A stretch of DNA of 64,000 nt from contig NZ_BDUD01000001.1 in the NCBI RefSeq assembly GCF_003113895.1, forward strand, positions 1,463,821 to 1,527,820, in the 5' to 3' direction. This document shows, piece after piece, positions 1 to 64,000 of the stretch. Under the pieces are notes generated by a model. It had not been told where the DNA came from and ran no database searches. It saw only the letters and a program-made list of their open reading frames with translations. The position numbers and the translations under genes were made by a program. The first letter of the stretch is position 1. Each line of letters starts with the position of its first letter. The stretch is from Nostoc commune NIES-4072. GTDB lineage: Bacteria; Cyanobacteriota; Cyanobacteriia; Cyanobacteriales; Nostocaceae.

Positions 1-892
1 CCATGAAGCTATTTCCCAAGGACGCTTAACCCACGAAATGGCTGCACCTGTGGGCAAAATGGACAAGCTTGCTTGGCAGCTGCTATTTCAGGAAATGCCA
101 ATAGGTGCAATGTTACGTAACTTGGGTTCTTTAACTGAACTGGGTGTGTTGCGAGCTGATGAAAACGCTAATTTGCAGCAAGTGGAAGCAGTTCTTAATC
201 GTAGAGAACATCTGCGTAAAGGTCGCATCCATCCGATTGATGTTTTGAAAGCACTCAAAACATATCAATGTGGTGGAACATTAGGACGCAGTAAGAAAAC
301 TTGGAACCCAGTTCCTCGGATTGTGGACATTTTAGAAAAGGCGGTTGAACTGTCTTTTGATGTTGTGCAACCCACAGGTAAAGTATTCATGCACGCCGTG
401 GATGTTTCTGGTTCTATGGGTAGCTTAGTTGCAGATATGGGACTAACTTGTTGTGAAATTGCCACCACAATGGCACTGGTAACAGCAAAAGCAGAGAAAA
501 ACTACATGATTCGCGGCTTTGCTACGGAATTCCGGGAATTGGGTATCACCGCCAAAGATAGTTTTAGTTCTGCGGTTCGCAAAGCTAGCAACCAAAACTT
601 CGGTGGAACGGATGCATCTGTAGCTTACGACTGGATGATTAAGAATAAGTTTAAAGCAGATGTAGTCTGCTTTTGGACTGATTCAGAAAGCTGGGCTGGG
701 TATAAGCATCCAAGTCAAGCGCTGAAGGAGTACCGCAAAAAGGTAAACCCTAACGTTAAGGCGGTGTATGTCACCTTAACACCTTACCAAATTACTTTGG
801 TAGATCCTGAAGATTCGCTGTCTTGGGATTTGGCAGGGTTCGACCCAGGTACACCTCGAATCATTCAGATGCTAGCTACGGGTGAATTGTAG
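1..892 (+). CDS. rsr: Ro60/Rsr-like TROVE-domain RNA-binding protein (5' end outside window)
   Basis: The reading frame is open from base 2 through the internal Met at 38, so the gene starts upstream of the window. Seen: the end of the helical TROVE region, then a von Willebrand A domain with a MIDAS motif DVSGSMG (about residues 122-128 counted from the Met at 38), the MIDAS threonine in GGTDAS and an acidic WTDSESW segment. In the family, Ro60/Rsr is a ring-shaped protein that binds misfolded RNAs and Y RNAs and works with exoribonucleases in RNA quality control and stress survival. The next element on the same strand is a tRNA-shaped RNA (941-1048), as expected where Y RNAs are encoded beside rsr. 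The family is secure from the MIDAS plus TROVE layout; the symbol is by homology. Confidence 0.85.
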   Translation, partial: HEAISQGRLTHEMAAPVGKMDKLAWQLLFQEMPIGAMLRNLGSLTELGVLRADENANLQQVEAVLNRREHLRKGRIHPIDVLKALKTYQCGGTLGRSKKTWNPVPRIVDILEKAVELSFDVVQPTGKVFMHAVDVSGSMGSLVADMGLTCCEIATTMALVTAKAEKNYMIRGFATEFRELGITAKDSFSSAVRKASNQNFGGTDASVAYDWMIKNKFKADVVCFWTDSESWAGYKHPSQALKEYRKKVNPNVKAVYVTLTPYQITLVDPEDSLSWDLAGFDPGTPRIIQMLATGEL

Positions 893-908
893 ATATTCCT
901 GAAGGGTA

Positions 909-930
909 AAGGATGAAACACTTTATCCTT
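909..930 (+). other. 9-bp hairpin between rsr and the tRNA-like RNA
   Basis: AAGGATGAA (909-917) pairs with TTTATCCTT (922-930) with one G-T pair and a 4-nt loop. No T-run follows, so it is more likely a processing or leader hairpin of the RNA than a terminator. Confidence 0.4.
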
Positions 931-940
931 CATACTTCAT

Positions 941-1048
941 GGCGGGTTATCCTTGTTCGCAACTTGCCTTTCGGGGCCGATGAATTTAGGATTATCGGTT
1001 ACGTCTCCACCATTGTGGGGATTAGCGGGTTCAATCCCCGCACCCGCC
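941..1048 (+). ncRNA. tRNA-like RNA downstream of rsr, candidate Y RNA (YrlA type)
   Basis: Seen: GGCGGGT (941-947) pairs perfectly with ACCCGCC (1042-1048) as a 7-bp acceptor stem. T-A follows at the tRNA 8-9 positions. A canonical T arm lies at 1025-1041 (GCGGG, loop TTCAATC, CCCGC). Between them are a stem CCGAT/ATCGG (977-981 with 994-998, 12-nt loop) and a 7-bp stem TCTCCAC/GTGGGGA (1004-1021). No normal 7-nt anticodon loop is visible and the whole is 108 nt, so it is not an ordinary tRNA. GCCGATG at 976-982 resembles the bacterial Y RNA Ro-binding consensus GNCGAA(N)G. Known: bacterial YrlA RNAs carry a tRNA-mimic domain and lie beside rsr. Inferred: this is the Y RNA of the neighbouring Rsr. 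A degenerate tRNA gene is the alternative. Confidence 0.62.
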
Positions 1049-1087
1049 TTTGTTATGATTTTATCCTTACGCAAAGAAGAAGGCGAT

Positions 1088-1297
1088 TTAATTTTTGAAT
1101 GGTCGTTTTTCTATTTCAGCGATGGGTAAGAGTAGGGTGTCTTCGATGTGCGATCGGACTTCAGGAGATACATTAGAAGTAGCGTTATTTAGGCAATCGA
1201 CAAGTAATCTATTACCATCTCTATACTGCTTTAGTAGCAGCTTTATTTGCTCAGGACTTAACTGCCAATTGTGAAAAATTTCACAATATTTCATCAT
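1088..1297 (-). pseudogene. C-terminal remnant of a NACHT-type NTPase (helical tail)
   Basis: A 69-residue frame with a WQLSPEQ...LLKQY...LLVDCLN...VSPEVR...TLLLPIAEIEKR pattern. From memory this resembles the short helical C-terminal tail found on many cyanobacterial NACHT/STAND NTPases. No NTPase domain remains: its upstream side ends three bases before the 93-bp repeat at 1301-1393. Inferred: what is left of a larger gene cut at the repeat. It could instead be a short independent protein, since it has an ATG of its own. The family resemblance is moderate and the pseudogene status is an inference from the junction. Confidence 0.45.
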
Positions 1298-1300
1298 GAT

Positions 1301-1393
1301 TAGGACTTACGCACACTCTACGAATTCTCGGCGCTCTTGGCGTCTTGGCGGTTCGAGAAATTAAGCTTTTTAGCAATTTTTGCGTAAGTCCTA
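1301..1393 (+). mobile_element. 93-bp MITE, copy 1 (no matching target duplication)
   Basis: Begins TAGGACTTACGCA and ends TGCGTAAGTCCTA, 13-bp perfect terminal inverted repeats. It is identical over all 93 bases to the copies at 30721, 39609 (inverted) and 62568. Unlike those three it has no 5-bp duplication: the flanks share only GAT. Both adjoining genes are truncated here, which suggests recombination or deletion at the element. Confidence 0.9.
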
Positions 1394-1394
1394 G

Positions 1395-1850
1395 ATTAAA
1401 GAACACCTGCAAGGTTACTCACCCAAACCTGACAGCAGCCTGATTCAGCCTTACTGGGATAGCGTTCAATCTGTCCTAAACCAACTTAGCGATGTTCAAC
1501 TGGTTGAGCAAGTTGTGCCTAACTATCAGGAACTTTACGCCGGAAAAGTTGATTTAGTTGCTCGTTATCAAGGTGTTCCACATGTAATTGAATGGACGAC
1601 AGCCGAAGAACCAAAACTGAGATTTGATAAGCTTTATGACAAGCCTTTACAAGTAGCTGCTTATAGTGGTGCAATTAACCGATATTGTAGCGATCGCCTT
1701 TTTAACTGCAAAATTAACCATGCTCTCATTGTTGTAGCCTTGCCAGGTGAAGAAGCAGAAATTTTTGAATTTGATCGTGCAACGCTAATTCATGTCTGGC
1801 ATCAATGGCTGAATCGGCTGAATTTTTTCTTCAGTGCAGTTGCAGCATAG
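1395..1850 (+). pseudogene. 5'-truncated MGME1-like PD-(D/E)XK exonuclease
   Basis: The frame is open from 1395, right after the MITE, to the stop at 1848, well upstream of the first Met (1515). The sequence resembles the small PD-(D/E)XK exonucleases of the mitochondrial MGME1 type: a YAGKVDLVA segment holding the catalytic Asp, then VIEWTTA where the family has an I(D/E)WKT motif, then PLQVAAY. The catalytic lysine position reads Thr, so the enzyme is probably inactive as well as lacking its N-terminus. A frame stop (TAG, 1392-1394) is formed by the end of the MITE and the next base. The family assignment is moderate; the truncation is seen directly. Confidence 0.6.
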
Positions 1851-1853
1851 AAG

Positions 1854-1932
1854 TGCGATCGCATATCCACCCGAACTAAGCGATCGCAATTCTTTACAAG
1901 CACAACCCAAAATAAAATAGCGATCGCTCATA
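1854..1932. repeat. Cluster of three HIP1 octamers
   Basis: GCGATCGC-type HIP1 palindromes occur three times within about 80 bases, alongside further copies throughout the window. HIP1 is the highly iterated palindrome typical of many cyanobacterial chromosomes. Confidence 0.8.
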
Positions 1933-1953
1933 ATTTATTCAACTATCGAATGC

Positions 1954-2805
1954 TTAATTAAACAATGTCCCCAGGAAATTGATAATTGGTTTCCAAAAGA
2001 TACCAGTCAACACATAAGGAGCGTATTGTAAAAGCGGTAAGCTTGACTGCTTCGACGACTTTATCGGTAAACACTCCAAGAGAAAAGGCACTATACAGGT
2101 AAGCCCATAAGCAGTTGCTAAAGCTGTATTCCATTCAGGATCATCTCCTGGTATAGGGCTATAATAAATACCCAACATAATGAAAGAGATCATTAAAAAC
2201 TGCTCCCATAAAAACCAGGACTGTGGTGGTAGAAAATAAATTAACTGGAGAAAGCTTTTGTTGTCTATTTTTTGTCGCATTCCCAAAAGGACAGCCCAAG
2301 TTGCAGCCCCAACGATGCCATCATCTTTCAGTCCATAAGTTCTTTGAAAGCGTTTAACGCCTCTTTCAGTTTCACGACTAAAATACCCGTCAGGTTCTTT
2401 TTTGAAAAACCCTTCTTCATTAAGAATAATTTGCAGTTCCTTAACTGCATCCTGTAATTTTGGAGACATACTTTTTTGATTGCGGTAAAGCTTTGGGTAG
2501 AAAAGGCAAGACCAACTCAGTGGCCCAACTATTCCATCTACATGAAGATTATTGGCTTTTTGAAATTTGATTACAGCCTCTTCTGTTTCTAAGTCAAATT
2601 TACCACTAATACTTGACAGAAAACCCTGAGCTTGAAGTCTCTCTTGCAGTTCATTGATTGATTCCTGTGCAGAGTTTGGTGAAAAGCCTCGGTATAATAT
2701 AGGACGTTTATTGAATACACAGACTTGTTTTTCGTCTGGAAAATAACGTCGGGATTGTTTTAGTCCAAACAAGAGGTTTAGAAAGCTAAGTGTTTTATTT
2801 GTCAT
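1954..2805 (-). CDS. Membrane protein with two peptidoglycan-binding domains
   Basis: 283 residues. Two PG_binding_1 repeats are visible at about 45-105 (LQERLQAQGFL...EEAVIKFQKANNLHVDGIVGPLSW) and 118-175 (LQIILNEEGFF...GVKRFQRTYGLKDDGIVGAATW). They are followed by about three hydrophobic segments (roughly 185-283). The repeats bind cell-wall glycan. The C-terminal membrane region suggests anchoring at the cytoplasmic membrane, although there is no obvious signal peptide in front of the repeats, so topology is uncertain. No catalytic domain is present. It is transcribed divergently from the STAND ATPase at 3039. The domain call is firm; the role is unknown. Confidence 0.75.
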   Translation of the reverse strand: MTNKTLSFLNLLFGLKQSRRYFPDEKQVCVFNKRPILYRGFSPNSAQESINELQERLQAQGFLSSISGKFDLETEEAVIKFQKANNLHVDGIVGPLSWSCLFYPKLYRNQKSMSPKLQDAVKELQIILNEEGFFKKEPDGYFSRETERGVKRFQRTYGLKDDGIVGAATWAVLLGMRQKIDNKSFLQLIYFLPPQSWFLWEQFLMISFIMLGIYYSPIPGDDPEWNTALATAYGLTCIVPFLLECLPIKSSKQSSLPLLQYAPYVLTGIFWKPIINFLGTLFN

Positions 2806-2949
2806 AATTTTATCGAGTAATTTTTGAAAAAATCATTTGACAAAGTTTTAGAGCTTAGAAATCGGTATGACCGCTAGCCTCTACTTAGTAGAGACAAAAA
2901 TAAACTTATAAATTAGCTTACTGGTTAAATTGAAGACAAGAATTAACAC

Positions 2950-2999
2950 TGTTAAAAAAATGTTATTAAATTGTTAAACTTTTGTTTGTTAAAATGTTG
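2950..2999. promoter_or_regulatory. Phased TGTTA repeats upstream of the STAND ATPase
   Basis: TGTTA occurs at 2950, 2961, 2972 and 2987. The first three are exactly 11 bases apart, one helical turn, in an AT-rich stretch about 50-90 bases before the ATG at 3039 and between two divergent genes. It could be an operator or simply AT-rich promoter DNA. Confidence 0.3.
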
Positions 3000-3038
3000 C
3001 CAATGTCACATTGATGACGAATTTATTAGGTGATATTT

Positions 3039-4934
3039 ATGCCAAATCAGTCAGAAGGTTGGAATTTACCTAAAAGTTGGAATCGCAGGATTTTGCAGGA
3101 CTGGGAGATAGACCGACTACTGACTAATTTGGAGGTTACGCTTCAAAAGCGTTACAGACAAAGTACCAGGAAAGACCTGTTACTTGGGTTACTCTGTGGG
3201 TACAGCTTGAAAAAGATTGGTCAAGATTTGCACAAAGAAAATGGTGTTGTCAGAGCAGGGTTAACCAATATCTATCGGGATATCGAAGCTTTGACAGGAG
3301 AAGCAAATAAAAGCGTCAAGTCAAGTAATCTTGCCTATGTTTTGGAAAAGCATGGTTATCGTAGAGGATCTGTTGTATCTGCTATCCAACGCCGTGATAT
3401 CCCCCACAATCTGCCAGCACCGACTTACACCCAGTTTATTGGTCGGGAGGCAGATATGAAAAAGCTATTAGAACGTCTTTCGTCGGTGCATGGCGCTCAC
3501 ATGATCACAGTACATGGCATTGGTGGCGTAGGTAAAACGGCACTGGTGTTAGCAGCTGCTTACCTGTGCTTAAAAGCTAGTAACGAAAACTCTTCTGAAG
3601 CACCCAAATTTGATGCGATTATTTTTACTTCAGCCAAACAACAAGAACTTATTCCCACTAATAGTATATTGTGGCGGCAACAGGGACAGCGTAATCTACG
3701 CGATATCTTTCGAGAAATTGCTAATGCTTTAAACGACCCGACAATTCTTCAATCTCCTCCCAATGACCAATTTGATCGTGTACGCCAAATTCTCTCAAAA
3801 CGGAGAACACTGTTGATTGTGGACAATATGGAGACTATAGAGGATAGGGATGAGGTTATTGAATTTTTATATAATCTACCCATTTGCATCAAAGTAATAA
3901 TTACTAGCCGCGAACAAATTGCCTTGCTGCCAATCCGTCTGCGAAACTTACCACCAGATGATGGTTTGCAGTTGATTCGACAACAAGCTGAAGAAAAAGG
4001 TATAAGCATCAACGATGAAGACTCGAAGCAACTATACGATCGCACAGGCGGAATCCCTTTGGCGATCGTATATTCAATTGGTCAATTATCCAGTGGCTAC
4101 TCCTTAAACCTACGGGCAGTACTTTATTGGTGTAAAGACCAAGACCGCTATGAAGCAGTTAGAGATTTATGGATGCTCTTGATCCACTATGCAAATGTCT
4201 ATGCCTATTGGGACGATCGCTTAGATTGGCTGCAATGGCTCATAGAACAATCAGAACGGCGTGGTGAATGGTCTTCTTTCGTAAAAATCATTGTCCGCAA
4301 AAGCTGGCTACTAATTCGAGAGTGTTCATCTGTGAGTCTCAAAGAAGCAGATAAAATTTTGCGGCGGACGTGGATTTTACGCGATCATGCAGATTTATGT
4401 GTTCAGGCTGACTTAGCCGAAAGTATGGCTAGGCTACAAATTAGACAAAAGGATTATCAAGATGCCCGCCACTGGCTAACGGTAGAAGAAAAATTGGTGA
4501 TCGAGGCGAATCTAGAGGAACGACAGCACATCCGCTATTTTATTCCCGTTCTTTACCATCGGGCTGAAATCCTTTATTTAGAAGGAGAATATTCTTTGGC
4601 AAAGAAGCTTTTCCAAGATGTGATGCAAAGTGCAGAAAAAATTAGTTGGCATCGAGTAATCAATTCTGCTAGAAATTGGCTAGCTGATATTGCTATCGAA
4701 CAAGGCGATCGCAATGAAGCTGAAAAGCTATTAATTCAAGGTTTCACTGTCGCTGAAATGACCCACAATAAGCGGCGTTTAGCTCGCTATCAGCGTTCTC
4801 TTGCCCGTTGGGAGAAAAAGTGGGGAAGTGCAGAGAAAGCCTACCAATTGTCAATTAAGGCTATTGATGGTTTTAAGCTCTTAGGAATGACACGGGATGC
4901 ACAAGAGATGCAAATTTTCCTTGATTCTCCATAA
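3039..4934 (+). CDS. STAND (NB-ARC-type) ATPase with N-terminal HTH-like region and TPR-like tail
   Basis: 631 residues from the ATG at 3039, chosen over an upstream GTG (3030) because TAGGTGA sits just upstream. N-terminal region (about 10-110) looks helical, with an LLLGLLCGYSLKKIGQDL segment like the winged/HTH modules that precede STAND ATPases in cyanobacteria. Then come a P-loop GIGGVGKT (about 160-167), Walker B LLIVDNMET (about 256) and ITSRE sensor, followed by helical repeats of TPR type to the C-terminus. STAND proteins act as signal-responsive switches, and several families work in antiphage defence. No effector domain such as TIR, caspase or nuclease is fused, so the output is unknown. 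Confidence 0.75.
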   Translation: MPNQSEGWNLPKSWNRRILQDWEIDRLLTNLEVTLQKRYRQSTRKDLLLGLLCGYSLKKIGQDLHKENGVVRAGLTNIYRDIEALTGEANKSVKSSNLAYVLEKHGYRRGSVVSAIQRRDIPHNLPAPTYTQFIGREADMKKLLERLSSVHGAHMITVHGIGGVGKTALVLAAAYLCLKASNENSSEAPKFDAIIFTSAKQQELIPTNSILWRQQGQRNLRDIFREIANALNDPTILQSPPNDQFDRVRQILSKRRTLLIVDNMETIEDRDEVIEFLYNLPICIKVIITSREQIALLPIRLRNLPPDDGLQLIRQQAEEKGISINDEDSKQLYDRTGGIPLAIVYSIGQLSSGYSLNLRAVLYWCKDQDRYEAVRDLWMLLIHYANVYAYWDDRLDWLQWLIEQSERRGEWSSFVKIIVRKSWLLIRECSSVSLKEADKILRRTWILRDHADLCVQADLAESMARLQIRQKDYQDARHWLTVEEKLVIEANLEERQHIRYFIPVLYHRAEILYLEGEYSLAKKLFQDVMQSAEKISWHRVINSARNWLADIAIEQGDRNEAEKLLIQGFTVAEMTHNKRRLARYQRSLARWEKKWGSAEKAYQLSIKAIDGFKLLGMTRDAQEMQIFLDSP

Positions 4935-5251
4935 TTATCGATAGGTTAAGATGCGATGCCCACCCTACAAGATGGGATAATTTATTTTTGGGAAATCCTA
5001 AAAGTGCGATCGCATACTCACCAAATCTAGCCAAGATGCTTTTTTACAACATAATGTAATATAATTTAGCATTATTCGCGCGATCGCTGTTCCTTTTGGA
5101 TGTAATTGCTATTAATGTGCCAATCTGCTAGATATCAGCCTGGTTTCATCCCAAATTGTCCACCCAAAGACAGTAGATTAAGTTTTGTGTGAATCACTAT
5201 AAGGTATGAAATAGCTCTGCTTTCCAAAAAGTGAAAAAGGAACAGATTTTT

Positions 5252-6598
5252 ATGACATTTGATTACGATTTGTTTGTCATTGGTGCTGGGCCTGGAGGAT
5301 TGGCAGCAGCTAAAAAAGCAGCTAGTTACGGTGTACGTGTCGCTGTTGCTGAACAAGAATCCGTCGGTGGAACTTGTGTAAATCGCGGCTGTGTTCCGAA
5401 AAAACTGATTGTCTACGCAGCTGACTTCGCCTTGCAAAATCAAATAGCGCACAGTTATGGGTGGAGTGACTGCCAAACATACTTTGACTGGACATTATTT
5501 ATTAAGTCAGTACACCAGCATATTGACACCATTAACCAGTCTTATTTTCAGCAATTGCAAAAAGCTGGAATTGAGTTAATTTCTCAACACGTAACTTTCA
5601 TCGATACCCACACTATTAATATTGATGGACGCAAAGTTACAGCCGACAAAATTTTAATTGCTGTGGGAGGGCAACCCCTCAAGCCCAAAATCCCAGGTAT
5701 AGAATACGCTATCACATCCCGCGAGATGTTTCAGCTACCCTATCTGCCGAAACGTTTAGCAATTATTGGCGGCGGCTACATTGGCGTAGAATTTTCCAGC
5801 ATGATGCACGCTTTCGGCTGTGAAGTGACGGTGATTGAAAGAGACGGGACGATTTTATCGGGGTTTGATGATGACATTTGCTCTGCTGTACAACAGGGTT
5901 TGATTAAACGCGGAATTAAGATATTCACCAATAGCACCGTTGCTAAAATAAAATACTCAGATGAGACTTTGTTGTTAACTATTACTGGTGAGAAGCAAGA
6001 AATAATTACAGCAGATACCATCTTAGTTGCCACAGGTTACGCTCCAAATACCAAGAATCTTGGTTTGGAAAATGCCCATGTTGAACTTGGCGAAGATGGT
6101 GCAATTAAAGTAGATGAATACAGCCGCACCAGCCAAGAAAATATTTTTGCTGTGGGTGATTGCACTAGCCGCGTGCAATTGACTCCAGTGGCTAAGGCAG
6201 AAGGTATTGCCTTTGCAGATACAGTTTTTGGCAACAAGGCGCAAAAACTAAATTATGATTATGTACCCACTGCTGTTTTTTGCCGTCCAGAAGCGGCTAG
6301 TGTGGGAATGACAGAGGCGAAAGCACGGGAAAAATTCGGTGAAGCTGTACAATGCTACCGCACCCAGTTCCAACCACTGTTGTATCAGCTAATCGAACAG
6401 AATGATCAAACCACTATAAAGTTAGTGTTAAATGGTGATTCTGGGCAAGTTTTGGGCGCTCACATGGTGGGTGAACATGCAGCAGATATCATTCAAAGTC
6501 TGGGTGTGGCAATTCGAAAAGGCATCACTAAGGAAGATTTGGATGAAACTATAGGCATTCATCCCACGACAGGGGAAGAATTTTTGTCGTTAGATTAA
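5252..6598 (+). CDS. gor: Glutathione reductase (NADPH)
   Basis: 448 residues from the ATG at 5252; an AAGGA ribosome-binding site lies about 10 bases upstream and the GTG at 5231 is unlikely. FAD-binding GAGPGG at the N-terminus, redox-active disulfide motif GGTCVNRGCVPKK (two Cys), a second Rossmann motif GGGYIGVEF for the pyridine nucleotide, FAD motif FAVGD, and the C-terminal HPTTGEE with the catalytic His-Glu pair. The enzyme reduces oxidised glutathione with NADPH and supports peroxide and thiol homeostasis in the cytosol. Length matches the family. Lipoamide dehydrogenase and mercuric reductase are less likely, because the Cys motif is CVNRGCVPKK. Confidence 0.92.
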   Translation: MTFDYDLFVIGAGPGGLAAAKKAASYGVRVAVAEQESVGGTCVNRGCVPKKLIVYAADFALQNQIAHSYGWSDCQTYFDWTLFIKSVHQHIDTINQSYFQQLQKAGIELISQHVTFIDTHTINIDGRKVTADKILIAVGGQPLKPKIPGIEYAITSREMFQLPYLPKRLAIIGGGYIGVEFSSMMHAFGCEVTVIERDGTILSGFDDDICSAVQQGLIKRGIKIFTNSTVAKIKYSDETLLLTITGEKQEIITADTILVATGYAPNTKNLGLENAHVELGEDGAIKVDEYSRTSQENIFAVGDCTSRVQLTPVAKAEGIAFADTVFGNKAQKLNYDYVPTAVFCRPEAASVGMTEAKAREKFGEAVQCYRTQFQPLLYQLIEQNDQTTIKLVLNGDSGQVLGAHMVGEHAADIIQSLGVAIRKGITKEDLDETIGIHPTTGEEFLSLD

Positions 6599-6732
6599 AT
6601 TATATGCAGCACTGAGTGAAGAAGACACGGGGAGGGAGAGAGGAGGATAAAGAATTATTTGTCCACCAATAACTTAACTCTTTTTCCTCCCCTGCTTATT
6701 TATCTGAATCATTTCCCATCCTTGCATTCTTC

Positions 6733-9090
6733 TCAAGTAGTTTCTGAGGATGCTTCTGAGCTAGATTTTGTGGGAGTGCCTAAGTCATCTAAAGTATTCA
6801 TTAATGAGTCATTCTGGAGCATGGGGTATATGCTTTGGAAATTTACAACATCGTCAAAAGCTTCAAGATCCTCAAGAGCCTCTGATGCCGACTGATATCG
6901 CTGTTTGAAGTCATCCAGCACCATTTTACTGAGAATTTTAGCGAAGGAGTGACTCACCTGGGTGCGTAGTTTACCGCCGTAGGCATCGCTCCATCTTATC
7001 TCTCCATCAGCATCTCTAGGTAGCTCACGGGGTGCCATACCAGTTAAGGCTTTAATCCCAACCATACCGACTGCATAGATATCACTACTGTAGTGTGGAC
7101 GCCCAAAACATTGCTCGCTTGGTGCGTAACCCTGAGTACCAATGCCAATGGTGAAGGGGCTTTGCTCTTGATGATCGAGCTGTTTGGTACTAACTTCTTT
7201 GACGGCTCCAAAGTCAATCAGGATTAGTTTACCGTCTGAATGTCGGCGCATGATATTGCTGGGTTTAATATCCCGGTGAATCACATTATTTTTATGGACA
7301 AATGTTAATATTTGCAATAAGTCCCTAACAATTCTGATCGCTGCAATTTCCTCAATTGCTCTGCCTGGTGGCAATTCTTGATTTAAAGGATGACCAATGA
7401 TCTGTTGTTGTACTAAATAAAATTCTTCATCTTCTTCAAAATACGCCAAAAGTTGAGGAATTTGAGGGTGTATTCCCAATTTTTCGAGTGTTTGCGCCTC
7501 CGAGTTAAATAAACGTCTAGCAAGTTGCAATGCTTCTGGTTTGGTGTTGGCTGGTTTTAGTTGTTTGACAACACATCGCGGATTTCCGGGACGTTGGGTA
7601 TCTTCGGCAATGTAGGTTTCACTGAATCCACCGGAACCGAGAACTTTGACAATTCTGTAGCGTCTAGCTAGGACTTTTCCTGATAAGGCTAAATCTCGTT
7701 GCTGGATTAGGTCTTGCAAGTCATCTTGTTGGCTGATAATCTCTTGGACAACGGCGGAAGTTTTATACTTTTGAAAAATATCTACTAATTGGCGTTTTTT
7801 GATGCTTTCTCTGACTAATGAGGTTCCCAGGTAGGAAAATCCAATCATAGCGATCGCAATCATTGGTACAGTAGTGGGAATTAACTGACCATGAATAAAT
7901 AACCCATAACTAATTCCTGCCCAAGCACCAGACAGGGCGAGGCTATAAAGAAATCTATTGATAGTACGCTTGCGTCTGCTAATCATCAAGGCTGTACTGC
8001 CAACTATAATTAGCACAAACAAACCCCGCAATGGTGGACTTTTAATTCCTGGGGCGATTGCTTTACCTTGCATCAAAGTTGCGATCGCATTGGCGTGAAT
8101 TTCCACGCCCGACATGGGTTTAGCGCTGTTGCTAGCAGCGACTGGATAATAATCATTGTGTAACTTATCTGTTGCACCAATCAGCACTATTTTGTCTTTA
8201 AAGACCTTTCCTTGCTGCAAATAGGTGTTCCAGTTTTCCGGATCAAGTACATGCCAAAAGGGTATTTGCTCAAATGTACCCGCAGGCCCCCAAAAATGAA
8301 TGCGATCGCCCTTTGGTCGGGGATAATTTACTTGTGCGGCCCTGATTGCTGCTTCATCAAAAGAAGGTAGTTTCTCAATCAAATTGTCTTCCGCTAACAA
8401 CTTAGAAAACTCACTTGCCAATCGATGAACTTTACCATCTGTCTCCAAAGGGAAATTAACTGAGCCAATGGACACTGACCCTGTATGAAACATTTGTTGC
8501 GGGTCAATCAGTTGCATAAAAGACCCTTGGTGCGTCTGGGAATTTTCGTAGACAGCTGCTAAGGTAACTTTGCTGCCATATTTTTGTAATACTGCCTGGA
8601 GTTGGCGATCGTCACTAGCTCCATAACTACTTGGCGTGTCAAAAACGACATCTATTGCTACAGAACGGACACCTGCTTTGATTAACTTTGTGATTACTTG
8701 AGCATAAGCAGCCCGTTTATAAGGATAAGATTTCAGTGTTTCTAAGTAGGCATACTGTTTCGGATTTGTTTTATAGTACTGTGCGGGAACTGATATTGAC
8801 TGATCGTCTATTGCTAAAATTACGATGTCTTCTGGAGGCGAAATCGGGCCACGCACTTGAAAAAAGGCAGAAAGCGCCTTATTCTCCATCAATTGAACCA
8901 ATTCCCCACCAGAAGCACTCAGCACTGCTGCACCCATTGCCCAACCGCCAGCGAGGAGATGACCTAAGAGAACCATCCATCTTGACTGACGAGCCGATGC
9001 TGTTGATGTTACCTTTGTCGGTTTACTTGAGTGTCTATTGGCAGCAGAGACATAGTTTTTAGTTAAGGTAGATGTAGGTTCTTCTGCCAT
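6733..9090 (-). CDS. CHASE2 sensor fused to Ser/Thr protein kinase
   Basis: 785 residues. One transmembrane segment near 35-60 is followed by a CHASE2 extracytoplasmic sensor (about 70-330, with ILAIDDQSI, IDVVFDTPS, KIVLIGATD and GVEIHANAIATL). Then come about three membrane helices (330-420) and a Hanks-type kinase (about 475-740): glycine-rich GSGGFSETY, ATP-binding lysine in CVVKQL, catalytic HRDIKPSN, DFG and GYAPSEQ. The layout is a membrane receptor kinase of a kind common in filamentous cyanobacteria. Ligand and targets are unknown. The gene stands alone, facing away from the long non-coding region 9091-9830. Confidence 0.88.
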   Translation of the reverse strand: MAEEPTSTLTKNYVSAANRHSSKPTKVTSTASARQSRWMVLLGHLLAGGWAMGAAVLSASGGELVQLMENKALSAFFQVRGPISPPEDIVILAIDDQSISVPAQYYKTNPKQYAYLETLKSYPYKRAAYAQVITKLIKAGVRSVAIDVVFDTPSSYGASDDRQLQAVLQKYGSKVTLAAVYENSQTHQGSFMQLIDPQQMFHTGSVSIGSVNFPLETDGKVHRLASEFSKLLAEDNLIEKLPSFDEAAIRAAQVNYPRPKGDRIHFWGPAGTFEQIPFWHVLDPENWNTYLQQGKVFKDKIVLIGATDKLHNDYYPVAASNSAKPMSGVEIHANAIATLMQGKAIAPGIKSPPLRGLFVLIIVGSTALMISRRKRTINRFLYSLALSGAWAGISYGLFIHGQLIPTTVPMIAIAMIGFSYLGTSLVRESIKKRQLVDIFQKYKTSAVVQEIISQQDDLQDLIQQRDLALSGKVLARRYRIVKVLGSGGFSETYIAEDTQRPGNPRCVVKQLKPANTKPEALQLARRLFNSEAQTLEKLGIHPQIPQLLAYFEEDEEFYLVQQQIIGHPLNQELPPGRAIEEIAAIRIVRDLLQILTFVHKNNVIHRDIKPSNIMRRHSDGKLILIDFGAVKEVSTKQLDHQEQSPFTIGIGTQGYAPSEQCFGRPHYSSDIYAVGMVGIKALTGMAPRELPRDADGEIRWSDAYGGKLRTQVSHSFAKILSKMVLDDFKQRYQSASEALEDLEAFDDVVNFQSIYPMLQNDSLMNTLDDLGTPTKSSSEASSETT

Positions 9091-9830
9091 ATCGTGTTAC
9101 TGATTGATTTAAGTCCAACACTTTTATTTATTCAGACCACGTTTTAGTACAAGCACATTGAAATAATACTTAAATGATAATCTTATACATTTGTAAAGTA
9201 TCTTCTATTTATCAACAAACTTTTATTGGCAAAGGTAGCCCCCAAGAGATTCTTACTCAGGTACTGCCTGACTTATTATTTTTCTGTTGAGTGAGTTACA
9301 AAAGAGTGATTGTCTCACAGATTATAGCCGGATATACTTTGTCTCTGTAGTTGGTTGGGGCAAGATTTTACCTTAACCTAACCAACAAGTATGCTCTTAA
9401 CTAGGGTTTTACCAGAAGCTGTCCCAAGCTTGTCTTCTGTCTTTGGCGCAATATTGGTACTTCCCACAAAGCGTATCCTTATACTGAAAGCTAAACCTAT
9501 AGATAGGGATCAACTTATATCCTACCCTAAGCTTATGCCATACCTCTTTAGGAGTAAAATTTAGTGTTATACAGTTATGAATGCTGTTACTAGTTCAATT
9601 TTATTGGTAGATTTTGATCACAGGGTGGCTCTTGCAGTGCCGGAGGTGAATAAGGTTTAGCACCCAGGATCTCAACTCCAATGTTGCAGGCGTTTTTATC
9701 CCTTGAAAGAGGTAGGATAAAAGCTACAGATGAAGAGTTAGTTTATAGATATTAGCAAACAAGGCATTTGAAAATTGCTATAATCTATTGTTCCATCTAA
9801 ATTCATATATATTATTAGGTGTAAATTTGT
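9091..9830. other. 740-base non-coding region with hairpin-rich, possibly RNA-coding segment
   Basis: No credible reading frame. Around 9331-9398 there is a block (GGATATACTTTG...CTGTAGTTGGTT...AACCAACAAGTATGCTCT) whose GTTGGTT/AACCAAC arms pair over 7 bp, followed by CAGAAG/CTTCTG. The same arrangement recurs in diverged form at 23345-23428. It may carry the promoters of the divergent genes on either side and a structured RNA. Confidence 0.45.
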
Positions 9831-10352
9831 ATGGGTTCTCCAATGAATCGTCTGTCTATTTTTGTAGATGGAAACAATATGTTCTATGCTCAACAAAAAA
9901 ATGGTTGGTTTTTTGACCCTCGGCGAGTTTTAGAATACTTTAAACATGAACAATCAGAAACAACATTAATTAATGCATTCTGGTACACTGGCTTAAAAGA
10001 CCCACAAGATCAAAGAGGTTTTAGAGATGCTCTAATTAGTCTAGGATATACAGTTAGAACTAAAATTCTTAAAGAATATTATGATGATACCTCTGGTCGT
10101 TACTCGCAAAAAGCGAATTTAGATATTGAAATTGTTGTAGATATGTTTAATACAGTAGACCAGTATGACCGAGTAGTATTATTCAGTGGCGATGGAGATT
10201 TTGAAAGAGCAATCGAACTATTACGCTCAAAAAATACACATATTACAGTAGTATCGACAGAAGGAATGATAGCTAGAGAGCTACGCAATGCTACTGACAG
10301 ATATATAGATTTAAATGATATCAGAGATCAAATAGAAAAAACAGAAGGTTAG
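9831..10352 (+). CDS. NYN-domain protein, LabA-like (DUF88)
   Basis: 173 residues. NYN (PIN-like) ribonuclease fold: IFVDGNNMFYAQ with the first Asp, NLDIEIVVDMF with Asp residues, and VVLFSGDGDFERAIELL with the terminal acidic cluster, all expected of a metal-dependent nuclease centre. In Synechococcus the relative LabA affects circadian output; other relatives are of unknown role. Start: ATG at 9831, with a second Met at 9843 (MNRLSIF) also possible. leuA follows on the same strand about 100 bases on. The family is firm; the biochemical activity is inferred from conserved acidic residues. Confidence 0.85.
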   Translation: MGSPMNRLSIFVDGNNMFYAQQKNGWFFDPRRVLEYFKHEQSETTLINAFWYTGLKDPQDQRGFRDALISLGYTVRTKILKEYYDDTSGRYSQKANLDIEIVVDMFNTVDQYDRVVLFSGDGDFERAIELLRSKNTHITVVSTEGMIARELRNATDRYIDLNDIRDQIEKTEG

Positions 10353-10448
10353 TATTCTTAGCAATTATTTACAAAGGTTAGAGTATAAATAAAAACTAAG
10401 TTTGAAGATATTTTGATCCACAAGTAAAAATTAAACAACAAACCGCAA

Positions 10449-12053
10449 ATGACAAACAAAACAGACCGAATCATCATTTTTGATACTACACTGCGAGATG
10501 GAGAGCAGTGTCCAGGAGCGACTCTGAATATAGACGAGAAGCTAGTTATTGCCAAGCAACTGGCGCGTCTGGGTGTGGATATAATTGAGGCAGGCTTTGC
10601 CTTTGCTAGCCCTGGAGATTTTGAAGCAGTCAGCAAGATTGCCAAAATTGTCGGGACAGAAAATGGCCCGGTAATTTGCAGTTTGGCAAGAGCGATTAAA
10701 GCAGATATTGAAGCAGCCGCAGAAGCATTAAAACCAGCAGTTAACGCCAGAATTCACACATTTATTTCCACTTCTGATATACATTTAGAGTATCAGTTGC
10801 GGAAGTCACGGGCAGAAGTGCTAGCGATCGCAGAAGAAATGGTAGCTTATGCCAAATCCTTCGTGACAGATGTAGAATTTTCACCGATGGATGCGGCTCG
10901 TTCCGATCCAGAATTTCTTTACCAAGTGTTAGAGAGAACGATCGCAGCTGGTGCAACTACAGTTAACATTCCTGATACTGTCGGTTACACAACCCCTAGC
11001 GAGTTTGGGGCAATCATTAAGGGGATTATTGAAAATGTCCCCAACATCGACCAAGCGATTATTTCCGTTCATGGTCATAACGATTTAGGCTTGGCAGTTG
11101 CTAACTTCTTAGAAGCTGTGAAAAATGGCGCACGCCAACTAGAATGTACCATCAATGGCATTGGCGAACGTGCTGGAAATGCATCACTAGAAGAATTGGT
11201 GATGGCGCTGCATGTGCGACGGCAATATTTTAATCCCTATTTGGGAAGACCAGAAGAATCTCAAGAATCCCTGACAAATATCGACACTCGGCAAATTTAC
11301 AAAACCTCACGCCTAGTTTCCAATTTGACGGGAATGTTAGTACAACCAAATAAAGCGATCGTTGGGGCAAATGCTTTTGCCCACGAGTCTGGAATTCACC
11401 AAGATGGTGTGCTAAAAAATAAGCTCACCTACGAAATTATGGATGCTCAATTGATTGGCTTAACAGACAATCAAATAGTTTTGGGCAAACATTCAGGTAG
11501 AAATGCTTTCCGCACCCGGTTGAAAGAATTGGGCTTTGAACTGTCAGATACTGATTTAAATAAAGCATTCGTCAGATTCAAAGAAGTAGCAGATAAAAAG
11601 AAAGATATTTCTGATTGGGATTTGGAAGCGATCGTTAACGATGAAATCCAACAAGCACCCGATTTGTTCCGAGTCGAATTGGTGCAAGTTTCCTGTGGTA
11701 GCAACGCCCGCCCGACTGCTACAGTTACCTTGCGTACCCCAGAAGGTGAAGAATTAACCGATGCTGCGATCGGTACTGGGCCAGTGGATGCAGTTTACAA
11801 AGCTATCAACCGTGTGGTGAATGTGCCTAACGAGTTGATTGAGTTCTCTGTGCAGTCAGTAACAGCCGGTATTGATGCTATTGGAGAAGTAACGATTCGT
11901 TTACGTTATGATTCTAAAGTGTTTTCTGGTCATGCAGCGAACACAGATATCATCGTGGCATCCGCACAAGCTTATGTAAATGCGCTCAATAGGCTGTATT
12001 CTGCGTTGCAAAGGCAAGAAAAGCCAGAGGAAATATCTGCACACAGAGTCTGA
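10449..12053 (+). CDS. leuA: 2-isopropylmalate synthase
   Basis: 534 residues, normal length for LeuA. It joins acetyl-CoA and 2-oxoisovalerate to form 2-isopropylmalate, the committed step of leucine synthesis. The HMGL-like TIM barrel shows [16 protein letters not shown] near the N-terminus, the [17 protein letters not shown] metal site (His residues) and [14 protein letters not shown]. The C-terminal regulatory domain (about 390-515) includes [15 protein letters not shown] and is the usual site of leucine feedback inhibition. No leader peptide with leucine codons is obvious upstream. Citramalate synthase is a less likely alternative. Confidence 0.93.
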
Positions 12054-12116
12054 GATTGTATCTGTCAAACTGCCCATAATACAAGCACAGCACCTTGTTT
12101 TTAGGTAATGCTAAAA

Positions 12117-12143
12117 AACTCCTTCCCGATTTTGGGGAGGAGT
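12117..12143 (-). terminator. Hairpin terminator between leuA and the GNAT gene
   Basis: AACTCCTTCCC pairs with GGGGAGGAGTT (one G-T pair) around a short loop. The run of six T follows the stem on the minus strand, so as a rho-independent terminator it works against leftward transcription; it could still end leuA transcripts. Confidence 0.55.
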
Positions 12144-12176
12144 TAGGTGTGAGTTCCGAAAAATTGTTAGAAAATT

Positions 12177-12656
12177 ATGCTCACAGAAAAACATATCACG
12201 ATCAGAGAAGCCACGATTAAAGAAGACTCACTGATTACAAAACACTCCTACCAAATGTGGCTAAATATTGGTGTGCATGAAAGTAATATCGATCTTGATT
12301 GGCAGAAGATTACCCTCAAATTCATAGAAGAGGCGCGTCGGGATTTGTTTTACAAGGCTTTTGTTGCAGAGGTTGATAATACAGTTGTGGGTTCTGCAAG
12401 TTGTCAACTTTTTGCAGGCTTATACCCGAATGTTTTCAAAGATGAATACCGCAAGTTTGGATATATTTGGGGCGTTTATGTAGAACAATCTTACCGCAGA
12501 CAAGGCATTGCTAAATGCCTAACTAATAGAGCAATTGAATATTTAAAAGCGATCGGTTGCACGCGAGTACTTCTTAACGCCTCGCCATCGGGTAAACCAG
12601 TTTACTCCAGCATCGGTTTCTCTGAAGGGAATATAATGCAATTAGATTTAATTTAA
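12177..12656 (+). CDS. GNAT-family N-acetyltransferase
   Basis: 159 residues. GNAT fold: N-terminal IREATIKEDSLI, central FVAEVDNTVVGSASC, and the acetyl-CoA site in GVYVEQSYRRQGIAKCL, where the R-R-x-G-I-A turn binds the pyrophosphate. C-terminal LNASPSGKPVYSSIGF is the usual GF/Y motif of the fold. Substrate cannot be told from sequence. It stands alone between leuA and a convergent DUF3800 gene. Confidence 0.85.
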   Translation: MLTEKHITIREATIKEDSLITKHSYQMWLNIGVHESNIDLDWQKITLKFIEEARRDLFYKAFVAEVDNTVVGSASCQLFAGLYPNVFKDEYRKFGYIWGVYVEQSYRRQGIAKCLTNRAIEYLKAIGCTRVLLNASPSGKPVYSSIGFSEGNIMQLDLI

Positions 12657-12725
12657 GTTAAGTACAGTATTTTTTGCCTTGCTTCAAAAATTTGCATTGG
12701 AGTGTGGTGTTAGATAAATATAATT

Positions 12726-13418
12726 TTATTGCTGTATATGTAATCCATGAACTATACCGCCTTCAGAATCCAATCTGGACTGAATAATAGAGAAAAACTT
12801 GCTATCTCCCTTTTCAAAATATCTAAAAATTGCATAAGCGAGTATATCAGCAAGTTGAATTAGTCTCGAAGCTTTTGAGTCTAAAAATAAAGGCACTTCA
12901 GAAAAGTTTCTGATAACGCCCCAACTGTATCCAATAGTTCTAAAGTCAGTTGCTAAAGATTGAATTGTTGTCTCGTAAGTGGATTTGTCAAAAATTATAA
13001 TGCCTCTCTGTGTATTATCATTTTTGTGCAGCCTGATCAAGTACCTATCAAATCTACTAGCCAGTTGTTCAAATGCAACTTCAACAGGGTCTTTTGGCGA
13101 TACTACAGTTTTCTTGATCACACTTGCAAATAGTCGATTACTTGGGTGTGACTGTAGAAAAACCTGCAAAATATCTTCAATAGCTTTCTCTCTATCGCTC
13201 TTAGGATAGCTCCTCCACTTTCCTCTACCACTCAGCATTGGACTACCGTGCAATTCAACTGATACTGGATCAGCAGGATCAAATCTAGCAGCAATTTGGT
13301 CAAGCTGATCAGAAATCCAGTATCCTTGACGCTCAAATACACAAAATCCAGCCAGTACAAAATATTGTTGGTTTGAGTCATGCGTTGTGCCAGACTCATC
13401 TGCATACAGCAAATACAT
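12726..13418 (-). CDS. DUF3800 protein
   Basis: 230 residues. Opens with YLLYADESGT, the hallmark acidic DESG segment of DUF3800, and continues with a mid-protein IIIFDKS and the late RLIQLADILAYAIFRYF, where a conserved Asp follows the LIQ. The fold is thought to be RNase H-like, suggesting nuclease activity, but the function is not established. Such genes are often next to mobile DNA or defence genes; here the IS630 element is 1.1 kb away. The family is confident; the activity is inferred. Confidence 0.8.
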   Translation of the reverse strand: MYLLYADESGTTHDSNQQYFVLAGFCVFERQGYWISDQLDQIAARFDPADPVSVELHGSPMLSGRGKWRSYPKSDREKAIEDILQVFLQSHPSNRLFASVIKKTVVSPKDPVEVAFEQLASRFDRYLIRLHKNDNTQRGIIIFDKSTYETTIQSLATDFRTIGYSWGVIRNFSEVPLFLDSKASRLIQLADILAYAIFRYFEKGDSKFFSIIQSRLDSEGGIVHGLHIQQ

Positions 13419-13755
13419 GGCTGTTCTATATTTTTAGACAATAAAAATCAGTCAAGGGAAGACCTAGCTTCCGCGATCTGAAAAGGTCAGACCTCTTGAC
13501 TGCTATTGATATTATATCAGCTACTTTATGGGCTAGCTTATCTCTGCCTACCCTTAGTGGTGCAAAAAACTCCTGAAACCCTTATGGATAAAGAATTTTT
13601 AATGAGATAGTATTTTAGACATCTCCACAAAAGTCTAACGAGGACAATGGGTTTCAGCCGATATTTTGACTACACAGGCTCCTCATCATGAGACTCAAAA
13701 AACTTTTCTGCACCACCAAGCTGCCTACCTAGTGGTTAAGGTAGACTAACTTAAT
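13419..13755. other. Non-coding region with long hairpin and inverted-repeat remnant
   Basis: A hairpin at about 13450-13501 has CAGTCAAG/CTTGACTG as its outer stem and GACC/GGTC inside. A second feature has TGGTGCA (13558-13564) inverted at 13710-13716 and TGAAACCC/GGGTTTCA inside it, looking like a decayed small mobile element of about 160 bp. No gene seen. Confidence 0.4.
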
Positions 13756-13995
13756 TTACTCGGTTCGACCAATCGATATACCAAGTCCTTGCATCTGGTA
13801 GAAACTTTCAGCCCCGATCCTGAGTGCGTTTATGATCTCGATACCGTCAATGACTTCGCTTTGAGGACGTTCGAGGTAAATATTGCCATTTTTGTCAATG
13901 AATCTATCTATAATTTGACCATTTTGGTGTGTCACTACTTTCCGATCAACTATTGTGACTATACTTCCATTAGAGTCTGTGATTCTCGCAAACAT
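13756..13995 (-). CDS. Small hypothetical protein
   Basis: 79 residues from the Met at 13995 (an alternative ATG lies at 14010). Sequence has a repeated DxNG style (ITDSNGSIVTIVDRKVVTHQNGQIIDRFIDKNGNIYLERP) suggestive of short beta hairpins, with no recognised domain, signal peptide or membrane segment. No homologous neighbour helps. It may be a real small protein or a chance frame. Confidence 0.4.
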   Translation of the reverse strand: MFARITDSNGSIVTIVDRKVVTHQNGQIIDRFIDKNGNIYLERPQSEVIDGIEIINALRIGAESFYQMQGLGISIGRTE

Positions 13996-14017
13996 GAATA
14001 ATGCACCCACTTAAGCT

Positions 14018-14394
14018 CTAAAATTCAAAACATTGCCCTATATTAACAGCAAATTTGTACTAGTATCAAATAAAACATTATTTTTAGTATAAGAGCGAAC
14101 TTGCTTTGGATAAATAAAGCTTCATTGAGCCAAAACTTGTTCAATTCGATTCGTAACGGTGAGGGTAACTATTACTTGCCCCATTTGCTTACCTTGAAGA
14201 TTTGACATCACAAATTGACTTTACCAAGTTCAGTATTGTTACTGTACTCCATATAAATACCTCTATAATTTCAAAGATTATTGCAACAGTATACATTTAT
14301 ATTTGTGTCAGGAGATTACCTAGCATAAACATCAATTATCATGACATTTTTGATAGATTGTTAAATCCATTCACGATAATTATTACTGGAATTA
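14018..14394. other. Non-coding stretch
   Basis: No supported gene. It holds an 18-base block (14187-14204) that recurs with one mismatch on the other side of the IS630 element at 15789-15806. Otherwise AT-rich and featureless to the eye. Confidence 0.5.
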
Positions 14395-14517
14395 TTATTG
14401 AACGACCATCCCATAGCCCTTGCTAGGATTAGATTCGGCTTGCTGATATAGTTCATAACCTTTAGAGTCAAGTTCAGCCATTTTTTCAGCAGTAAAACCA
14501 AGTTCATTCACTTCCAT
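14395..14517 (-). CDS. 40-residue small protein with good ribosome-binding site
   Basis: ATG at 14517, preceded on the minus strand by GAGGT five bases upstream. Codes for a charged 40-mer beginning MEVNELGFTAEKMAELDSKG and ending GYGMVVQ. No domain recognised and no membrane segment. The IS630 insertion starts about 40 bases upstream and may have removed its native promoter. The longer frame to 14631 only reads into the IS end and is unlikely. Confidence 0.5.
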   Translation of the reverse strand: MEVNELGFTAEKMAELDSKGYELYQQAESNPSKGYGMVVQ

Positions 14518-14558
14518 TATTGACCTCACAAAGATTGTTTGTGGCCTACTAGACACTA

Positions 14559-15720
14559 TAGGAATCCTATTTGATTTTTGAAAGAAATTACGAGAAAATA
14601 CGGCTAAGTGCACAAGTGTAAGAGTAGACAATGAGAACTCAGCATCTACAAACTACATCACTCCCGGTAGAAGTAGCAACTGCGATCGCAGAATTACAAG
14701 ACTTTATCGCCGCTTGTCGCGATGCCCGTGAGGCAAGAAAAGCCTTAGCAGTTAAGTTGGTTTACCAAGATTACTTGTACGAAGAGATTCAAACAATTTT
14801 AGACGTGTCTTTAGGTTCGATAACAGGTTGGAAGCAAGCTTACGAGCAGGATGGAATCAACGGACTACGGTTGAACCACAAAGGACGAAAAAGCTACCTG
14901 AGTCACGAACAGCAAGAAGAAGTGTTGAGTTGGCTACAAACCAAGGACAATTGGGAGCTTGGGGAACTGGAGTATAAACTAGCCTTTGAATATGACGTCG
15001 TTTATGAGTCAAAACAAAGTTACTATGATTTATTCGATGCAGCTTCTATCAGTTGGAAGAAAACCACAAAGCTAAATCCCAAAGCCAATCCAGATGCTGT
15101 TGCAGAAAAAAAAACGAAATTGAAACCTTGTTGGCAAGTAAGCGTTCCGAAATCGAAGCCGGAAAATTGAGGGTATTGCTAATTGATGAGTGTCATTTAA
15201 TGTGGGGAGACTTAAGTGGCTATGTATGGGGGAGAACTGACCAGGAAATAACGGTTCCAGTGGTAAATGAGCGAGAGAAACAAACATATTACGGAGCAGT
15301 CGACTATCTTGAACGAAAATTACTGCTTAAAGCTTATGACAGGGGAAATTCAAAAAATACTATTGATTACCTGCAATATCTGCTAACTGAGTCTGGTAAC
15401 CAGCAACTGCTGATTTTTTGGGATGGTGCTACTTACCACCGTTCTAAAGAAATCCAAAGCTTTTTAGATGAGCTTAATCAAGGTTTGCAACCAGAACAAT
15501 GGAAAATTCACTGCATTCGTTTTGCTCCTAATTGTCCAGAGCAAAATCCTATTGAAGATATCTGGTTGCAGGCTAAAACATGGGTTCGACGTTTTTGTTC
15601 CTTAATTCCAACATTTTCTCATTTAAAGTGGATGTTTGAGTGGTTTATTCGACACACTACCTTTGATTTCAGCACTCTTGGGATGTACGGAGTTTTTTCA
15701 AAAATCAAATAGGAGTCCTA
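14559..15720 (+). mobile_element. IS630-type insertion sequence, 1162 bp
   Basis: Ends are inverted repeats: TAGGAATCCTATTTGATTTT on the left and its near-complement on the right (…AAATCAAATAGGAGTCCTA), with one mismatch in about 20. Each end abuts a TA dinucleotide (14557-14558 and 15721-15722), the TA duplication expected for IS630/Tc1. Related shorter elements occur at 28233, 60686 and 62444. Confidence 0.85.
14631..15712 (+). CDS. IS630-family DDE transposase made by -1 frameshift
   Basis: Two overlapping frames: 14631-15170 carries the N-terminal helix-turn-helix part (YLYEEIQTILDVSLGSITGWKQAY), and the -1 frame to 15712 carries the catalytic domain. They meet at an A9 run (about 15107-15115) read as GAA AAA AAA ACG, a classical A-AAA-AAA slippery site. 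After slipping, the product continues KKNEIETLLASKRSEIEAGK and on to LLIDECH, FWDGATYH and NPIEDIW, the three DDE acidic residues, with 43 residues between the second Asp and the Glu. The frames join without loss and the element ends are intact, so it may be active. Confidence 0.82.
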
Positions 15721-15871
15721 TAGTTCTCAGTGTTCCCAAACTCACACGAGGTCTAACAATAATTAAATGCAAATTCTCTTATAAGTCCGCTTGCCTTGAA
15801 GATTTGGGATTATTAGCTTACCTATTTCAGCAAAATCCTGAAAAGAGAGTATTTTTCAACGTTGGATCAAA

Positions 15872-15915
15872 ACGCGAAAGCGCTAAGAAAACTTTGCCTC
15901 TTAGCGCTTTTGCGT
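15872..15915 (-). terminator. Rho-independent terminator of secA
   Basis: A 16-bp stem, ACGCGAAAGCGCTAAG with CTTAGCGCTTTTGCGT (one G-T pair), around a 12-nt loop, followed by a TTTT run on the minus strand just after the secA stop at 15936. Strong. Confidence 0.85.
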
Positions 15916-15935
15916 GAGTTATTTTCTCTAACTTT

Positions 15936-18728
15936 CTACACCATCTCAGACGAAGGCTGCACCATCTGCTGCGGCTGCGGCTGGAACATGAACAACGAGT
16001 ACACCACATCTCGGCGGATGTTGACCATCATATCCAAGAACAATTCGTAACCCTCGCTCTTATACTCAATCAGTGGGTCTTTTTGACCGTAACCACGTAA
16101 TCCCACCGATTCGCGCAAGGCATCCATTTGTTGCAGGTGTTCCCGCCACAGTGTATCAATGCGTTGCAAAATAAAGAAGCGTTCTGCTTGGCGCATCAGT
16201 CCGGGTTGAACTTGGTCAATCTGCGCTTCTTTGAGGTCGTAAGCAATTCGCACCTGTTCATGCAGGAAGGCTTTAATCTCGCTAACTGTCATATCTTCTA
16301 ATTGATTTGGTTGCAAATCCGCTAATAGATAGACGAATTCTTTAACTTTGTCAACCAGTTTTTCCAACTCCCACTCTTCCGAGGGTAAGTCTACGTTGAT
16401 ATAGTAGTCAACGATGTCATCCATCGTTTTTTCGGCGTACTTGATTACTTGTTCTTTCAAGTCTTGACCTTCTAACACCCGGCGGCGTTCAGCGTAAATA
16501 GCCCGACGTTGATTGTTCATCACCTCGTCATACTCAAATACCTGCTTACGGATGTCGTAGTAGTAGGTTTCAACTTTTTTCTGTGCGCCTTCCAAACTGC
16601 GGGTGAGCATCCCAGATTCGATGGGCATATCTTCTTCCACTTGGAAAGCATCCATTAACCCTTTAACGCGCTCGCCACCAAAAATCCGCAGTAGGTTATC
16701 CTCTAAACTGAGGAAGAATCTCGTGGTTCCAGGGTCGCCTTGTCTTCCTGCACGTCCACGCAACTGGTTATCAATCCGCCGTGATTCGTGACGTTCTGTA
16801 CCAATTACGTGCAAACCACCGATTCCCACTACCTCATCATGTTCGCGGGTAGTAAATTGTTCGTATTCGTGCTTAACGCGGTTGTAAGCTTCTCGCAATT
16901 TCAGAATTACAGGGTCATCGATAGGAGCTTTTTCTGCGGCCACAGCTACCTTGTCTTCAGCTTCCAATTCCGGTAAACTGCGATCGCCATATTCACGCAC
17001 CGCAATTTCTACTGCATCTTTGAGTAGTTTTTCTGTTTCTTTTGTCAATTGGGTGGGGAAAATTTCTGGCGAAGCCCGCCAAGTTTTAACTTTTTTACCA
17101 GGGACAAAGCCTTGACCACCGCCATGTCCTGTAGGCAATCCGGCTGGTCTTTGAACGCCAAAGCTATCTTCTGACTCTGGCATAACGATCCGGGGCATGA
17201 AGTATTCCCGCAGCTTCAGACGTGCCATGTATTCGGAGTTACCACCCAGAATGATGTCTGTACCTCTACCAGCCATGTTAGTAGCAATGGTAACAGCACC
17301 TTTTCGTCCAGCTTGGGCGACGATTTCCGCCTCACGCTCAACGTTTTCGGGACGGGCATTTAGTAATTCGTGGGGAATCGCCAATTCCTTCAGCAGCCGA
17401 CTCAGAAGTTCGGACTTTTCTACACTAGTGGTTCCTACTAATACAGGTCTACCGAGTTCGTGCATTTCGGCACATTCTCTAGCGATCGCACCCCACTTGC
17501 CTGGTTCTGTCTTAAAGACCATATCAGACAAATCTTCGCGTCTGCGATCGCGGTTAGTAGGAATTACCGCAACTTCCAATTTGTAAATTTTTTCAAATTC
17601 CGGTTCTTCCGTTTTTGCCGTTCCGGTCATTCCACCCAGTTTTGGATACAGCAAAAACAGATTTTGATAAGTAATTGTCGCTAGAGTTTGAGTTTCTGGC
17701 TGAATTTCTACGTGTTCTTTGGCTTCAATAGCTTGGTGTAATCCATCACTCCAACGCCGTCCGGGTAGCACCCGACCGGTAAATTCATCCACAATTACCA
17801 CTTCGCCATTACGGACGATGTAATTTACATCCTTAAGAAAAAGTTCTTTGGCTTTAATCGCATTGAAAATGAAGTGCGCCCAAGGATCTTCGGGGTCAAA
17901 TAAATCTGTGACTCCTAAAAGATTTTCTGATTCTGCAAATCCTTCATCTGTCAAAAGCACGTTACGAGCTTTTTCATCCACATCATAATGCTCGTCTTTT
18001 TTGAGTGTGAATGCGATTTCAGCCGCTTGCAGATACTTTTCCGTAGGTCTTTCTACCTGCCCAGAAATAATTAGCGGTGTCCGCGCCTCATCAATTAAAA
18101 TCGAGTCTACCTCGTCAATCACGCAATAATTAAACGGGCGTTGCACCACATCTGCCATTGATGTCGCCATGTTATCCCGCAGGTAGTCAAACCCTACCTC
18201 GCTGTTGGTAACATAAGTAATATCGCAATCATAGTTTTTCTGGCGTTCGCTCGGAGTCATGGTTGACTGGATTAGCCCCACACTCAACCCCAAGAACCGA
18301 TGCACCTGTCCCATCCATTCAGCATCCCGACGAGCTAGGTAATCGTTCACAGTGACGACGTGTACACCTTTCCCAGTAAGGCCATTTAAGTAACTCGGTA
18401 AGGTTGCTACAAGCGTTTTACCCTCACCGGTTTTCATTTCGGCAATTTGCCCTACATGCAAAATGATACCGCCAAGGAGTTGAACATCAAAGTGCCGCAA
18501 GCCTAAGACTCGCCGTCCTGCTTCCCGGACAACGGCGTAAGCTTCGGGCAATAGGTCATCTAGAGTTTCGCCTTTGGCAAACCGTTGTTTAAATTCGACG
18601 GTTTTACCTTTTAACTCCTCATCGGAAAGAGCCTTAATTTCTTCCTCTAGAAGGTTAATTTCAGTAACAGAAGGTTGGTATTTTTTAAGCTTACGAGCGT
18701 TGGGGTCGCCCAACAAAAGTTTTAGCAT
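15936..18728 (-). CDS. secA: Preprotein translocase ATPase SecA
   Basis: 930 residues, the normal size. SecA drives Sec-dependent export through SecYEG using ATP. Visible: Walker A in [33 protein letters not shown] (Walker B), [16 protein letters not shown] and [10 protein letters not shown] in the second RecA-like domain. As in other cyanobacteria, no zinc-binding Cys motif is present at the C-terminus (…[15 protein letters not shown]). Cyanobacteria usually use one SecA for both plasma and thylakoid membranes. It has its own terminator, so it is monocistronic. Confidence 0.96.
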
Positions 18729-19035
18729 GGCAGATTATAGAACTGAATCAAGGGGGATGGGAATTAAAGGTTTGGCATTGATTATAAACATTTAACCCAA
18801 CCCAACCTTCTTGGTTGTGGATGGGTGTCAAATGAGAATTAACTCAAAAACAGAAGAAAAACGAGGCAATCAGTTTACTAATGATTGGTTTTAACTCTTA
18901 TCTGATTATTTAGTCTTTCTTCATAGTATCATTTTGCCCTCAGATGGGGCCAGAGAGGGAATAGAGTTAGGAGTTAGGAGTTATAAATTTTTCAACCTTT
19001 AACTCCTGTACAGACGCGATTAATCGCGTCTCTCT
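18729..19035. other. Non-coding region with STRR tract and 20-bp palindrome
   Basis: Contains a short GAGTTAG-type heptamer tract (about 18963-18981) and a perfect 20-base palindrome AGACGCGATTAATCGCGTCT at 19012-19031, just after the cytochrome c stop on the minus strand. The palindrome could form a hairpin that ends transcription. Confidence 0.6.
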
Positions 19036-19629
19036 TCACTTCCATTCTCCTGTCAGGCGGCGGAAATTATAATCGCTAGCGCCTTGATGACAACTGACAC
19101 AGCTGCCAAGCTGGACGGGACGTGGTAACTCAACTCCTGGATGCAAAGCTTTAAAATAACGCGAGTCATTAAGGCGATATGGTGTTTCTTCGTCGTCTCG
19201 CTTAACACGAGAGAAAGTCGAAAGATATTTCCACACCAAGATACGTGGCGGATCGACTAAAGGCTTTAGTTGTGCGCCGTAGTGCTGCGAGTCTTGCAGG
19301 AGATTTTTCCAAGTTTGGGTGGGGAAAACGGCTGGTGGTAAGCCGATGTGGCAGGTGGAGCAGTTTTCCAAATACAGTTCTTGTCCTAATTGATACTGTG
19401 CAGGCACTACATCAACAGTGCCAATTTCGGCGGTGGGAGTAGCACTTTGGGCATTAGTTGCTAAGGCTAAAAGCCAACCCATAGCTAGGCTCCAAGTGAC
19501 AATTACCAAAAGTAAACCGAAAAATTGACGTTTGAATTGGCGTTCGGCACTTTGCTGTAGTACAAGGCGATTGCTGTAAGACGGGCGATTTTCGCGATCG
19601 CGGATTTTGCGCTTAACAAAAATTGACAT
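19036..19629 (-). CDS. Membrane-anchored dihaem cytochrome c
   Basis: 197 residues. A single hydrophobic helix at about 30-58 acts as an uncleaved or cleavable signal anchor. Two CxxCH haem-attachment sites follow: CSTCH at about 94 and CVSCH near residue 178, the second with SCVSCHQGASDYNFRR at the C-terminus. The protein is expected in the lumen or periplasm. The family of cyanobacterial dihaem c proteins has no settled function; electron transfer is inferred. The gene reads away from a MITE-end remnant at 19674. Confidence 0.85.
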   Translation of the reverse strand: MSIFVKRKIRDRENRPSYSNRLVLQQSAERQFKRQFFGLLLVIVTWSLAMGWLLALATNAQSATPTAEIGTVDVVPAQYQLGQELYLENCSTCHIGLPPAVFPTQTWKNLLQDSQHYGAQLKPLVDPPRILVWKYLSTFSRVKRDDEETPYRLNDSRYFKALHPGVELPRPVQLGSCVSCHQGASDYNFRRLTGEWK

Positions 19630-19673
19630 TCCTCACATTCCCAGATATTTAGAAGTGGCGCTTGTGCTAATCA

Positions 19674-19686
19674 TAGGACTTACGCA
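19674..19686. repeat. Solitary MITE end
   Basis: TAGGACTTACGCA, identical to the 13-base terminal repeat of the 93-bp MITE family, without a matching partner nearby. Probably a remnant. Confidence 0.7.
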
Positions 19687-19778
19687 GCGTTGGTAGTAGC
19701 AACATAGCAATGCCTCTTAGCAAGTCCTTCTGCGTCTGTGCATCTCTCAACATTTCAAGGAAAAACCTCTTAGCAGTT

Positions 19779-20141
19779 TTAACCTGACTCACTAGAAAAA
19801 TCAGCCACAATCTCTCGGATTTCATTTGCACCAATATCTTCTCGGTCAGATTTGGAATAAATTGTTAGTAGCAAAATACTTGTAGGTGACTCAACCTGAT
19901 AAATCAATCGGTATCCAGCACTCTTACCTTTTTGAATATTACTGTTGCGTACTCTTACCTTGTAAACAATATACTCTTCACCAATGCCCGCAATCCTATC
20001 TCCTACAAAATTCCTTTGTTGTAATTGCTCAATAATCGGTTGAACATCAGAGCGAATATTGCGGAATCTCTTTGATAGTCTGTAAAGTTCCTGCTCAAAC
20101 TCATCGGAAAATCGAATTGAAACCGCATTATCACTCTGCAT
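19779..20141 (-). CDS. RelE/ParE-type toxin
   Basis: 120 residues from the Met at 20141, chosen because it overlaps the antitoxin stop (20131) by 11 bases. Typical compact RelE/ParE fold pattern: FSDEFEQELYRLSKRFRNIRSDVQPIIEQL then YKVRVRNSNIQKGKSAGYRLIYQVES and a C-terminal LLTIYSKSD with a conserved Tyr/Arg environment. Family members either cleave ribosome-associated mRNA or poison gyrase. The neighbour upstream is its likely antitoxin. Confidence 0.75.
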   Translation of the reverse strand: MQSDNAVSIRFSDEFEQELYRLSKRFRNIRSDVQPIIEQLQQRNFVGDRIAGIGEEYIVYKVRVRNSNIQKGKSAGYRLIYQVESPTSILLLTIYSKSDREDIGANEIREIVADFSSESG

Positions 20142-20388
20142 CAATCCTGTCCCATAGTTCACTAAGTGGTCTAGTTTGACCAGCTTTTGCTTGCTGTAAG
20201 GCTCTCCTCAAGCTAGCTTTAATCTCTTCAACGGGTGTATCATCAGGGTCAACCTCTTCTGCTTCTGCTGGTTCTGGAATCAACACAATTACCCGAACCT
20301 GATGAGGATAAGTGCTTCCCTGAATCGGCTCATCTAAAACTAGGTTTCCTTGAGAGTCAATCCTACCGGTAACTTCGATCGCTTTCAT
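20131..20388 (-). CDS. Antitoxin partner of the RelE/ParE toxin
   Basis: 85 residues. First half VTGRIDSQGNLVLDEPI is the short beta strand pattern of small cyanobacterial antitoxins, with an acidic middle (EPAEAEEVDPDD) and an amphipathic tail EEIKASLRRALQQAKAGQTRPLSELWDRI that probably binds the toxin. Same strand, first of the pair, overlapping the toxin by 11 bases, so a two-gene operon. The DNA-binding class is not clear. Confidence 0.65.
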   Translation of the reverse strand: MKAIEVTGRIDSQGNLVLDEPIQGSTYPHQVRVIVLIPEPAEAEEVDPDDTPVEEIKASLRRALQQAKAGQTRPLSELWDRIDAE

Positions 20389-20412
20389 CTGTTGTCTACC
20401 TCATTAGAATCT

Positions 20413-20727
20413 ATGGAAAAGGATTATGCTCTCATTCTTGAACTTCTTGATCTAAAAGGTGATGAAGGAGTTCACTGGTACAAGCTCGACCGCTTAATGA
20501 TGTTAACAGGTGAACCACTAGCTGGTCATGAATATATTTCGCAAGTAGTGAGAGAATTATCAGATTTGGGATTATTGAAAGTTATCAATGACAAGAGTCC
20601 ATTAAGTGGCAACTGTGTCATCCCAGATAAAGGTAAAAAATGGTTGGCTGACAGGAACTATAATGGCTCTCTTGCCCGTTCAATATTGTCTACACTGGTA
20701 GAAAAATATCAGATGACCCTGTATTAG
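20413..20727 (+). CDS. Small winged-helix-like hypothetical protein
   Basis: 104 residues from the ATG at 20413 (MEKDYALILELLDL); the frame further upstream overlaps the antitoxin on the other strand and is unlikely. HWYKLDRLMMLTGEPLAGHEYISQVVRELSDLGLLKVI has the helix-turn-helix-wing rhythm of a small winged helix, but no family is recognised. Divergent from the toxin-antitoxin pair, so it could share its promoter region. Confidence 0.5.
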   Translation: MEKDYALILELLDLKGDEGVHWYKLDRLMMLTGEPLAGHEYISQVVRELSDLGLLKVINDKSPLSGNCVIPDKGKKWLADRNYNGSLARSILSTLVEKYQMTLY

Positions 20728-20918
20728 CTCAGTGTTAACATGGCTATTATCGGTCATTTATGACATTTCCAAACAGTGTACATTTTGTGAATGTATGTAC
20801 TTAATAAAGTAGAACATAACTAAGAGAACAAGCACAAAATTTCAGAGACATCGAACTCACTTTAACACGCACAAATTGAAGCAGGATAAAGAATCTAAAG
20901 TTTATATTCACTCTTATA

Positions 20919-21827
20919 TTAAGGAATAGAAACCGATCGCAATAATCGCTCAACAACAGTTCTAGCGTTGCGTCCTCCTCTAGGAATCAGGCGATGGCAA
21001 AGAACATGAGGGACGAGAAATTTCACATCATCAGGAATGGCATAATCACGCCCTAATAGAAAAGCTAGCGCTTGGGTAGCCCGTTGTAATGCTAATGTGC
21101 CACGCGGACTAACACCAAGGGTTATTTCCTCATCTTGCCGTGTTACTCGTACCAATTCGAGGATGTACTGTTGCAAGGAGGGTGCCACTTTTACTTGAGA
21201 GCAGAGGTAACGCAATTCCTGTACTTCTGCCAAGGTAATACAAGGTTGCAAATCAGCAACCTTCACACCATTTTGGAGATTTTGCAGCATAAGGAGTTCT
21301 TCTGGCTCGGAAGGATAGCCCAAACTCAGCGACAACATGAACCGATCCATTTGCGCTTCCGGCAGGGGAAAAGTACCTTGATACTCAATCGGGTTTTGAG
21401 TGGCAATGACAAAAAAGGGCTGAGGAACTGCACGAGAGACACCATCGACTGTTACCTGATGTTCTTCCATTACTTCTAGTAAAGCTGACTGAGTGCGGGG
21501 TGTAGCACGGTTAATTTCGTCAGCTAGGAGGATATTGGTAAAAATTGGTCCAGGAAGATAAGTAAATTCGCCGTTTTTTGGGTTCCAGATGTTAGTACCA
21601 GTAATATCAGTTGGCAGTAAATCGGGGGTACATTGTAGCCGTTGAAATTTACCATCCAATGAACGAGCTAAAGATTTAGCGAGTAAGGTTTTACCAACAC
21701 CAGGGACATCTTCTAACAGGGCATGACCACCACCTAGCAAGGCTACTAGCACTAAGCGTATTGCCTCAGCTTTGCCAACGATGGTAAGAGCCAGATTTTG
21801 TGTTAAAGCGTCAATTTTTTCTCTCAT
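20919..21827 (-). CDS. MoxR-type AAA+ ATPase
   Basis: 302 residues from the Met at 21827. An upstream ATG (21890) would add residues that come only from the STRR heptamer tract (PNAQCPMPNAQ) and is rejected. Walker A LEDVPGVGKTLLAKSLA, Walker B ILLADEINRATPRTQSALLEVMEE, ATQNPIEYQGTFPLPEAQMDRF sensor region and the helical C-terminal lid with SPRGTLALQRA. MoxR ATPases usually act as chaperones that mature metal- or cofactor-containing complexes, often with VWA-domain partners; none is adjacent here. Confidence 0.85.
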   Translation of the reverse strand: MREKIDALTQNLALTIVGKAEAIRLVLVALLGGGHALLEDVPGVGKTLLAKSLARSLDGKFQRLQCTPDLLPTDITGTNIWNPKNGEFTYLPGPIFTNILLADEINRATPRTQSALLEVMEEHQVTVDGVSRAVPQPFFVIATQNPIEYQGTFPLPEAQMDRFMLSLSLGYPSEPEELLMLQNLQNGVKVADLQPCITLAEVQELRYLCSQVKVAPSLQQYILELVRVTRQDEEITLGVSPRGTLALQRATQALAFLLGRDYAIPDDVKFLVPHVLCHRLIPRGGRNARTVVERLLRSVSIP

Positions 21828-21847
21828 GCGGTGCGGGGAGTGGGGAA

Positions 21848-21892
21848 TTGGGCATTGGGCATTGGGCATTGGGCATTGGGCATTGGGCATTG
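21848..21892. repeat. STRR heptamer tract (GGGCATT)
   Basis: About six tandem copies of the heptamer GGGCATT immediately upstream of the MoxR start. The same heptamer recurs at about 40313-40366 and 55386-55414. Such short tandemly repeated sequences are typical of heterocystous cyanobacteria. Confidence 0.85.
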
Positions 21893-21935
21893 GAAATATG
21901 AATTAATAACCCATGCCCCATGTCCCGTGCCCTAT

Positions 21936-23000
21936 CTATTGTTCCCACTCAGAATTTAAAATTTCTTTAGCAATAACACAGTCAAGTTGAATTTGTGTTT
22001 TCAGGGCTTCTAGAGAAGCAAATTTTTGTTCAGGGCGCAAAAATTTCACTAGTTCTACAGCCAGTTTTTTACCATACAAATCACCAGACCAATCGAACAG
22101 ATGTACTTCCGCAGATGAATAAGTACCATTTACAGTTGGGCGGTTACCAATATTCATTACGCCCAAGCTTTCACTAGAAACGATATCTGATGTTTCACTG
22201 AGAATGAAAACACGGACAGCATAGACTCCTTGGCGGGGCAAAAACTTTTCTTTTGGTAGTTGGAGGTTGGCGGTGGGAAAGCCAATTGTTCTACCCAATT
22301 GCTGACCTTGAACGACAACACCAAGGAGAGTGTAGGGGCGTCCTAGTAGTAAATTTGCATTTTCGATGTCACCTTGCTCAAGGGTTTGCCGAATTAATGA
22401 AGTGCTAATGCGGGCATCCTGAGTCGAATTAGTACTGACGCAACTGCTTTCGGTGGGCGAGTTACCTGTATAAGTTTGTAAGGGAACGATAGTAACGGGG
22501 ATATTGTGCTTGGCAGCGATTAATTGCAAATCTTTGGCAGTACCACTGCGCTTTTCGCCAAAACAAAAATCCTGCCCGATGCTAATTTGCTGGCATCGCA
22601 GTTGTTGCACAAGAATTTTTTGGACGAATTCTTCGGGAGTCAAAGCAGATAATTCTTTGTCAAAGGGTAGTAATACCAGTTGTTCTACCCCAAGCGATCG
22701 CAATTGTTGGACTTTTTCATCCAGTGGCGTTAACAAAGTCCGGGGCTGCCCCGTAAAAAATTCCTGTGGATGGGGGTCAAAGGTGACAACTGTTGAGTAA
22801 ATATATTCTTGCTTTTCCTTTGACTGCGGACTACTAGTTACTGACAACTGATCATCAGTGTGCAAGACTGGCTGAATTACCCTTTGATGACCAAGATGAA
22901 CACCATCAAACTTGCCAAGGGCAATAGCAGTCGGCGTTAGCAGCCCAACGCTAGAAGAAGCAACCCACACAGAACACCCATTTTTAGACAAATTTAGCAC
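21936..23000 (-). CDS. ribF: Bifunctional riboflavin kinase / FAD synthetase
   Basis: 354 residues. N-terminal FMN adenylyltransferase: ALGKFDGVHLGHQRVI (nucleotide-binding GxFDGVHxGH), VTFDPHP, GQDFCFGEKRSG. C-terminal riboflavin kinase: GRTIGFPTANL and GVYAVRVF, with EVHLFDWSGDLYGKKL. It makes FMN then FAD. No FMN riboswitch was recognised upstream; the upstream region 23001-23490 is hairpin rich but unlike an RFN element by eye. Confidence 0.9.
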   Translation of the reverse strand: MLNLSKNGCSVWVASSSVGLLTPTAIALGKFDGVHLGHQRVIQPVLHTDDQLSVTSSPQSKEKQEYIYSTVVTFDPHPQEFFTGQPRTLLTPLDEKVQQLRSLGVEQLVLLPFDKELSALTPEEFVQKILVQQLRCQQISIGQDFCFGEKRSGTAKDLQLIAAKHNIPVTIVPLQTYTGNSPTESSCVSTNSTQDARISTSLIRQTLEQGDIENANLLLGRPYTLLGVVVQGQQLGRTIGFPTANLQLPKEKFLPRQGVYAVRVFILSETSDIVSSESLGVMNIGNRPTVNGTYSSAEVHLFDWSGDLYGKKLAVELVKFLRPEQKFASLEALKTQIQLDCVIAKEILNSEWEQ

Positions 23001-23490
23001 GTGGATTCTGAGATTTTAGGTTTATTTTAGCTATCAGCAAGAAGCTACCTTATGGTAAACCGCCTTGAGGAGGACATTCACCAACTGCCCATGAAGTCTT
23101 GTGCGATCGGCCAGGGTGTTGATACTACCCCTTTTAGCTATCAGCCAAAAGCCTAACCCAAGGGAAGTTGCCTAAGATGGTATCTTGCGCCATTAGCTTG
23201 ACAGCTAATTACTAAGTCCAGATGACCCCAAATACCAGAGCTAAAAAGGCTCTAGTTCCTTGTTGGAACTGCAACGAAGTTTACTTCGATCAGTCGCAAT
23301 TTTAGGGCGTCTGTGGGTATCTGGGCTGTGTTGGTGAATCTATAAGGTATGTCCTTTGCCCTTATCCTGTGGTTGGCGTGACAACTCTGGGCAGTGCTGT
23401 CTCACCGTACAGCCAACAGGTATGCTCTCATGCTGAAAGCTTCTGATCACCAATCTAATCTAAAATCTCCAATTCCTCCGATCGCAATCT
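23001..23490. other. 490-base hairpin-rich non-coding region, candidate structured RNA
   Basis: No gene. In the plus orientation a series of hairpins is visible: AGAGC/GCTCT, AGTTCC/GGAACT (loop TTGTT), CGAAG/CTTCG (loop TTTA), ATAAGG/CCTTAT, and GTTGGC/GCCAAC enclosing GTGA/TCAC. They occupy about 23238-23430. A diverged copy of part of this (CCAACAxGTATGCTCT) is at 9383-9398. It could be a HEARO/OMEGA-type RNA without its nuclease gene, but that name is a guess from appearance. Confidence 0.5.
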
Positions 23491-24387
23491 TTAGGTAGAA
23501 AACTTACTAACAGGAAAAGATTCTGATAAGACAACTGAGGTGGGAATCTGAAGTACCAATCCTTCCCGTGCCATGATTGCCCCAGGAAATTTCGCAGATG
23601 CTTGTTTTCCTACACCATCCAAAAAGTCGTCATCGTGTGCGGGGTCGTGGTGGTAAATTACCAGAGTTTTGACGTTAGCAGCTTGTGCCACTTTCACCGC
23701 TTCTTGCCAGGTAGAATGTCCCCAGCCAATTTTCGGGGATTTGGGCGAATAGTATTCCTCGTCTGTGTAAGTGGAATCGTAAACCAAAATGTCAGCATTC
23801 CGAGCTAGCCACAGCACATTATCATCGAGTCGGTCGGGAAAATGTTCGGTATCAGTGATATAAGTAGCAGCACCACCAAGCCAGTTAACGCGGTATCCTA
23901 TAGCTTCACCTGGATGGTTTAAAGGTGCTGTTTCTACGGTAACGTCATCAATGTGGATTGGTTGCCCCGGTCGAATGTCGTAGAAATTTAAATTAGCTTG
24001 CATAATTTGCAAGGGTACAGGAAAGTTCGGGTGCAACATCTGGTCATTGAGGCGCTGTTCTATGGTAGAACCATCAGGTGCGATCGCGCCGTAGATATGA
24101 AAGTCATTTCCCTTCACAAATCCTGGGGTAAAGAAGGGAAAACCCTGCATGTGATCCCAGTGAGAGTGGGTAAAAAATATATGAGCTTCTAACGGCATTT
24201 GGCGCAACAAAGATTGCCCCAAAACATGTAGTCCCGTGCCTGCATCGAAAATTAAGCGTTTATCGCCCGCTTGCATTGAGATGCAAGGGGTATTACCGCC
24301 GTAACGAACGGTGTTTGGCCCTGGGCTGGGGATGCTGCCGCGAACGCCCCAAAATTGTACGGTAAATTGGTTCTCTATCCTAGACAT
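23491..24387 (-). CDS. Metallo-beta-lactamase-fold hydrolase
   Basis: 298 residues. Opens with VQFWGVRGSIPSPGPNTVRYGGNTPC, common in cyclic-phosphodiesterase/PhnP-like MBL proteins. The metal motif THSHWDHMQGFPFF, a later D in ATYITDTEHFP and HHDP complete the site. Such enzymes cleave phosphodiester or similar bonds; the substrate is not evident. Single gene, transcribed toward the structured region and ribF. Confidence 0.82.
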   Translation of the reverse strand: MSRIENQFTVQFWGVRGSIPSPGPNTVRYGGNTPCISMQAGDKRLIFDAGTGLHVLGQSLLRQMPLEAHIFFTHSHWDHMQGFPFFTPGFVKGNDFHIYGAIAPDGSTIEQRLNDQMLHPNFPVPLQIMQANLNFYDIRPGQPIHIDDVTVETAPLNHPGEAIGYRVNWLGGAATYITDTEHFPDRLDDNVLWLARNADILVYDSTYTDEEYYSPKSPKIGWGHSTWQEAVKVAQAANVKTLVIYHHDPAHDDDFLDGVGKQASAKFPGAIMAREGLVLQIPTSVVLSESFPVSKFST

Positions 24388-24674
24388 GGGTATTGCTTGC
24401 TGGACTGAGCGGGCGATAAGTGAAAAAATTGCTACTTATTTTGTCTAAGTTTATGCTGTCTGACCAATTCTGCTATCGGAAGGATTTCTTGGTAAAACAG
24501 CATACCGTGTTTCTGGCTGATTGTGTAAATGTGAATGAGAGACTCTCAAGTAGAATTTTCCAATTTTTCGGGTGGATGTGTATCGGTTATTTCAAGAGTG
24601 CCCCTACGTTATAGCCTACATTTTTCTCTAATGCCTTTAAATAATTCTAGTTTTATCCTGATAAATCAAATGAT

Positions 24675-25478
24675 TCACTGAAAATTGAATTCCCACTCAG
24701 ACAATTTATTTAGCCCATCTGCGTAAGTAAGATTGTATTGTAACGGAGTTATACTGATGTAGTTTTTACGTACAACATGCACATCTAACGGTACATTTTG
24801 CAGCAGATTTAATCCCGTTGGGGGTTCTACATCCTCAATTACCTCTCCGGTTAACCAGTAGTACGTTTTTCCACGAGGATCGACTCGTTTATTAAACACA
24901 TCAATGTAATGCCGTAGCCCTTGACGAGTGAGAGTAACTCCGGCAATTTCTTCCCATTTGACCGCAGGAATATTGACGTTGAGCAACATTAAATCTGGCA
25001 GAGGTTTTTGGGCTAACTGGTCTACGAGAATTTTGGCAAACTTAGCAGCAGGTTGAAAGTCTTTAGAGGTGTGACTAATAAGACTCAAAGCTACGCTAGG
25101 AATGCCTTCAATTAAACCTTCCATTGCCGCAGAAACAGTGCCGGAATACAAAATTTCAGTTCCCAAATTCGCACCTTGATTAATGCCAGAGAGAACCAAA
25201 TCGGGAGGAGCATCTAGTAAAGCCCACAGCGCCAATTTGACGCAATCTGAAGGCGTACCATCGCAAGCCCAAGCTTTGATAGCAGGATGAAAAATCCCTT
25301 CAACAACTTCGGCGCGAATGGGTTGGTGTAAAGTTAACCCGTGTCCAGTTGCCGATCGCTCTCGATCTGGGCAAACTACACTTACATCATGACCTGCCTC
25401 TGCCAAATAGTTAGCTAGGGTACGAATCCCCAAGGCAGAAATGCCATCATCGTTGCTAATTAGTAATTTCATGGTCAT
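24675..25478 (-). CDS. surE: 5'-nucleotidase SurE, paralogue 1
   Basis: 267 residues. Metal site [11 protein letters not shown] at the N-terminus, [27 protein letters not shown], and [13 protein letters not shown]. SurE removes phosphate from nucleoside 5'-monophosphates. The start is MTMKLLI at 25478 or MKLLI at 25472; both lie against or within an ATGACAA heptamer tract (25475-25540), so the ribosome-binding context is made of repeat DNA. A second, shorter SurE is at 61758. Confidence 0.9.
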
Positions 25479-25876
25479 TTGTCATTTGTCATTAGTCATT
25501 AGTCGTTGGTCATTAGTTATTTGTTATTTGTTATTAGCAATTTGTCAATGTCTGAGGTCACAAGCAGCAAAAAACTATACATACTCACAAGTAGACTGTG
25601 GCGGAAATTTGCCTACTTTTAACAAGGGGCTTTAAGCTGCTTGTTTAGTCAATTGAGATGTATATTAGCTAGATATTGAGATGTTACCTGGATTTATGCC
25701 AAGCTTTACTAGTACCGCAAGGTAGAGTTTAAAATTAAAAATTCGTCTTGAAAAGTTCTGATGGTCAGAAACCTTCCCTTTGGCTGATATTGATGGCATG
25801 GCTGTAAGTTGATTTGTCGAGCAGCTTACAGCTTTTGAATATAGACTAATGACTAATGACCAATGACTAATAACTA
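25479..25876. other. Intergenic region with STRR tracts at both ends
   Basis: TTGTCAT-type heptamers (25475-25540) abut the surE start, and ATGACTA-type heptamers (25843-25885) overlap the pheS start. The middle has no gene and nothing else recognised. Confidence 0.7.
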
Positions 25877-26869
25877 ATGACTAGCAATTTAGAAGCTCAA
25901 CTTTTAGCACTGCGGCAGGAAGGAGAAAAAGCGATCGCAGCCGCCGACACCTTAGAACGTCTAGAGGAACTCAGAGTTAACTATCTAGGTAAAAAAGGGG
26001 AACTGGGGGCACTGTTGCGAAGTATGGGGCAGATGAGTGCAGAGGAACGACCAAAAATTGGAGCGATCGCTAATACAGTCAAAGAATCCTTGCAAACTAG
26101 TCTAGACCAGCAACGCGTTGCCCTGGAAGCCGCGCAAATTCAGATACAGCTAGAGGCGGAAACTCTCGATGTTACTATGCCGGGAATTTATAGCCCCCAA
26201 GGTCGCATTCATCCCCTCAATGGTATTATCGACCGGGCACTAGATATTTTTGTTGGTATGGGCTACACCGTGGCTCAAGGGCCAGAGATGGAAACAGATT
26301 ACTATAATTTCGAGGCTCTTAATACCCCACCTGACCACCCTGCTCGTGATATGCAGGATACCTTCTACTTGCCAGATGGTAATCTTTTACGCACTCATAC
26401 CTCGTCAGTACAAATTCGCTACATGGAAAGAGAAGAACCACCGATTCGGGTTGTGGCTCCAGGGCGAGTTTATCGGCGAGATAATGTAGACGCGACTCAC
26501 TCGGCTGTTTTCCATCAAATAGAACTTTTAGCGATTGATGAGGGATTAACGTTTACAGACCTCAAAGGCACAATTAAAGTATTTTTACAAACAATATTTG
26601 GCGATTTGCCAATTCGCTTTCGCGCCAGTTATTTTCCGTTTACTGAACCTTCGGCTGAAGTAGATTTGCAGTGGAATGGTCGCTGGCTGGAGGTAATGGG
26701 CTGCGGTATGGTCGATCCAAATGTACTTAAGTCTGTGGGTTATGATCCAGAAGTTTATACTGGGTTTGCTGCCGGTTTTGGTGTAGAACGTTTTGCAATG
26801 GTGTTACACCAAATCGATGATATTCGTCGGTTATATGCTAGTGATTTGCGGTTTTTGCAGCAATTTTAG
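25877..26869 (+). CDS. pheS: Phenylalanyl-tRNA synthetase alpha subunit
   Basis: 330 residues, usual length. Class II synthetase: N-terminal coiled-coil region (about 1-90), motif 1 region [19 protein letters not shown], motif 2 [26 protein letters not shown], and motif 3 [22 protein letters not shown]. It charges tRNA-Phe together with PheT, which is not in the window. The ATG start at 25877 is itself part of an ATGACTA heptamer tract and no Shine-Dalgarno sequence is visible. Confidence 0.93.
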
Positions 26870-26981
26870 TAATTGGTTGCTTTAAATAATCAGGCAGTTA
26901 CTAAATTTCTTGCAAAAGTCAAACAATTTTGAGTTTTGGATTGAATAATTCAAAATTCAAAATTTAGCACGATGTAAGCTG

Positions 26982-27257
26982 ATGCAGTTCACTTGGGATG
27001 AAAATAAGCGACAATCAAATTTGGGCAAACACGGGTTTGATTTCGTTGATGCTTCTCAGGTTTTTGAAGGTGCAACATTCACGTTTGAAGATGAGCGATA
27101 TGCTTATCGAGAACAGCGCTTTATTACACTGGGACTATTGCGCGGGCGAGTGGTGGTGATTGCCCATACAGAAGTTGGCGATGAAATTCGTGTGATTTCG
27201 ATGAGGGAGGGTACTAAACGTGAGCAAATCATTTTCTTTCAAAGCCTCTCAAACTGA
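26982..27257 (+). CDS. brnT: BrnT-type toxin
   Basis: 91 residues. Full BrnT pattern: FTWDENKRQSNLGKHGFDFVDASQVF, then ERYAYREQRFITLGLLRGRVVVIAHTE and IRVISMREGTKREQIIF. BrnT is a RelE-fold ribonuclease toxin neutralised by BrnA encoded just downstream. Here the overlapping downstream gene (27220, 38-base overlap) starts with a BrnA segment fused to a Uma2 nuclease-like domain. Confidence 0.85.
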   Translation: MQFTWDENKRQSNLGKHGFDFVDASQVFEGATFTFEDERYAYREQRFITLGLLRGRVVVIAHTEVGDEIRVISMREGTKREQIIFFQSLSN

Positions 27258-27948
27258 TTGGGATAGGATTAATGCAATGCAAGATGAAGACATTGATCTT
27301 TCTGACATTCCAGAAGTGACTGAAGAACAGATGAAGCAAGCACTGCGGCGGGTTGGCGGAAAACCTACTAAACAGCTTCAACAGCGTGGCAAACGTCTAA
27401 CGCTTGAGGAATATTTGAAATATGACGATCGCACGGATAGCCAATATGAACTGGTAGCAGGTGAGTTAGTTGCAATACCACCCGAAAGCCCAAAAAATGT
27501 CCATATATCTCTTTTTTTGCTGGTCAATTTCCTCAAGTTCGTCCCCTTGAATCGGTTGAGTAACAAAGTTGAAATTGTTGTTGCTGGTTTTCGTGCGACA
27601 ACTCGCATTCCTGACTTAGTTGTGCTGACGGATGAACTTGTAACAGCCTTAGAAAATGCAACGCGATCTACAATCACCTTCGATATGCCACCTCCAGCAT
27701 TAGTTGTCGAAGTTGTTTCTCCTGGCAAAGCTAACGAAGATCGAGACTATCGCTACAAACGTTCCGAGTATGCCGCAAGGGGAATTGCTGAATATTGGAT
27801 TGTTGACCCCCAAATAAATGCAGTTACCGTACTGATATTAGTTGACGGGTTTTATGAAGAAACCAGATTTACTGGAAACACTGCGATCGCTTCTACTATT
27901 TTCCCAGAATTACAGCTAACCGCAGAGCAAGTACTTAACGCGGGATAA
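27220..27948 (+). CDS. BrnA N-terminal segment fused to Uma2-type endonuclease domain
   Basis: 242 residues, GTG start at 27220 behind GGGAGGGT. Residues about 7-50 (SQTDWDRINAMQDEDIDLSDIPEVTEEQMKQAL) look like the BrnA N-terminus. The ribbon-helix-helix DNA-binding half of BrnA is missing. From about 58 on is a Uma2/DUF820 domain: LTLEEYLKYD, YELVAGELV, RIPDLVVLTD, LVVEVVSPG, KRSEYAARGIAEYWIVDP, with the Asp, Glu and Lys expected of a PD-(D/E)XK site. The gene overlaps brnT, so it occupies the antitoxin position. Whether it still neutralises BrnT or acts as a nuclease is unknown. Fusion by frame error is unlikely, since the frame is continuous. Confidence 0.78.
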   Translation: MSKSFSFKASQTDWDRINAMQDEDIDLSDIPEVTEEQMKQALRRVGGKPTKQLQQRGKRLTLEEYLKYDDRTDSQYELVAGELVAIPPESPKNVHISLFLLVNFLKFVPLNRLSNKVEIVVAGFRATTRIPDLVVLTDELVTALENATRSTITFDMPPPALVVEVVSPGKANEDRDYRYKRSEYAARGIAEYWIVDPQINAVTVLILVDGFYEETRFTGNTAIASTIFPELQLTAEQVLNAG

Positions 27949-28028
27949 TATCTCAAATATGCAGAAGACCAGTGTCCCAGAGTAAAATATAGTCAATAAT
28001 TCCTAGCCAAAATTCATGCCATGAGACA

Positions 28029-28157
28029 ATGGCCTTTTTACCGCAGGATGCAAAAATCGCAGAAGAAAAGCTAACCAACTGTCTGCTTGTGCCGTTGCCA
28101 AAAGACGATAAATCTAATTTTGAGTTGGTTTTGGGAATAATATTCTTAGAACATTGA
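28029..28157 (+). pseudogene. N-terminal fragment of a DUF6883-like gene
   Basis: A 42-codon frame beginning MAFLPQDAKIAEEKLTNCLL then PLPKDDKSNF, like the start of small DUF6883-type proteins, and ending abruptly in unrelated residues. Taken as a decayed fragment; the assignment is from memory and weak. Confidence 0.35.
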
Positions 28158-28232
28158 CTTAAGAATTATTAATTTATATAAATTCAGAATTTTTTTTATT
28201 TATACAATACTTATGTATTTACCAATGTAATA

Positions 28233-28382
28233 TAGGATTACTATTTGATTTTTGAACGAAATTAAGTATTGTAGAGTGTGTTAGAACGGAGTTCGTAACG
28301 CACTATGAACACGAGTTTGATGCCGTACTCTCCGTGCTAACACATCCTACGTATATTTTCTCCAAATCAAACCGGATTCCTA
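28233..28382. mobile_element. IS630-related MITE, 150 bp
   Basis: Starts TAGGATTACTATTTGATTTT and ends AAATCAAACCGGATTCCTA, inverted ends related to the IS630 at 14559, with TA on each side (28231-28232, 28383-28384). No coding. A second copy, interrupted by another element, is at 60686-61002. Confidence 0.8.
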
Positions 28383-28443
28383 TATAAAAGTTAAACTATT
28401 GGTAAACTAGAAGTAACGCCAGTTCTGCTGAGTGATTCGTTCT

Positions 28444-28737
28444 ATGTTTGCTGAAACCTCCTCGCGCTACGTTACCCGTAACCCGGAAATTTTGAGTGGA
28501 GAGCCAATTATTATAGGTACTCGGACATCTGTTCGTGCCATTGTCGGTTTGTGGCGGTTGGGGATTATGCCAGAAGAAATCCTGAACCACTTGCCACATC
28601 TGACGCTGGCACAAGTATTTGATGCCTTGAGTTTTTATCTCGATCATCAAGCAGAGATTAATGAATACATTGAGCGAAACCGAGTACCTGATGAATTAAT
28701 ACATCCATCTGTAAAAGCTATATTGGACACATTGTGA
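28444..28737 (+). CDS. DUF433 antitoxin
   Basis: 97 residues from the ATG at 28444; a GTG at 28432 is possible. DUF433 signature: RNPEILSGEPIIIGTRTSVRAIVGLWRLGIMPEEILNHLPHLTLAQVFDALSFYLDH, an HTH-type antitoxin. The stop TGA shares bases with the GTG start of the next gene (28734), a translationally coupled pair. Partner is a DUF5615 PIN-like protein, a common combination. Confidence 0.8.
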   Translation: MFAETSSRYVTRNPEILSGEPIIIGTRTSVRAIVGLWRLGIMPEEILNHLPHLTLAQVFDALSFYLDHQAEINEYIERNRVPDELIHPSVKAILDTL

Positions 28738-29081
28738 CGACAGTTTTTGCTGCACTTTACAGTGATGAGGATATGTCAGCGTTGGTTGCTACACTGTTAC
28801 GTTCGCGCGGTCTGGATATCACAACTGTTCCTGAACAAGCAACACTCGGTAAAACTGACCGTGAGCAACTTGAATTTGCAACTTCTGTAGGCAGATGTAT
28901 TCTGACACATAACCGTGTTGATTTTGAGCGGTTGCATCTCCAGTATATAGAAGAGAATAAAGAACATTTTGGGATTATCGTTGTGCCTCAGAAAAATGCT
29001 TATGAAGTCGCACAACGGATTGGGATTCTGGTAAGCACACTAACGGCTGATGAAATTAGGAATCAGTTGTTGTATGGATAA
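28734..29081 (+). CDS. DUF5615 PIN-like toxin
   Basis: 115 residues, GTG start overlapping the DUF433 stop by four bases. PIN-like features: YSDEDMSALVATLLRSRGLDITTV with the first Asp pair, FATSVGRCILTHNRVDFERL with the central Asp, and GIIVVPQKNAYEVAQRI. DUF5615 proteins are considered ribonuclease toxins of VapC-like fold. Confidence 0.8.
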   Translation: MTTVFAALYSDEDMSALVATLLRSRGLDITTVPEQATLGKTDREQLEFATSVGRCILTHNRVDFERLHLQYIEENKEHFGIIVVPQKNAYEVAQRIGILVSTLTADEIRNQLLYG

Positions 29082-29144
29082 ATATTTTCAAATTAAAAAT
29101 ATTTAGGTGGTCGGTGAATGACACTAAGCACCATACGTGAGATT

Positions 29145-29238
29145 TTATTTAACTATTTCTGAATGACCGGGGATGTCTGCCAAAGGTTCAAATCTTCCGC
29201 CTAAGTATTTGGCGAGAAACTCTTCTACCATCTTCCCC
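29145..29238 (-). pseudogene. C-terminal fragment of an S9 peptidase
   Basis: Reads EEFLAKYLGGRFEPLADI then PGHSEIVK and stop, nearly identical to the last residues of the intact S9 peptidase at 30815. Includes the same downstream bases but lacks the MITE present there, so it records the MITE's empty site. Confidence 0.7.
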
Positions 29239-29289
29239 AATTTACAATTAACAGCACAGCAATTACTCCAAACTTGGAAAGTCAAATAA
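29230..29289 (+). pseudogene. C-terminal fragment of a Uma2 gene
   Basis: Twenty codons IFPNLQLTAQQLLQTWKVK-stop, like the end of Uma2 proteins (compare IFPELQLTAEQVLNAG at 27889-27948). It abuts, on the opposite strand, the S9 fragment. Confidence 0.5.
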
Positions 29290-29367
29290 TTACCAAATAA
29301 GTCAAAAGCAAAAAGTTAATATTTAGCCGTAAACAAAAAAAATTAGAACCATTTCTTATCGCTATCT

Positions 29368-30627
29368 TTAACTTAATAATATGTGTGAAGCAAATCCGAT
29401 CGCTCCTCCTGCCAGTACTAACCAGGCAGAATTTATTTTAAATTTAAACACAGCGATCACACTCACAATTGCTACGATAATTGTTAACCAATCCACTAGC
29501 GCGGCTTGTCCTAATGTGTAAGTTACTCCTGCCATTAATCCGAGAGAAGCCGCATTCACACCATCCAGAAATCCACTAGCCCAGGAAGATTGACGCAACT
29601 TAGTAACCCAAGGATTAACTACCCAAACCAGCAGAAAAGCTGGCAAGAAAATGCCAATTGTAGCAGCAATTGCCCCAGCATTCCCTGCTAGCAAATACCC
29701 AATAAAGGTTGCGGTCGTAAAAACAGGCCCCGGTGTAAACTGCCCGATCGCTACGGCATCTAAAAGCTGCTGTGATGTCAGCCAATGGTTGCGCTCGACC
29801 AAATCCCGTTGCAGAAATGCCAGCAACACATAACCACTGCCATAGAGAACACATCCAATTTTGAGAAAAAAGACAAAGACGCTAATCCAACTGACTGATG
29901 TAACTGCTGTTGTACTACCAACCTGCGCCAGAATACCTGAAATAGGTAACAGGAATGCTCCACTTGTGTGTCCTCTAGCTTGCCAATTCTTCACTAGCAT
30001 GACAGCGATACCTAGTAAAATCAGCACCAAAATTTCGTTCAATCCAGCTAAATACGCTGCGATTCCTGCCATCCCTGCAATGATTGTCGGCACATCTTTA
30101 GCTGCCTTTTTCCCCAGATTCCACACAGCCTGAATCACGATCGCAATTATTACAGGTTTAATTCCATAGAGCAGCCATTCCACTTGCGGGACTGTTTGAT
30201 AACGTGCATAAACGGCGGCTAATGCCCAAACGATCAGCATCGCCGGGAGAATAAAGCAGCTACCCGCAACCAGTAACCCACGCCATCCGGCTCGTTCGTA
30301 GCCAATGTGAATCGCTAATTCCGTCGAGTTGGGGCCTGGAATCAAATTCGTAATCCCCAGCAAATCTAGCAGTTTCTCCTGGCTCATCCACTGACGGCGA
30401 TTCACCACTTCATTGTCCATCATGGCGATGTGGGCAGCAGGGCCACCAAAAGCGATCGCCCCCAATCGCAAAAACACCGCCGCCAGTTCTGTTAATCGCT
30501 GCTTCTGTTGTTTGGGAGTCAAAACGTTATAGGAAACTACTTCTTCCTCTTTGTGGATATCCTCAGCTTCTTGTGTCACTATAGTTTTCCTGATTATGGT
30601 TAAAGTACAGAACAAATATTTAACCAC
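29368..30627 (-). CDS. chrA: Chromate transporter family protein (ChrA)
   Basis: 419 residues, two CHR domains in tandem, each with about five or six membrane helices: FLRLGAIAFGGPAAHIAMMDNEVVNRRQWMS and the second GCVLYGSGYVLLAFLQRDLVERNHWLTSQQLLDAVAIGQFTPGPVFTTATFIGY. It exports chromate in known members; sulfate or other anions are possible. The N-terminus before EDIHKEEEVV may begin at a downstream GTG. Single gene. Confidence 0.82.
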   Translation of the reverse strand: MVKYLFCTLTIIRKTIVTQEAEDIHKEEEVVSYNVLTPKQQKQRLTELAAVFLRLGAIAFGGPAAHIAMMDNEVVNRRQWMSQEKLLDLLGITNLIPGPNSTELAIHIGYERAGWRGLLVAGSCFILPAMLIVWALAAVYARYQTVPQVEWLLYGIKPVIIAIVIQAVWNLGKKAAKDVPTIIAGMAGIAAYLAGLNEILVLILLGIAVMLVKNWQARGHTSGAFLLPISGILAQVGSTTAVTSVSWISVFVFFLKIGCVLYGSGYVLLAFLQRDLVERNHWLTSQQLLDAVAIGQFTPGPVFTTATFIGYLLAGNAGAIAATIGIFLPAFLLVWVVNPWVTKLRQSSWASGFLDGVNAASLGLMAGVTYTLGQAALVDWLTIIVAIVSVIAVFKFKINSAWLVLAGGAIGFASHILLS

Positions 30628-30720
30628 AGATGAACATAGAGCCTCGTATTGCCCATGTGTGTCAACTTAAGCCAAAAGGTGGCTATTGAATTACACTAAC
30701 CACCATGCGTGAGACTTTAT

Positions 30721-30813
30721 TAGGACTTACGCACACTCTACGAATTCTCGGCGCTCTTGGCGTCTTGGCGGTTCGAGAAATTAAGCTTTTTAGCAATTTT
30801 TGCGTAAGTCCTA
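30721..30813 (+). mobile_element. 93-bp MITE, copy 2, with 5-bp target duplication
   Basis: Identical to copies 1, 3 and 4. Flanked by TTTAT (30716-30720 and 30814-30818). The paralogous fragment at 29141-29153 reads GATTTTATTTAAC without the element, giving the empty site. The right-hand duplication contains the stop codon of the S9 peptidase. Confidence 0.92.
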
Positions 30814-30814
30814 T

Positions 30815-32701
30815 TTATTTAACAATTCCTGAATGACCGGCGATATCTGCCAAAGGTTCAAATCTGCCGCCTAAGTATTTGGCAAGAAACTCTTCTGCGA
30901 TCGCAAAAAAGTGCAACCGATTTTCTGGTCTGGCAAAACCATGTCCTTCATCTGTGTAAAGTGCATATTGCACTGGCAAACCAGCCTGCTGCATTGCATT
31001 GACAATTTGATCGCTTTCTGATTGTTTGACTCGCGGATCATTTGCACCTTGACCGATGAGTAAAGGTTTTTGAATTCGGTCAGCGAAAAATAAAGGCGAT
31101 CGCGATTTCAAAAATTCCTCTTCTGTCTCCAAGTTACCGATACGATGATAAAGCATTGCCTTCAATGGTTCCCAATAAGGCGGTATAGTTTCTATCAAAG
31201 TAATCAGGTTACTCGGCCCTACAATATCCACACCAGCCGCAAAGATTTCTGGTGTAAAAGTCAACCCTACTAAAGTAGCGTAACCTCCATAAGAACCGCC
31301 CATAATTGCAATCTTTTGCGGGTCGGAAATGCCTTTTTCTATTAACCAGTTCACGCTGTCAATCAAGTCATCGTGCATTTTAGCAGCCCATTCTCGATTT
31401 CCAGCATTCAAAAATGCTTTACCGTAACCAGTGGAACCGCGAAAGTTCACTTGCAGAACAGCATAACCCCGGTTAGCGAGCCATTGCGTTGTGGGAGAAA
31501 AACCCCAAGTATCCCGCGCCCAAGGGCCGCCATGAACCAGAAGTACTGTTGGTAGATTCTGTGTAGGTATTCCTACAGGGGTTGTCAGGTAACTGTGGAT
31601 AGTTAAACCATCCCGCGCTTCGTAAGAAATCGGTTGCATTGAAGCTAACTGCAACGTTTCGAGTTTGGGTTGGTTGCTAAAAAGGAAGGTGTTAGTTTTT
31701 GACTCTCGGCTGTAGGCATAGTAATAAACTGGGCCATCGTCAGTTCTATAAGCTACGAGCCAAGTTTTATCTTCCAAATCGCGGCTAATTATAGAGAATT
31801 CACCAGGACGTACCTTGGCAATTTCCTCAAAATCTGCGGCGATACTCTGGTCAATTACTTGCCATTCCTGTTTATCTTTGTAGAAAGAAACTGCTTGGAC
31901 AACTCGTGTTAATGGCTGAATGATTATCCCCACAACGTCATACTGCTGATCTTCAGCAATGACAGTTTCTTGACGGGTGTCTAAGTCAACAGCTAGCAGA
32001 CGTTTGGCGTTAGCGTCGTGATTCCCTTGAATATAAAGGGTTTTACCATCAGCCGAGAAACTTACAGAATTCCCTTCTTCCTCTGACCCCCAGTGGCGAA
32101 GAATTTCCCACTGTTTATCGGGTTTCTGCAATAAGAGGTCGTAACCACCATCCGGTGCGCTAGCTGTTGCTGCCCGTATTTGGAAATCAGCGTCAGATGT
32201 CCAACTGATAATGTTACCGGGGTTGTCAGTGTCGAACTCCACTGCACCATTTTTTAGGTTGATGCGGTAAACGTCAAACTTTTGGGGATTGTTCAAGTTC
32301 AAAGCTACCAGCATTTGATCTGGAAATTTGGGTTCCAGTTCCACGAGTTCGGCTTTTACACCCTGGAATGGCGTTAAGTCACGCACAATCTTAGAGTGAA
32401 TATTAACCAAGTGGAGGTGAAAGTTCTCGTCGCCATCGGAGTCTTGCATATAAATCAACTGGTCGGCGTTATAAGTCCAGAAGAAAATGCGGATACCGCG
32501 CTTTTTATCGGCAGTTAGTATCTGGTCGTCTTCTTGTCCTATAGTTCGCAACCAAACCTGCAAGACATTTTTCTCATCAGGGGCGATATATGCTAAGTAC
32601 TTGCCATCAGGCGAGAGTTGTGGGCTAGTTTTTTCGGGATTCCCAAACAGAATTTCGCGTGGAATTAGCGGTGGTAGAGAGGGCGCTTGAGCAGATGACA
32701 T
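30815..32701 (-). CDS. S9 family serine peptidase
   Basis: 628 residues. Long N-terminal beta-propeller (about 1-365, including SPDGKYLAYIAP and SFSADGKTLYIQG) then an alpha/beta hydrolase: nucleophile GGSYGGYATLVG, Asp in GQGANDPRVKQSES and His in DEGHGFARPENR. Acylaminoacyl-peptidase/prolyl oligopeptidase type, cutting short peptides, probably cytosolic since no signal is seen. The stop TAA (30815-30817) lies within the target duplication of the MITE. Confidence 0.9.
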   Translation of the reverse strand: MSSAQAPSLPPLIPREILFGNPEKTSPQLSPDGKYLAYIAPDEKNVLQVWLRTIGQEDDQILTADKKRGIRIFFWTYNADQLIYMQDSDGDENFHLHLVNIHSKIVRDLTPFQGVKAELVELEPKFPDQMLVALNLNNPQKFDVYRINLKNGAVEFDTDNPGNIISWTSDADFQIRAATASAPDGGYDLLLQKPDKQWEILRHWGSEEEGNSVSFSADGKTLYIQGNHDANAKRLLAVDLDTRQETVIAEDQQYDVVGIIIQPLTRVVQAVSFYKDKQEWQVIDQSIAADFEEIAKVRPGEFSIISRDLEDKTWLVAYRTDDGPVYYYAYSRESKTNTFLFSNQPKLETLQLASMQPISYEARDGLTIHSYLTTPVGIPTQNLPTVLLVHGGPWARDTWGFSPTTQWLANRGYAVLQVNFRGSTGYGKAFLNAGNREWAAKMHDDLIDSVNWLIEKGISDPQKIAIMGGSYGGYATLVGLTFTPEIFAAGVDIVGPSNLITLIETIPPYWEPLKAMLYHRIGNLETEEEFLKSRSPLFFADRIQKPLLIGQGANDPRVKQSESDQIVNAMQQAGLPVQYALYTDEGHGFARPENRLHFFAIAEEFLAKYLGGRFEPLADIAGHSGIVK

Positions 32702-32808
32702 ATTTTCATCCTCTACTTAACTACCTTATTGTCACTTGGTTATGAAAATGACAATTCATCCTATTGGGTGAACCTCATTGGAGAATAAGGGATAAGGTAT
32801 TGATCTAT

Positions 32809-33146
32809 TGAACGAGTCTTTAATACTTATAAATGAGGCTTTTAGCTCCGTTCATCCACCTTTTATCCTCGTGAACGAGGCTTTTAGCTCCGTTCATCCA
32901 CCTTTTATCCTCGTGAACGAGGCTTTTAGCTCCGTTCATCCACCTTTTATCCTCGTGAACGAGGCTTTTAGCTCCGTTTATCCACCTTTTATCCTCGTGA
33001 ACGAGGCTTTTAGCTCCGTTCATCCACCTTTTATCCTCGTGAACGAGGCTTTTAGCTCCGTTCATCCACCTTTTATCCTCGTGAACGAGGCTTTTAGCTC
33101 CGTTCATCCACCTTTTATCCTCGTGAACGAGTCTTTGATACTCATT
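32809..33146. repeat. 42-bp minisatellite, seven copies
   Basis: Seven tandem 42-base units starting at 32835, 32877, 32919, 32961, 33003, 33045 and 33087, nearly identical (one unit has CCGTTTATCC for CCGTTCATCC). GAACGAGTCTTT(A/G)ATACT occurs at both ends of the array. Because 42 is a multiple of three, both strands read through without stops, but no promoter or start signal supports a gene. It lies between recQ and the S9 peptidase. Confidence 0.92.
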
Positions 33147-34587
33147 GACGGCAATTATCGCAATGTCCGCAACGCAAGTTAGCAGCTTCTTTGTCAAAAC
33201 CAAAGGCATTTAACAAAAACTGCCAACGACACTGCTTAGTTGTTAAATATTGATGCATCTGTTTAGCAGCGTGTAATTGGGTCGTTGGCTGATTTCCGGC
33301 TTTTTGAGCAATGGTGTAATGAAAAGGATCAAGCCAGTTTAGCTGACCGTTGCTGTGGAGTAAAGCTAGCGCCGTAGCACCTTCAGGAAATTGTCGGGTT
33401 ACTGCATTCACTTCTCCCTGTTTAGGTAATTTTTTCACAAGTTGCTGCGCTATTTGTTGTTGCGATCGCATTTTTTCTTGAAAAAACTCCTGTCTTTGCT
33501 TATCCTCTGGATCTAACCATCCTGTAGGTTCACTTACCAATGTCAGTGCTTCGGCTGGTTTCCCATCCCTTCCAGCGCGGCCAATTTCTTGCACATATTC
33601 AGATAACAAATGTGGCGCGTGAAAATGGGCAACCCAACGGACATTACTTTTATTAATCCCCATACCAAAGGCACAGGTACACACAACAAAAGGAATTTTG
33701 CCACCTAACCAGCTTGCTTCTACTTCACGGCGTTCGCTTGCACCTAATCCTGCATGGTAACTAGCTGTTGCATAACCCATGTCTGCTAACCATTGGGCTA
33801 AATCTTCGCTATCTTTTCTGGTGCGAACATAAACTAACCCCGATTCTTGCGGTCTATTTTGAATAAACTTTAATAATTGTTGTTTTCTACCTCGTGGTGT
33901 CCAAGCAATGCGAACGCTGGGATGCAAGTTCGGACGGTAGGGATTCAACCGAAAAATTTCTGGTTGCTGTAATTGTAAAACTGTTTGAATAATTTTTTGC
34001 GCTAACGGGTCAGCAGTCGCAGTAAAAGCGGCGATGCTGATTTTTGTTCCTGGTGGTTTTGATTTTAGCAATGCCGGACGCACAGCCCCTAATCTGCGAT
34101 AAGCTGGGCGAAACGTATCTCCCCACTGAACTAAACAATGGGCTTCATCCAAAATTAAGCCATTAATTTGCAATTGCGGCTGACATAATCTCTCCCACAC
34201 TGGCGCACTTAGCAAAGTTTCTGGCGATAAATAAAGCAATCTTAGCTGTTGACGTTCTAAAGCTTGCAGAGTTGCACGGCGTTGAAATGAAGGTAATTCA
34301 CTATGTAAAAGTGCTGCTTTTTGGTTACTTTGTAATAGTTCCTGTACTTGATTTTCCATCAACGCTACTAAGGGCGAAACTACCAAAGTTAATCCTGTTT
34401 GTAATAGTGCAGGAAGTTGAAAACAAATCGACTTTCCTCCACCTGTAGGCATAATAATCAGCGCATCTTTTTGTGACAATAAACTGCTGACAATCTCTCC
34501 TTGTGGCGGACGGAAATCTTCATAACCCCAGATTTTTTTAAATGTAGCGAGAACTTCTTGCCAAGATTTTATTGTAGGCTGATTCAT
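33142..34587 (-). CDS. recQ: RecQ-type ATP-dependent DNA helicase
   Basis: 481 residues from the Met at 34587 (MNQPTIKSW). Helicase motifs: FRPPQGEIV (motif 0), MPTGGGKSICFQLP (I), LILDEAHCLVQWGDTFRPAY (II), FTATADP (III), TCAFGMGINKSNVRWVAHFHAP and QEIGRAGRDGKP (V-VI), then a zinc site CRW...CGHCDNC at the very end. The HRDC domain of larger RecQ proteins is absent. It unwinds recombination and replication intermediates. The minisatellite begins right at its 3' end. Confidence 0.9.
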   Translation of the reverse strand: MNQPTIKSWQEVLATFKKIWGYEDFRPPQGEIVSSLLSQKDALIIMPTGGGKSICFQLPALLQTGLTLVVSPLVALMENQVQELLQSNQKAALLHSELPSFQRRATLQALERQQLRLLYLSPETLLSAPVWERLCQPQLQINGLILDEAHCLVQWGDTFRPAYRRLGAVRPALLKSKPPGTKISIAAFTATADPLAQKIIQTVLQLQQPEIFRLNPYRPNLHPSVRIAWTPRGRKQQLLKFIQNRPQESGLVYVRTRKDSEDLAQWLADMGYATASYHAGLGASERREVEASWLGGKIPFVVCTCAFGMGINKSNVRWVAHFHAPHLLSEYVQEIGRAGRDGKPAEALTLVSEPTGWLDPEDKQRQEFFQEKMRSQQQIAQQLVKKLPKQGEVNAVTRQFPEGATALALLHSNGQLNWLDPFHYTIAQKAGNQPTTQLHAAKQMHQYLTTKQCRWQFLLNAFGFDKEAANLRCGHCDNCRQ

Positions 34588-34681
34588 AATCAATGGTAGA
34601 TACACCTATATCTTTGAAAACTGAATATAGCCTCTGTTATCCTGCTAATGGTTCAGTAATTTCATCATCTTAGGTTGCAAT

Positions 34682-35567
34682 TTAGTGATTATTGGTAAAG
34701 GACTGCCGCAGGATTTGGTCGCGGTTCTCAACTTCTGGGGTGTTACGATTATCCCACCAAGAACTATTAGGCTGTTTGACTAAATTCGCTACCACAGCAT
34801 ACCAGCGATCGCCGCCATCAGGAAAGTACTTTTCAGGTAACTGATCGTGAAACGTATCTGCTAGCAAGTGTTTCCAAAATACTTCAAATAAGGCAGCCGC
34901 AGGCGATGTCATTCCCAACTGCAAATTCCAATTTAATAGCAGTTTTTGGGCTGCTTGCAAGCGAGCGGCCCATGTCGGGTATAACGCACCGTTTGGACAA
35001 TCGGTTGACTTCCCGCAACTTGAATCGTCTCTTGCACAAGTTGCATATCAACCCATTTGCCATTTACCTCATACTGGTTGGGGTTTTTTGGGTTGATTTT
35101 CTCGATGTATAAATCCATCACATCAGATTGTACATTGGTCACACCCCAGGCAATGCGATCGCTATGACCGATAATTACTCCAATCATTCCCGCAAAAGAA
35201 AACCCAGTAACGTTGTAAGGACATTCTGCACTCTTGGGCGTACAGTGCAAACCAACTTCATACCAGATAGAAGGTATTTGCACACCTAAATGGGGGTCAT
35301 TCGCCAAAATTGGCTTACCCGTAGCTGTGCGCTCACCAGATATCACCCAGTTGTTCGAGCCAATACCTATACCTATAGGCCCTATAAGTTCTTCCAAAGC
35401 CATCATCGGCTTAGTAATTGACTCTAAAGCAGGGAAAACATCTGAAGAATGTAAGTGGCAAATCCCACTAACAATAGCCCCATTATTAACAGTACAATCA
35501 GAGTTCTTTTGAGAATCTGGGGAAACCAACGTTTCTTGAAGGTTTTTATTTGAGCTTCCCGTGGCAT
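34682..35567 (-). pseudogene. Decayed penicillin/acyl-homoserine-lactone acylase gene
   Basis: Three pieces of one penicillin-amidase-type gene in different frames. From the ATG at 35567 a short frame reads MPREAQIKTFKKRW then a hydrophobic signal anchor and stops. The next frame (to 34933) has the beta-chain start GSNNWVISGERTATGKPILANDPHLGVQIP, with the autocatalytic Ser, up to YTRHGP, then a stop. The last (34682-34960) is the C-terminal LLNWNLQLGMTSPAAALFEVFWKHLLAD part. About two-thirds of the usual protein is missing, so internal deletions removed it. Family members hydrolyse amide bonds in penicillins or acyl-homoserine lactones. Confidence 0.75.
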
Positions 35568-35592
35568 TGTTTAGTGAAATTACCTGATATTA

Positions 35593-35726
35593 CCAGAATC
35601 TATCCCACTAATAATATTTGTGCTACAAAGCTTAACTTATTGAGAACTGAAAACGAAAAATTAAGGTTTTCAAGCACATTTTACGAAAAGGAGTAGGGAT
35701 TTTTAAAATAGTGGGATAGGTTCCAG
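35593..35726. mobile_element. Candidate 134-bp MITE with 18-bp inverted ends
   Basis: CCAGAATCTATCCCACTA (35593-35610) is matched, 15 of 18, by the complement of the right end (35709-35726). No coding. No clear target duplication was found, and no second copy was seen in the window. Confidence 0.5.
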
Positions 35727-35867
35727 AAAAATAGATTTAAAGCTACGCACTTATAGGACGGCTTTCTTTTCAGCCTCAAGCATACCAAAAGTTAAATATA
35801 CATATTGATATATCAATGTATTTGCTATACATTTTTTATGTAAGTTTTAATTTTGGAGGTTTTACGA

Positions 35868-36095
35868 ATGGTTATTAAAGTTTTAAAATTAGCTATTCTG
35901 AGGGAGCTTACCGAAGAAGAAGAAGAAAGCTATAAAGGAGGCACTCCCACAGAAGGTACAGATATCCCTGTTAGTGGCGTTCCCAAAATCAAGAATGCTA
36001 CTGGTGAACCTCCTATATCTCACGTAAATCTTGTGCCAAAACCACCTGTTGTGTCAAAACCACTTGTTGGGTCACCGGAAATTGAAACAACCTAA
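35868..36095 (+). CDS. Small peptide with double-glycine-type leader
   Basis: 75 residues from the ATG at 35868, behind a strong GGAGG about nine bases upstream. N-terminus VIKVLKLAILRELTEEEEESYKGG looks like a double-glycine leader (hydrophobic and acidic helix ending in GG), followed by a Thr/Pro-rich, cysteine-free tail ending EIETT. In other systems such leaders are cut by C39-domain ABC transporters during export. No C39 transporter or modification enzyme is in the window. Alternatives: an unmodified secreted peptide or a chance resemblance. Confidence 0.6.
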   Translation: MVIKVLKLAILRELTEEEEESYKGGTPTEGTDIPVSGVPKIKNATGEPPISHVNLVPKPPVVSKPLVGSPEIETT

Positions 36096-36184
36096 GTATA
36101 AACTGCTACTAGCAATTTTATAAGATAAAAAACAGTTATTGTTCCTACGTTTGACAAGGCTAGTCCTAATTTTTATTGAACTAT

Positions 36185-39100
36185 TCAAGTACGTCCCGTA
36201 AGGTTGGCAATTACGGCTGCTAACTCGCCCGGATTGACTGGTTTGGGGACATGGAGTTGAAAGCCTGCTAATAAAGCTTGTGTCCGATCTTCTGCCCTAG
36301 CATAGGCTGTCAGCGCTACTGCTGGAATTCGCCCACCTTGGTCTGCTGGTAGTGCCCTGACTTGACGAATTAGTGTGTAGCCGTCTTCTTGTGGCATACC
36401 AATATCGCTTACCAGTACATGGGGGCGAAATTCTTGCAGGGCCAGCAGTGCATCGCTTGCAGATGGAGCAGCCATGACTTGGGCCCCATACTGTCCCAGA
36501 ATCATGGTGAGCAAATGACGCGCGTCGGCCTCATCATCAACAATCAGCACCCGCAAGTCATCTAGCTTTGGCAGGTAATTGTTAGCGTCTTGGGTATCTG
36601 CAACAGATGAAAGCTGCTCTGCGGTATTAGCCTCAACATAGACGGCTTTCATTGGCAAATTGACAATGAATGTCGCCCCCTGTCCAATTCCTGGACTTTC
36701 GGCAGAGACTGTGCCGCCGTGTAATTCTACTAAATGGCGGACGATCGCTAACCCTAATCCTAATCCACCATGCGATCGCGTGATCGAACTGTCTTCTTGA
36801 CGAAAGCGTTCAAATACATGGGACAGGAATTCGGCAGCAATTCCTACTCCTGTATCGCTCACCCGAATTTGCACGCAAGATTCAATACGCTTTAATTGCA
36901 CATCAATTCTTCCCCCCTTGGGTGTAAACTTAACGGCGTTGGAGAGCAAATTCCAGACAACTTGTTGCAAGCGGCTGGCATCACCCACAACCACCCCTAA
37001 TTCCGGGTCGAATTGACAGTTTATGCTAATCTCTTTGGCCTGGGCTGCTGGGTACACAGTATCGATTGCTGCCTGTACAAGTGGTACAAGTTTTACCTGA
37101 TGAATATTTAGATGGAGTGTGCCTCTAATAATCCGTGAGACATCTAAGACATCTTCGATTAGTTGAGTGAGGGATTTGGTGTTACGCTCGATTGTCTGTA
37201 GTGCCCGCGCAGTAGTAGTTTCATCAAACTTGCGATTCCTAAGTAGCTGCGTCCAGCCCAATATGGCGTTTAAGGGTGTGCGGAGTTCATGGGAGAGTGT
37301 GGCGAGAAATTCATCCTTCATCCGGTTCGCAGCTTCAGCATCGGCGCGTGCTGCTTGTTCGCGTTCAAGCAATTGTTCACGTTCTTGCTCTGCTTGCTTG
37401 CGTAGACGCGAAGCGGCTTGTCGCAAGACATCGGTAATATCAATCATGAATCCATGTAATAGTTGCGGCCGCCCATTCTCATCCCGCACCACATTAACAA
37501 TGTCATACAACCATACGACTCTGCCATCAGCAGCCAACATTCTATATTCAAATTCGTAATTATTCAATGATAAAGAAGATTCTTGGCAATACTGGATAGC
37601 CCACTTTCGATCTTCTGGATGCATGTATTTTTCCCAGAAATTTTCGGTGTACCAGTCTAACAAAGGATAGCCAAGAATATCAACGGTTTGCGGCCCTACA
37701 TAAGTAAAATTTCCGGTAGTAGCATTTACCTCCCAAGGAATCACGCGGACTTTTTCTGTGAGTGTCCTTAACCGTTTTTCGCTCTGTTTGAGAGCTGCTT
37801 CTGCTAATTTATGAAGTGTAATATCTGTGATTAGGGCAACAAATCCTTCAACTTTTCCTTGCTGACTGAACTGAGGAACATAAGTGACATTCACATAATG
37901 GTTTGTGCCATCTTTATCGGGTACTTGGGTTTCGTAAGTTACTTGTTCTCCTGAAAGTACTGTTTCTATATAAGGAAGAATTGACTGATAAACAGATTCT
38001 CCGACAATTTCTCTTATGTGTTTACCATAAATTTCTGAAGTAGAAATTCCATACCAGTCTTTATATCCTTTGTTATTAAAGCGATAACGCTGTTCGCCAT
38101 CAACATAGGAAATCTGGACGGGTACAGCATTTGTAATCAGGCGGAGTTGATCTTCTCGTTGACACAGTGCTGCTTCTACTTGCTTGCGTTCTGTGATGTC
38201 GCGTTGAGTTCCCCATGCTCTGACTAAAAGGCCATTTTCAACAATTCCCACCAGATTATTCAAAAAATATTTGGAATTACCTTGCTTATCTATTTCATGA
38301 GACTCTGCATCAATAATTCGGTAGTTAGAACGAATAAAATTACATAGATATGCAATATTATGTGGATCGGAGGGAACGAGAAAGTCTCCTAGTCTGGCGC
38401 TGATAATTTCTTCGGCACGAGAAAAGCCATACATCTGCGCCATAGCATTGTTGCATTCCCCTAAGTAACCATATTGATAAAAATGTTGAATTTGTTCATC
38501 TTCAGGACAATCTGGCGAAATTGGTACTTCCAATTCCATGCACCAAATACCTTCTGAACTCTGCTCTAAAAAAGCGCGGTAGCGTTCTTCGCTTTTGGAA
38601 AGGGCAAGCTCTACTTGTTTGCGTTCGCTTAAATCAAGTACAAAACAGATAACATGCTCTGGATTATTTTCTAATAAGGCGCAACCTAATAGAATGGGAA
38701 CGCGGCTCTTATCTTTGCGGATGTATTCGTTCTCAAAAGGCTGACACACGCCTTTGGTTTTGAGTTCTGCGATCGCACTGTTGTTAGCTTCAATATATTC
38801 TGGTGGTATCATGTCGCGCCATCGAAGCCCTGCTAGCAAATCCTCCCGCGAATAACCTACCATTGCTAAAAAGACATCGTTAGCTTCTGCGTAGGCGTAG
38901 CCCGCCGTAGGCATCGCCCCGTCCATATTGGCTACAATTACCCCAATGATGTTGGATTCTACCAACCTTCTAAATTTTGCCTCGCTCACCTGTAGCTTCT
39001 GCAAACTCATTTGAAGATGTTGTTTAGCAGTGCGTAACTCTGAGGTGAGCAAGCTGATGAATATTGTCACCAGCATAAACAAGCCTAACCGCACTATGCT

Positions 39101-39358
39101 GTCAAGATTATCAACAAAGACCGAAAACACTGGCTTTAGCTTTAAAAAAAAGTAGCTGACGGCTAAAGTAGACAAAGCAGTACCTAGTAACCCTGTTTTC
39201 ATACCGCCATACCAGGTACTAACCGCTACGGCAGGAAAAAATAGCAGAAAAATAGTTGGCTTCAGTAGTGGCTGTAGCAATAGTGTTAGTTGCAATGCGC
39301 TACCAACAGCTAATAATGTCACAGCATAGGGCGCTAGAAGGGAACGTGTTCCTTTCAA
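36185..39358 (-). CDS. Hybrid sensor histidine kinase with four PAS domains
   Basis: 1057 residues. N-terminal membrane region (about 8-105, hydrophobic segments, DUF4118-like), PAS/PAC domains at about 125-250, 255-395, 400-515 and 525-650, then HisKA with the phospho-His in LATLSHELRTPLNAILG (about 690), HATPase (NLLSNAVKFTPKGG, DTGVGIAAEFLSHVFERF, HGGLGLGLAIV), and a C-terminal receiver with phospho-Asp in VLVSDIGMP and Lys in HVPKPVNP. Sensing cytosolic or membrane signals is inferred. Within PAS1 about a dozen residues (AMPTAGYAYA, near 147-157) come from a dispersed repeat (38889-38917). No cognate regulator is adjacent. Confidence 0.88.
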   Translation of the reverse strand: MKGTRSLLAPYAVTLLAVGSALQLTLLLQPLLKPTIFLLFFPAVAVSTWYGGMKTGLLGTALSTLAVSYFFLKLKPVFSVFVDNLDSIVRLGLFMLVTIFISLLTSELRTAKQHLQMSLQKLQVSEAKFRRLVESNIIGVIVANMDGAMPTAGYAYAEANDVFLAMVGYSREDLLAGLRWRDMIPPEYIEANNSAIAELKTKGVCQPFENEYIRKDKSRVPILLGCALLENNPEHVICFVLDLSERKQVELALSKSEERYRAFLEQSSEGIWCMELEVPISPDCPEDEQIQHFYQYGYLGECNNAMAQMYGFSRAEEIISARLGDFLVPSDPHNIAYLCNFIRSNYRIIDAESHEIDKQGNSKYFLNNLVGIVENGLLVRAWGTQRDITERKQVEAALCQREDQLRLITNAVPVQISYVDGEQRYRFNNKGYKDWYGISTSEIYGKHIREIVGESVYQSILPYIETVLSGEQVTYETQVPDKDGTNHYVNVTYVPQFSQQGKVEGFVALITDITLHKLAEAALKQSEKRLRTLTEKVRVIPWEVNATTGNFTYVGPQTVDILGYPLLDWYTENFWEKYMHPEDRKWAIQYCQESSLSLNNYEFEYRMLAADGRVVWLYDIVNVVRDENGRPQLLHGFMIDITDVLRQAASRLRKQAEQEREQLLEREQAARADAEAANRMKDEFLATLSHELRTPLNAILGWTQLLRNRKFDETTTARALQTIERNTKSLTQLIEDVLDVSRIIRGTLHLNIHQVKLVPLVQAAIDTVYPAAQAKEISINCQFDPELGVVVGDASRLQQVVWNLLSNAVKFTPKGGRIDVQLKRIESCVQIRVSDTGVGIAAEFLSHVFERFRQEDSSITRSHGGLGLGLAIVRHLVELHGGTVSAESPGIGQGATFIVNLPMKAVYVEANTAEQLSSVADTQDANNYLPKLDDLRVLIVDDEADARHLLTMILGQYGAQVMAAPSASDALLALQEFRPHVLVSDIGMPQEDGYTLIRQVRALPADQGGRIPAVALTAYARAEDRTQALLAGFQLHVPKPVNPGELAAVIANLTGRT
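38889..38917. repeat. Dispersed GGCGTAGCCC repeat inside a PAS domain gene
   Basis: GCGTAGGCGTAGCCCGCCGT and following bases match a dispersed repeat also seen at about 39421, 44003, 44754, 45124 and 59491. In frame inside the histidine kinase, it adds residues to the first PAS domain. Confidence 0.7.
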
Positions 39359-39608
39359 TGTGGCTTCTCCTTGTATGCAGCTAGCTAAAGGGTTATTCCC
39401 AAAATCAGCTAGACAATGCGTTGGCGTAGCCCGTTGTAGACATCGCTCAACATTTATTATGCATCGGAAAAATCCACATTTAAGCGGTTACTTGCGGTGA
39501 ATCTATCTAAAGTAGTAAAACTTAGTTTTAACACAGGTCAATAACCTGATAATTGTCGCTCTAATTATATATCTATGCTTTTTGAGTCTCAATCAAAAAG
39601 CATAGATA

Positions 39609-39701
39609 TAGGACTTACGCAAAAATTGCTAAAAAGCTTAATTTCTCGAACCGCCAAGACGCCAAGAGCGCCGAGAATTCGTAGAGTGTGCGTAAGTCCT
39701 A
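39609..39701 (-). mobile_element. 93-bp MITE, copy 3 (inverted), with 5-bp target duplication
   Basis: Exact reverse complement of copies 1, 2 and 4. Flanked by AGATA (39604-39608 and 39702-39706). Confidence 0.92.
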
Positions 39702-40312
39702 AGATATATTAATTTTTTAAGTTTATTTATTTTAGTAGATTCAATTATCATTTTTTCTTTGCATTTAATCTTAATTAAATCTTGTATTTCCAATAAGTAT
39801 TTATCCTTCAAAAGCTGACAACTTACTTCACAAACTTGGATACTACCTGCTATACCATCTGATTTCATTCTACTAGCAGTATTTACTGTATTTTCCCAAA
39901 GGTCGTAGGCAAACCCAGGATAAACTCAAAAAAATTAAGGAAGATGGCGGCGAACAAAAGGAATTTTACATAAAACCCAACAAATAATATTGATTAATGA
40001 CATTAAGATACCGATTTAAAAATTGTATATTTTTCTTCTGATTGTGACTTATGTAAATAGAAAAAGAGATTAAGTTTAAGCAAACAATCAATATAATCTG
40101 CGGCTGCAATTGTGACTGTTTCAGCAGAAAGCCTTGTCATTGTTATTTGTATGATTCAGCAAGATTATTGTTGGTTTATGGCTCATACATTCCATTACTA
40201 ATAAGCGTATCTAGTTGGATTTTGTCAGAGTTACTTGGATGAATCATGCACTTTTTGCGTTATTAGTAATCAATAGACTAGGGAATGGGGCATAGCGAAT
40301 GGAAAAATTACC

Positions 40313-40366
40313 AATGTCCAATGCCCAATGCCCAATCCCCAATGCCCAATCCCCAATGCTCAATAC
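40313..40366. repeat. STRR heptamer tract (CCCAATG type)
   Basis: Tandem CCCAATG/CCCCAAT heptamers directly upstream of the ATG at 40369; the MPNAQ-type residues they would encode are the reason to prefer the later Met as start. Confidence 0.8.
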
Positions 40367-40368
40367 TC

Positions 40369-41955
40369 ATGGCTCGTACTCCTACATTAAATTTTGATCG
40401 CGGCACATTAATTTTGCATCCACCGCCACGCGGCAAAGGTTGGATGGATTATGCTACATGGGATGATAGAGTTGAAAAATTCCGCATTCCCGCAATTAGA
40501 TACCGATCGCTAGTGGAAGCACTACAAGCGGAAGATGTGAATTTTATCGATGAGGCAAAGCAATTTTATCCTGTAGATTTGGTTCCTAGTCTAGAAATGG
40601 AACCCTATCCCCACCAAACTGAAGCGCTAACAGCTTGGAAACTGGCGGGTAGACAAGGGGTTGTTGTGCTTCCCACGGCGGCGGGAAAGACTTATTTAGC
40701 GCAAATGGCGATGCAGTCAACGCCGCGCACGACGCTAATTGTGGTGCCAACTTTGGATTTAATGCACCAGTGGTATGCACACTTGGTAGCAGCTTTCCCC
40801 GATGCTGAGGTGGGATTGTTGGGTGGTGGTTCGCGGGATAGAACAGCAATTCTCGTTGCAACTTATGATAGTGCAGCAATTCACGCTGAGACGTTGGGAA
40901 ATCAATATGGTTTGATTGTTTTTGATGAATGTCATCATTTACCCACAGATTTTAATCGGGTGATTGCTGAATATGCGATCGCACCTTATCGCTTGGGACT
41001 CTCCGCGACACCAGAACGCACCGATGGTAAACACGCTGAGTTAAATATCCTCATTGGTCAAGAAGTATATCGCAAACGCGCTGAAGATTTGGCGGGAAAG
41101 GCGTTAGCAGAACATGAAATTGTTCAAATTAAGGTAAAGTTATCGCAACTTGAGCGGGAAAGATACAATCAACTAATTCAAACCCGCAATGATTTTTTAA
41201 AGCAATCAAAGATTTCTTTGGGAAGTTTACAAGGTTGGCAAATGTTCGTGCAAATGAGCGCTAGATCGCAATCTGGACGTAGGGCTATGTTAGCGCATCG
41301 AGAAGCGAAAGATATCGCTTTGGGTACTGATGGAAAGTTGCGAATTTTGATTGATTTATTGGCAGAACATTATCCAGCAAGAATTTTGATTTTTACTGCT
41401 GATAATACGACGGTTTATCGCATTTCTCAAGAGTTGCTAATTCCGGCAATTACTCATCAAACTCCTGTGAAAGAACGCCATGAGATATTAACAAACTTTC
41501 GAGAGGGTAAATATAATACTTTGGTTGCTTCTCATGTGTTGAATGAAGGGGTTGATGTACCGGCGGCAACTGTTGCAATTATTTTATCGGGAACGGGTTC
41601 GGCTAGAGAGTATACTCAGCGATTGGGTAGGATTTTACGAAAGGGGAATATTGAGAATAAGCAGGCGATTTTGTATGAGGTGGTGGCGGAGGATACGAGT
41701 GAGGAGGGGACTTCGGCTAGGAGAAGAGGACAAGGGGACAAGGGGACAAGGGGACAAGGGGAGAAGAAAGGAAATTTGCAGGTTGTGTATGGGAGTGGGA
41801 AGGAACGGAGTTTGAAGGCTGCGGAACAGTTAGAAATTAATTATTCAATCCAAAATCCAAAATCTAAAATCCAAAATTCAGCAGATGTTACCGACAGACT
41901 TACTGATGCATCGCCAAAACGGAGAGGAGATCATTCCGAAGAGACTGAAGATTGA
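40369..41955 (+). CDS. XPB-like superfamily 2 DNA helicase
   Basis: 528 residues from the ATG at 40369. An earlier Met lies in repeat-encoded sequence and is rejected. Walker A VLPTAAGKTYLAQMAM, DECH box LIVFDECHHLPTDF, LSATPERTDG, and helicase C end VASHVLNEGVDVPAATVAIILSGTGSAREYTQRLGRILRKG. The order resembles XPB/Rad25 helicases of bacteria and archaea. The C-terminal 100 residues include heptamer-repeat-derived segments (GQGDKGTRGQG and IQNPKSKIQN) that look like insertions. It overlaps the DUF790 gene by 71 bases, matching the archaeal XPB-Bax1 pair used in DNA unwinding plus incision. Confidence 0.85.
   Translation: MARTPTLNFDRGTLILHPPPRGKGWMDYATWDDRVEKFRIPAIRYRSLVEALQAEDVNFIDEAKQFYPVDLVPSLEMEPYPHQTEALTAWKLAGRQGVVVLPTAAGKTYLAQMAMQSTPRTTLIVVPTLDLMHQWYAHLVAAFPDAEVGLLGGGSRDRTAILVATYDSAAIHAETLGNQYGLIVFDECHHLPTDFNRVIAEYAIAPYRLGLSATPERTDGKHAELNILIGQEVYRKRAEDLAGKALAEHEIVQIKVKLSQLERERYNQLIQTRNDFLKQSKISLGSLQGWQMFVQMSARSQSGRRAMLAHREAKDIALGTDGKLRILIDLLAEHYPARILIFTADNTTVYRISQELLIPAITHQTPVKERHEILTNFREGKYNTLVASHVLNEGVDVPAATVAIILSGTGSAREYTQRLGRILRKGNIENKQAILYEVVAEDTSEEGTSARRRGQGDKGTRGQGEKKGNLQVVYGSGKERSLKAAEQLEINYSIQNPKSKIQNSADVTDRLTDASPKRRGDHSEETED
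41725..41880. repeat. Two STRR tracts inside the XPB C-terminus
   Basis: GGGGACAA heptamer-like repeats at about 41728-41765 and CCAAAAT heptamers at about 41846-41879, both in frame. Confidence 0.75.
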
Positions 41956-43099
41956 TCAAAAAACTTCCGAGTTGGCGATTGAGTTAATTAATTACTTTCA
42001 ATCAGCAGTGGGGAAGACTCAAGGTGTGCTTGAGCGACAACTGACTGATTTTGAAGGAGATTCTACAGATTATCGAGTGAAGCGGGGATTAGCTTATATT
42101 CTCAAAAGCAGTTTTTGCACTTTTGAGGTGGTTAGTCCTTTGGAACCACAAATGTTAAGAGAACGGGTGTTTTCGTTGGCTGCAAAATCGGTTTCTAGTC
42201 GAGAATCAACACAAGTTACCCTGAGTAAAATTGCTGATGAGCTAACTCAAGAACTTGAACGGGAAGTTTTATTAGAACAGGTTCGGAATGGACTATATGC
42301 TGATTTATCTGAAAATAAGATTTTGACTGTTTTTGATGCACCAACAGCGCCAGATTTATTAAATAGATATAATTTATCTCAGGTGCAGGGTGTATTTTAT
42401 AAAGCCAGTCAACTTGTATTGAATGCTCATCGGAATGTTCCGGGTGAATATAAGCTGTTATTTCGCTATTTAAAGTTGTTTCAATTGATGGCTTATATTG
42501 AGGGTGATGCTGACCACGGGTTTACAATTACGATAGATGGGCCAACGAGTTTGTTTAATCCTAGTACACGATATGGGTTAGCGATCGCTAAACTTATTCC
42601 CGCTTTACTTCACGTTACTAAATGGAGTCTTTCGTCGATTCTCCAAACCCGCGACGTTTATACAAATAGTTGGAAAACTGGACGTTTTACTCTCAATTCC
42701 GAATGTGGTTTGGTATCCCATTATCCACCAGGGAAGCCCTACGATAGTATGCTAGAAGCATCCTTTGCTGATAAATGGGATGCGTTGAAAAGTGGTTGGG
42801 CATTAGAGCGAGAAGTGGATTTGATACCAATCCCTGGTAGTGTGATGATTCCCGATTTTCGCTTAGTGCATCCTGATGGACGCACTTTCTTATTAGAAAT
42901 TGTTGGTTATTGGCGACCAGAATATTTACAAAAGAAGTTTTCTCAAGTGCGACGGGCTGGACGTGATGATTTGATTTTGGCAATTTCCGAGAGACTTAAT
43001 TTAGAAAAAGCGGGAGTAAAATTAAACGATGTCCCTGCGAGAATTGTTTGGTTTAAAGATAAGTTATTGCCAAAAGCTGTGTTAGCTGTAATGGATTGA
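41885..43099 (+). CDS. DUF790 (Bax1-like) nuclease
   Basis: 404 residues. DUF790 family: LPTDLLMHRQNGEEIIPKRL N-terminus, helical middle, and C-terminal nuclease-like region: SMLEASFADKWDAL, EREVDLIPIPGSVMIPDFRL, TFLLEIVGYWRPEYLQKKF, which carries Asp, Glu and Lys of a PD-(D/E)XK-like site. Archaeal Bax1 binds XPB and cuts DNA near bubbles; the same partnership is inferred because this gene overlaps the XPB-like helicase. A short antitoxin-like gene follows 15 bases later. Confidence 0.8.
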   Translation: MLPTDLLMHRQNGEEIIPKRLKIDQKTSELAIELINYFQSAVGKTQGVLERQLTDFEGDSTDYRVKRGLAYILKSSFCTFEVVSPLEPQMLRERVFSLAAKSVSSRESTQVTLSKIADELTQELEREVLLEQVRNGLYADLSENKILTVFDAPTAPDLLNRYNLSQVQGVFYKASQLVLNAHRNVPGEYKLLFRYLKLFQLMAYIEGDADHGFTITIDGPTSLFNPSTRYGLAIAKLIPALLHVTKWSLSSILQTRDVYTNSWKTGRFTLNSECGLVSHYPPGKPYDSMLEASFADKWDALKSGWALEREVDLIPIPGSVMIPDFRLVHPDGRTFLLEIVGYWRPEYLQKKFSQVRRAGRDDLILAISERLNLEKAGVKLNDVPARIVWFKDKLLPKAVLAVMD

Positions 43100-43114
43100 A
43101 CAAGGATAAATGAG

Positions 43115-43351
43115 ATGAAAAGTATAGAAACAATTGCTACTGTTAGCAAAGATGGTAAGATTACAGCGCAGTTACCATTGGATATTCCAGAGGGTGAACA
43201 TCAGGTGGTAATAGTAATTGATGAAAAGCTTTTGGCTGAAGAAGTAGAGACGGAAAAAAAGAAAGCGTCTCTCAAATTTTCCGCCTATCCTGTAGGATTA
43301 GTCTCGGAAAGCTTAACTTTCCGTAGGGAAGACCTTTATGCAAACGACTAA
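43115..43351 (+). CDS. Small antitoxin-like protein, partner of a PIN gene
   Basis: 78 residues. Short beta-rich beginning TIATVSKDGKITAQLPLDIPEGEHQVVIVIDEK as seen in small VapB-like antitoxins, with a Lys/Glu-rich linker and a C-terminal FRREDLYAND tail. Stop overlaps the PIN gene start by 14 bases (43338). The toxin it faces is truncated. Confidence 0.6.
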   Translation: MKSIETIATVSKDGKITAQLPLDIPEGEHQVVIVIDEKLLAEEVETEKKKASLKFSAYPVGLVSESLTFRREDLYAND

Positions 43352-43637
43352 TAGCTCTGTATTCATCGATACGAATATTTTAGTTTATGCAAATTTAGCT
43401 TTGTCGCCATTTCATATACAAGCGACAGAACGACTGCAAGCACTTGCGGAACAAGGTATTGATTTATGGATTAGTCGCCAAACTTTAAGAGAATATTTGG
43501 CAGCAATGACAAGACGAGGCGACTTAACCGGGAATATTCCTATTACATCTTTAGTGGCAGATGTACGGTATTTTGCTAGTTATTTTCGCTTGGTTGAAGA
43601 TAATTTGCGTAAACCCATAAGCGATCGCCTAGACTGA
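43338..43637 (+). pseudogene. Truncated VapC/PIN-domain toxin
   Basis: 99 residues. The PIN start is present (FIDTNILVYANL with the first Asp, then the central Glu in LREYLAAM), but the protein ends at KPISDRLD where PIN domains normally continue about 40 residues with further acidic residues. The end is made of a HIP1-type sequence that recurs at 44052-44068. It is probably inactive. Confidence 0.65.
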
Positions 43638-43678
43638 AATTCATATTAAATTAAGTAAAAATGTCTGATTACTTATTC

Positions 43679-43922
43679 AAAAGCAGCTTTTACTTTCTCA
43701 AAAGCAGCTTTTAATCTCACATTTTAGTGTTTTCCACAAACAAAAGCAGCTTTTACTTCTTCAAAAGCAGCTTTTAATGTCACATTTTAGTGTTTTCCGC
43801 AAGCAAAAGCAGCTTTTACTTCTTCAAAAGCAGCTTTTAATCTCGCATTTTAGTGTTTTCCGCAAACAAAAGCAGCTTTTAATCTTGCATTTTAGTGTTT
43901 TCCGCAAACAAAAGCAGCTTTT
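43679..43922. repeat. Array of eight palindromes at 21-bp multiples
   Basis: AAAAGCAGCTTTT, a 13-base perfect palindrome, occurs at 43679, 43700, 43742, 43763, 43805, 43826, 43868 and 43910. Spacings are 21 or 42 bases throughout. The units form an approximately 63-bp tandem repeat. No gene lies across it. It falls between two toxin-antitoxin loci. Confidence 0.92.
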
Positions 43923-44002
43923 ACTTTCTCAAATCCTAGTTTGCTTACTCATTTGAGTAATTCACGCATTCATTTTGGTATATCATTGAGCCGAAAGCTG
44001 CC

Positions 44003-44030
44003 GTAGGCGTAGCCCATCGGAGACATCGCC
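44003..44030. repeat. Dispersed GGCGTAGCCC repeat
   Basis: Another copy of the approximately 25-base repeat (CGTAGGCGTAGCCCATCGGA...) that also enters the PAS gene at 38889. Confidence 0.6.
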
Positions 44031-44080
44031 TTAGTTTAGAGTATAAATCGACAAGCGATCGCCTAGTTTAGAAATGAGCA

Positions 44081-44470
44081 TTACTCAAATAAATCAAATC
44101 CCTTTTCATTTCTCAGCTTTCTGTCAAAAGTTGCTGTTGAATTACAACCATAATCTTGAGCGATTACACCAATTAAATAGTCAGAAAAATCTGCACTTCC
44201 CTGCTTAAATCGTTGTAATGCTTGATAAGCTACAGAGCGATTTTCTAACTCAAACACCGAACATTGCAGCATCAAGTCTATGGTATTACTAATTTCTTCC
44301 TTACTAAATTGATAAGGGTTCCCGCGCAAAACCCAGACTAATTCACAGAGAACTATATTAGCAACAAAACATTGCTCTCCCCTTTCAATGATTTCAGCAG
44401 CTTGCTTCCACTGCTTTTCATCATCTTTGGTCAAGTAACGCACTAAAATATTTGTATCAAGTCCAATCAC
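44081..44470 (-). CDS. vapC: VapC-type PIN-domain toxin
   Basis: 129 residues. MIGLDTNILVRYLTKDD (first Asp), CELVWVLRGN (Glu), and the C-terminal GSADFSDYLIGVIAQDYGC with STATFDRKL (Asp pair). Complete PIN endoribonuclease, expected to cut tRNA or rRNA. Start overlaps the antitoxin stop by 14 bases. Confidence 0.85.
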   Translation of the reverse strand: MIGLDTNILVRYLTKDDEKQWKQAAEIIERGEQCFVANIVLCELVWVLRGNPYQFSKEEISNTIDLMLQCSVFELENRSVAYQALQRFKQGSADFSDYLIGVIAQDYGCNSTATFDRKLRNEKGFDLFE

Positions 44471-44702
44471 TTGAACTTTCTTGGATGGCTACTTCCATTT
44501 CTTCTAAAGTTGCGCTTTTCATTCCCGGACGGTGTAAAAACCCTGATAAGGTTTGGATAGAAACCTGAAGGGGAATCAGTTTGACTGCTCCATTTTCATC
44601 AATGACAAAATCAACCTTACTACCTGTGTCCAGATTAAGATAATCCCTAATTTCTTGAGGAATAGTTATTTGTCCTTTGCTCGTGATGGTCGCACTAGCC
44701 AT
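44457..44702 (-). CDS. vapB: AbrB/SpoVT-type antitoxin (VapB)
   Basis: 81 residues. MASATITSKGQITIPQEIRDYLNLDTGSKVDFVID is a full swapped-hairpin AbrB DNA-binding domain; the tail SGFLHRPGMKSATLEEMEVAI would wrap the toxin. First gene of the pair, overlapping vapC by 14 bases, so co-regulated and autoregulated in the usual way. Confidence 0.85.
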   Translation of the reverse strand: MASATITSKGQITIPQEIRDYLNLDTGSKVDFVIDENGAVKLIPLQVSIQTLSGFLHRPGMKSATLEEMEVAIQESSSDWT

Positions 44703-45337
44703 AACTCAAGTTCCTTACTTGATGATAACTTCTATATTAAACTATAATATGATCGCGTAGCCCATGGTAGATATAGCGTCCTTTGATTTTTTAATAGAGT
44801 GCTTTCTTAGCAGCATTAACTAAACTAGCAAACTACAGCAATAACACTAGCCGCGCCTAAACTGAGAGTTAAAACAACTGTTCAACACAATTATTATTTA
44901 AACTTTCAGTTTTTTTCAGATATTGTCGGAAATATAAACGATATAATTCACACGCAGGAGTGCTGCGAAAAACGCTGATTGTGTGGGTAACGGTTGTCAC
45001 CAGACCCAGCACAACTGATTGCCCAGGAAGTCCAATTAGCGATCGCCGTTAGAGATACACTGGATAGAATACTTTGATCGTGGGCACTAAAACAGGGTAC
45101 AGCATCTTACCAAAGCCACTCAATAGCCCATCGTAGACATCGCCCAATTTTGAAAATTTAACTTAGAACAACCTTAGCCACACTGAAACTGACATTTAAA
45201 ACAGCAGATGGTAAACCATCAATGTCAGAATACTGAGTCATAGGATGGGAAAATAAAAGTGAGTAATGCCCACCTTCAAATTTGCTGGACTATATTACTC
45301 AAGACAGATAAACAACAAACTTTATCAGTCAAAATCT
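44703..45337. other. Non-coding stretch with dispersed repeats
   Basis: Two copies of the GGCGTAGCCC-type repeat (44754-44778 and 45124-45144). No gene is supported; a short in-frame remnant near 45003-45077 was rejected. Confidence 0.5.
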
Positions 45338-45934
45338 ATGACTTCGACCTCCTCTCAAACTCGAAAGCTACCTACTCAAGCAATAGGAGCCAAAATTTTC
45401 CACTGGTGTAACATCATTAGTCTATTTATCATGCTCACCAGTGGACTACAAATTTACAACGCCAACCCTGTTTTTGGTGGACGTGCAGGTTTGCACATTC
45501 CTCCGATATTTACGTTAGGAGGTTGGCTCGCAGGAGGTAGACACTGGCATTTTGCAGCAATGTGGTTATTTTCGCTGAATCTCTTGTGGTATGGAATTTA
45601 CATTTTAGTTACCCGACGCTGGCGACATCGCTTTGTAGGTGCTAATGACCTCAAAGCATTACAAAAAAGTCAAAATTCCAAACGCCTAATTTATGCTTGG
45701 CATCGGATTGCCTATACAGCAATTATTCCGATCTTGCTGTTGGCATTATTTACAGGAATAGGAATGTATAAACCTGCTCAATTTCCCTGGATTGTGGATT
45801 TCTTTGGCAGTTGGCAAGCATTGCGAATTGTTCACTTTGCCTCAGTGCCAATGTTTATCTTATTTGCAGTTATTCACTCTCTATTGGGGCGGAAAGCTGG
45901 CGGAACGGAATTAACAGAATCAATGTTTTCGTAA
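45338..45934 (+). CDS. Membrane cytochrome b (b561/thiosulfate-reductase type)
   Basis: 198 residues from the ATG at 45338; the start at 45266 has no support. Four membrane helices, with conserved haem-ligand histidines: IFHWCN, HWHFAAMW, YAWHRIAYT and IVHFASVPMFILFAVIHSLLG. The fold is that of diheme cytochrome b subunits of Ni-Fe hydrogenase, formate or thiosulfate/sulfite oxidoreductases. No partner catalytic subunit is adjacent, so the electron donor is unknown. pyrFE begins 20 bases further on. Confidence 0.75.
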   Translation: MTSTSSQTRKLPTQAIGAKIFHWCNIISLFIMLTSGLQIYNANPVFGGRAGLHIPPIFTLGGWLAGGRHWHFAAMWLFSLNLLWYGIYILVTRRWRHRFVGANDLKALQKSQNSKRLIYAWHRIAYTAIIPILLLALFTGIGMYKPAQFPWIVDFFGSWQALRIVHFASVPMFILFAVIHSLLGRKAGGTELTESMFS

Positions 45935-45953
45935 ACAAACTTTTTTAATAAAA

Positions 45954-47387
45954 ATGAACTTTTTTGATAAATTGAATCGTAATATCTTGCAAAATCAAAG
46001 CTTACTGTTTGTAGGACTTGATCCAAATCCAGAGATGATGCCTGTGCGTTATGAATCTGAAGAACTGATCACTGGTTTGGAGAAATGGTTACAATTCATT
46101 ATTGCCGAAACTTCTGATTATGTTTGTGCCTATAAACCGACACTTGGCTTCTACGAAGCATTAGGTATTCCCGGTTTAGAATTGCTGTACAAAACTTTAG
46201 CAGCTATTCCACCCCATATTCCAGTAATTTTAGATGCCAAACACAGTGACTTAAATACTAGTACCATTTTTGCTCGGACTGTGTTTACAGAATGGCAGGT
46301 GGATGCAATCACTCTTAGTCCTTATACGGGACAAGATCATGTAGCACCTTTTTTGGTCTATCCTGATAAAGCGGTGTTTATTTTATGCTGTACTTCTAAT
46401 CCAGGCGCAGAAGCTTTACAGCAATATCCGACAAACGAATCACCCCTTTATTTACAGGTAGTAAAAGAATCAAAGACCTGGGGAACTCCAGAACAATTGG
46501 GTTTGGAAGTGGGAACTACAAATCCTGAGATTTTAGCACTTATTCGAGCGATCGCGCCTGAACGAATTATTATGGCGCGTAGCATTTGGGCGGAAGGTGC
46601 AAAGCTGAAGCAAATTTTAGAAGCGGGTTTGAATACTAACGGTGATGGTTTACTGATTCCTGTTCCTCAAGATATGTTGGGAAACACCCAACTATCTGAG
46701 GAAGTTCAAAATTTACGCGCAGAAATTAATCAAATCAAAACTGAAATTGTTCACGAAAATTCCACATGTTCTGTGTGGTTTCCTGATGTTTGTTTCCTAA
46801 ATCAGCATCCCTACCAAGATTTGATTTTACAACTTTATGATATTGACTGCATTATGTTTGGTAGCTTTGTCCAAGCATCAGGAGCTATATTTCCTTATTA
46901 CATTGACTTACGCAAAATTATTTCCAATCCCCAAGTTTTTAATCAAGTTCTCACTGCATATCAAGATATTTTGAAGAATCTCATTTTTGATAGATTAGCA
47001 GGTATTCCCTATGGTTCTTTACCTACTGCGACTGGTTTAGCTTTGCGCCTTCATTGTCCGATGATTTTCCCTCGTAAAGAGGTAAAGGCTCACGGGACTC
47101 GGAGAGTAATTGAGGGTAATTTCCATCCTGGTGAAACAGTTGTAGTTGTTGACGATATTCTCATCAGTGGTAAAAGTGTTATGGAAGGCGCAGGAAAGTT
47201 AGAATCAGCAGGATTAAATGTTAATGATATTGTGGTATTTATCGATCATGAACAAGGGGTGAAAGATAGGTTACAGCAAAATGGTTATCGTAGTCATGCA
47301 GTTTTAACTATTTCGGAAATTACTAATACTCTGTATCAAGCAGGACGAATAAATGAGGAGCAATTTTTAGCTTTTGCTGAAAGTTAG
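45954..47387 (+). CDS. pyrFE: Bifunctional OMP decarboxylase / orotate phosphoribosyltransferase
   Basis: 477 residues. N-terminal half is OMP decarboxylase: FVGLDPNPEMMP, PVILDAKHSDLNTS (catalytic Lys-Asp), TLSPYTGQD, and IIMARSIWAEG. C-terminal half is orotate phosphoribosyltransferase with the PRPP site VVVVDDILISGKSVMEGAGKL. The decarboxylase is at the N-terminus, the reverse of animal UMP synthase. It makes UMP from orotate. It sits 20 bases behind the cytochrome b gene, but no shared function is obvious. Confidence 0.88.
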   Translation: MNFFDKLNRNILQNQSLLFVGLDPNPEMMPVRYESEELITGLEKWLQFIIAETSDYVCAYKPTLGFYEALGIPGLELLYKTLAAIPPHIPVILDAKHSDLNTSTIFARTVFTEWQVDAITLSPYTGQDHVAPFLVYPDKAVFILCCTSNPGAEALQQYPTNESPLYLQVVKESKTWGTPEQLGLEVGTTNPEILALIRAIAPERIIMARSIWAEGAKLKQILEAGLNTNGDGLLIPVPQDMLGNTQLSEEVQNLRAEINQIKTEIVHENSTCSVWFPDVCFLNQHPYQDLILQLYDIDCIMFGSFVQASGAIFPYYIDLRKIISNPQVFNQVLTAYQDILKNLIFDRLAGIPYGSLPTATGLALRLHCPMIFPRKEVKAHGTRRVIEGNFHPGETVVVVDDILISGKSVMEGAGKLESAGLNVNDIVVFIDHEQGVKDRLQQNGYRSHAVLTISEITNTLYQAGRINEEQFLAFAES

Positions 47388-47808
47388 TGATTGGGGGAAT
47401 GGGGAGTGGGGGGTAGGGAATAGGGGAAGATTTTTCTCATGTACTTACCCTTGGTTATATCTTGCACTGCCCACTTTATAGCCAGAGAATAAATTCTCTG
47501 GTTAATAGCACAAGCCCACTAAGCGTGGACTATAAACCTTACCCAGTCTTCAATAGATAAACTTTAGCTAGTAGCCCCAAAATTCATTCTGAGGCGGTTG
47601 TTGGGACTGGTGCAAGTTCTGAGCCTTGAACATATTTAATTACTCGGTTCAATCTACTAACCCAAGTTGCTGGTTATCGACTGATATGCACTTGTTATCA
47701 CTCAATTCATGCGATCGCGTACAACAAAGTTGGTGCCTAGCGCCAACGTGCCGATGCCATTGTTGCCAGCATTCAGCTACTTAAATGCCTATTAGTTGTA
47801 TAAATTAC
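47388..47808. other. Non-coding stretch with hairpins
   Basis: A perfect hairpin CCAGAGAAT-AA-ATTCTCTGG (47482-47501), a weaker GTTGGTGC/GCGCCAAC hairpin (about 47729-47748), and a short GGGGAAT-type heptamer tract near 47394-47425. It may be the remains of an IS200/605-like end or terminators; not resolved. Confidence 0.4.
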
Positions 47809-48636
47809 TTATTCAATAAAAGCTTGTTGAAGAGTAAAAGAAAAAATGAATGCTTGTAGCTTAAGTAAAAACCCTTGATAAGTGACTGCATGTATTGATT
47901 TTGGAAAAACACAAGTGATACTACTAAACACAGTTTCGATATAATGCCGAGTATGTTGTTTAATATATTGATTCCAAGGCTGGTCTTGACGCTTGGAGTT
48001 CTTTTTCCTCATGACTTTTAAAGAAATGTGACTTGTTTGTTCCAAGTCATCCTCAATCGTGTAGTCGGTGTAAGCTGAATCACCATAAATTTCACTACCA
48101 GGTGGTAGATTCAAGGGTAAGGCATTTAAAGCACGTACATCGTTGGCACTACCAGGCATAAACACAAATTCGACAGGAATACCATTTTTGGTTGTTAATA
48201 ACTGAACTCGAACCCCGTAAAAATATCGTTTTTTCGATGCGATGTAACCTCTATACTGCGCCGACTGTATTATTTTTACATTAAAGATACGGATGTTATC
48301 GCAGATGGGCACTGGGAACGAGTCTAAAAGATATTCAGTGGAATCACTAATTTCCTTCAGTGCCATTCCCACTTGATGAAACAAGTCGTTGATTAACATT
48401 GAGACACTGTGTAATCTCCGGTTAAATCGTGACTTTTCTAACATATTAGATATCAACTTATGTTCTTTCATATAGGTACAAGCCTTACTATGATTACCAT
48501 TAAAGAACATCGCCGATGTTATTGCCGTTGTAATAATTTCTGCGTCATTCATCTCTCGACGACAATCTTCATTATGCCCAATCGCCTTTAACAGGTCGTC
48601 TATGATAGCATATATGGAAATTATTTCGTTTAGCAT
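47809..48636 (-). CDS. IS982-family transposase
   Basis: 275 residues. IS982 pattern: MLNEIISIYAIIDDLLKA, YLLDSFPVPICDN (first Asp), IYGDSAYTD (second Asp), and HYIETVFSSI (Glu). A full-length frame, so it may be functional. Terminal inverted repeats could not be identified with confidence; a GCCCTCC/GGAGGGC hairpin lies just upstream of the start. Confidence 0.8.
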   Translation of the reverse strand: MLNEIISIYAIIDDLLKAIGHNEDCRREMNDAEIITTAITSAMFFNGNHSKACTYMKEHKLISNMLEKSRFNRRLHSVSMLINDLFHQVGMALKEISDSTEYLLDSFPVPICDNIRIFNVKIIQSAQYRGYIASKKRYFYGVRVQLLTTKNGIPVEFVFMPGSANDVRALNALPLNLPPGSEIYGDSAYTDYTIEDDLEQTSHISLKVMRKKNSKRQDQPWNQYIKQHTRHYIETVFSSITCVFPKSIHAVTYQGFLLKLQAFIFSFTLQQAFIE

Positions 48637-48638
48637 TT

Positions 48639-48670
48639 AGCCCTCCTAATTTTCTCTTCTTGGAGGGCAT
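48639..48670. terminator. Hairpin with T-rich tail
   Basis: GCCCTCC/GGAGGGC around a 15-nt loop followed by ATTTTATT on the plus strand. It lies between the IS982 transposase and the AI-2E transporter. Confidence 0.45.
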
Positions 48671-48761
48671 TTTATTGCTTTACTGTCCCAAAGCGATCGC
48701 CCATAAGAGTAACTAGCAACTTGGGTTACTAACTAAAATAATTTGGATTTTTAAATTAATT

Positions 48762-49853
48762 ATGAATTTTTCACTGAATCAATTACTTAGATGGTTAATT
48801 TTTACGCTATTATTTCCTTTAGTGTTTCTCAATGGTTGGCTAGCATTTTTGCTGGTTAAAAATTTTCAACCTGTCGTAACAATTCTTGTTTTGGCTACTT
48901 TGCTTGCATTCGTTTTAAACTATCCTGTTGCCATTCTCCAAAAGCGAGGAGTGAAACGTGGCTATGCAGTAGCATTAGTTTTTATCTCAGCATTGATCAT
49001 TATCGTTGCTCTGGGTATAACTTTGATTCCCATTGTTTTAGAGCAATTTAATGAGATGGTGAAAGTGTTTCCCCAATGGATTGATTCTAGTAAAGAAAAA
49101 CTTCATATTTTAAATGATTGGTTTTTTAGGCACAAAGTAAATGTGGATTTAAGTCAGTTATTAAGCCGATTAACACAGCAATTACCCAATGAATTAGAGT
49201 TTCTTTCAGATAAACTTTTAAGCATTATTATAGATACGATTGATAGTATCTCTGAGGCATTAATCACAATAGTATTGACTTTCTATCTGTTGTTAGATGG
49301 GCCAAGGATTTGGGAGGTGATATTTAAAAGGCTACCTGGAGGTTTTGCTCAGAAGGTAAGTCAATCTATTCAACAAAACTTTCAAAATTACTTGATTGGT
49401 CAGGGAAGTTTGGCTTTGCTGATGGGAGTTTCATTAACATTATTGTTTTTAGCTTTTCAAGTCCAGTTTGCTTTACTTTTTGGTTTAGGGGTTGGGCTTT
49501 TGAGTTTAATTCCCTTTGGCGATGTCGTCAGTCTTGTTGTAATAACTTTAATAATAGCCACACATGACTTTTGGCTAGCAGTGAAGATTTTTGCAGTAGC
49601 TGTTGTCATTGACCAGTTAATTGATCAAGCGATCGCACCACGACTTTTAGGCAAATTTACTGGTATCAGACCAATATGGGTGTTAATCGCTTTGCTTGTA
49701 GGAACCAATGTTGGTGGAGTATTGGGTTTGCTAATCGCAGTACCTGTAGCTGGTTTTATCAAAGATATAGCAGATAATTTTTATAAATCTGATGATTCTG
49801 AGAATGTAGTTAAAAGTGAAACAGCATCAGAATTATTGGCAAAAGAGTCATGA
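48762..49853 (+). CDS. AI-2E family transporter / PerM-type permease
   Basis: 363 residues with about eight membrane helices: N-terminal pair, a long soluble stretch (about 85-150), then a bundle with GPRIWEVIFKRLPGGF and the conserved C-terminal LVGTNVGGVLGLLIAVPVAGFIKD. Family members transport autoinducer-2 or act as sodium antiporters; the substrate here is unknown. Single gene. Confidence 0.82.
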   Translation: MNFSLNQLLRWLIFTLLFPLVFLNGWLAFLLVKNFQPVVTILVLATLLAFVLNYPVAILQKRGVKRGYAVALVFISALIIIVALGITLIPIVLEQFNEMVKVFPQWIDSSKEKLHILNDWFFRHKVNVDLSQLLSRLTQQLPNELEFLSDKLLSIIIDTIDSISEALITIVLTFYLLLDGPRIWEVIFKRLPGGFAQKVSQSIQQNFQNYLIGQGSLALLMGVSLTLLFLAFQVQFALLFGLGVGLLSLIPFGDVVSLVVITLIIATHDFWLAVKIFAVAVVIDQLIDQAIAPRLLGKFTGIRPIWVLIALLVGTNVGGVLGLLIAVPVAGFIKDIADNFYKSDDSENVVKSETASELLAKES

Positions 49854-49880
49854 CATTTAAAACATCCTCTAAGGAATTTT

Positions 49881-51851
49881 TCAACGTGCCATAAATACAC
49901 TGACTGGCTTTGCCGACCATTCCTTAATATAAGTGCCTTGTTGAGTAACTATTTCCTCACTTGTTTTATCTTGATTGTTTTGAGGCTCGATAGAAATGAT
50001 GGCACAGGGAATGAAGTCTTTATAGGGATATTCTTTAGATTTTACTGAAGAAATATTCTTGACATTAATATGTTCAATATGAATCTCTTGAGTTTTATCA
50101 TTTTCCAAGAGTATCCAAAATGGGTATTCCCAATCATCAGCTCGAATTGACAATCCCACTTTAAAACATTTTTGAGATTTCAAAAAGTTAGTTGCTCCAA
50201 TGTAAGGCTCTCTTAGTTCTACTCGATTATTAAAGTATTGATTAGTTCTGCTGGTATTAAAGATATTCTCTATCCTACCATCCTTGAGCGTCGAAAGAAG
50301 AGAAATAAGAGGACGAGATTGATTAAAGAATAACCACGGAAGTGATGAAAGTATCAAAATAACAGCTATAGAATTGACCAGTTTATTTTGAGGCAAATTC
50401 GACAATACTACCCCAACAAATGGAGAAAATAACACAAAAAGAGGTAGATGAAGGCGACTATTGTACGGTGTCCATTTAAGAAGTAAGCAGAATAGTAGAA
50501 ATGCGCTAACTACAAGCGCACCATAAACTACCAGATATTTTTGTCTTCTTAAACGCTTCCAACTTAGACAGAAAATAATAGCCAACACTATTAATAATAA
50601 GTGAATAAAATTAGCAGCCCTGTCTTCATGTAATAAGGTTAGTGAAGTTGGAAGGGAAAATCCCACCCATGTTGTACGAGGGTCATTGATATCTACCCCT
50701 AAAACTGTATGGAGTATGCGGATATCTCCCTCAATGACATCACGGACTGAGCTAAGAAATGTGTGTTTCCATGATGGTATGCCAATATGCAAACTGATAT
50801 TTCTAATGATATTTGATATTAATATTGGAAGGCTAAATACGTCATTTGTATAATCCAAATTTGTCAATTTTGGATTTGTTGCGAGAGGGGAATGAAATAA
50901 ATCCAAGTTGCGTGTATAAAAACCAATATTAATAATTAAAACTACAAATCCCATCGTCACAGCGATTTTCCATATTTTCCAACCAAGGTTTTTTATATTG
51001 AGAATAAAAAAGCAAAATAAAAATGGAAATGCGTAAATATAAGCTGTCGTTTTGGTCAAAATAGCCAGTCCTAAGCTTGCACTAATTTTGAATAAATTGG
51101 TTTTATTCTTACTTTGATTTAATGTTAATAATACATAGTAAACAAAACAAACCAACCAGAAAGAAACTACATAGTCATTTTGAGTGCTTGAACCTTGAAG
51201 AATTCCCATAGGAATAGTGGCACATACAACAGCAGAGAAAACCTGACCATGCAAATCCGCACCAATTTGTTTTGCAATAAGTGACACTCCAAGAATGCTA
51301 CCAGCCATACTAAAGCATTGAACAAGGTTTGCTAAACGATCCCCACCACTCAGAATTTGTAAATGCATGATGGCGAATTCTGACCAAGGGCTTAAGAATA
51401 GCTGTGCTGTATAATTCGTTGGATAATAGGCGACACTATGATTTTGAATCCAATGAACTATACGAGCCATATGATAGGACATCGAATCCCAGTTGTTGGG
51501 CGGCGCTATTAAAGCAACTAAACTAACAGAGGCAATGATAAAAGCTACACCGCACAATAACAGAATTGAGAAAGGTGACAGATTAAGAGTCGTTTTTTGA
51601 TTGGCAATCGGCTTCTTTTTCTTAACGAGTTGAAAATATATGTAGATTAGTACAATATTGATCAGTATCCATACTCCTACCAACCAAAAAAATACCAGCA
51701 ATTTGCCTAAACTTAAAATCTCAGTAATTCCAGTTAATAAAAATCCCCAAACTATAGCTGCTGATAATACCGAACTGCGCCAGCAACTACCTCTCTGATA
51801 AAAAATTCCATATAGAACGATTAATGAAACTAGAGGTAATAAAACAAACAT
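49881..51851 (-). CDS. Polytopic GT39-like glycosyltransferase or undecaprenyl-linked membrane protein
   Basis: 656 residues, about 12 membrane helices from the N-terminus to about 520, then a soluble tail of about 135 residues. NNWDSMSYHMARIVHWIQNH after the third helix is the usual place for catalytic acidic residues of GT39/GT-C enzymes. Such enzymes transfer sugars from lipid carriers. Sequence is AT-rich like the neighbours. Target unknown; an alternative is an ArnT-like or O-antigen polymerase. Confidence 0.55.
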   Translation of the reverse strand: MFVLLPLVSLIVLYGIFYQRGSCWRSSVLSAAIVWGFLLTGITEILSLGKLLVFFWLVGVWILINIVLIYIYFQLVKKKKPIANQKTTLNLSPFSILLLCGVAFIIASVSLVALIAPPNNWDSMSYHMARIVHWIQNHSVAYYPTNYTAQLFLSPWSEFAIMHLQILSGGDRLANLVQCFSMAGSILGVSLIAKQIGADLHGQVFSAVVCATIPMGILQGSSTQNDYVVSFWLVCFVYYVLLTLNQSKNKTNLFKISASLGLAILTKTTAYIYAFPFLFCFFILNIKNLGWKIWKIAVTMGFVVLIINIGFYTRNLDLFHSPLATNPKLTNLDYTNDVFSLPILISNIIRNISLHIGIPSWKHTFLSSVRDVIEGDIRILHTVLGVDINDPRTTWVGFSLPTSLTLLHEDRAANFIHLLLIVLAIIFCLSWKRLRRQKYLVVYGALVVSAFLLFCLLLKWTPYNSRLHLPLFVLFSPFVGVVLSNLPQNKLVNSIAVILILSSLPWLFFNQSRPLISLLSTLKDGRIENIFNTSRTNQYFNNRVELREPYIGATNFLKSQKCFKVGLSIRADDWEYPFWILLENDKTQEIHIEHINVKNISSVKSKEYPYKDFIPCAIISIEPQNNQDKTSEEIVTQQGTYIKEWSAKPVSVFMAR

Positions 51852-52027
51852 ATTTTTCCTCCTATGTAAGATTATTTCATTCTAAATTTAGATGCATACC
51901 CAGTTTTCTCATTAGTGTTCTTGTGAGAAAATTAACAATGAGAAAAAACATTCAAAGTCGGGGCATCGACTCCTAAGTTAGGCAATGTTAGACAGGCAAC
52001 GCCTGCAATTGATATTTGAGCTTAGAA

Positions 52028-52048
52028 TCCCCCGAATATAATTCGGGG
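52028..52048. other. Perfect 8-bp hairpin
   Basis: CCCCCGAA TATAA TTCGGGGG with no T-run; probably part of the intergenic transcription control between clpC and the GT39-like gene. Confidence 0.5.
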
Positions 52049-52128
52049 GAGTATGTCAAAATATATTATTTGTATATTTTATTTTCTGAAAATCCCTCAG
52101 ATAATTGATTTATTGGAAATATTTTGAT

Positions 52129-52159
52129 AAAAAAACCCCCAGTAGAAATACTAGGGGTG
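52129..52159 (-). terminator. Rho-independent terminator of clpC
   Basis: On the minus strand CACCCCTAGTATTTCTACTG then GGGGTTTTTTT: a hairpin ending in seven T. It lies about 120 bases after the clpC stop. Confidence 0.85.
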
Positions 52160-52277
52160 AAAGATATAATACCATTTCACTTTATGTTTGTCGGAGATGC
52201 CCCTGCGATCGCCTCTACTTAGATGAGAGGCTGGAGTGATTCTCAAATATTACAGCAAAAGGTGATCGGGTATAAAA

Positions 52278-54731
52278 TTAGCCAACATTTGCCAAGAGCA
52301 ATTCTCGTTTTTCTGATTTTCGCACTCTTACCTGAGAGTCATCATCAACATCAACGATCGCTGTATCTCCATCTGTAATTTCACCAGACAGCATTGCTTC
52401 GGCGAGAGAATCTTCTAGGAGGCGCATAATTGCCCGGCGTAATGGTCTAGCACCATAACTTGGGTTGTAGCCTTCTTGTACTACACGGTCTTTGAAGCGA
52501 TCGGTAACTTCTAAGATAATTCCTTTTTCTGTCAAGCGCTTAGAAACATCACGAAGCATAATCTCAGCGATTTGCTTCACTTCATCTCTAGAAAGCTGGG
52601 TGAAGACGATAATTTCATCGAGACGGTTAAGGAACTCAGGACGGAAGTAAGCTTTCAATTCCTCATTTACCAAGGTGCGGATGCGGTTATAACTAGCGTC
52701 GGCTTGAGTGTCAAAGTCAAAGCCTAAACCACTACCACCTTTTTCAATCACCTTAGAACCGATGTTGGAAGTCAAAATGATCAGCGTGTTCTTGAAGTCC
52801 ACTTTCCGACCTTTGGCATCGGTAAGATGACCGTCATCCAAGAGTTGCAGCAACATATTGAATACATCGGGGTGTGCTTTTTCGATTTCGTCGAATAGCA
52901 GCACTGAGTACGGTTTCCGGCGCACTGCTTCTGTAAGTTGTCCACCTTCGTCGTATCCGACATAACCAGGAGGCGAACCAATTAGCTTGGAGACGGTGTG
53001 GCTTTCCATGTATTCGGACATATCTAGGCGAATCATGGAGTCTTCCGCACCGAAGAAGTAGGCAGCTAATGCTTTCGCCAATTCTGTTTTACCGACTCCG
53101 GTAGGCCCAGAGAAGATAAAGCTAGCAATGGGACGATTAGGATTCTTCAAGCCGACACGGGCGCGACGGATACCGCGAGATACAGCCGAGACTGCTTGCT
53201 CTTGACCGATGAGCCGTTGATGCAGAGTGTCTTCTAGGTGCAGAAGCAATTCTGACTCAGACTCGGTAAGCTTGTTGACTGGTACGCCAGTCCAAGAGGC
53301 AACGATTTGGGCAATATCTTCTTCGTCAACTACAGTCGAGTTGACGGGTTGATCGTTTTGTGCAAACGTTGCTTGCAGTTGTTCTGCGAGTTTTAACTCT
53401 TGGTCACGCAGTTGGGTAGCTTTGTCAAAATCTTGGACTCTGACTGCTGCTTCTTTCTCTTTGGTAACGCCAGCGAGTTCACGCTTGAGTTCTTTATTGG
53501 GAGAAATTTGAGAGTTCCGCAGACGAACGCGAGAACCAGCTTCATCAATTAAGTCTATTGCTTTATCTGGTAAGAAGCGATCGCTAATGTAGCGGTCTGA
53601 TAATTCTGCTGCTGCTACAAGCGCTGAATCCAAAATTGTGACTTTGTGGTGCTGTTCGTAAGCGCCGCGCAAGCCGTAAAGAATTTGTACGGTTTCTTCT
53701 ACTGAGGGTTCGCCAACCATAATCGGTTGGAAACGACGCTCTAGGGCGGCATCGCGTTCGATATGCTTACGATACTCATCAAGGGTAGTTGCGCCGATAC
53801 ACTGGAGTTCACCCCGTGCTAAGGCAGGTTTGAGGATGTTTGCTGCATCCAAACCACCTTCTGTACCACCAGCGCCAACCAAGGTGTGAATTTCGTCAAT
53901 CACCAAGATGATATTGCCCACAGTGCGGACTTCTTCTACGACTTTTTTGATGCGTTCTTCAAAATCGCCACGGAAGCGAGTTCCAGCTACCAAAGACCCC
54001 ATATCGAGGCTGATAACTTGCTTGTCTTGCAAACTTTCGGGAACATCCTGGTTGATAATCCGTTGAGCTAGACCTTCTGCGATCGCAGTTTTACCAACTC
54101 CTGGTTCTCCAATCAACACTGGGTTATTCTTAGTGCGGCGACCGAGGATCTGGATCGCCCGCTCAATTTCTTTTTGGCGACCAACTACGGGGTCAAGTCT
54201 GCCTTCTTGTGCTAATTTGGTCAAATTCCGACCAAACTCTTCCATAGTTAGTGGTTGAGTGCGCTTTTGACTACCACCACCAGCTAAAGCTGGTGCATTT
54301 TCACCCAAACGGCGAATTATGGCACTGCGGACAGTCTTGAAGTCAACTCCTAGATTTTGCAGTACTTTGGCGGCAACACCTTCACCAGCCTCGGTCAATC
54401 CTAAGAGTAAGTGTTCAGTGTTAATGTAATTCTGTCCCAGACTATGAGCTTCTTTAAACGATTGCTCGAAGAGGCTTTTTACTTTAGGAGTAAAAGGAAT
54501 TTCTGGTGGTACAAAGCCAGAACCCCTGCCAATAATTTTTTCTACCTCGCGACGTGAATCTTTGAGGGTAACGCCTAATTCGGCCAGCACTTTAGCAGCA
54601 ACCCCAGTTCCTTCTCCCATCAAACCCAGGAGAATTTGTTCTGTTCCTACAAAGTTGTGTCCCAGGCGACGGGCTTCCTCCTGAGCTAACATAATTACTC
54701 TAATGGCTTCGGAAGTGAAGTGTTCAAACAT
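52278..54731 (-). CDS. clpC: Clp protease ATPase subunit ClpC
   Basis: 817 residues from the Met at 54731 ([12 protein letters not shown]), behind a GAGGGAG site; the frame extends 19 residues further but that stretch is not typical. Two N-terminal Clp repeats, D1 with [13 protein letters not shown] and [14 protein letters not shown], a UVR-type middle ([12 protein letters not shown]), and D2 with [14 protein letters not shown] and [14 protein letters not shown]. It unfolds substrates for ClpP or acts as the plastid-type chaperone in cyanobacteria. A strong terminator follows. Confidence 0.95.
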
Positions 54732-55083
54732 AATGGGTTCTTGCTCCCTCGCTGCTTGGACTTTGGGTGAGATAAAATTCACCCTCATCTAAAGTTTTTT
54801 GTATTTTCTTAAGGACTAATGTAACTTTATTTAAACTTAAGTGGCAGTGGTGAGAGCCGTAAGACATCAGGTGTACTTGCCGTCTAAGAAGAGTTAGGAG
54901 TTAGGAGTTAAGAGTTAAAAGTTAGGAGTTAGTAAGGAGTTGTTAATTTGACAATTAGCTTCTCAGTGCAAAAGATGATTTTCTTTTGCTTTTCCTGCTC
55001 CTCTACTCTGGGCTAAACTTAAAACTCAGCCCTCAGCACTAGCTCAACCATAACTATCCGCTAACGACACTCAGGACTGACTC
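54732..55083. other. Intergenic region with STRR tract
   Basis: GAGTTAG-type heptamers (about 54891-54930). Nothing else recognised; the two genes flanking are divergent. Confidence 0.6.
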
Positions 55084-55383
55084 ATGATCAATGATGCATC
55101 GGCAGGTAAAGACCAACAACATCCTCTTTATAGCCGCGATCGCCCCCTTATTGATATTTTACTCTCTCAAGAGGCGACAGACTATAACTTAGCAGAATTA
55201 GCTAGGCTGCGAATGCGTTATCAAGGGTTTCCAGGGGCAAGAGATATCCAAAAAGACCTAGATAAAGCCTTGCAGCAGTGGGGTTTGACCGAAGCCGAGC
55301 TTTTTGAGAAAACTCGCCAAATTCACAATTTGGGGGGTGTTTACAAAAGTCGTGGCAAGAAAGAGGAACAGGATTGGAATTAG
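55084..55383 (+). CDS. DUF3288-like cyanobacterial protein
   Basis: 99 residues. DQQHPLYSRDRPLIDILLSQEATDYNLAELARLRMRYQGFPGARDIQKDLDKALQQWGLTEAELFEKT matches, from memory, the small DUF3288 family confined largely to cyanobacteria. Helical, no membrane segment, no known function. A GGGCATT heptamer tract begins just after the stop. Confidence 0.6.
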   Translation: MINDASAGKDQQHPLYSRDRPLIDILLSQEATDYNLAELARLRMRYQGFPGARDIQKDLDKALQQWGLTEAELFEKTRQIHNLGGVYKSRGKKEEQDWN

Positions 55384-55385
55384 GA

Positions 55386-55414
55386 ATGGGGCATTGGGCA
55401 TTGGGCATTGGGCA
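55386..55414. repeat. STRR heptamer tract (GGGCATT)
   Basis: Four tandem heptamers immediately downstream of the DUF3288-like gene, of the same family as 21848-21892. Confidence 0.8.
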
Positions 55415-55461
55415 TTACTTATTCCCTCCTAACTCCTACCTCATCTATCAGTCGATATAGC

Positions 55462-56550
55462 CTACAAGACCTTACACTGCCCATGATGCCTTAACAAATG
55501 GTCACACAGCACCAACGCCACCATTGCCTCAACCATTGGAACTGCACGCGGTAATACACAAGGATCGTGGCGTCCTTTGGCTGCTAAGAGCGTTTCTTCG
55601 CCTTCACGAGTTACAGTCTTCTGCTCTTTTCTAATTGTTGCTGTCGGCTTAAATGCAACTCGCAAAATAATATTTTCTCCGTTGGAAATTCCTCCTTGAA
55701 TACCACCAGAACGATTTGTTAGTGTACGGATTTCACCATTTGGATCAATATAAAATTCGTCGTTATGCTCAATTCCGGTTAGCAGCGTTCCCCCAAAACC
55801 GGAACCAATTTCAAAGCCTTTGCTAGCAGGAAGAGACATGACACCTTTGGCGATATCAGCTTCCAATTTATCAAATACTGGTTCGCCCAAACCTTTTGGC
55901 ACATTTCGCGCCACACATTCTACTACACCACCGATAGAATCACCTTGTCTACCTATTTGCTCAATCAATTCAATCATGCGATCGCTGCATTCAGGATCGG
56001 GACAGCGCACTATATTGCTTTCCACTTGTTCTAAGGTGACAGTATTTGGATCAACGACACCTTCCAAGTCTTTGATGCGCTTAACGTAAGCGATAACTTC
56101 GACATTGGTGACTTGACGAAGAATTTTTTTAGCGATCGCACCTGCTGCTACTCTTCCGATTGTCTCACGCGCTGACGATCTACCCCCGCCTTGCCAATTA
56201 CGAATGCCATATTTGGCATCATAAGTTGCATCAGCATGAGATGGCCGATATTTCTCGGACATCTCATCGTAGTCTTGGGGACGAGTGTCTTTGTTCCGCA
56301 CCAAAATTGAAATAGGCGTTCCCAGAGTTTTGCCTTCAAATACCCCTGATAAAATCTCGCAGGTATCTGCTTCTTTGCGAGGCGTCGTAATTTTACTTTG
56401 TCCGGGACGCCTTCTATCTAGTTCTACTTGAATTTCTTCTGCCGAAATTTCTAATTGGGGAGGACAACCATCAATCACAACCCCCACGCCGCCGCCGTGA
56501 GACTCGCCAAAAGTACTGATGCGAAATAGATGACCAAAAATATTGCCCAT
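55462..56550 (-). CDS. aroC: Chorismate synthase
   Basis: 362 residues, normal length. FMN-dependent anti-elimination of phosphate from EPSP to give chorismate, last step of the shikimate pathway. [17 protein letters not shown] at the start, [63 protein letters not shown] and the C-terminal [21 protein letters not shown] are all family hallmarks. It lies downstream of psbA on the same strand, with the psbA terminator between them. Confidence 0.95.
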
Positions 56551-56710
56551 GATTTTGAGAAAAAAGGTGAGGCTTATGTATTCTATCTAGAGTTCTTACA
56601 AAGTTTGTCTTTGTTTTTTGTATAATTTTTCGCTATTTTTTAGTAATTATCAACAATGTTTCGGGGTTTTTATCCAACTCCATAACAGTATCTGTTACTA
56701 ACTTAAATTA

Positions 56711-56742
56711 AAAGCGCCCTCCCAATTTGGGAGAGCGCTTTA
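56711..56742 (-). terminator. psbA terminator
   Basis: On the minus strand AAAGCGCTCTCCC then GGGAGGGCGCTTTT: a stem of about 13 bp with a short loop followed by TTTT, 20 bases after the psbA stop. Confidence 0.85.
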
Positions 56743-56763
56743 AGATTTAGTTAAACTTCAGAA

Positions 56764-57846
56764 TTAACCGTTGATAGCAGGAGCGCTCATTGCTACAGGA
56801 GCAACATCACCAGCAGCCAAATCTAAGGGGAAGTTGTGAGCGTTACGCTCGTGCATTACTTCCATACCCAAGTTAGCCCGGTTGATTACATCAGCCCAAG
56901 TGCTGATCACGCGACCGCTTGAATCAATGATTGATTGGTTGAAGTTGAAACCGTTCAAGTTGAACGCCATTGTGCTTACACCCAAGGCGGTGAACCAGAT
57001 GCCGATTACAGGCCATGCTGCTAAGAAGAAGTGCAGTGAACGGCTGTTGTTGAATGAAGCGTATTGGAAGATTAGACGACCGAAGTAGCCGTGGGCTGCA
57101 ACGATGTTGTAGGTTTCTTCTTCTTGACCGAATTTGTAACCGTAGTTTTGTGACTCGGTTTCGGTGGTTTCACGAACTAGTGAAGAAGTTACAAGAGATC
57201 CGTGCATTGCAGAGAACAGTGAACCACCGAATACACCTGCTACACCTAGTTGGTGGAAGGGGTGCATCAAGATGTTGTGTTCTGCTTGGAACACGATCAT
57301 GAAGTTGAAGGTTCCGGAGATACCTAAAGGCATACCGTCAGAGAATGAACCTTGTCCGATTGGGTATACGAGGAATACTGCTGTTGCTGCTGCTACTGGA
57401 GCAGAATATGCGATCGCAATCCAAGGACGCATACCTAAGCGGTAGGATAGTTCCCATTCACGACCCAGGTAGCAGAATACGCCGATCAAGAAGTGGAATA
57501 TTACCAATTGGTAAGGGCCACCGTTGTATAACCACTCATCTAGAGATGCTGCTTCCCAAATTGGGTAGAAGTGTAAACCGATGGCGTTGGAGGAAGGTAC
57601 TACTGCACCAGAGATGATGTTGTTTCCGTAGATTAAGGAACCTGCTACTGGCTCACGGATACCATCGATGTCTACTGGAGGTGCGGCGATGAAGGCGATT
57701 ACGAAGCAAGCGGTGGCGGCTAGTAGGGTGGGGATCATTACTACGCCGAACCAACCGATGTAAATCCGGTTGTTGGTGCTGGTGATCCACTCACAGAATC
57801 TATCCCATACGTTGGCGCTTGAGCGCTGTTGTAAGGTTGCTGTCAT
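56764..57846 (-). CDS. psbA: Photosystem II D1 protein, Glu130 form
   Basis: 360 residues, full length. Manganese-cluster and electron-transfer residues are visible by count: Tyr161, Asp170, Glu189, His190, His198, and the C-terminal processing site after Ala344 (…[12 protein letters not shown]). Residue 130 is Glu ([11 protein letters not shown]), the variant associated with high-light D1 forms; Gln130 marks the low-light form. D1 holds the reaction-centre chlorophylls and the QB site in the thylakoid membrane and turns over rapidly. No second psbA gene is in the window. Confidence 0.97.
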
Positions 57847-58781
57847 GGTTTTATAAGTGCGGTTAGTTGTTTATGAATCAGGCGGTAAAGTCTTTGCCTG
57901 TGAAACTACTTTACAATGCTTTACAATTTTTAATCAAGTTTTATTACTTCAGTAAACCTGATATACGTTATTAGCTTTACTTATTTAAAGGTTAAGAAGT
58001 GGCTAGATGTAGCCCAGCACCCTTGGGTTCTGTTACCCATGCACACCATTACATATATATAGGACTAATATTTGATTCTGAAAAAGCTCGGTACAGATCG
58101 AAAAGCTTAAAGCTTCGCACTTCAATTGGTGCTTACATATTTATATTATGTAAAGTTAAACCTACCGTAAATTCGGTTATTAACACCAACTAATTGATGA
58201 TTACCGCCCCAAGTTATACATGAAAAAAGTTACGGTTTACTCTAATTTATATGTTCGGTAAATCCGAATATACAAATAGATTGAATCATAGTTAACCAAT
58301 AAATCTGCTATTCAAGGGTATAGTACAGAAATACAATCCCTGGGTTGGTCTAACCCTAATACCAGGGCAAAGGCACGGGATTTCTAAAACCCCTGCTGCA
58401 TAAGGATCTTGACGAAAAAATAGGCTCAATTAAAAAACGCCGAAACCTTTGCTATTAAAAGATTCTTATACTTTAGATGCGTTTGCCCTGCCTTCCCTAC
58501 TTCCCTTACTTCCCCTACTTTCCTTGCTACCCCTACAACTGAGTAACAGCGATTGCATAAATTTTTAGATTGCCTCAGTTAAATATATATCTGTTCAAGT
58601 TTGTCTTGAACTTTGCTCTCGATTTATTTTTTTAGTTCTTGCACTTATTAGCTCACCCATTTGGGTGAGGAATAAACCAACCGCTCAGGTGACCTGAGTG
58701 CAGGAAGTTGAGACTGATAAAAAATAAGACTCTATTACTCAATAACACTAATTGCACTTTACTCTAGCTAAGGATAACCCT
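57847..58781. other. 935-base intergenic region with psbA promoter side and hairpins
   Basis: Just upstream of psbA the plus strand has repeated TTTACAA (57910-57928), probably part of the promoter. An IS630-type end fragment (about 58061-58095, TAGGACTAATATTTGATTCT) is followed by non-coding AT-rich DNA. Hairpins precede the next gene: GTTCAAG/CTTGAAC (58593-58611), CTCACCC/GGGTGAG (58652-58669), CTCAGGTGACCTGAG (58684-58698). They could regulate the gene at 58782. Confidence 0.55.
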
Positions 58782-59177
58782 ATGAAATTCTCCACCTTGA
58801 TTGATTCTATACTCATTGTTGGTTCAATTGCTTTATTACCTGGAATCGGTGGCTCTCAAATAACTACTAACAATAGTGGCGAACCTATAGCTATCAACTC
58901 TAATAATTTACTCACTCATTTTACGAACGTCAGCTACCTCAAACCCTTTGATGCTGCATTTCTAGCTTATCAAGGTAACTTGAAAGTACAGGGTATTCCT
59001 AGTGGTAGTGCTTTGGTTTCTCAATACCGAACAGGAAGCCTGACTGCACAAGATGTGGTTAAGGCTGCTGTCAACGCTAAAAAGTTACCAGCACAAGCTT
59101 TGAACGATATAGGTTACTTAAATGCCGTAGAGTGGCAGCTGACATCATTCAGCAACACTAATAATTTATCTTACTAA
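58782..59177 (+). CDS. Secreted hypothetical protein
   Basis: 131 residues from the ATG at 58782, behind an AAGGA site. N-terminal hydrophobic segment ILIVGSIALLPGIGG looks like a signal peptide. The mature part is rich in Asn, Ser and Leu with one long helix (SLTAQDVVKAAVNAKKLPAQALNDIGYLNAVEWQL). No family is recognised. A terminator follows at 59317. Confidence 0.55.
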   Translation: MKFSTLIDSILIVGSIALLPGIGGSQITTNNSGEPIAINSNNLLTHFTNVSYLKPFDAAFLAYQGNLKVQGIPSGSALVSQYRTGSLTAQDVVKAAVNAKKLPAQALNDIGYLNAVEWQLTSFSNTNNLSY

Positions 59178-59638
59178 GTACAGCGTTGCAAAGGTTCGTA
59201 ACGGATTTATAAAATGCTTTACTCTCATCTCGTTGCTTTGATAAGAAAATACTTCACAAAGAAGGAAAAGCTGCCGTCTTTCCCTAATCACCGTTCCATT
59301 ACCAAAAATTACTTTAACCCCTTCAACCTTGGAGGGGTTTTTAGTTAGTACTACGCTTGCTGTTTGTTCTAGCGTCGCACCTTTTCATATTTAACGCGAT
59401 CGCCCCTTGTCCGGCTTCGCATAGTGTGTTCAAGCCTAGCGTTTACTTCTGGAATGCTTGTATAGCAATACCTTTTACTCTGCCAAGGTGTGTAGGCGTA
59501 GCCCGTTGTTCGCGTAGCATCTCGCAGAGAAGACTATATTACCCAGATGAAAAAAATGGTTGGGTAATAAATTATTTACTGTTCTATCAAATTAACGTTG
59601 TTAAGTTACTCAGCAGGTGTAGTTTTCACCTCCAGGCT
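59178..59638. other. Intergenic with terminator, dispersed repeat and hairpin
   Basis: Holds the terminator at 59317-59344, a GGCGTAGCCC repeat copy (59491-59530) and TTACCCA/TGGGTAA inverted arms near 59540-59567. No gene. Confidence 0.6.
59317..59344 (+). terminator. Rho-independent terminator
   Basis: AACCCCT/AGGGGTT stem, followed by TTTTT; ends transcription of the gene at 58782. Confidence 0.75.
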
Positions 59639-60406
59639 GTGTTAGATATTGCGACGCGAAACAGGAGTATAGATACTTTGTTAAAGCTTTCTCCAGAATC
59701 TCCTCTATTTATTGTATTAATTATTATTAGTTTTCTAGTAGTAACTTTGTCAACTTGGTTATCATCTAAACCATTCGTTTTAAAACCATTTGGTCTTAAT
59801 GATATTATCCAGCTACTTACTTTACAATTATTTATTTCTTTGTTGTTAGAGCGTTCTTTAGAAGTTTTTATAACTACTTGGCGGGGCCCATTCGTTGAAC
59901 AATTAGATATTAGTATTCAGCAAAAAAAGGCTCTATTGTCGGAAAAGATAAGACTTATGGAAGTACAACAGAATCAATTCTCTTCTTTAGAATCCAATCA
60001 AATCAGTGGACTCCCACCTGAAGGAATGAGTTTAGAGCAGCAAATCATCCAAAACTTTACACAAAGCCAACAAGAACCGTTAAAAATATTCAAGCCGCAA
60101 ATTGATGATATAAATGAAAAAGAGCGCCAGAAAGCAGCATATAAATCTGATACACGAATAATTGCTCTATGGACATCTCTTTTATTCGGTCTTTTAATGA
60201 GTGCAATAGGTATTCGTTCAATCGAGCCACTTGTAGTTATTGATTTAGATAATCCAATACAAGTAGTTATTTTCCGTTGTTTAGATGCATTACTGACAGG
60301 AGGTTTAATTGCAGGAGGTAGCGAGGGAATTCATAAGCTGATAAAAGTCTTTATCGACTTTATGGAAGCTACATCTAAACAAATAAAAAATCAGGGATTA
60401 TCTTGA
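59639..60406 (+). CDS. Membrane protein with central coiled coil
   Basis: 256 residues if the GTG at 59639 is the start; the frame extends further upstream but that part is repeat DNA. Two membrane helices near the N-terminus (LFIVLIIISFLVVTLSTWL and a following pair of hydrophobic stretches), a Gln/Glu-rich helical stretch (about 85-170), and two more helices (IIALWTSLLFGLLMSAIGI, CLDALLTGGLIAGG). No family is recognised. The gene opens without a clear ribosome-binding site, so the start is uncertain. Confidence 0.55.
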   Translation: MLDIATRNRSIDTLLKLSPESPLFIVLIIISFLVVTLSTWLSSKPFVLKPFGLNDIIQLLTLQLFISLLLERSLEVFITTWRGPFVEQLDISIQQKKALLSEKIRLMEVQQNQFSSLESNQISGLPPEGMSLEQQIIQNFTQSQQEPLKIFKPQIDDINEKERQKAAYKSDTRIIALWTSLLFGLLMSAIGIRSIEPLVVIDLDNPIQVVIFRCLDALLTGGLIAGGSEGIHKLIKVFIDFMEATSKQIKNQGLS

Positions 60407-60685
60407 TTAAAGGAAGCATTTTTTTACCAAACCTTACAAGTATTATGAAAAATTCAGTAATCTTTATTCTAAATATATAGTGTCATCTTTCTATTGATAA
60501 TCTTTAATATCTACAAAAAATTTGTTTAAATTACTTAATAAATCTGCTTCTAGTAAAACTCTAACTCCTTCCTTTTCTAACTTCTTTTTTTGTTGGTTCA
60601 CATAATTTATCAAATAACCTTTAGAATTTGGTTTAATTCAACTTTTATGCGGTAATTGCATAAAAGTTGAATTATCTAGATGATA

Positions 60686-61002
60686 TAGGATTACTATTTG
60701 ATTTTTGAACGAAATTAAGTATTGTAGAGTGTGTTAGAACGGAGTTCGTAACGCACTATGAACACGAGTTTGATGGGAGCATCCCAAATGTGCAAGTTTC
60801 TTTTTATACGGGATTTTGGCTTAGAACAATAATGAAATAACGAACCGCCAAGGACGCCAAGAGCGCCAAGGAAAGAGGTTTGTACAGGGTTTTTGTGTCA
60901 ATCCCGTACCTTTTGGCAAAATTGGGATGCTCCCAGTTTGATGCCGTACTCTCCGTGCTAACACATCCTACGTATATTTTCAGAAATCAAACCGGATTCC
61001 TA
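60686..61002. mobile_element. IS630-related MITE interrupted by another MITE
   Basis: Same ends and internal sequence as the 150-bp element at 28233 (from TAGGATTACTATTTGATTTT to ACCGGATTCCTA), with a 160-bp insertion plus 8-bp duplication in the middle. Flanked by TA (60684-60685 and 61003-61004). The right end touches the stop codon of the gene at 61005. Confidence 0.85.
60775..60934. mobile_element. 160-bp MITE with 8-bp target duplication
   Basis: GGGAGCATCCCAA at the left and TTGGGATGCTCCC at the right, 13-bp terminal inverted repeats. Direct duplication AGTTTGAT on both sides (60767-60774 and 60935-60942); the uninterrupted copy at 28233 has a single AGTTTGAT. The middle includes a GAACCGCC(AAGG)ACGCCAAGAGCGCC-like stretch that is also in the 93-bp MITE. 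Confidence 0.85.
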
Positions 61003-61004
61003 TA

Positions 61005-61628
61005 TTAGTCAATGAGTTGTGGGGTAGGAATTTGCGTATCAATATCTGCTTGAGAGAAATTGGGAAGTAACCAGCTGCTCTCACCCGCCTTGAATACTTT
61101 GGCAGGTTCAACATTCAATTCAATTGCACCAGTGGCTGGATTAGTTCTTGCAATAGATTGTGTACCATCCACAAACTTAACGGCGATTGCTTGGGTTAGT
61201 TGTTGTGGTTGAGCGTTCGGCCCTAGAACCACTTGAGAACCTGCGGGTAAGTAAATGCCATCACAATCCCAATCATCATCTGTGATTGTTCCTGCGCCCA
61301 GGAAGTAGAGTTGGGTTGGAGATTTTTTTGGTTTATTAGCATAGACAGCCAAGGTTTTTCCTGTTTCATTGCGGCACTGCGCCCGCTTTCTAGCTGTTTC
61401 TATGATATTTTTCTGAAACTGCAATTGTGCTAGTCGCTGCTGGAATTGCTCAGGTGTATAACCGGTTTGCTCAGGTGTATCTTTTACAGTTAGAAGTTGA
61501 TTAAGTGCCTGAGTTACCTCAGCATAGTCTGCCCCCTTAGTAAAATCCTTGCCCGCCCAAGAGGGTTGAGCAATTAACAGGTTTACCATCAACACGAAAG
61601 CGACAATAACAATTTTGAGAAACTGCAT
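61005..61628 (-). CDS. Secreted hypothetical cyanobacterial protein
   Basis: 207 residues. Signal peptide FLKIVIVAFVLMVNLLIAQPSWAG with an A-x-A cut. Mature part includes KRAQCRNETGKTLAVYANKPKKSPTQLYFLG and DDDWDCDGIYLPAGSQVVLGPNAQP (two Cys that may pair). No known domain. Its 3' end touches the composite MITE. Role unknown, probably periplasmic or lumenal. Confidence 0.6.
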   Translation of the reverse strand: MQFLKIVIVAFVLMVNLLIAQPSWAGKDFTKGADYAEVTQALNQLLTVKDTPEQTGYTPEQFQQRLAQLQFQKNIIETARKRAQCRNETGKTLAVYANKPKKSPTQLYFLGAGTITDDDWDCDGIYLPAGSQVVLGPNAQPQQLTQAIAVKFVDGTQSIARTNPATGAIELNVEPAKVFKAGESSWLLPNFSQADIDTQIPTPQLID

Positions 61629-61757
61629 ATTTTTCTGCTTTTTTTGAAATTAGTGTTCAGTGCTACTGAAACTTTACCAAATTTCAAAACTTTGAAATAT
61701 GTCTTGAATTGAAGCTTTAGGATGACTAATACCAATTTTGGATTCTGGATTCAATCG

Positions 61758-62438
61758 TTAAACCCTTAACTGAGTTACCGCAATATTGCCGGAAAAACAT
61801 ACATCTACATCGCTACCAGGAGTGCGATCGCGTTTACTATATTCGCCTACATAATAAAAATTATCGCCTTCAATTCGATAGTTTACAGGCAAAGGTTTGT
61901 TACAGGGTTGGCAAAACACCATAGTCGGATCTGGTTCTCCTGGTTGCAGATGGGGCAAGTTCACATTCCAAAAGCTTCCCGGTTCTAGGGGACGCTGGAG
62001 TAAGTCTTCTATTACTTCAACTGTGAATTTGGCAGCCATATCCCAATCAAAATTCTGCTTGGCTTTGCGATATTGAGAAATGGCAATTCCAGGAATACCG
62101 TGCATTGCGGCTTCCCGCACAGCAGCCACTGTGCCAGAAATGTAGGAATCTACTCCCAAGTTGCCCCCAGCGTTGATACCTGAAACTACAAATTTGACAT
62201 CTGCCGGAATTTGTGTTAGGGCAATTCTTACACAATCGGCGGGAGTGCCTGCGATCGCATACTCAGTCTCAGAACGTCGCTGGAGGTTGATGGCACGAGT
62301 GGTGGTAACTTGATGTCCACAGCCAGATTGATGATCAGCAGGAGCAGCGATAATAGCATTTTTGCCGTTTACAGCTTTCAGGAGCGCTCGGATACCGGGG
62401 GCATCAATGCCGTCGTCGTTAGTTAAAATTATGGTCAT
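61758..62438 (-). CDS. surE: 5'-nucleotidase SurE, paralogue 2
   Basis: 226 residues, shorter than the copy at 24675. ILTNDDGIDAPGI, FVVSGINAGGNLGVDSYISGTVAAVREAAMHG and AGTPADCVRIALTQIP show the full active site. It is not a recent duplicate, since the two share only family-level identity by eye. Confidence 0.9.
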   Translation of the reverse strand: MTIILTNDDGIDAPGIRALLKAVNGKNAIIAAPADHQSGCGHQVTTTRAINLQRRSETEYAIAGTPADCVRIALTQIPADVKFVVSGINAGGNLGVDSYISGTVAAVREAAMHGIPGIAISQYRKAKQNFDWDMAAKFTVEVIEDLLQRPLEPGSFWNVNLPHLQPGEPDPTMVFCQPCNKPLPVNYRIEGDNFYYVGEYSKRDRTPGSDVDVCFSGNIAVTQLRV

Positions 62439-62443
62439 GTATA

Positions 62444-62553
62444 TAGGAATCGTATTTGATTTTTGAAATTATCTTTGTAGGTGGGGAGTGGGGAGTGGGG
62501 AGTAGGGAATTAGGGTTTTACCGAGCTTTTTCAGAAATCAAATATTAGTCCAA
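62444..62553. mobile_element. IS630-related MITE fragment
   Basis: Starts TAGGAATCGTATTTGATTTT; the right end is degenerate (AATATTAGTCCAATATA). The middle holds a GGGGAGT heptamer tract (62483-62508). The right half resembles the isolated end at 58061. Confidence 0.6.
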
Positions 62554-62567
62554 TATATTATATAGAT

Positions 62568-62660
62568 TAGGACTTACGCACACTCTACGAATTCTCGGCG
62601 CTCTTGGCGTCTTGGCGGTTCGAGAAATTAAGCTTTTTAGCAATTTTTGCGTAAGTCCTA
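62568..62660 (+). mobile_element. 93-bp MITE, copy 4, with 5-bp target duplication
   Basis: Identical to the other three. Flanked by TAGAT (62563-62567 and 62661-62665). Confidence 0.92.
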
Positions 62661-63033
62661 TAGATATAAATTTAGCTAAAATATCCGAAAAATGCAGATA
62701 TCAACCCTTCAATGGGTACAGCAAGAAAAGCTACTTGCAGATATGAAAAAATATGCTTAATTCTGCCAAAAATATTGATCATACGATATCATCTTTAGAT
62801 GGTTTGCAAATTCCGCCCTAAGTTTTTGGGTTAATTCCCAAAATGGGCGGTATTTCTTGTCAATTTAATGCTTGCAACCGCCCTCAGAACAAGTTTGTGC
62901 AATCAAAAAATCCCGTAAAATATATCTTTGCTGGCAGTAGCAGAAACTTGATACTGGAGAAAACCGTGAACGAGGTGATTTTTGCAGTGGTTCTGTAGTA
63001 TTTTGGGTGCAAGTCTGTCTTAGGATTCATACG

Positions 63034-63771
63034 ATGAAACAGCTTTTCAAACAAGTATTTAATAGTCAAAAACACCTCATCCGGCTAATTCTGCCTTTGG
63101 TGACGGTTATTTTAGCAGCCTCGCTGTTTGCCGTACCTGCTTTTGCTACAGGTGTGAATCAAATACCCAACCTCACAGCAGGGAATAACACCTGGGTTTT
63201 AGATCAGGGTGAAGTTATTAGCCGTCTGAATGAAGGTAAGATTAACAGCGCTTTCGAGGATTTGGCAAAGCAAACAGGTAAGGAAGTTAGAATAGTTACT
63301 GTTCGTCGCCTCGATTATGGGGAAACACCAGAAAGCTTCACCAAAGAACTGTTTGAAAAATGGTTTCCCACAAAAGAAGCCCAAGCTAATGAAACCTTAT
63401 TGGTTATTGATACGGTTACTAATGGTACTGCCATTATAACTGGGGATCAAGTCAAGCCAATGCTTACTGACTCTATAGCCGAGAGTATAGCTACGGAAAC
63501 AGTCAGTGTGCCGTTACGCGATGGTAACAAATACAATCAGGCATTTCTAGATGCAAGCGATCGCCTTGTTGCTGTTCTCTCCGGCAAACCCGATCCAGGG
63601 CCACCCCAAATTGCTGACAATGTACAGGTAGAAGGCACATTCAAGAAAGCAGAAGAAACCAACCAAGGTAACGCTACGGCTTGGGTAGTAGGATTGTTAA
63701 TTGCCGCCACCGTTATCCCAATGGCGACTTACTATATCTATCAGATAAATCAGCCATCATCGAATGGGTAA
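63034..63771 (+). CDS. psb32: TPM-domain protein, Psb32-like
   Basis: 245 residues from the ATG at 63034 (MKQLFKQVF). Hydrophobic signal LVTVILAASLFAVPAFATG with an A-x-A cut, TPM domain (about 45-185: VLDQGEVISRLNEGKINSAFEDLAKQTGKEVRIVTVRRLDYG, ELFEKWFPTKEAQANETLLVIDTV), then a C-terminal membrane helix (WVVGLLIAATVIPMATYYIY). Psb32 homologues help photosystem II repair on the thylakoid lumen side. psbA is about 6 kb away in the same window but not in the same operon. Confidence 0.8.
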   Translation: MKQLFKQVFNSQKHLIRLILPLVTVILAASLFAVPAFATGVNQIPNLTAGNNTWVLDQGEVISRLNEGKINSAFEDLAKQTGKEVRIVTVRRLDYGETPESFTKELFEKWFPTKEAQANETLLVIDTVTNGTAIITGDQVKPMLTDSIAESIATETVSVPLRDGNKYNQAFLDASDRLVAVLSGKPDPGPPQIADNVQVEGTFKKAEETNQGNATAWVVGLLIAATVIPMATYYIYQINQPSSNG

Positions 63772-63775
63772 TGGA

Positions 63776-63865
63776 AGAGTTAGGAGTTTGGAGTGGGGAG
63801 TTTGGAGTTATAAATTTCTAACTCTTAGCTTTTAACTCTTAACTTTTAACTCCTCACTCCTAACT
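63776..63865. repeat. STRR-like tract
   Basis: GAGTTAGGAGTTTGG and AACTCCTAACT-type heptamers between the Psb32 gene and the last partial gene; similar to 54891 and 18963. Confidence 0.7.
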
Positions 63866-64000
63866 TTAATCTTGAACATACTCTTGCTCTGTAACTAAAG
63901 CCATCTCAGCCCGGACAAATTCTCGGCCTAAGTAAGCTGCATGATCTAATTGAGTTACAGGAGAGGGCTGAGTTTCCTCAAAGATTTTCACGCAAAGTTC
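63866..64000 (-). CDS. C-terminal end of a gene running out of the window (DUF4346-like?)
   Basis: Minus-strand frame, open to the window edge, whose last 44 residues end DHAAYLGREFVRAEMALVTE then QEYVQD and stop. From memory this resembles the end of the cyanobacterial DUF4346 proteins, but the name rests on the tail only. Confidence 0.45.
   Translation of the reverse strand, partial: ELCVKIFEETQPSPVTQLDHAAYLGREFVRAEMALVTEQEYVQD

What the first reader, a model, noticed from the sequence alone, without database searches (positions are those of the whole stretch)
893..1050. Candidate Y RNA with tRNA mimicry directly downstream of rsr
Seen: a 7-bp acceptor stem, T-A at positions 8-9, a canonical T arm (loop TTCAATC) and two further stems, without a 7-nt anticodon loop, 49 bases after an rsr gene. 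Known: YrlA-type bacterial Y RNAs mimic tRNA and are encoded beside rsr. Inferred: a Y RNA, possibly matured by RNase P at 941. The near-match GCCGATG to the Ro-binding consensus adds weight. In a cyanobacterium this may be little described.
Basis: partly seen in the sequence, partly recalled or inferred. Interest (0 to 1): 0.75.

Follow-up and report, generated by a model that had tools for sequence, protein, structure and literature searches.

The report
tRNA-shaped Y RNAs flanking cyanobacterial rsr
Beside the gene for the RNA-quality-control protein Rsr (Ro60), this Nostoc-type cyanobacterium carries small RNA genes that look like tRNAs with a Ro60-binding arm built in; if they work as they look, they show how a tRNA can be turned into a protein-guiding RNA.

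Summary
The feature is real and 'Y RNA beside rsr' is well supported, with corrections. Window 941-1048 has the acceptor stem, U8-A9 and T arm described, but no D arm. Relatives show that its inner fold is not the lowest-energy one: a covarying arm (949-992) carries both strands of a Ro60-type site (UUG / GGC-bulged C-GA, 964-980) capped by a UUCG tetraloop. It is the short member of a family: upstream of rsr, outside the window, lie two longer copies; 78 of 80 named rsr loci have 1-6 copies upstream, 57 of 79 one downstream. The long copies are tRNAs (8-bp acceptor, D arm, T arm, often CCA) in which a ~52-nt Ro arm splits the 5' strand of an otherwise normal anticodon stem; most have a 7-nt loop with U33. 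Acceptor ends are open and the Ro arm is closed, the reverse of YrlA, whose Rfam model reached its cut-off in none of 194 genomes searched. rsr's leader carries a look-alike hairpin at its ribosome-binding site, suggesting autoregulation. RNA expression and Rsr binding are not shown. New variant of a known kind.

The parts
2..892 (+). 3' part of rsr (Ro60/TROVE-vWA protein); its start lies outside the window
   Evidence: Pfam vWA_Ro60 2.3e-38, TROVE 6.9e-10; 2nvo Rsr 1.4e-74 for the full-length protein
941..1048 (+). short tRNA-like Y RNA (D-type), about 108 nt
941..947 (+). acceptor stem 5' strand (pairs with 1042-1048); predicted RNase P site before 941
   Evidence: one pair with a double change (UA/AU)
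949..958 (+). lower helix of the Ro arm, 5' strand (949-953 with 988-992, 955-958 with 982-985)
   Evidence: covariation, 95.9% of cells paired, 4 of 9 pairs with double changes
964..980 (+). Ro60-type element: UUG 964-966, stem 966-969/974-977, UUCG loop 970-973, bulged C 978, GA 979-980
   Evidence: (stem 87.5% of cells paired, 1 of 4 pairs with a double change); bulged C in Y RNAs: PMC4030889
982..992 (+). lower helix of the Ro arm, 3' strand
1003..1022 (+). extra hairpin between Ro arm and T arm (1003-1008 with 1017-1022)
   Evidence: 4 of 6 pairs with double changes, 98.4% of cells
1025..1041 (+). T arm, loop TTCAATC
   Evidence: 100% of cells paired
1042..1048 (+). acceptor stem 3' strand; no CCA encoded, followed by TTTG

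Best explanation
941-1048 encodes a short tRNA-shaped Y RNA, the downstream member of an rsr operon that makes Rsr and its own RNA partners. Likely working: one transcript starts before the upstream copies; RNase P and tRNA 3' enzymes cut the tRNA-like units out (inferred); Rsr binds each unit at the UUG/GGC-C-GA element of the Ro arm (inferred from motif and location); the tRNA-shaped body then gates the Rsr ring or docks a tRNA-handling partner such as a nuclease (inferred by analogy with YrlA and Deinococcus Y RNA). Free Rsr may bind the look-alike hairpin at its own ribosome-binding site and shut down its synthesis until Y RNAs titrate it (inferred). Shown here: conserved location, covariation, tRNA anatomy, Ro-type element, leader hairpin.
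For: Long copies: 23 of 35 pairs have double changes, 96.6% of cells paired, shuffles 0/500, slides 38-50%; short copies: 11 of 31 pairs, 94.6%, 0/500, slides 38-56%. R1 (model of the long type) reaches 59 bits or more in 19 of 194 phylum genomes, all among the 26 with TROVE. Named loci (the best 80 of 169 relatives found): upstream copies in 78 of 80, downstream copy in 57 of the 79 with at least 300 nt there. Ro element: UUG in 242 and bulged C+G in 232 of 250 unique frames, best placement. A leader hairpin of like form is found in all 80 named loci, 31 distinct segments. The histidine (H187) named as essential for Y RNA contact in PMC4030889 falls on a histidine of this Rsr in the alignment (my count of positions). 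Promoter-like TTGACA-17-TACATT just before the first copy; a like site in 57 of 74 unique upstream regions, 1.75 expected from plain shuffles (pattern written after seeing the site).
Against: No expression or binding data. In the window's copy the non-covarying stem 977-998 is more stable (-45.1 against -37.6 kcal/mol) and would bury the Ro element. Rfam Y RNA and YrlA models do not recognise the copy. R1 gives the window copy only 43.1 bits, less than some ordinary tRNAs (up to 48.9 in L203), so it belongs by core and place, not by the whole long-type model. Profile comparison finds no sequence similarity of the Ro arm to YrlA. The R1 threshold (59 bits) was set after seeing the scores, only 18 candidates per genome were scored, and the next genome, TROVE-less G171 at 57.3 bits, has a tRNA with an unrelated insert. 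7 of 26 TROVE genomes lack a match at that level. In 22 of 79 loci the downstream copy was not found. In 12 of 31 leader segments the bulged base is U, not C.
Confidence: 0.82

Rival explanations
1. The long copies are ordinary tRNA genes with an intron in the anticodon stem; after removal of the Ro arm they decode. The window copy is a decayed relative.
For: Skipping the ~52-nt insert gives a 5-bp anticodon stem with 7-nt loop in 136 of 173 unique copies (null mean 17.4, max 25); ARAGORN of 177 after excision, 1 of 177 intact. Acceptor types partly go with anticodons (TGGCGGG in 18 of 22 AGG copies, TGGTGGG or TGGTGGA in 17 of 20 GCC copies).
Against: ARAGORN also-140 of 177 after excision at random places. 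Anticodon positions 34-36 vary (entropy 1.78-1.84 bits) in 51 copies at the same place next to rsr while U33 stays (the scoring favours U33). One acceptor, TGGCAGG, goes with GTT, TCC, TTT, CAT, CTT and AGG. The core pattern, up to 2 mismatches, was found only beside rsr in this genome.
Confidence: 0.08
2. The window element is a structured 3' UTR of rsr (protection or processing signal), not a separate RNA.
For: 48 nt behind the stop codon, same strand, no promoter-like site found between by a simple scan.
Against: Complete acceptor/T arm minihelix and Ro element, under covariation; same core in the upstream copies.
Confidence: 0.08
3. A true YrlA (permuted tRNA with Ro stem at its ends) missed by Rfam.
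For: YrlA model gives 32.3 bits (cut-off 69) across two adjacent copies in L034.
Against: 0 of 194 genomes above cut-off (18 candidates per genome scored), and such sub-cut-off hits also ring in 11 of 14 control genomes; rotating the profile raises YrlA scores, but tandem ordinary tRNAs score about as high.
Confidence: 0.02

Closest known systems
YrlA (Y RNA-like A), Rfam RF02553
   Same: Encoded with rsr; D, T and acceptor arms of tRNA plus a Ro stem; Rfam consensus carries ggCgaAUG ... cUuGucGcc, by eye the same kind of Ro element.
   Different: YrlA pairs its 5' and 3' ends in the Ro stem (PMC8394870, passages) and closes the acceptor with a loop (consensus). Here the acceptor ends are open and the Ro arm is capped; most long copies also keep an anticodon stem-loop. 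No sequence-profile similarity in the Ro arm.
Deinococcus / vertebrate Y RNAs
   Same: Single bulged C and a bulge on the other strand of a helix as Ro60 site (PMC4030889; PMC4726728; passages).
   Different: No tRNA body in those and the Ro stem formed by the RNA's ends (vertebrates: PMC4030889; otherwise recalled).
tRNA (RF00005)
   Same: Acceptor, U8-A9, D arm, mostly 5-nt variable loop, T arm; RF00005 above its cut-off for L032 (46.3 bits) and two L034 copies (36.8, 33.7).
   Different: About 52-nt arm inside the anticodon stem; ARAGORN of 177 intact copies; the window copy lacks D arm and anticodon loop.

Membership tests
Y RNA (Ro60/Rsr-bound RNA) | Bound by Ro60/Rsr | not testable with these tools
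   Needs pull-down
Y RNA (Ro60/Rsr-bound RNA) | Ro60-binding helix with single bulged C | tested here: met
   definition from passages; as predicted structure only
Y RNA (Ro60/Rsr-bound RNA) | Encoded beside rsr in bacteria | tested here: met
YrlA | Match to RF02553 at the curated cut-off | tested here: not met
   0 of 194 genomes (18 candidates per genome scored)
YrlA | 5' and 3' ends paired in the Ro stem, acceptor closed | tested here: not met
   Acceptor open, Ro arm capped in the covarying structures; transcript ends not mapped
YrlA | tRNA-like D, T and acceptor arms | tested here: inconclusive
   Long copies: all three; window copy: acceptor and T arm only
tRNA | Callable cloverleaf with anticodon loop | tested here: not met
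   Window: ARAGORN 0; long copies 1 of 177 intact

The most novel reading that the evidence does not exclude
Cyanobacterial rsr loci encode arrays of complete tRNA mimics, anticodon loop included, with a Ro60 arm set into the anticodon stem. They are an unpermuted counterpart of YrlA, and serve as decoys or sensors for anticodon-cleaving or other tRNA-handling enzymes, held by Rsr; Rsr controls its own translation through a copy of the Ro element at its ribosome-binding site, so that Y RNA supply sets Rsr level.
Probability: 0.3. Interest if true: 0.88.

Novelty: new variant of a known kind. Interest (0 to 1): 0.72.

Why it matters
It would show that tRNA mimicry by Y RNAs exists in a form where the tRNA itself is intact and open-ended, which could link YrlA to tRNA genes by a simple change of ends, and would give a tractable system (rsr on plasmid pAQ7 of PCC 7002 has such copies) to ask why Ro60 partners look like tRNAs. 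The leader hairpin makes Ro60 autoregulation directly testable. A published increase of a TROVE transcript in Chlorogloeopsis fritschii PCC 9212 after erythromycin (PMC6424891, passage) points to translation stress as the condition to try.

Tried and rejected
Lowest-energy stem 977-998 as the conserved fold: rejected, no covariation. YrlA membership: rejected. The YrlA hit across two tandem copies as proof of permutation: rejected, since such sub-cut-off hits ring in control genomes and tandem tRNAs score like YrlA against the rotated profile. ARAGORN after excision as proof of tRNA origin: weak, because random excision also gives many calls; the ARAGORN counts were wrong (it counted 'gene found' lines) and were redone. 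A first downstream count (27 of 79) used a pattern that was too strict and was replaced. Phage rsr loci as a source of real YrlA: none at the gathering score in five fetched. My first reading that the long copies lack an anticodon loop was wrong (the simple hairpin test found it in 108 of 191, shuffles mean 49, before the split stem was allowed for).

No paper describing such RNAs in cyanobacteria was seen in the listings, searches of an open-licence library; two main YrlA papers (Chen 2014; Sim and Wolin 2018) and a review (Boccitto and Wolin 2019) are not held, so prior description cannot be excluded.

Full report
What was given. The finding is a candidate Y RNA at 893-1050, just behind rsr. 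The sequence features described are there, no tRNA is called in the window, Rfam gives nothing relevant for window 1-3000 at E<=5, and the fold is more stable than 200 of 200 shuffles. The neighbour is rsr: TROVE and vWA_Ro60 domains; full length, recovered from outside the window, it matches Deinococcus Rsr and vertebrate Ro60 over almost their whole length.

Conservation. 893-1060 finds relatives in 31 of 59 genomes, own included. All 30 loci fetched hold rsr. A scan with the protein found 169 relatives in named genomes and kept the best 80; of the 79 of these with at least 300 nt behind rsr, 57 have a downstream copy. Over 55 frames found anywhere behind rsr, the gap to the stop codon is 48 nt in 22 and 38-59 nt in 41. 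In 22 of 79 loci none was found.

Fold of the window copy. An alignment of 22 short copies (the window and 21 of the 25 representatives; I left out 4 that were miscalled long or strand-swapped copies) supports acceptor, T arm, the hairpin 1003-1022 and an arm 949-992: 94.6% of cells paired, 11 of 31 pairs with changes on both sides, 0 of 500 shuffles as good. In 5 rows the acceptor is misaligned by one column, which lowers its count (90.3%). The lowest-energy stem 977-998 shows no double change, though it is more stable in this copy (-45.1 against -37.6 kcal/mol); this is a point against my fold that probing must settle. There is no D arm.

The Ro element. The arm 949-992 holds UUG (964-966), a short stem closed by UUCG, a bulged C (978) and GA (979-980). 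Papers describe a helix with one bulged cytidine and a bulge on the other strand as the vertebrate Ro60 site, the bulged C being kept in bacterial Y RNAs (PMC4030889, passages; PMC4726728, passages). In 250 unique frames, best placement, UUG is seen in 242 and bulged C+G in 232; tetraloops are mostly GAAA (92), GCAA (66) and UUCG (31). A few of the 250 frames are chance hits in coding sequence (for example L074 minus 1661). In 10 of 22 short copies the base before the bulge is not paired. The comparison with vertebrate Y RNA letters is from recall.

The family. Upstream of rsr, outside the window, this genome has two longer copies, L031 893-1018 and 1129-1253. A pattern scan of named loci finds 1-6 upstream copies in 78 of 80, 250 matches in all; the same scan of the other strand matched 5 times, not examined. 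32 long copies (30 of the 36 representatives plus the two of L031; six with odd linkers were left out by hand) give 23 of 35 pairs with double changes and 96.6% of cells paired; the acceptor has 8 pairs, all covarying. Among 190 long or strand-swapped copies, one base and then ACCA follows the 7-bp acceptor in 66, and one base and then CCAA in 22, so a CCA end is often encoded; 44 continue with CTTT instead.

A hidden anticodon arm. Column analysis showed a hairpin right behind the Ro arm. If the Ro arm is skipped, 136 of 173 unique copies form a 5-bp anticodon stem closing a 7-nt loop, 117 with U33; shuffling the 3' part under the same scoring gives 17.4 (max 25) and 5.8 (max 12). Six of 183 copies could not be placed and were dropped. 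So in most long copies the Ro arm is inserted within the 5' strand of a normal anticodon stem. Positions 34-36 vary (1.78-1.84 bits) in 51 copies directly before rsr, while U33 is in 51 of 51 (the scoring favours U33). Acceptor types partly go with anticodons, as expected of copies that keep their place in the array, but TGGCAGG goes with six anticodons. I read this as a tRNA mimic rather than a decoding tRNA. Some copies have the two strands of the lower Ro helix in swapped order, for example L034 1107-1230 and L105 1678-1797, coordinates as printed (for L034 on the reverse complement); I saw this by eye and did not model it.

Co-occurrence. A covariance model of the long type (R1) reaches 59 bits or more in 19 of 194 phylum genomes; all 19 are among the 26 with TROVE. 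Matches of ordinary tRNA length shown there reach 55.6 bits. Only 18 candidates per genome were scored, and the threshold was set afterwards. The 7 TROVE genomes without it are G072, G075, G084 (an 83-aa piece), G086, G092, G094 and G176; two (G086, G092) have YrlA-like RNAs with closed acceptor beside rsr, 47.6 and 42.7 bits, below the cut-off of 69, and G097 has both kinds. The window copy itself scores 43.1 bits with R1. In the window's own genome the core pattern, up to 2 mismatches, occurs twice, both beside rsr (the second upstream copy has one base less in the pattern and is missed).

Operon and leader. A promoter-like site (10 of 12) ends 29 nt before the first copy (the scan as a whole found 2 promoter-like sites, shuffles 3.9); a like site lies in 57 of 74 unique upstream regions, 1.75 expected from plain shuffles, with a pattern written after seeing the first. 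Between the last copy and the rsr start codon lies a hairpin UUGCCYGNARGGCYGGGAG, which resembles the Ro element and overlaps the likely ribosome-binding site: strict motif in 71 of 75 unique leaders, relaxed motif in all 80 named loci, 31 distinct segments, with C-G (15), U-A (14) and U-G (2) in the top pair. The bulged base is C in 19 and U in 12 of the 31, so the match to the Ro element is not strict. Autoregulation is my inference.

Relation to YrlA. YrlA pairs its ends in the Ro stem (PMC8394870, passages) and closes its acceptor (Rfam consensus). Here it is the other way round. A profile rotated at the tetraloop scores four YrlA sequences 16-34 bits against 8-16 unrotated, but three pairs of ordinary tRNAs score 14-30, and the Ro part alone matches nothing. 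So the tRNA body is shared and the Ro element is shared at motif level only; common descent with YrlA is not shown.

Function. Not shown. By analogy with Deinococcus, where Y RNA tethers Rsr to PNPase (PMC8058203, PMC4726728, passages), the tRNA body may dock a partner or gate Rsr. A TROVE transcript 'increased dramatically' after erythromycin in Chlorogloeopsis fritschii PCC 9212 (PMC6424891, passage), which suggests translation stress; a relative, C. fritschii PCC 6912, has the upstream copies (L084).

Verdict. A real, conserved, tRNA-shaped Y RNA candidate, the short member of a larger family; new variant of a known kind.

Noticed in passing
L031:1253-1291 (outside the window): rsr leader hairpin that resembles the Ro element and overlaps the likely ribosome-binding site.
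   Followed up: partly
window 1301-1393: 13-nt perfect inverted repeat TAGGACTTACGCA/TGCGTAAGTCCTA with 67 nt between, looks like a small mobile repeat.
   Followed up: no
window 909-930: Hairpin AAGGATGAAA-CAC-TTTATCCTT between rsr stop and the RNA; kept in many but not all relatives (by eye).
   Followed up: no
L207 (G171:C1:57600-57900): tRNA with an unrelated insert in the anticodon arm in a genome without a TROVE match; a neighbouring tRNA seems to have one too (by eye).
   Followed up: no
L041, L042, L052 upstream copies: Small repeat (ACCCTACGGGAAGCAAGCTAC) inserted in the T loop of some copies; another short insert in the Ro arm of L056, L064, L089, L107 downstream copies.
   Followed up: no
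L211:2031-2096 and 2171-2236, minus strand: Near-cut-off matches (37.4 and 31.3 bits, cut-off 38) to the nematode small-RNA family RF01656 (ceN72-3_ceN74-2) on a stretch fetched around a TROVE match.
   Followed up: no
L203 (G097), L206 (G072), L209 (G176): Stretches around TROVE matches that also hold runs of ordinary tRNA genes.
   Followed up: no
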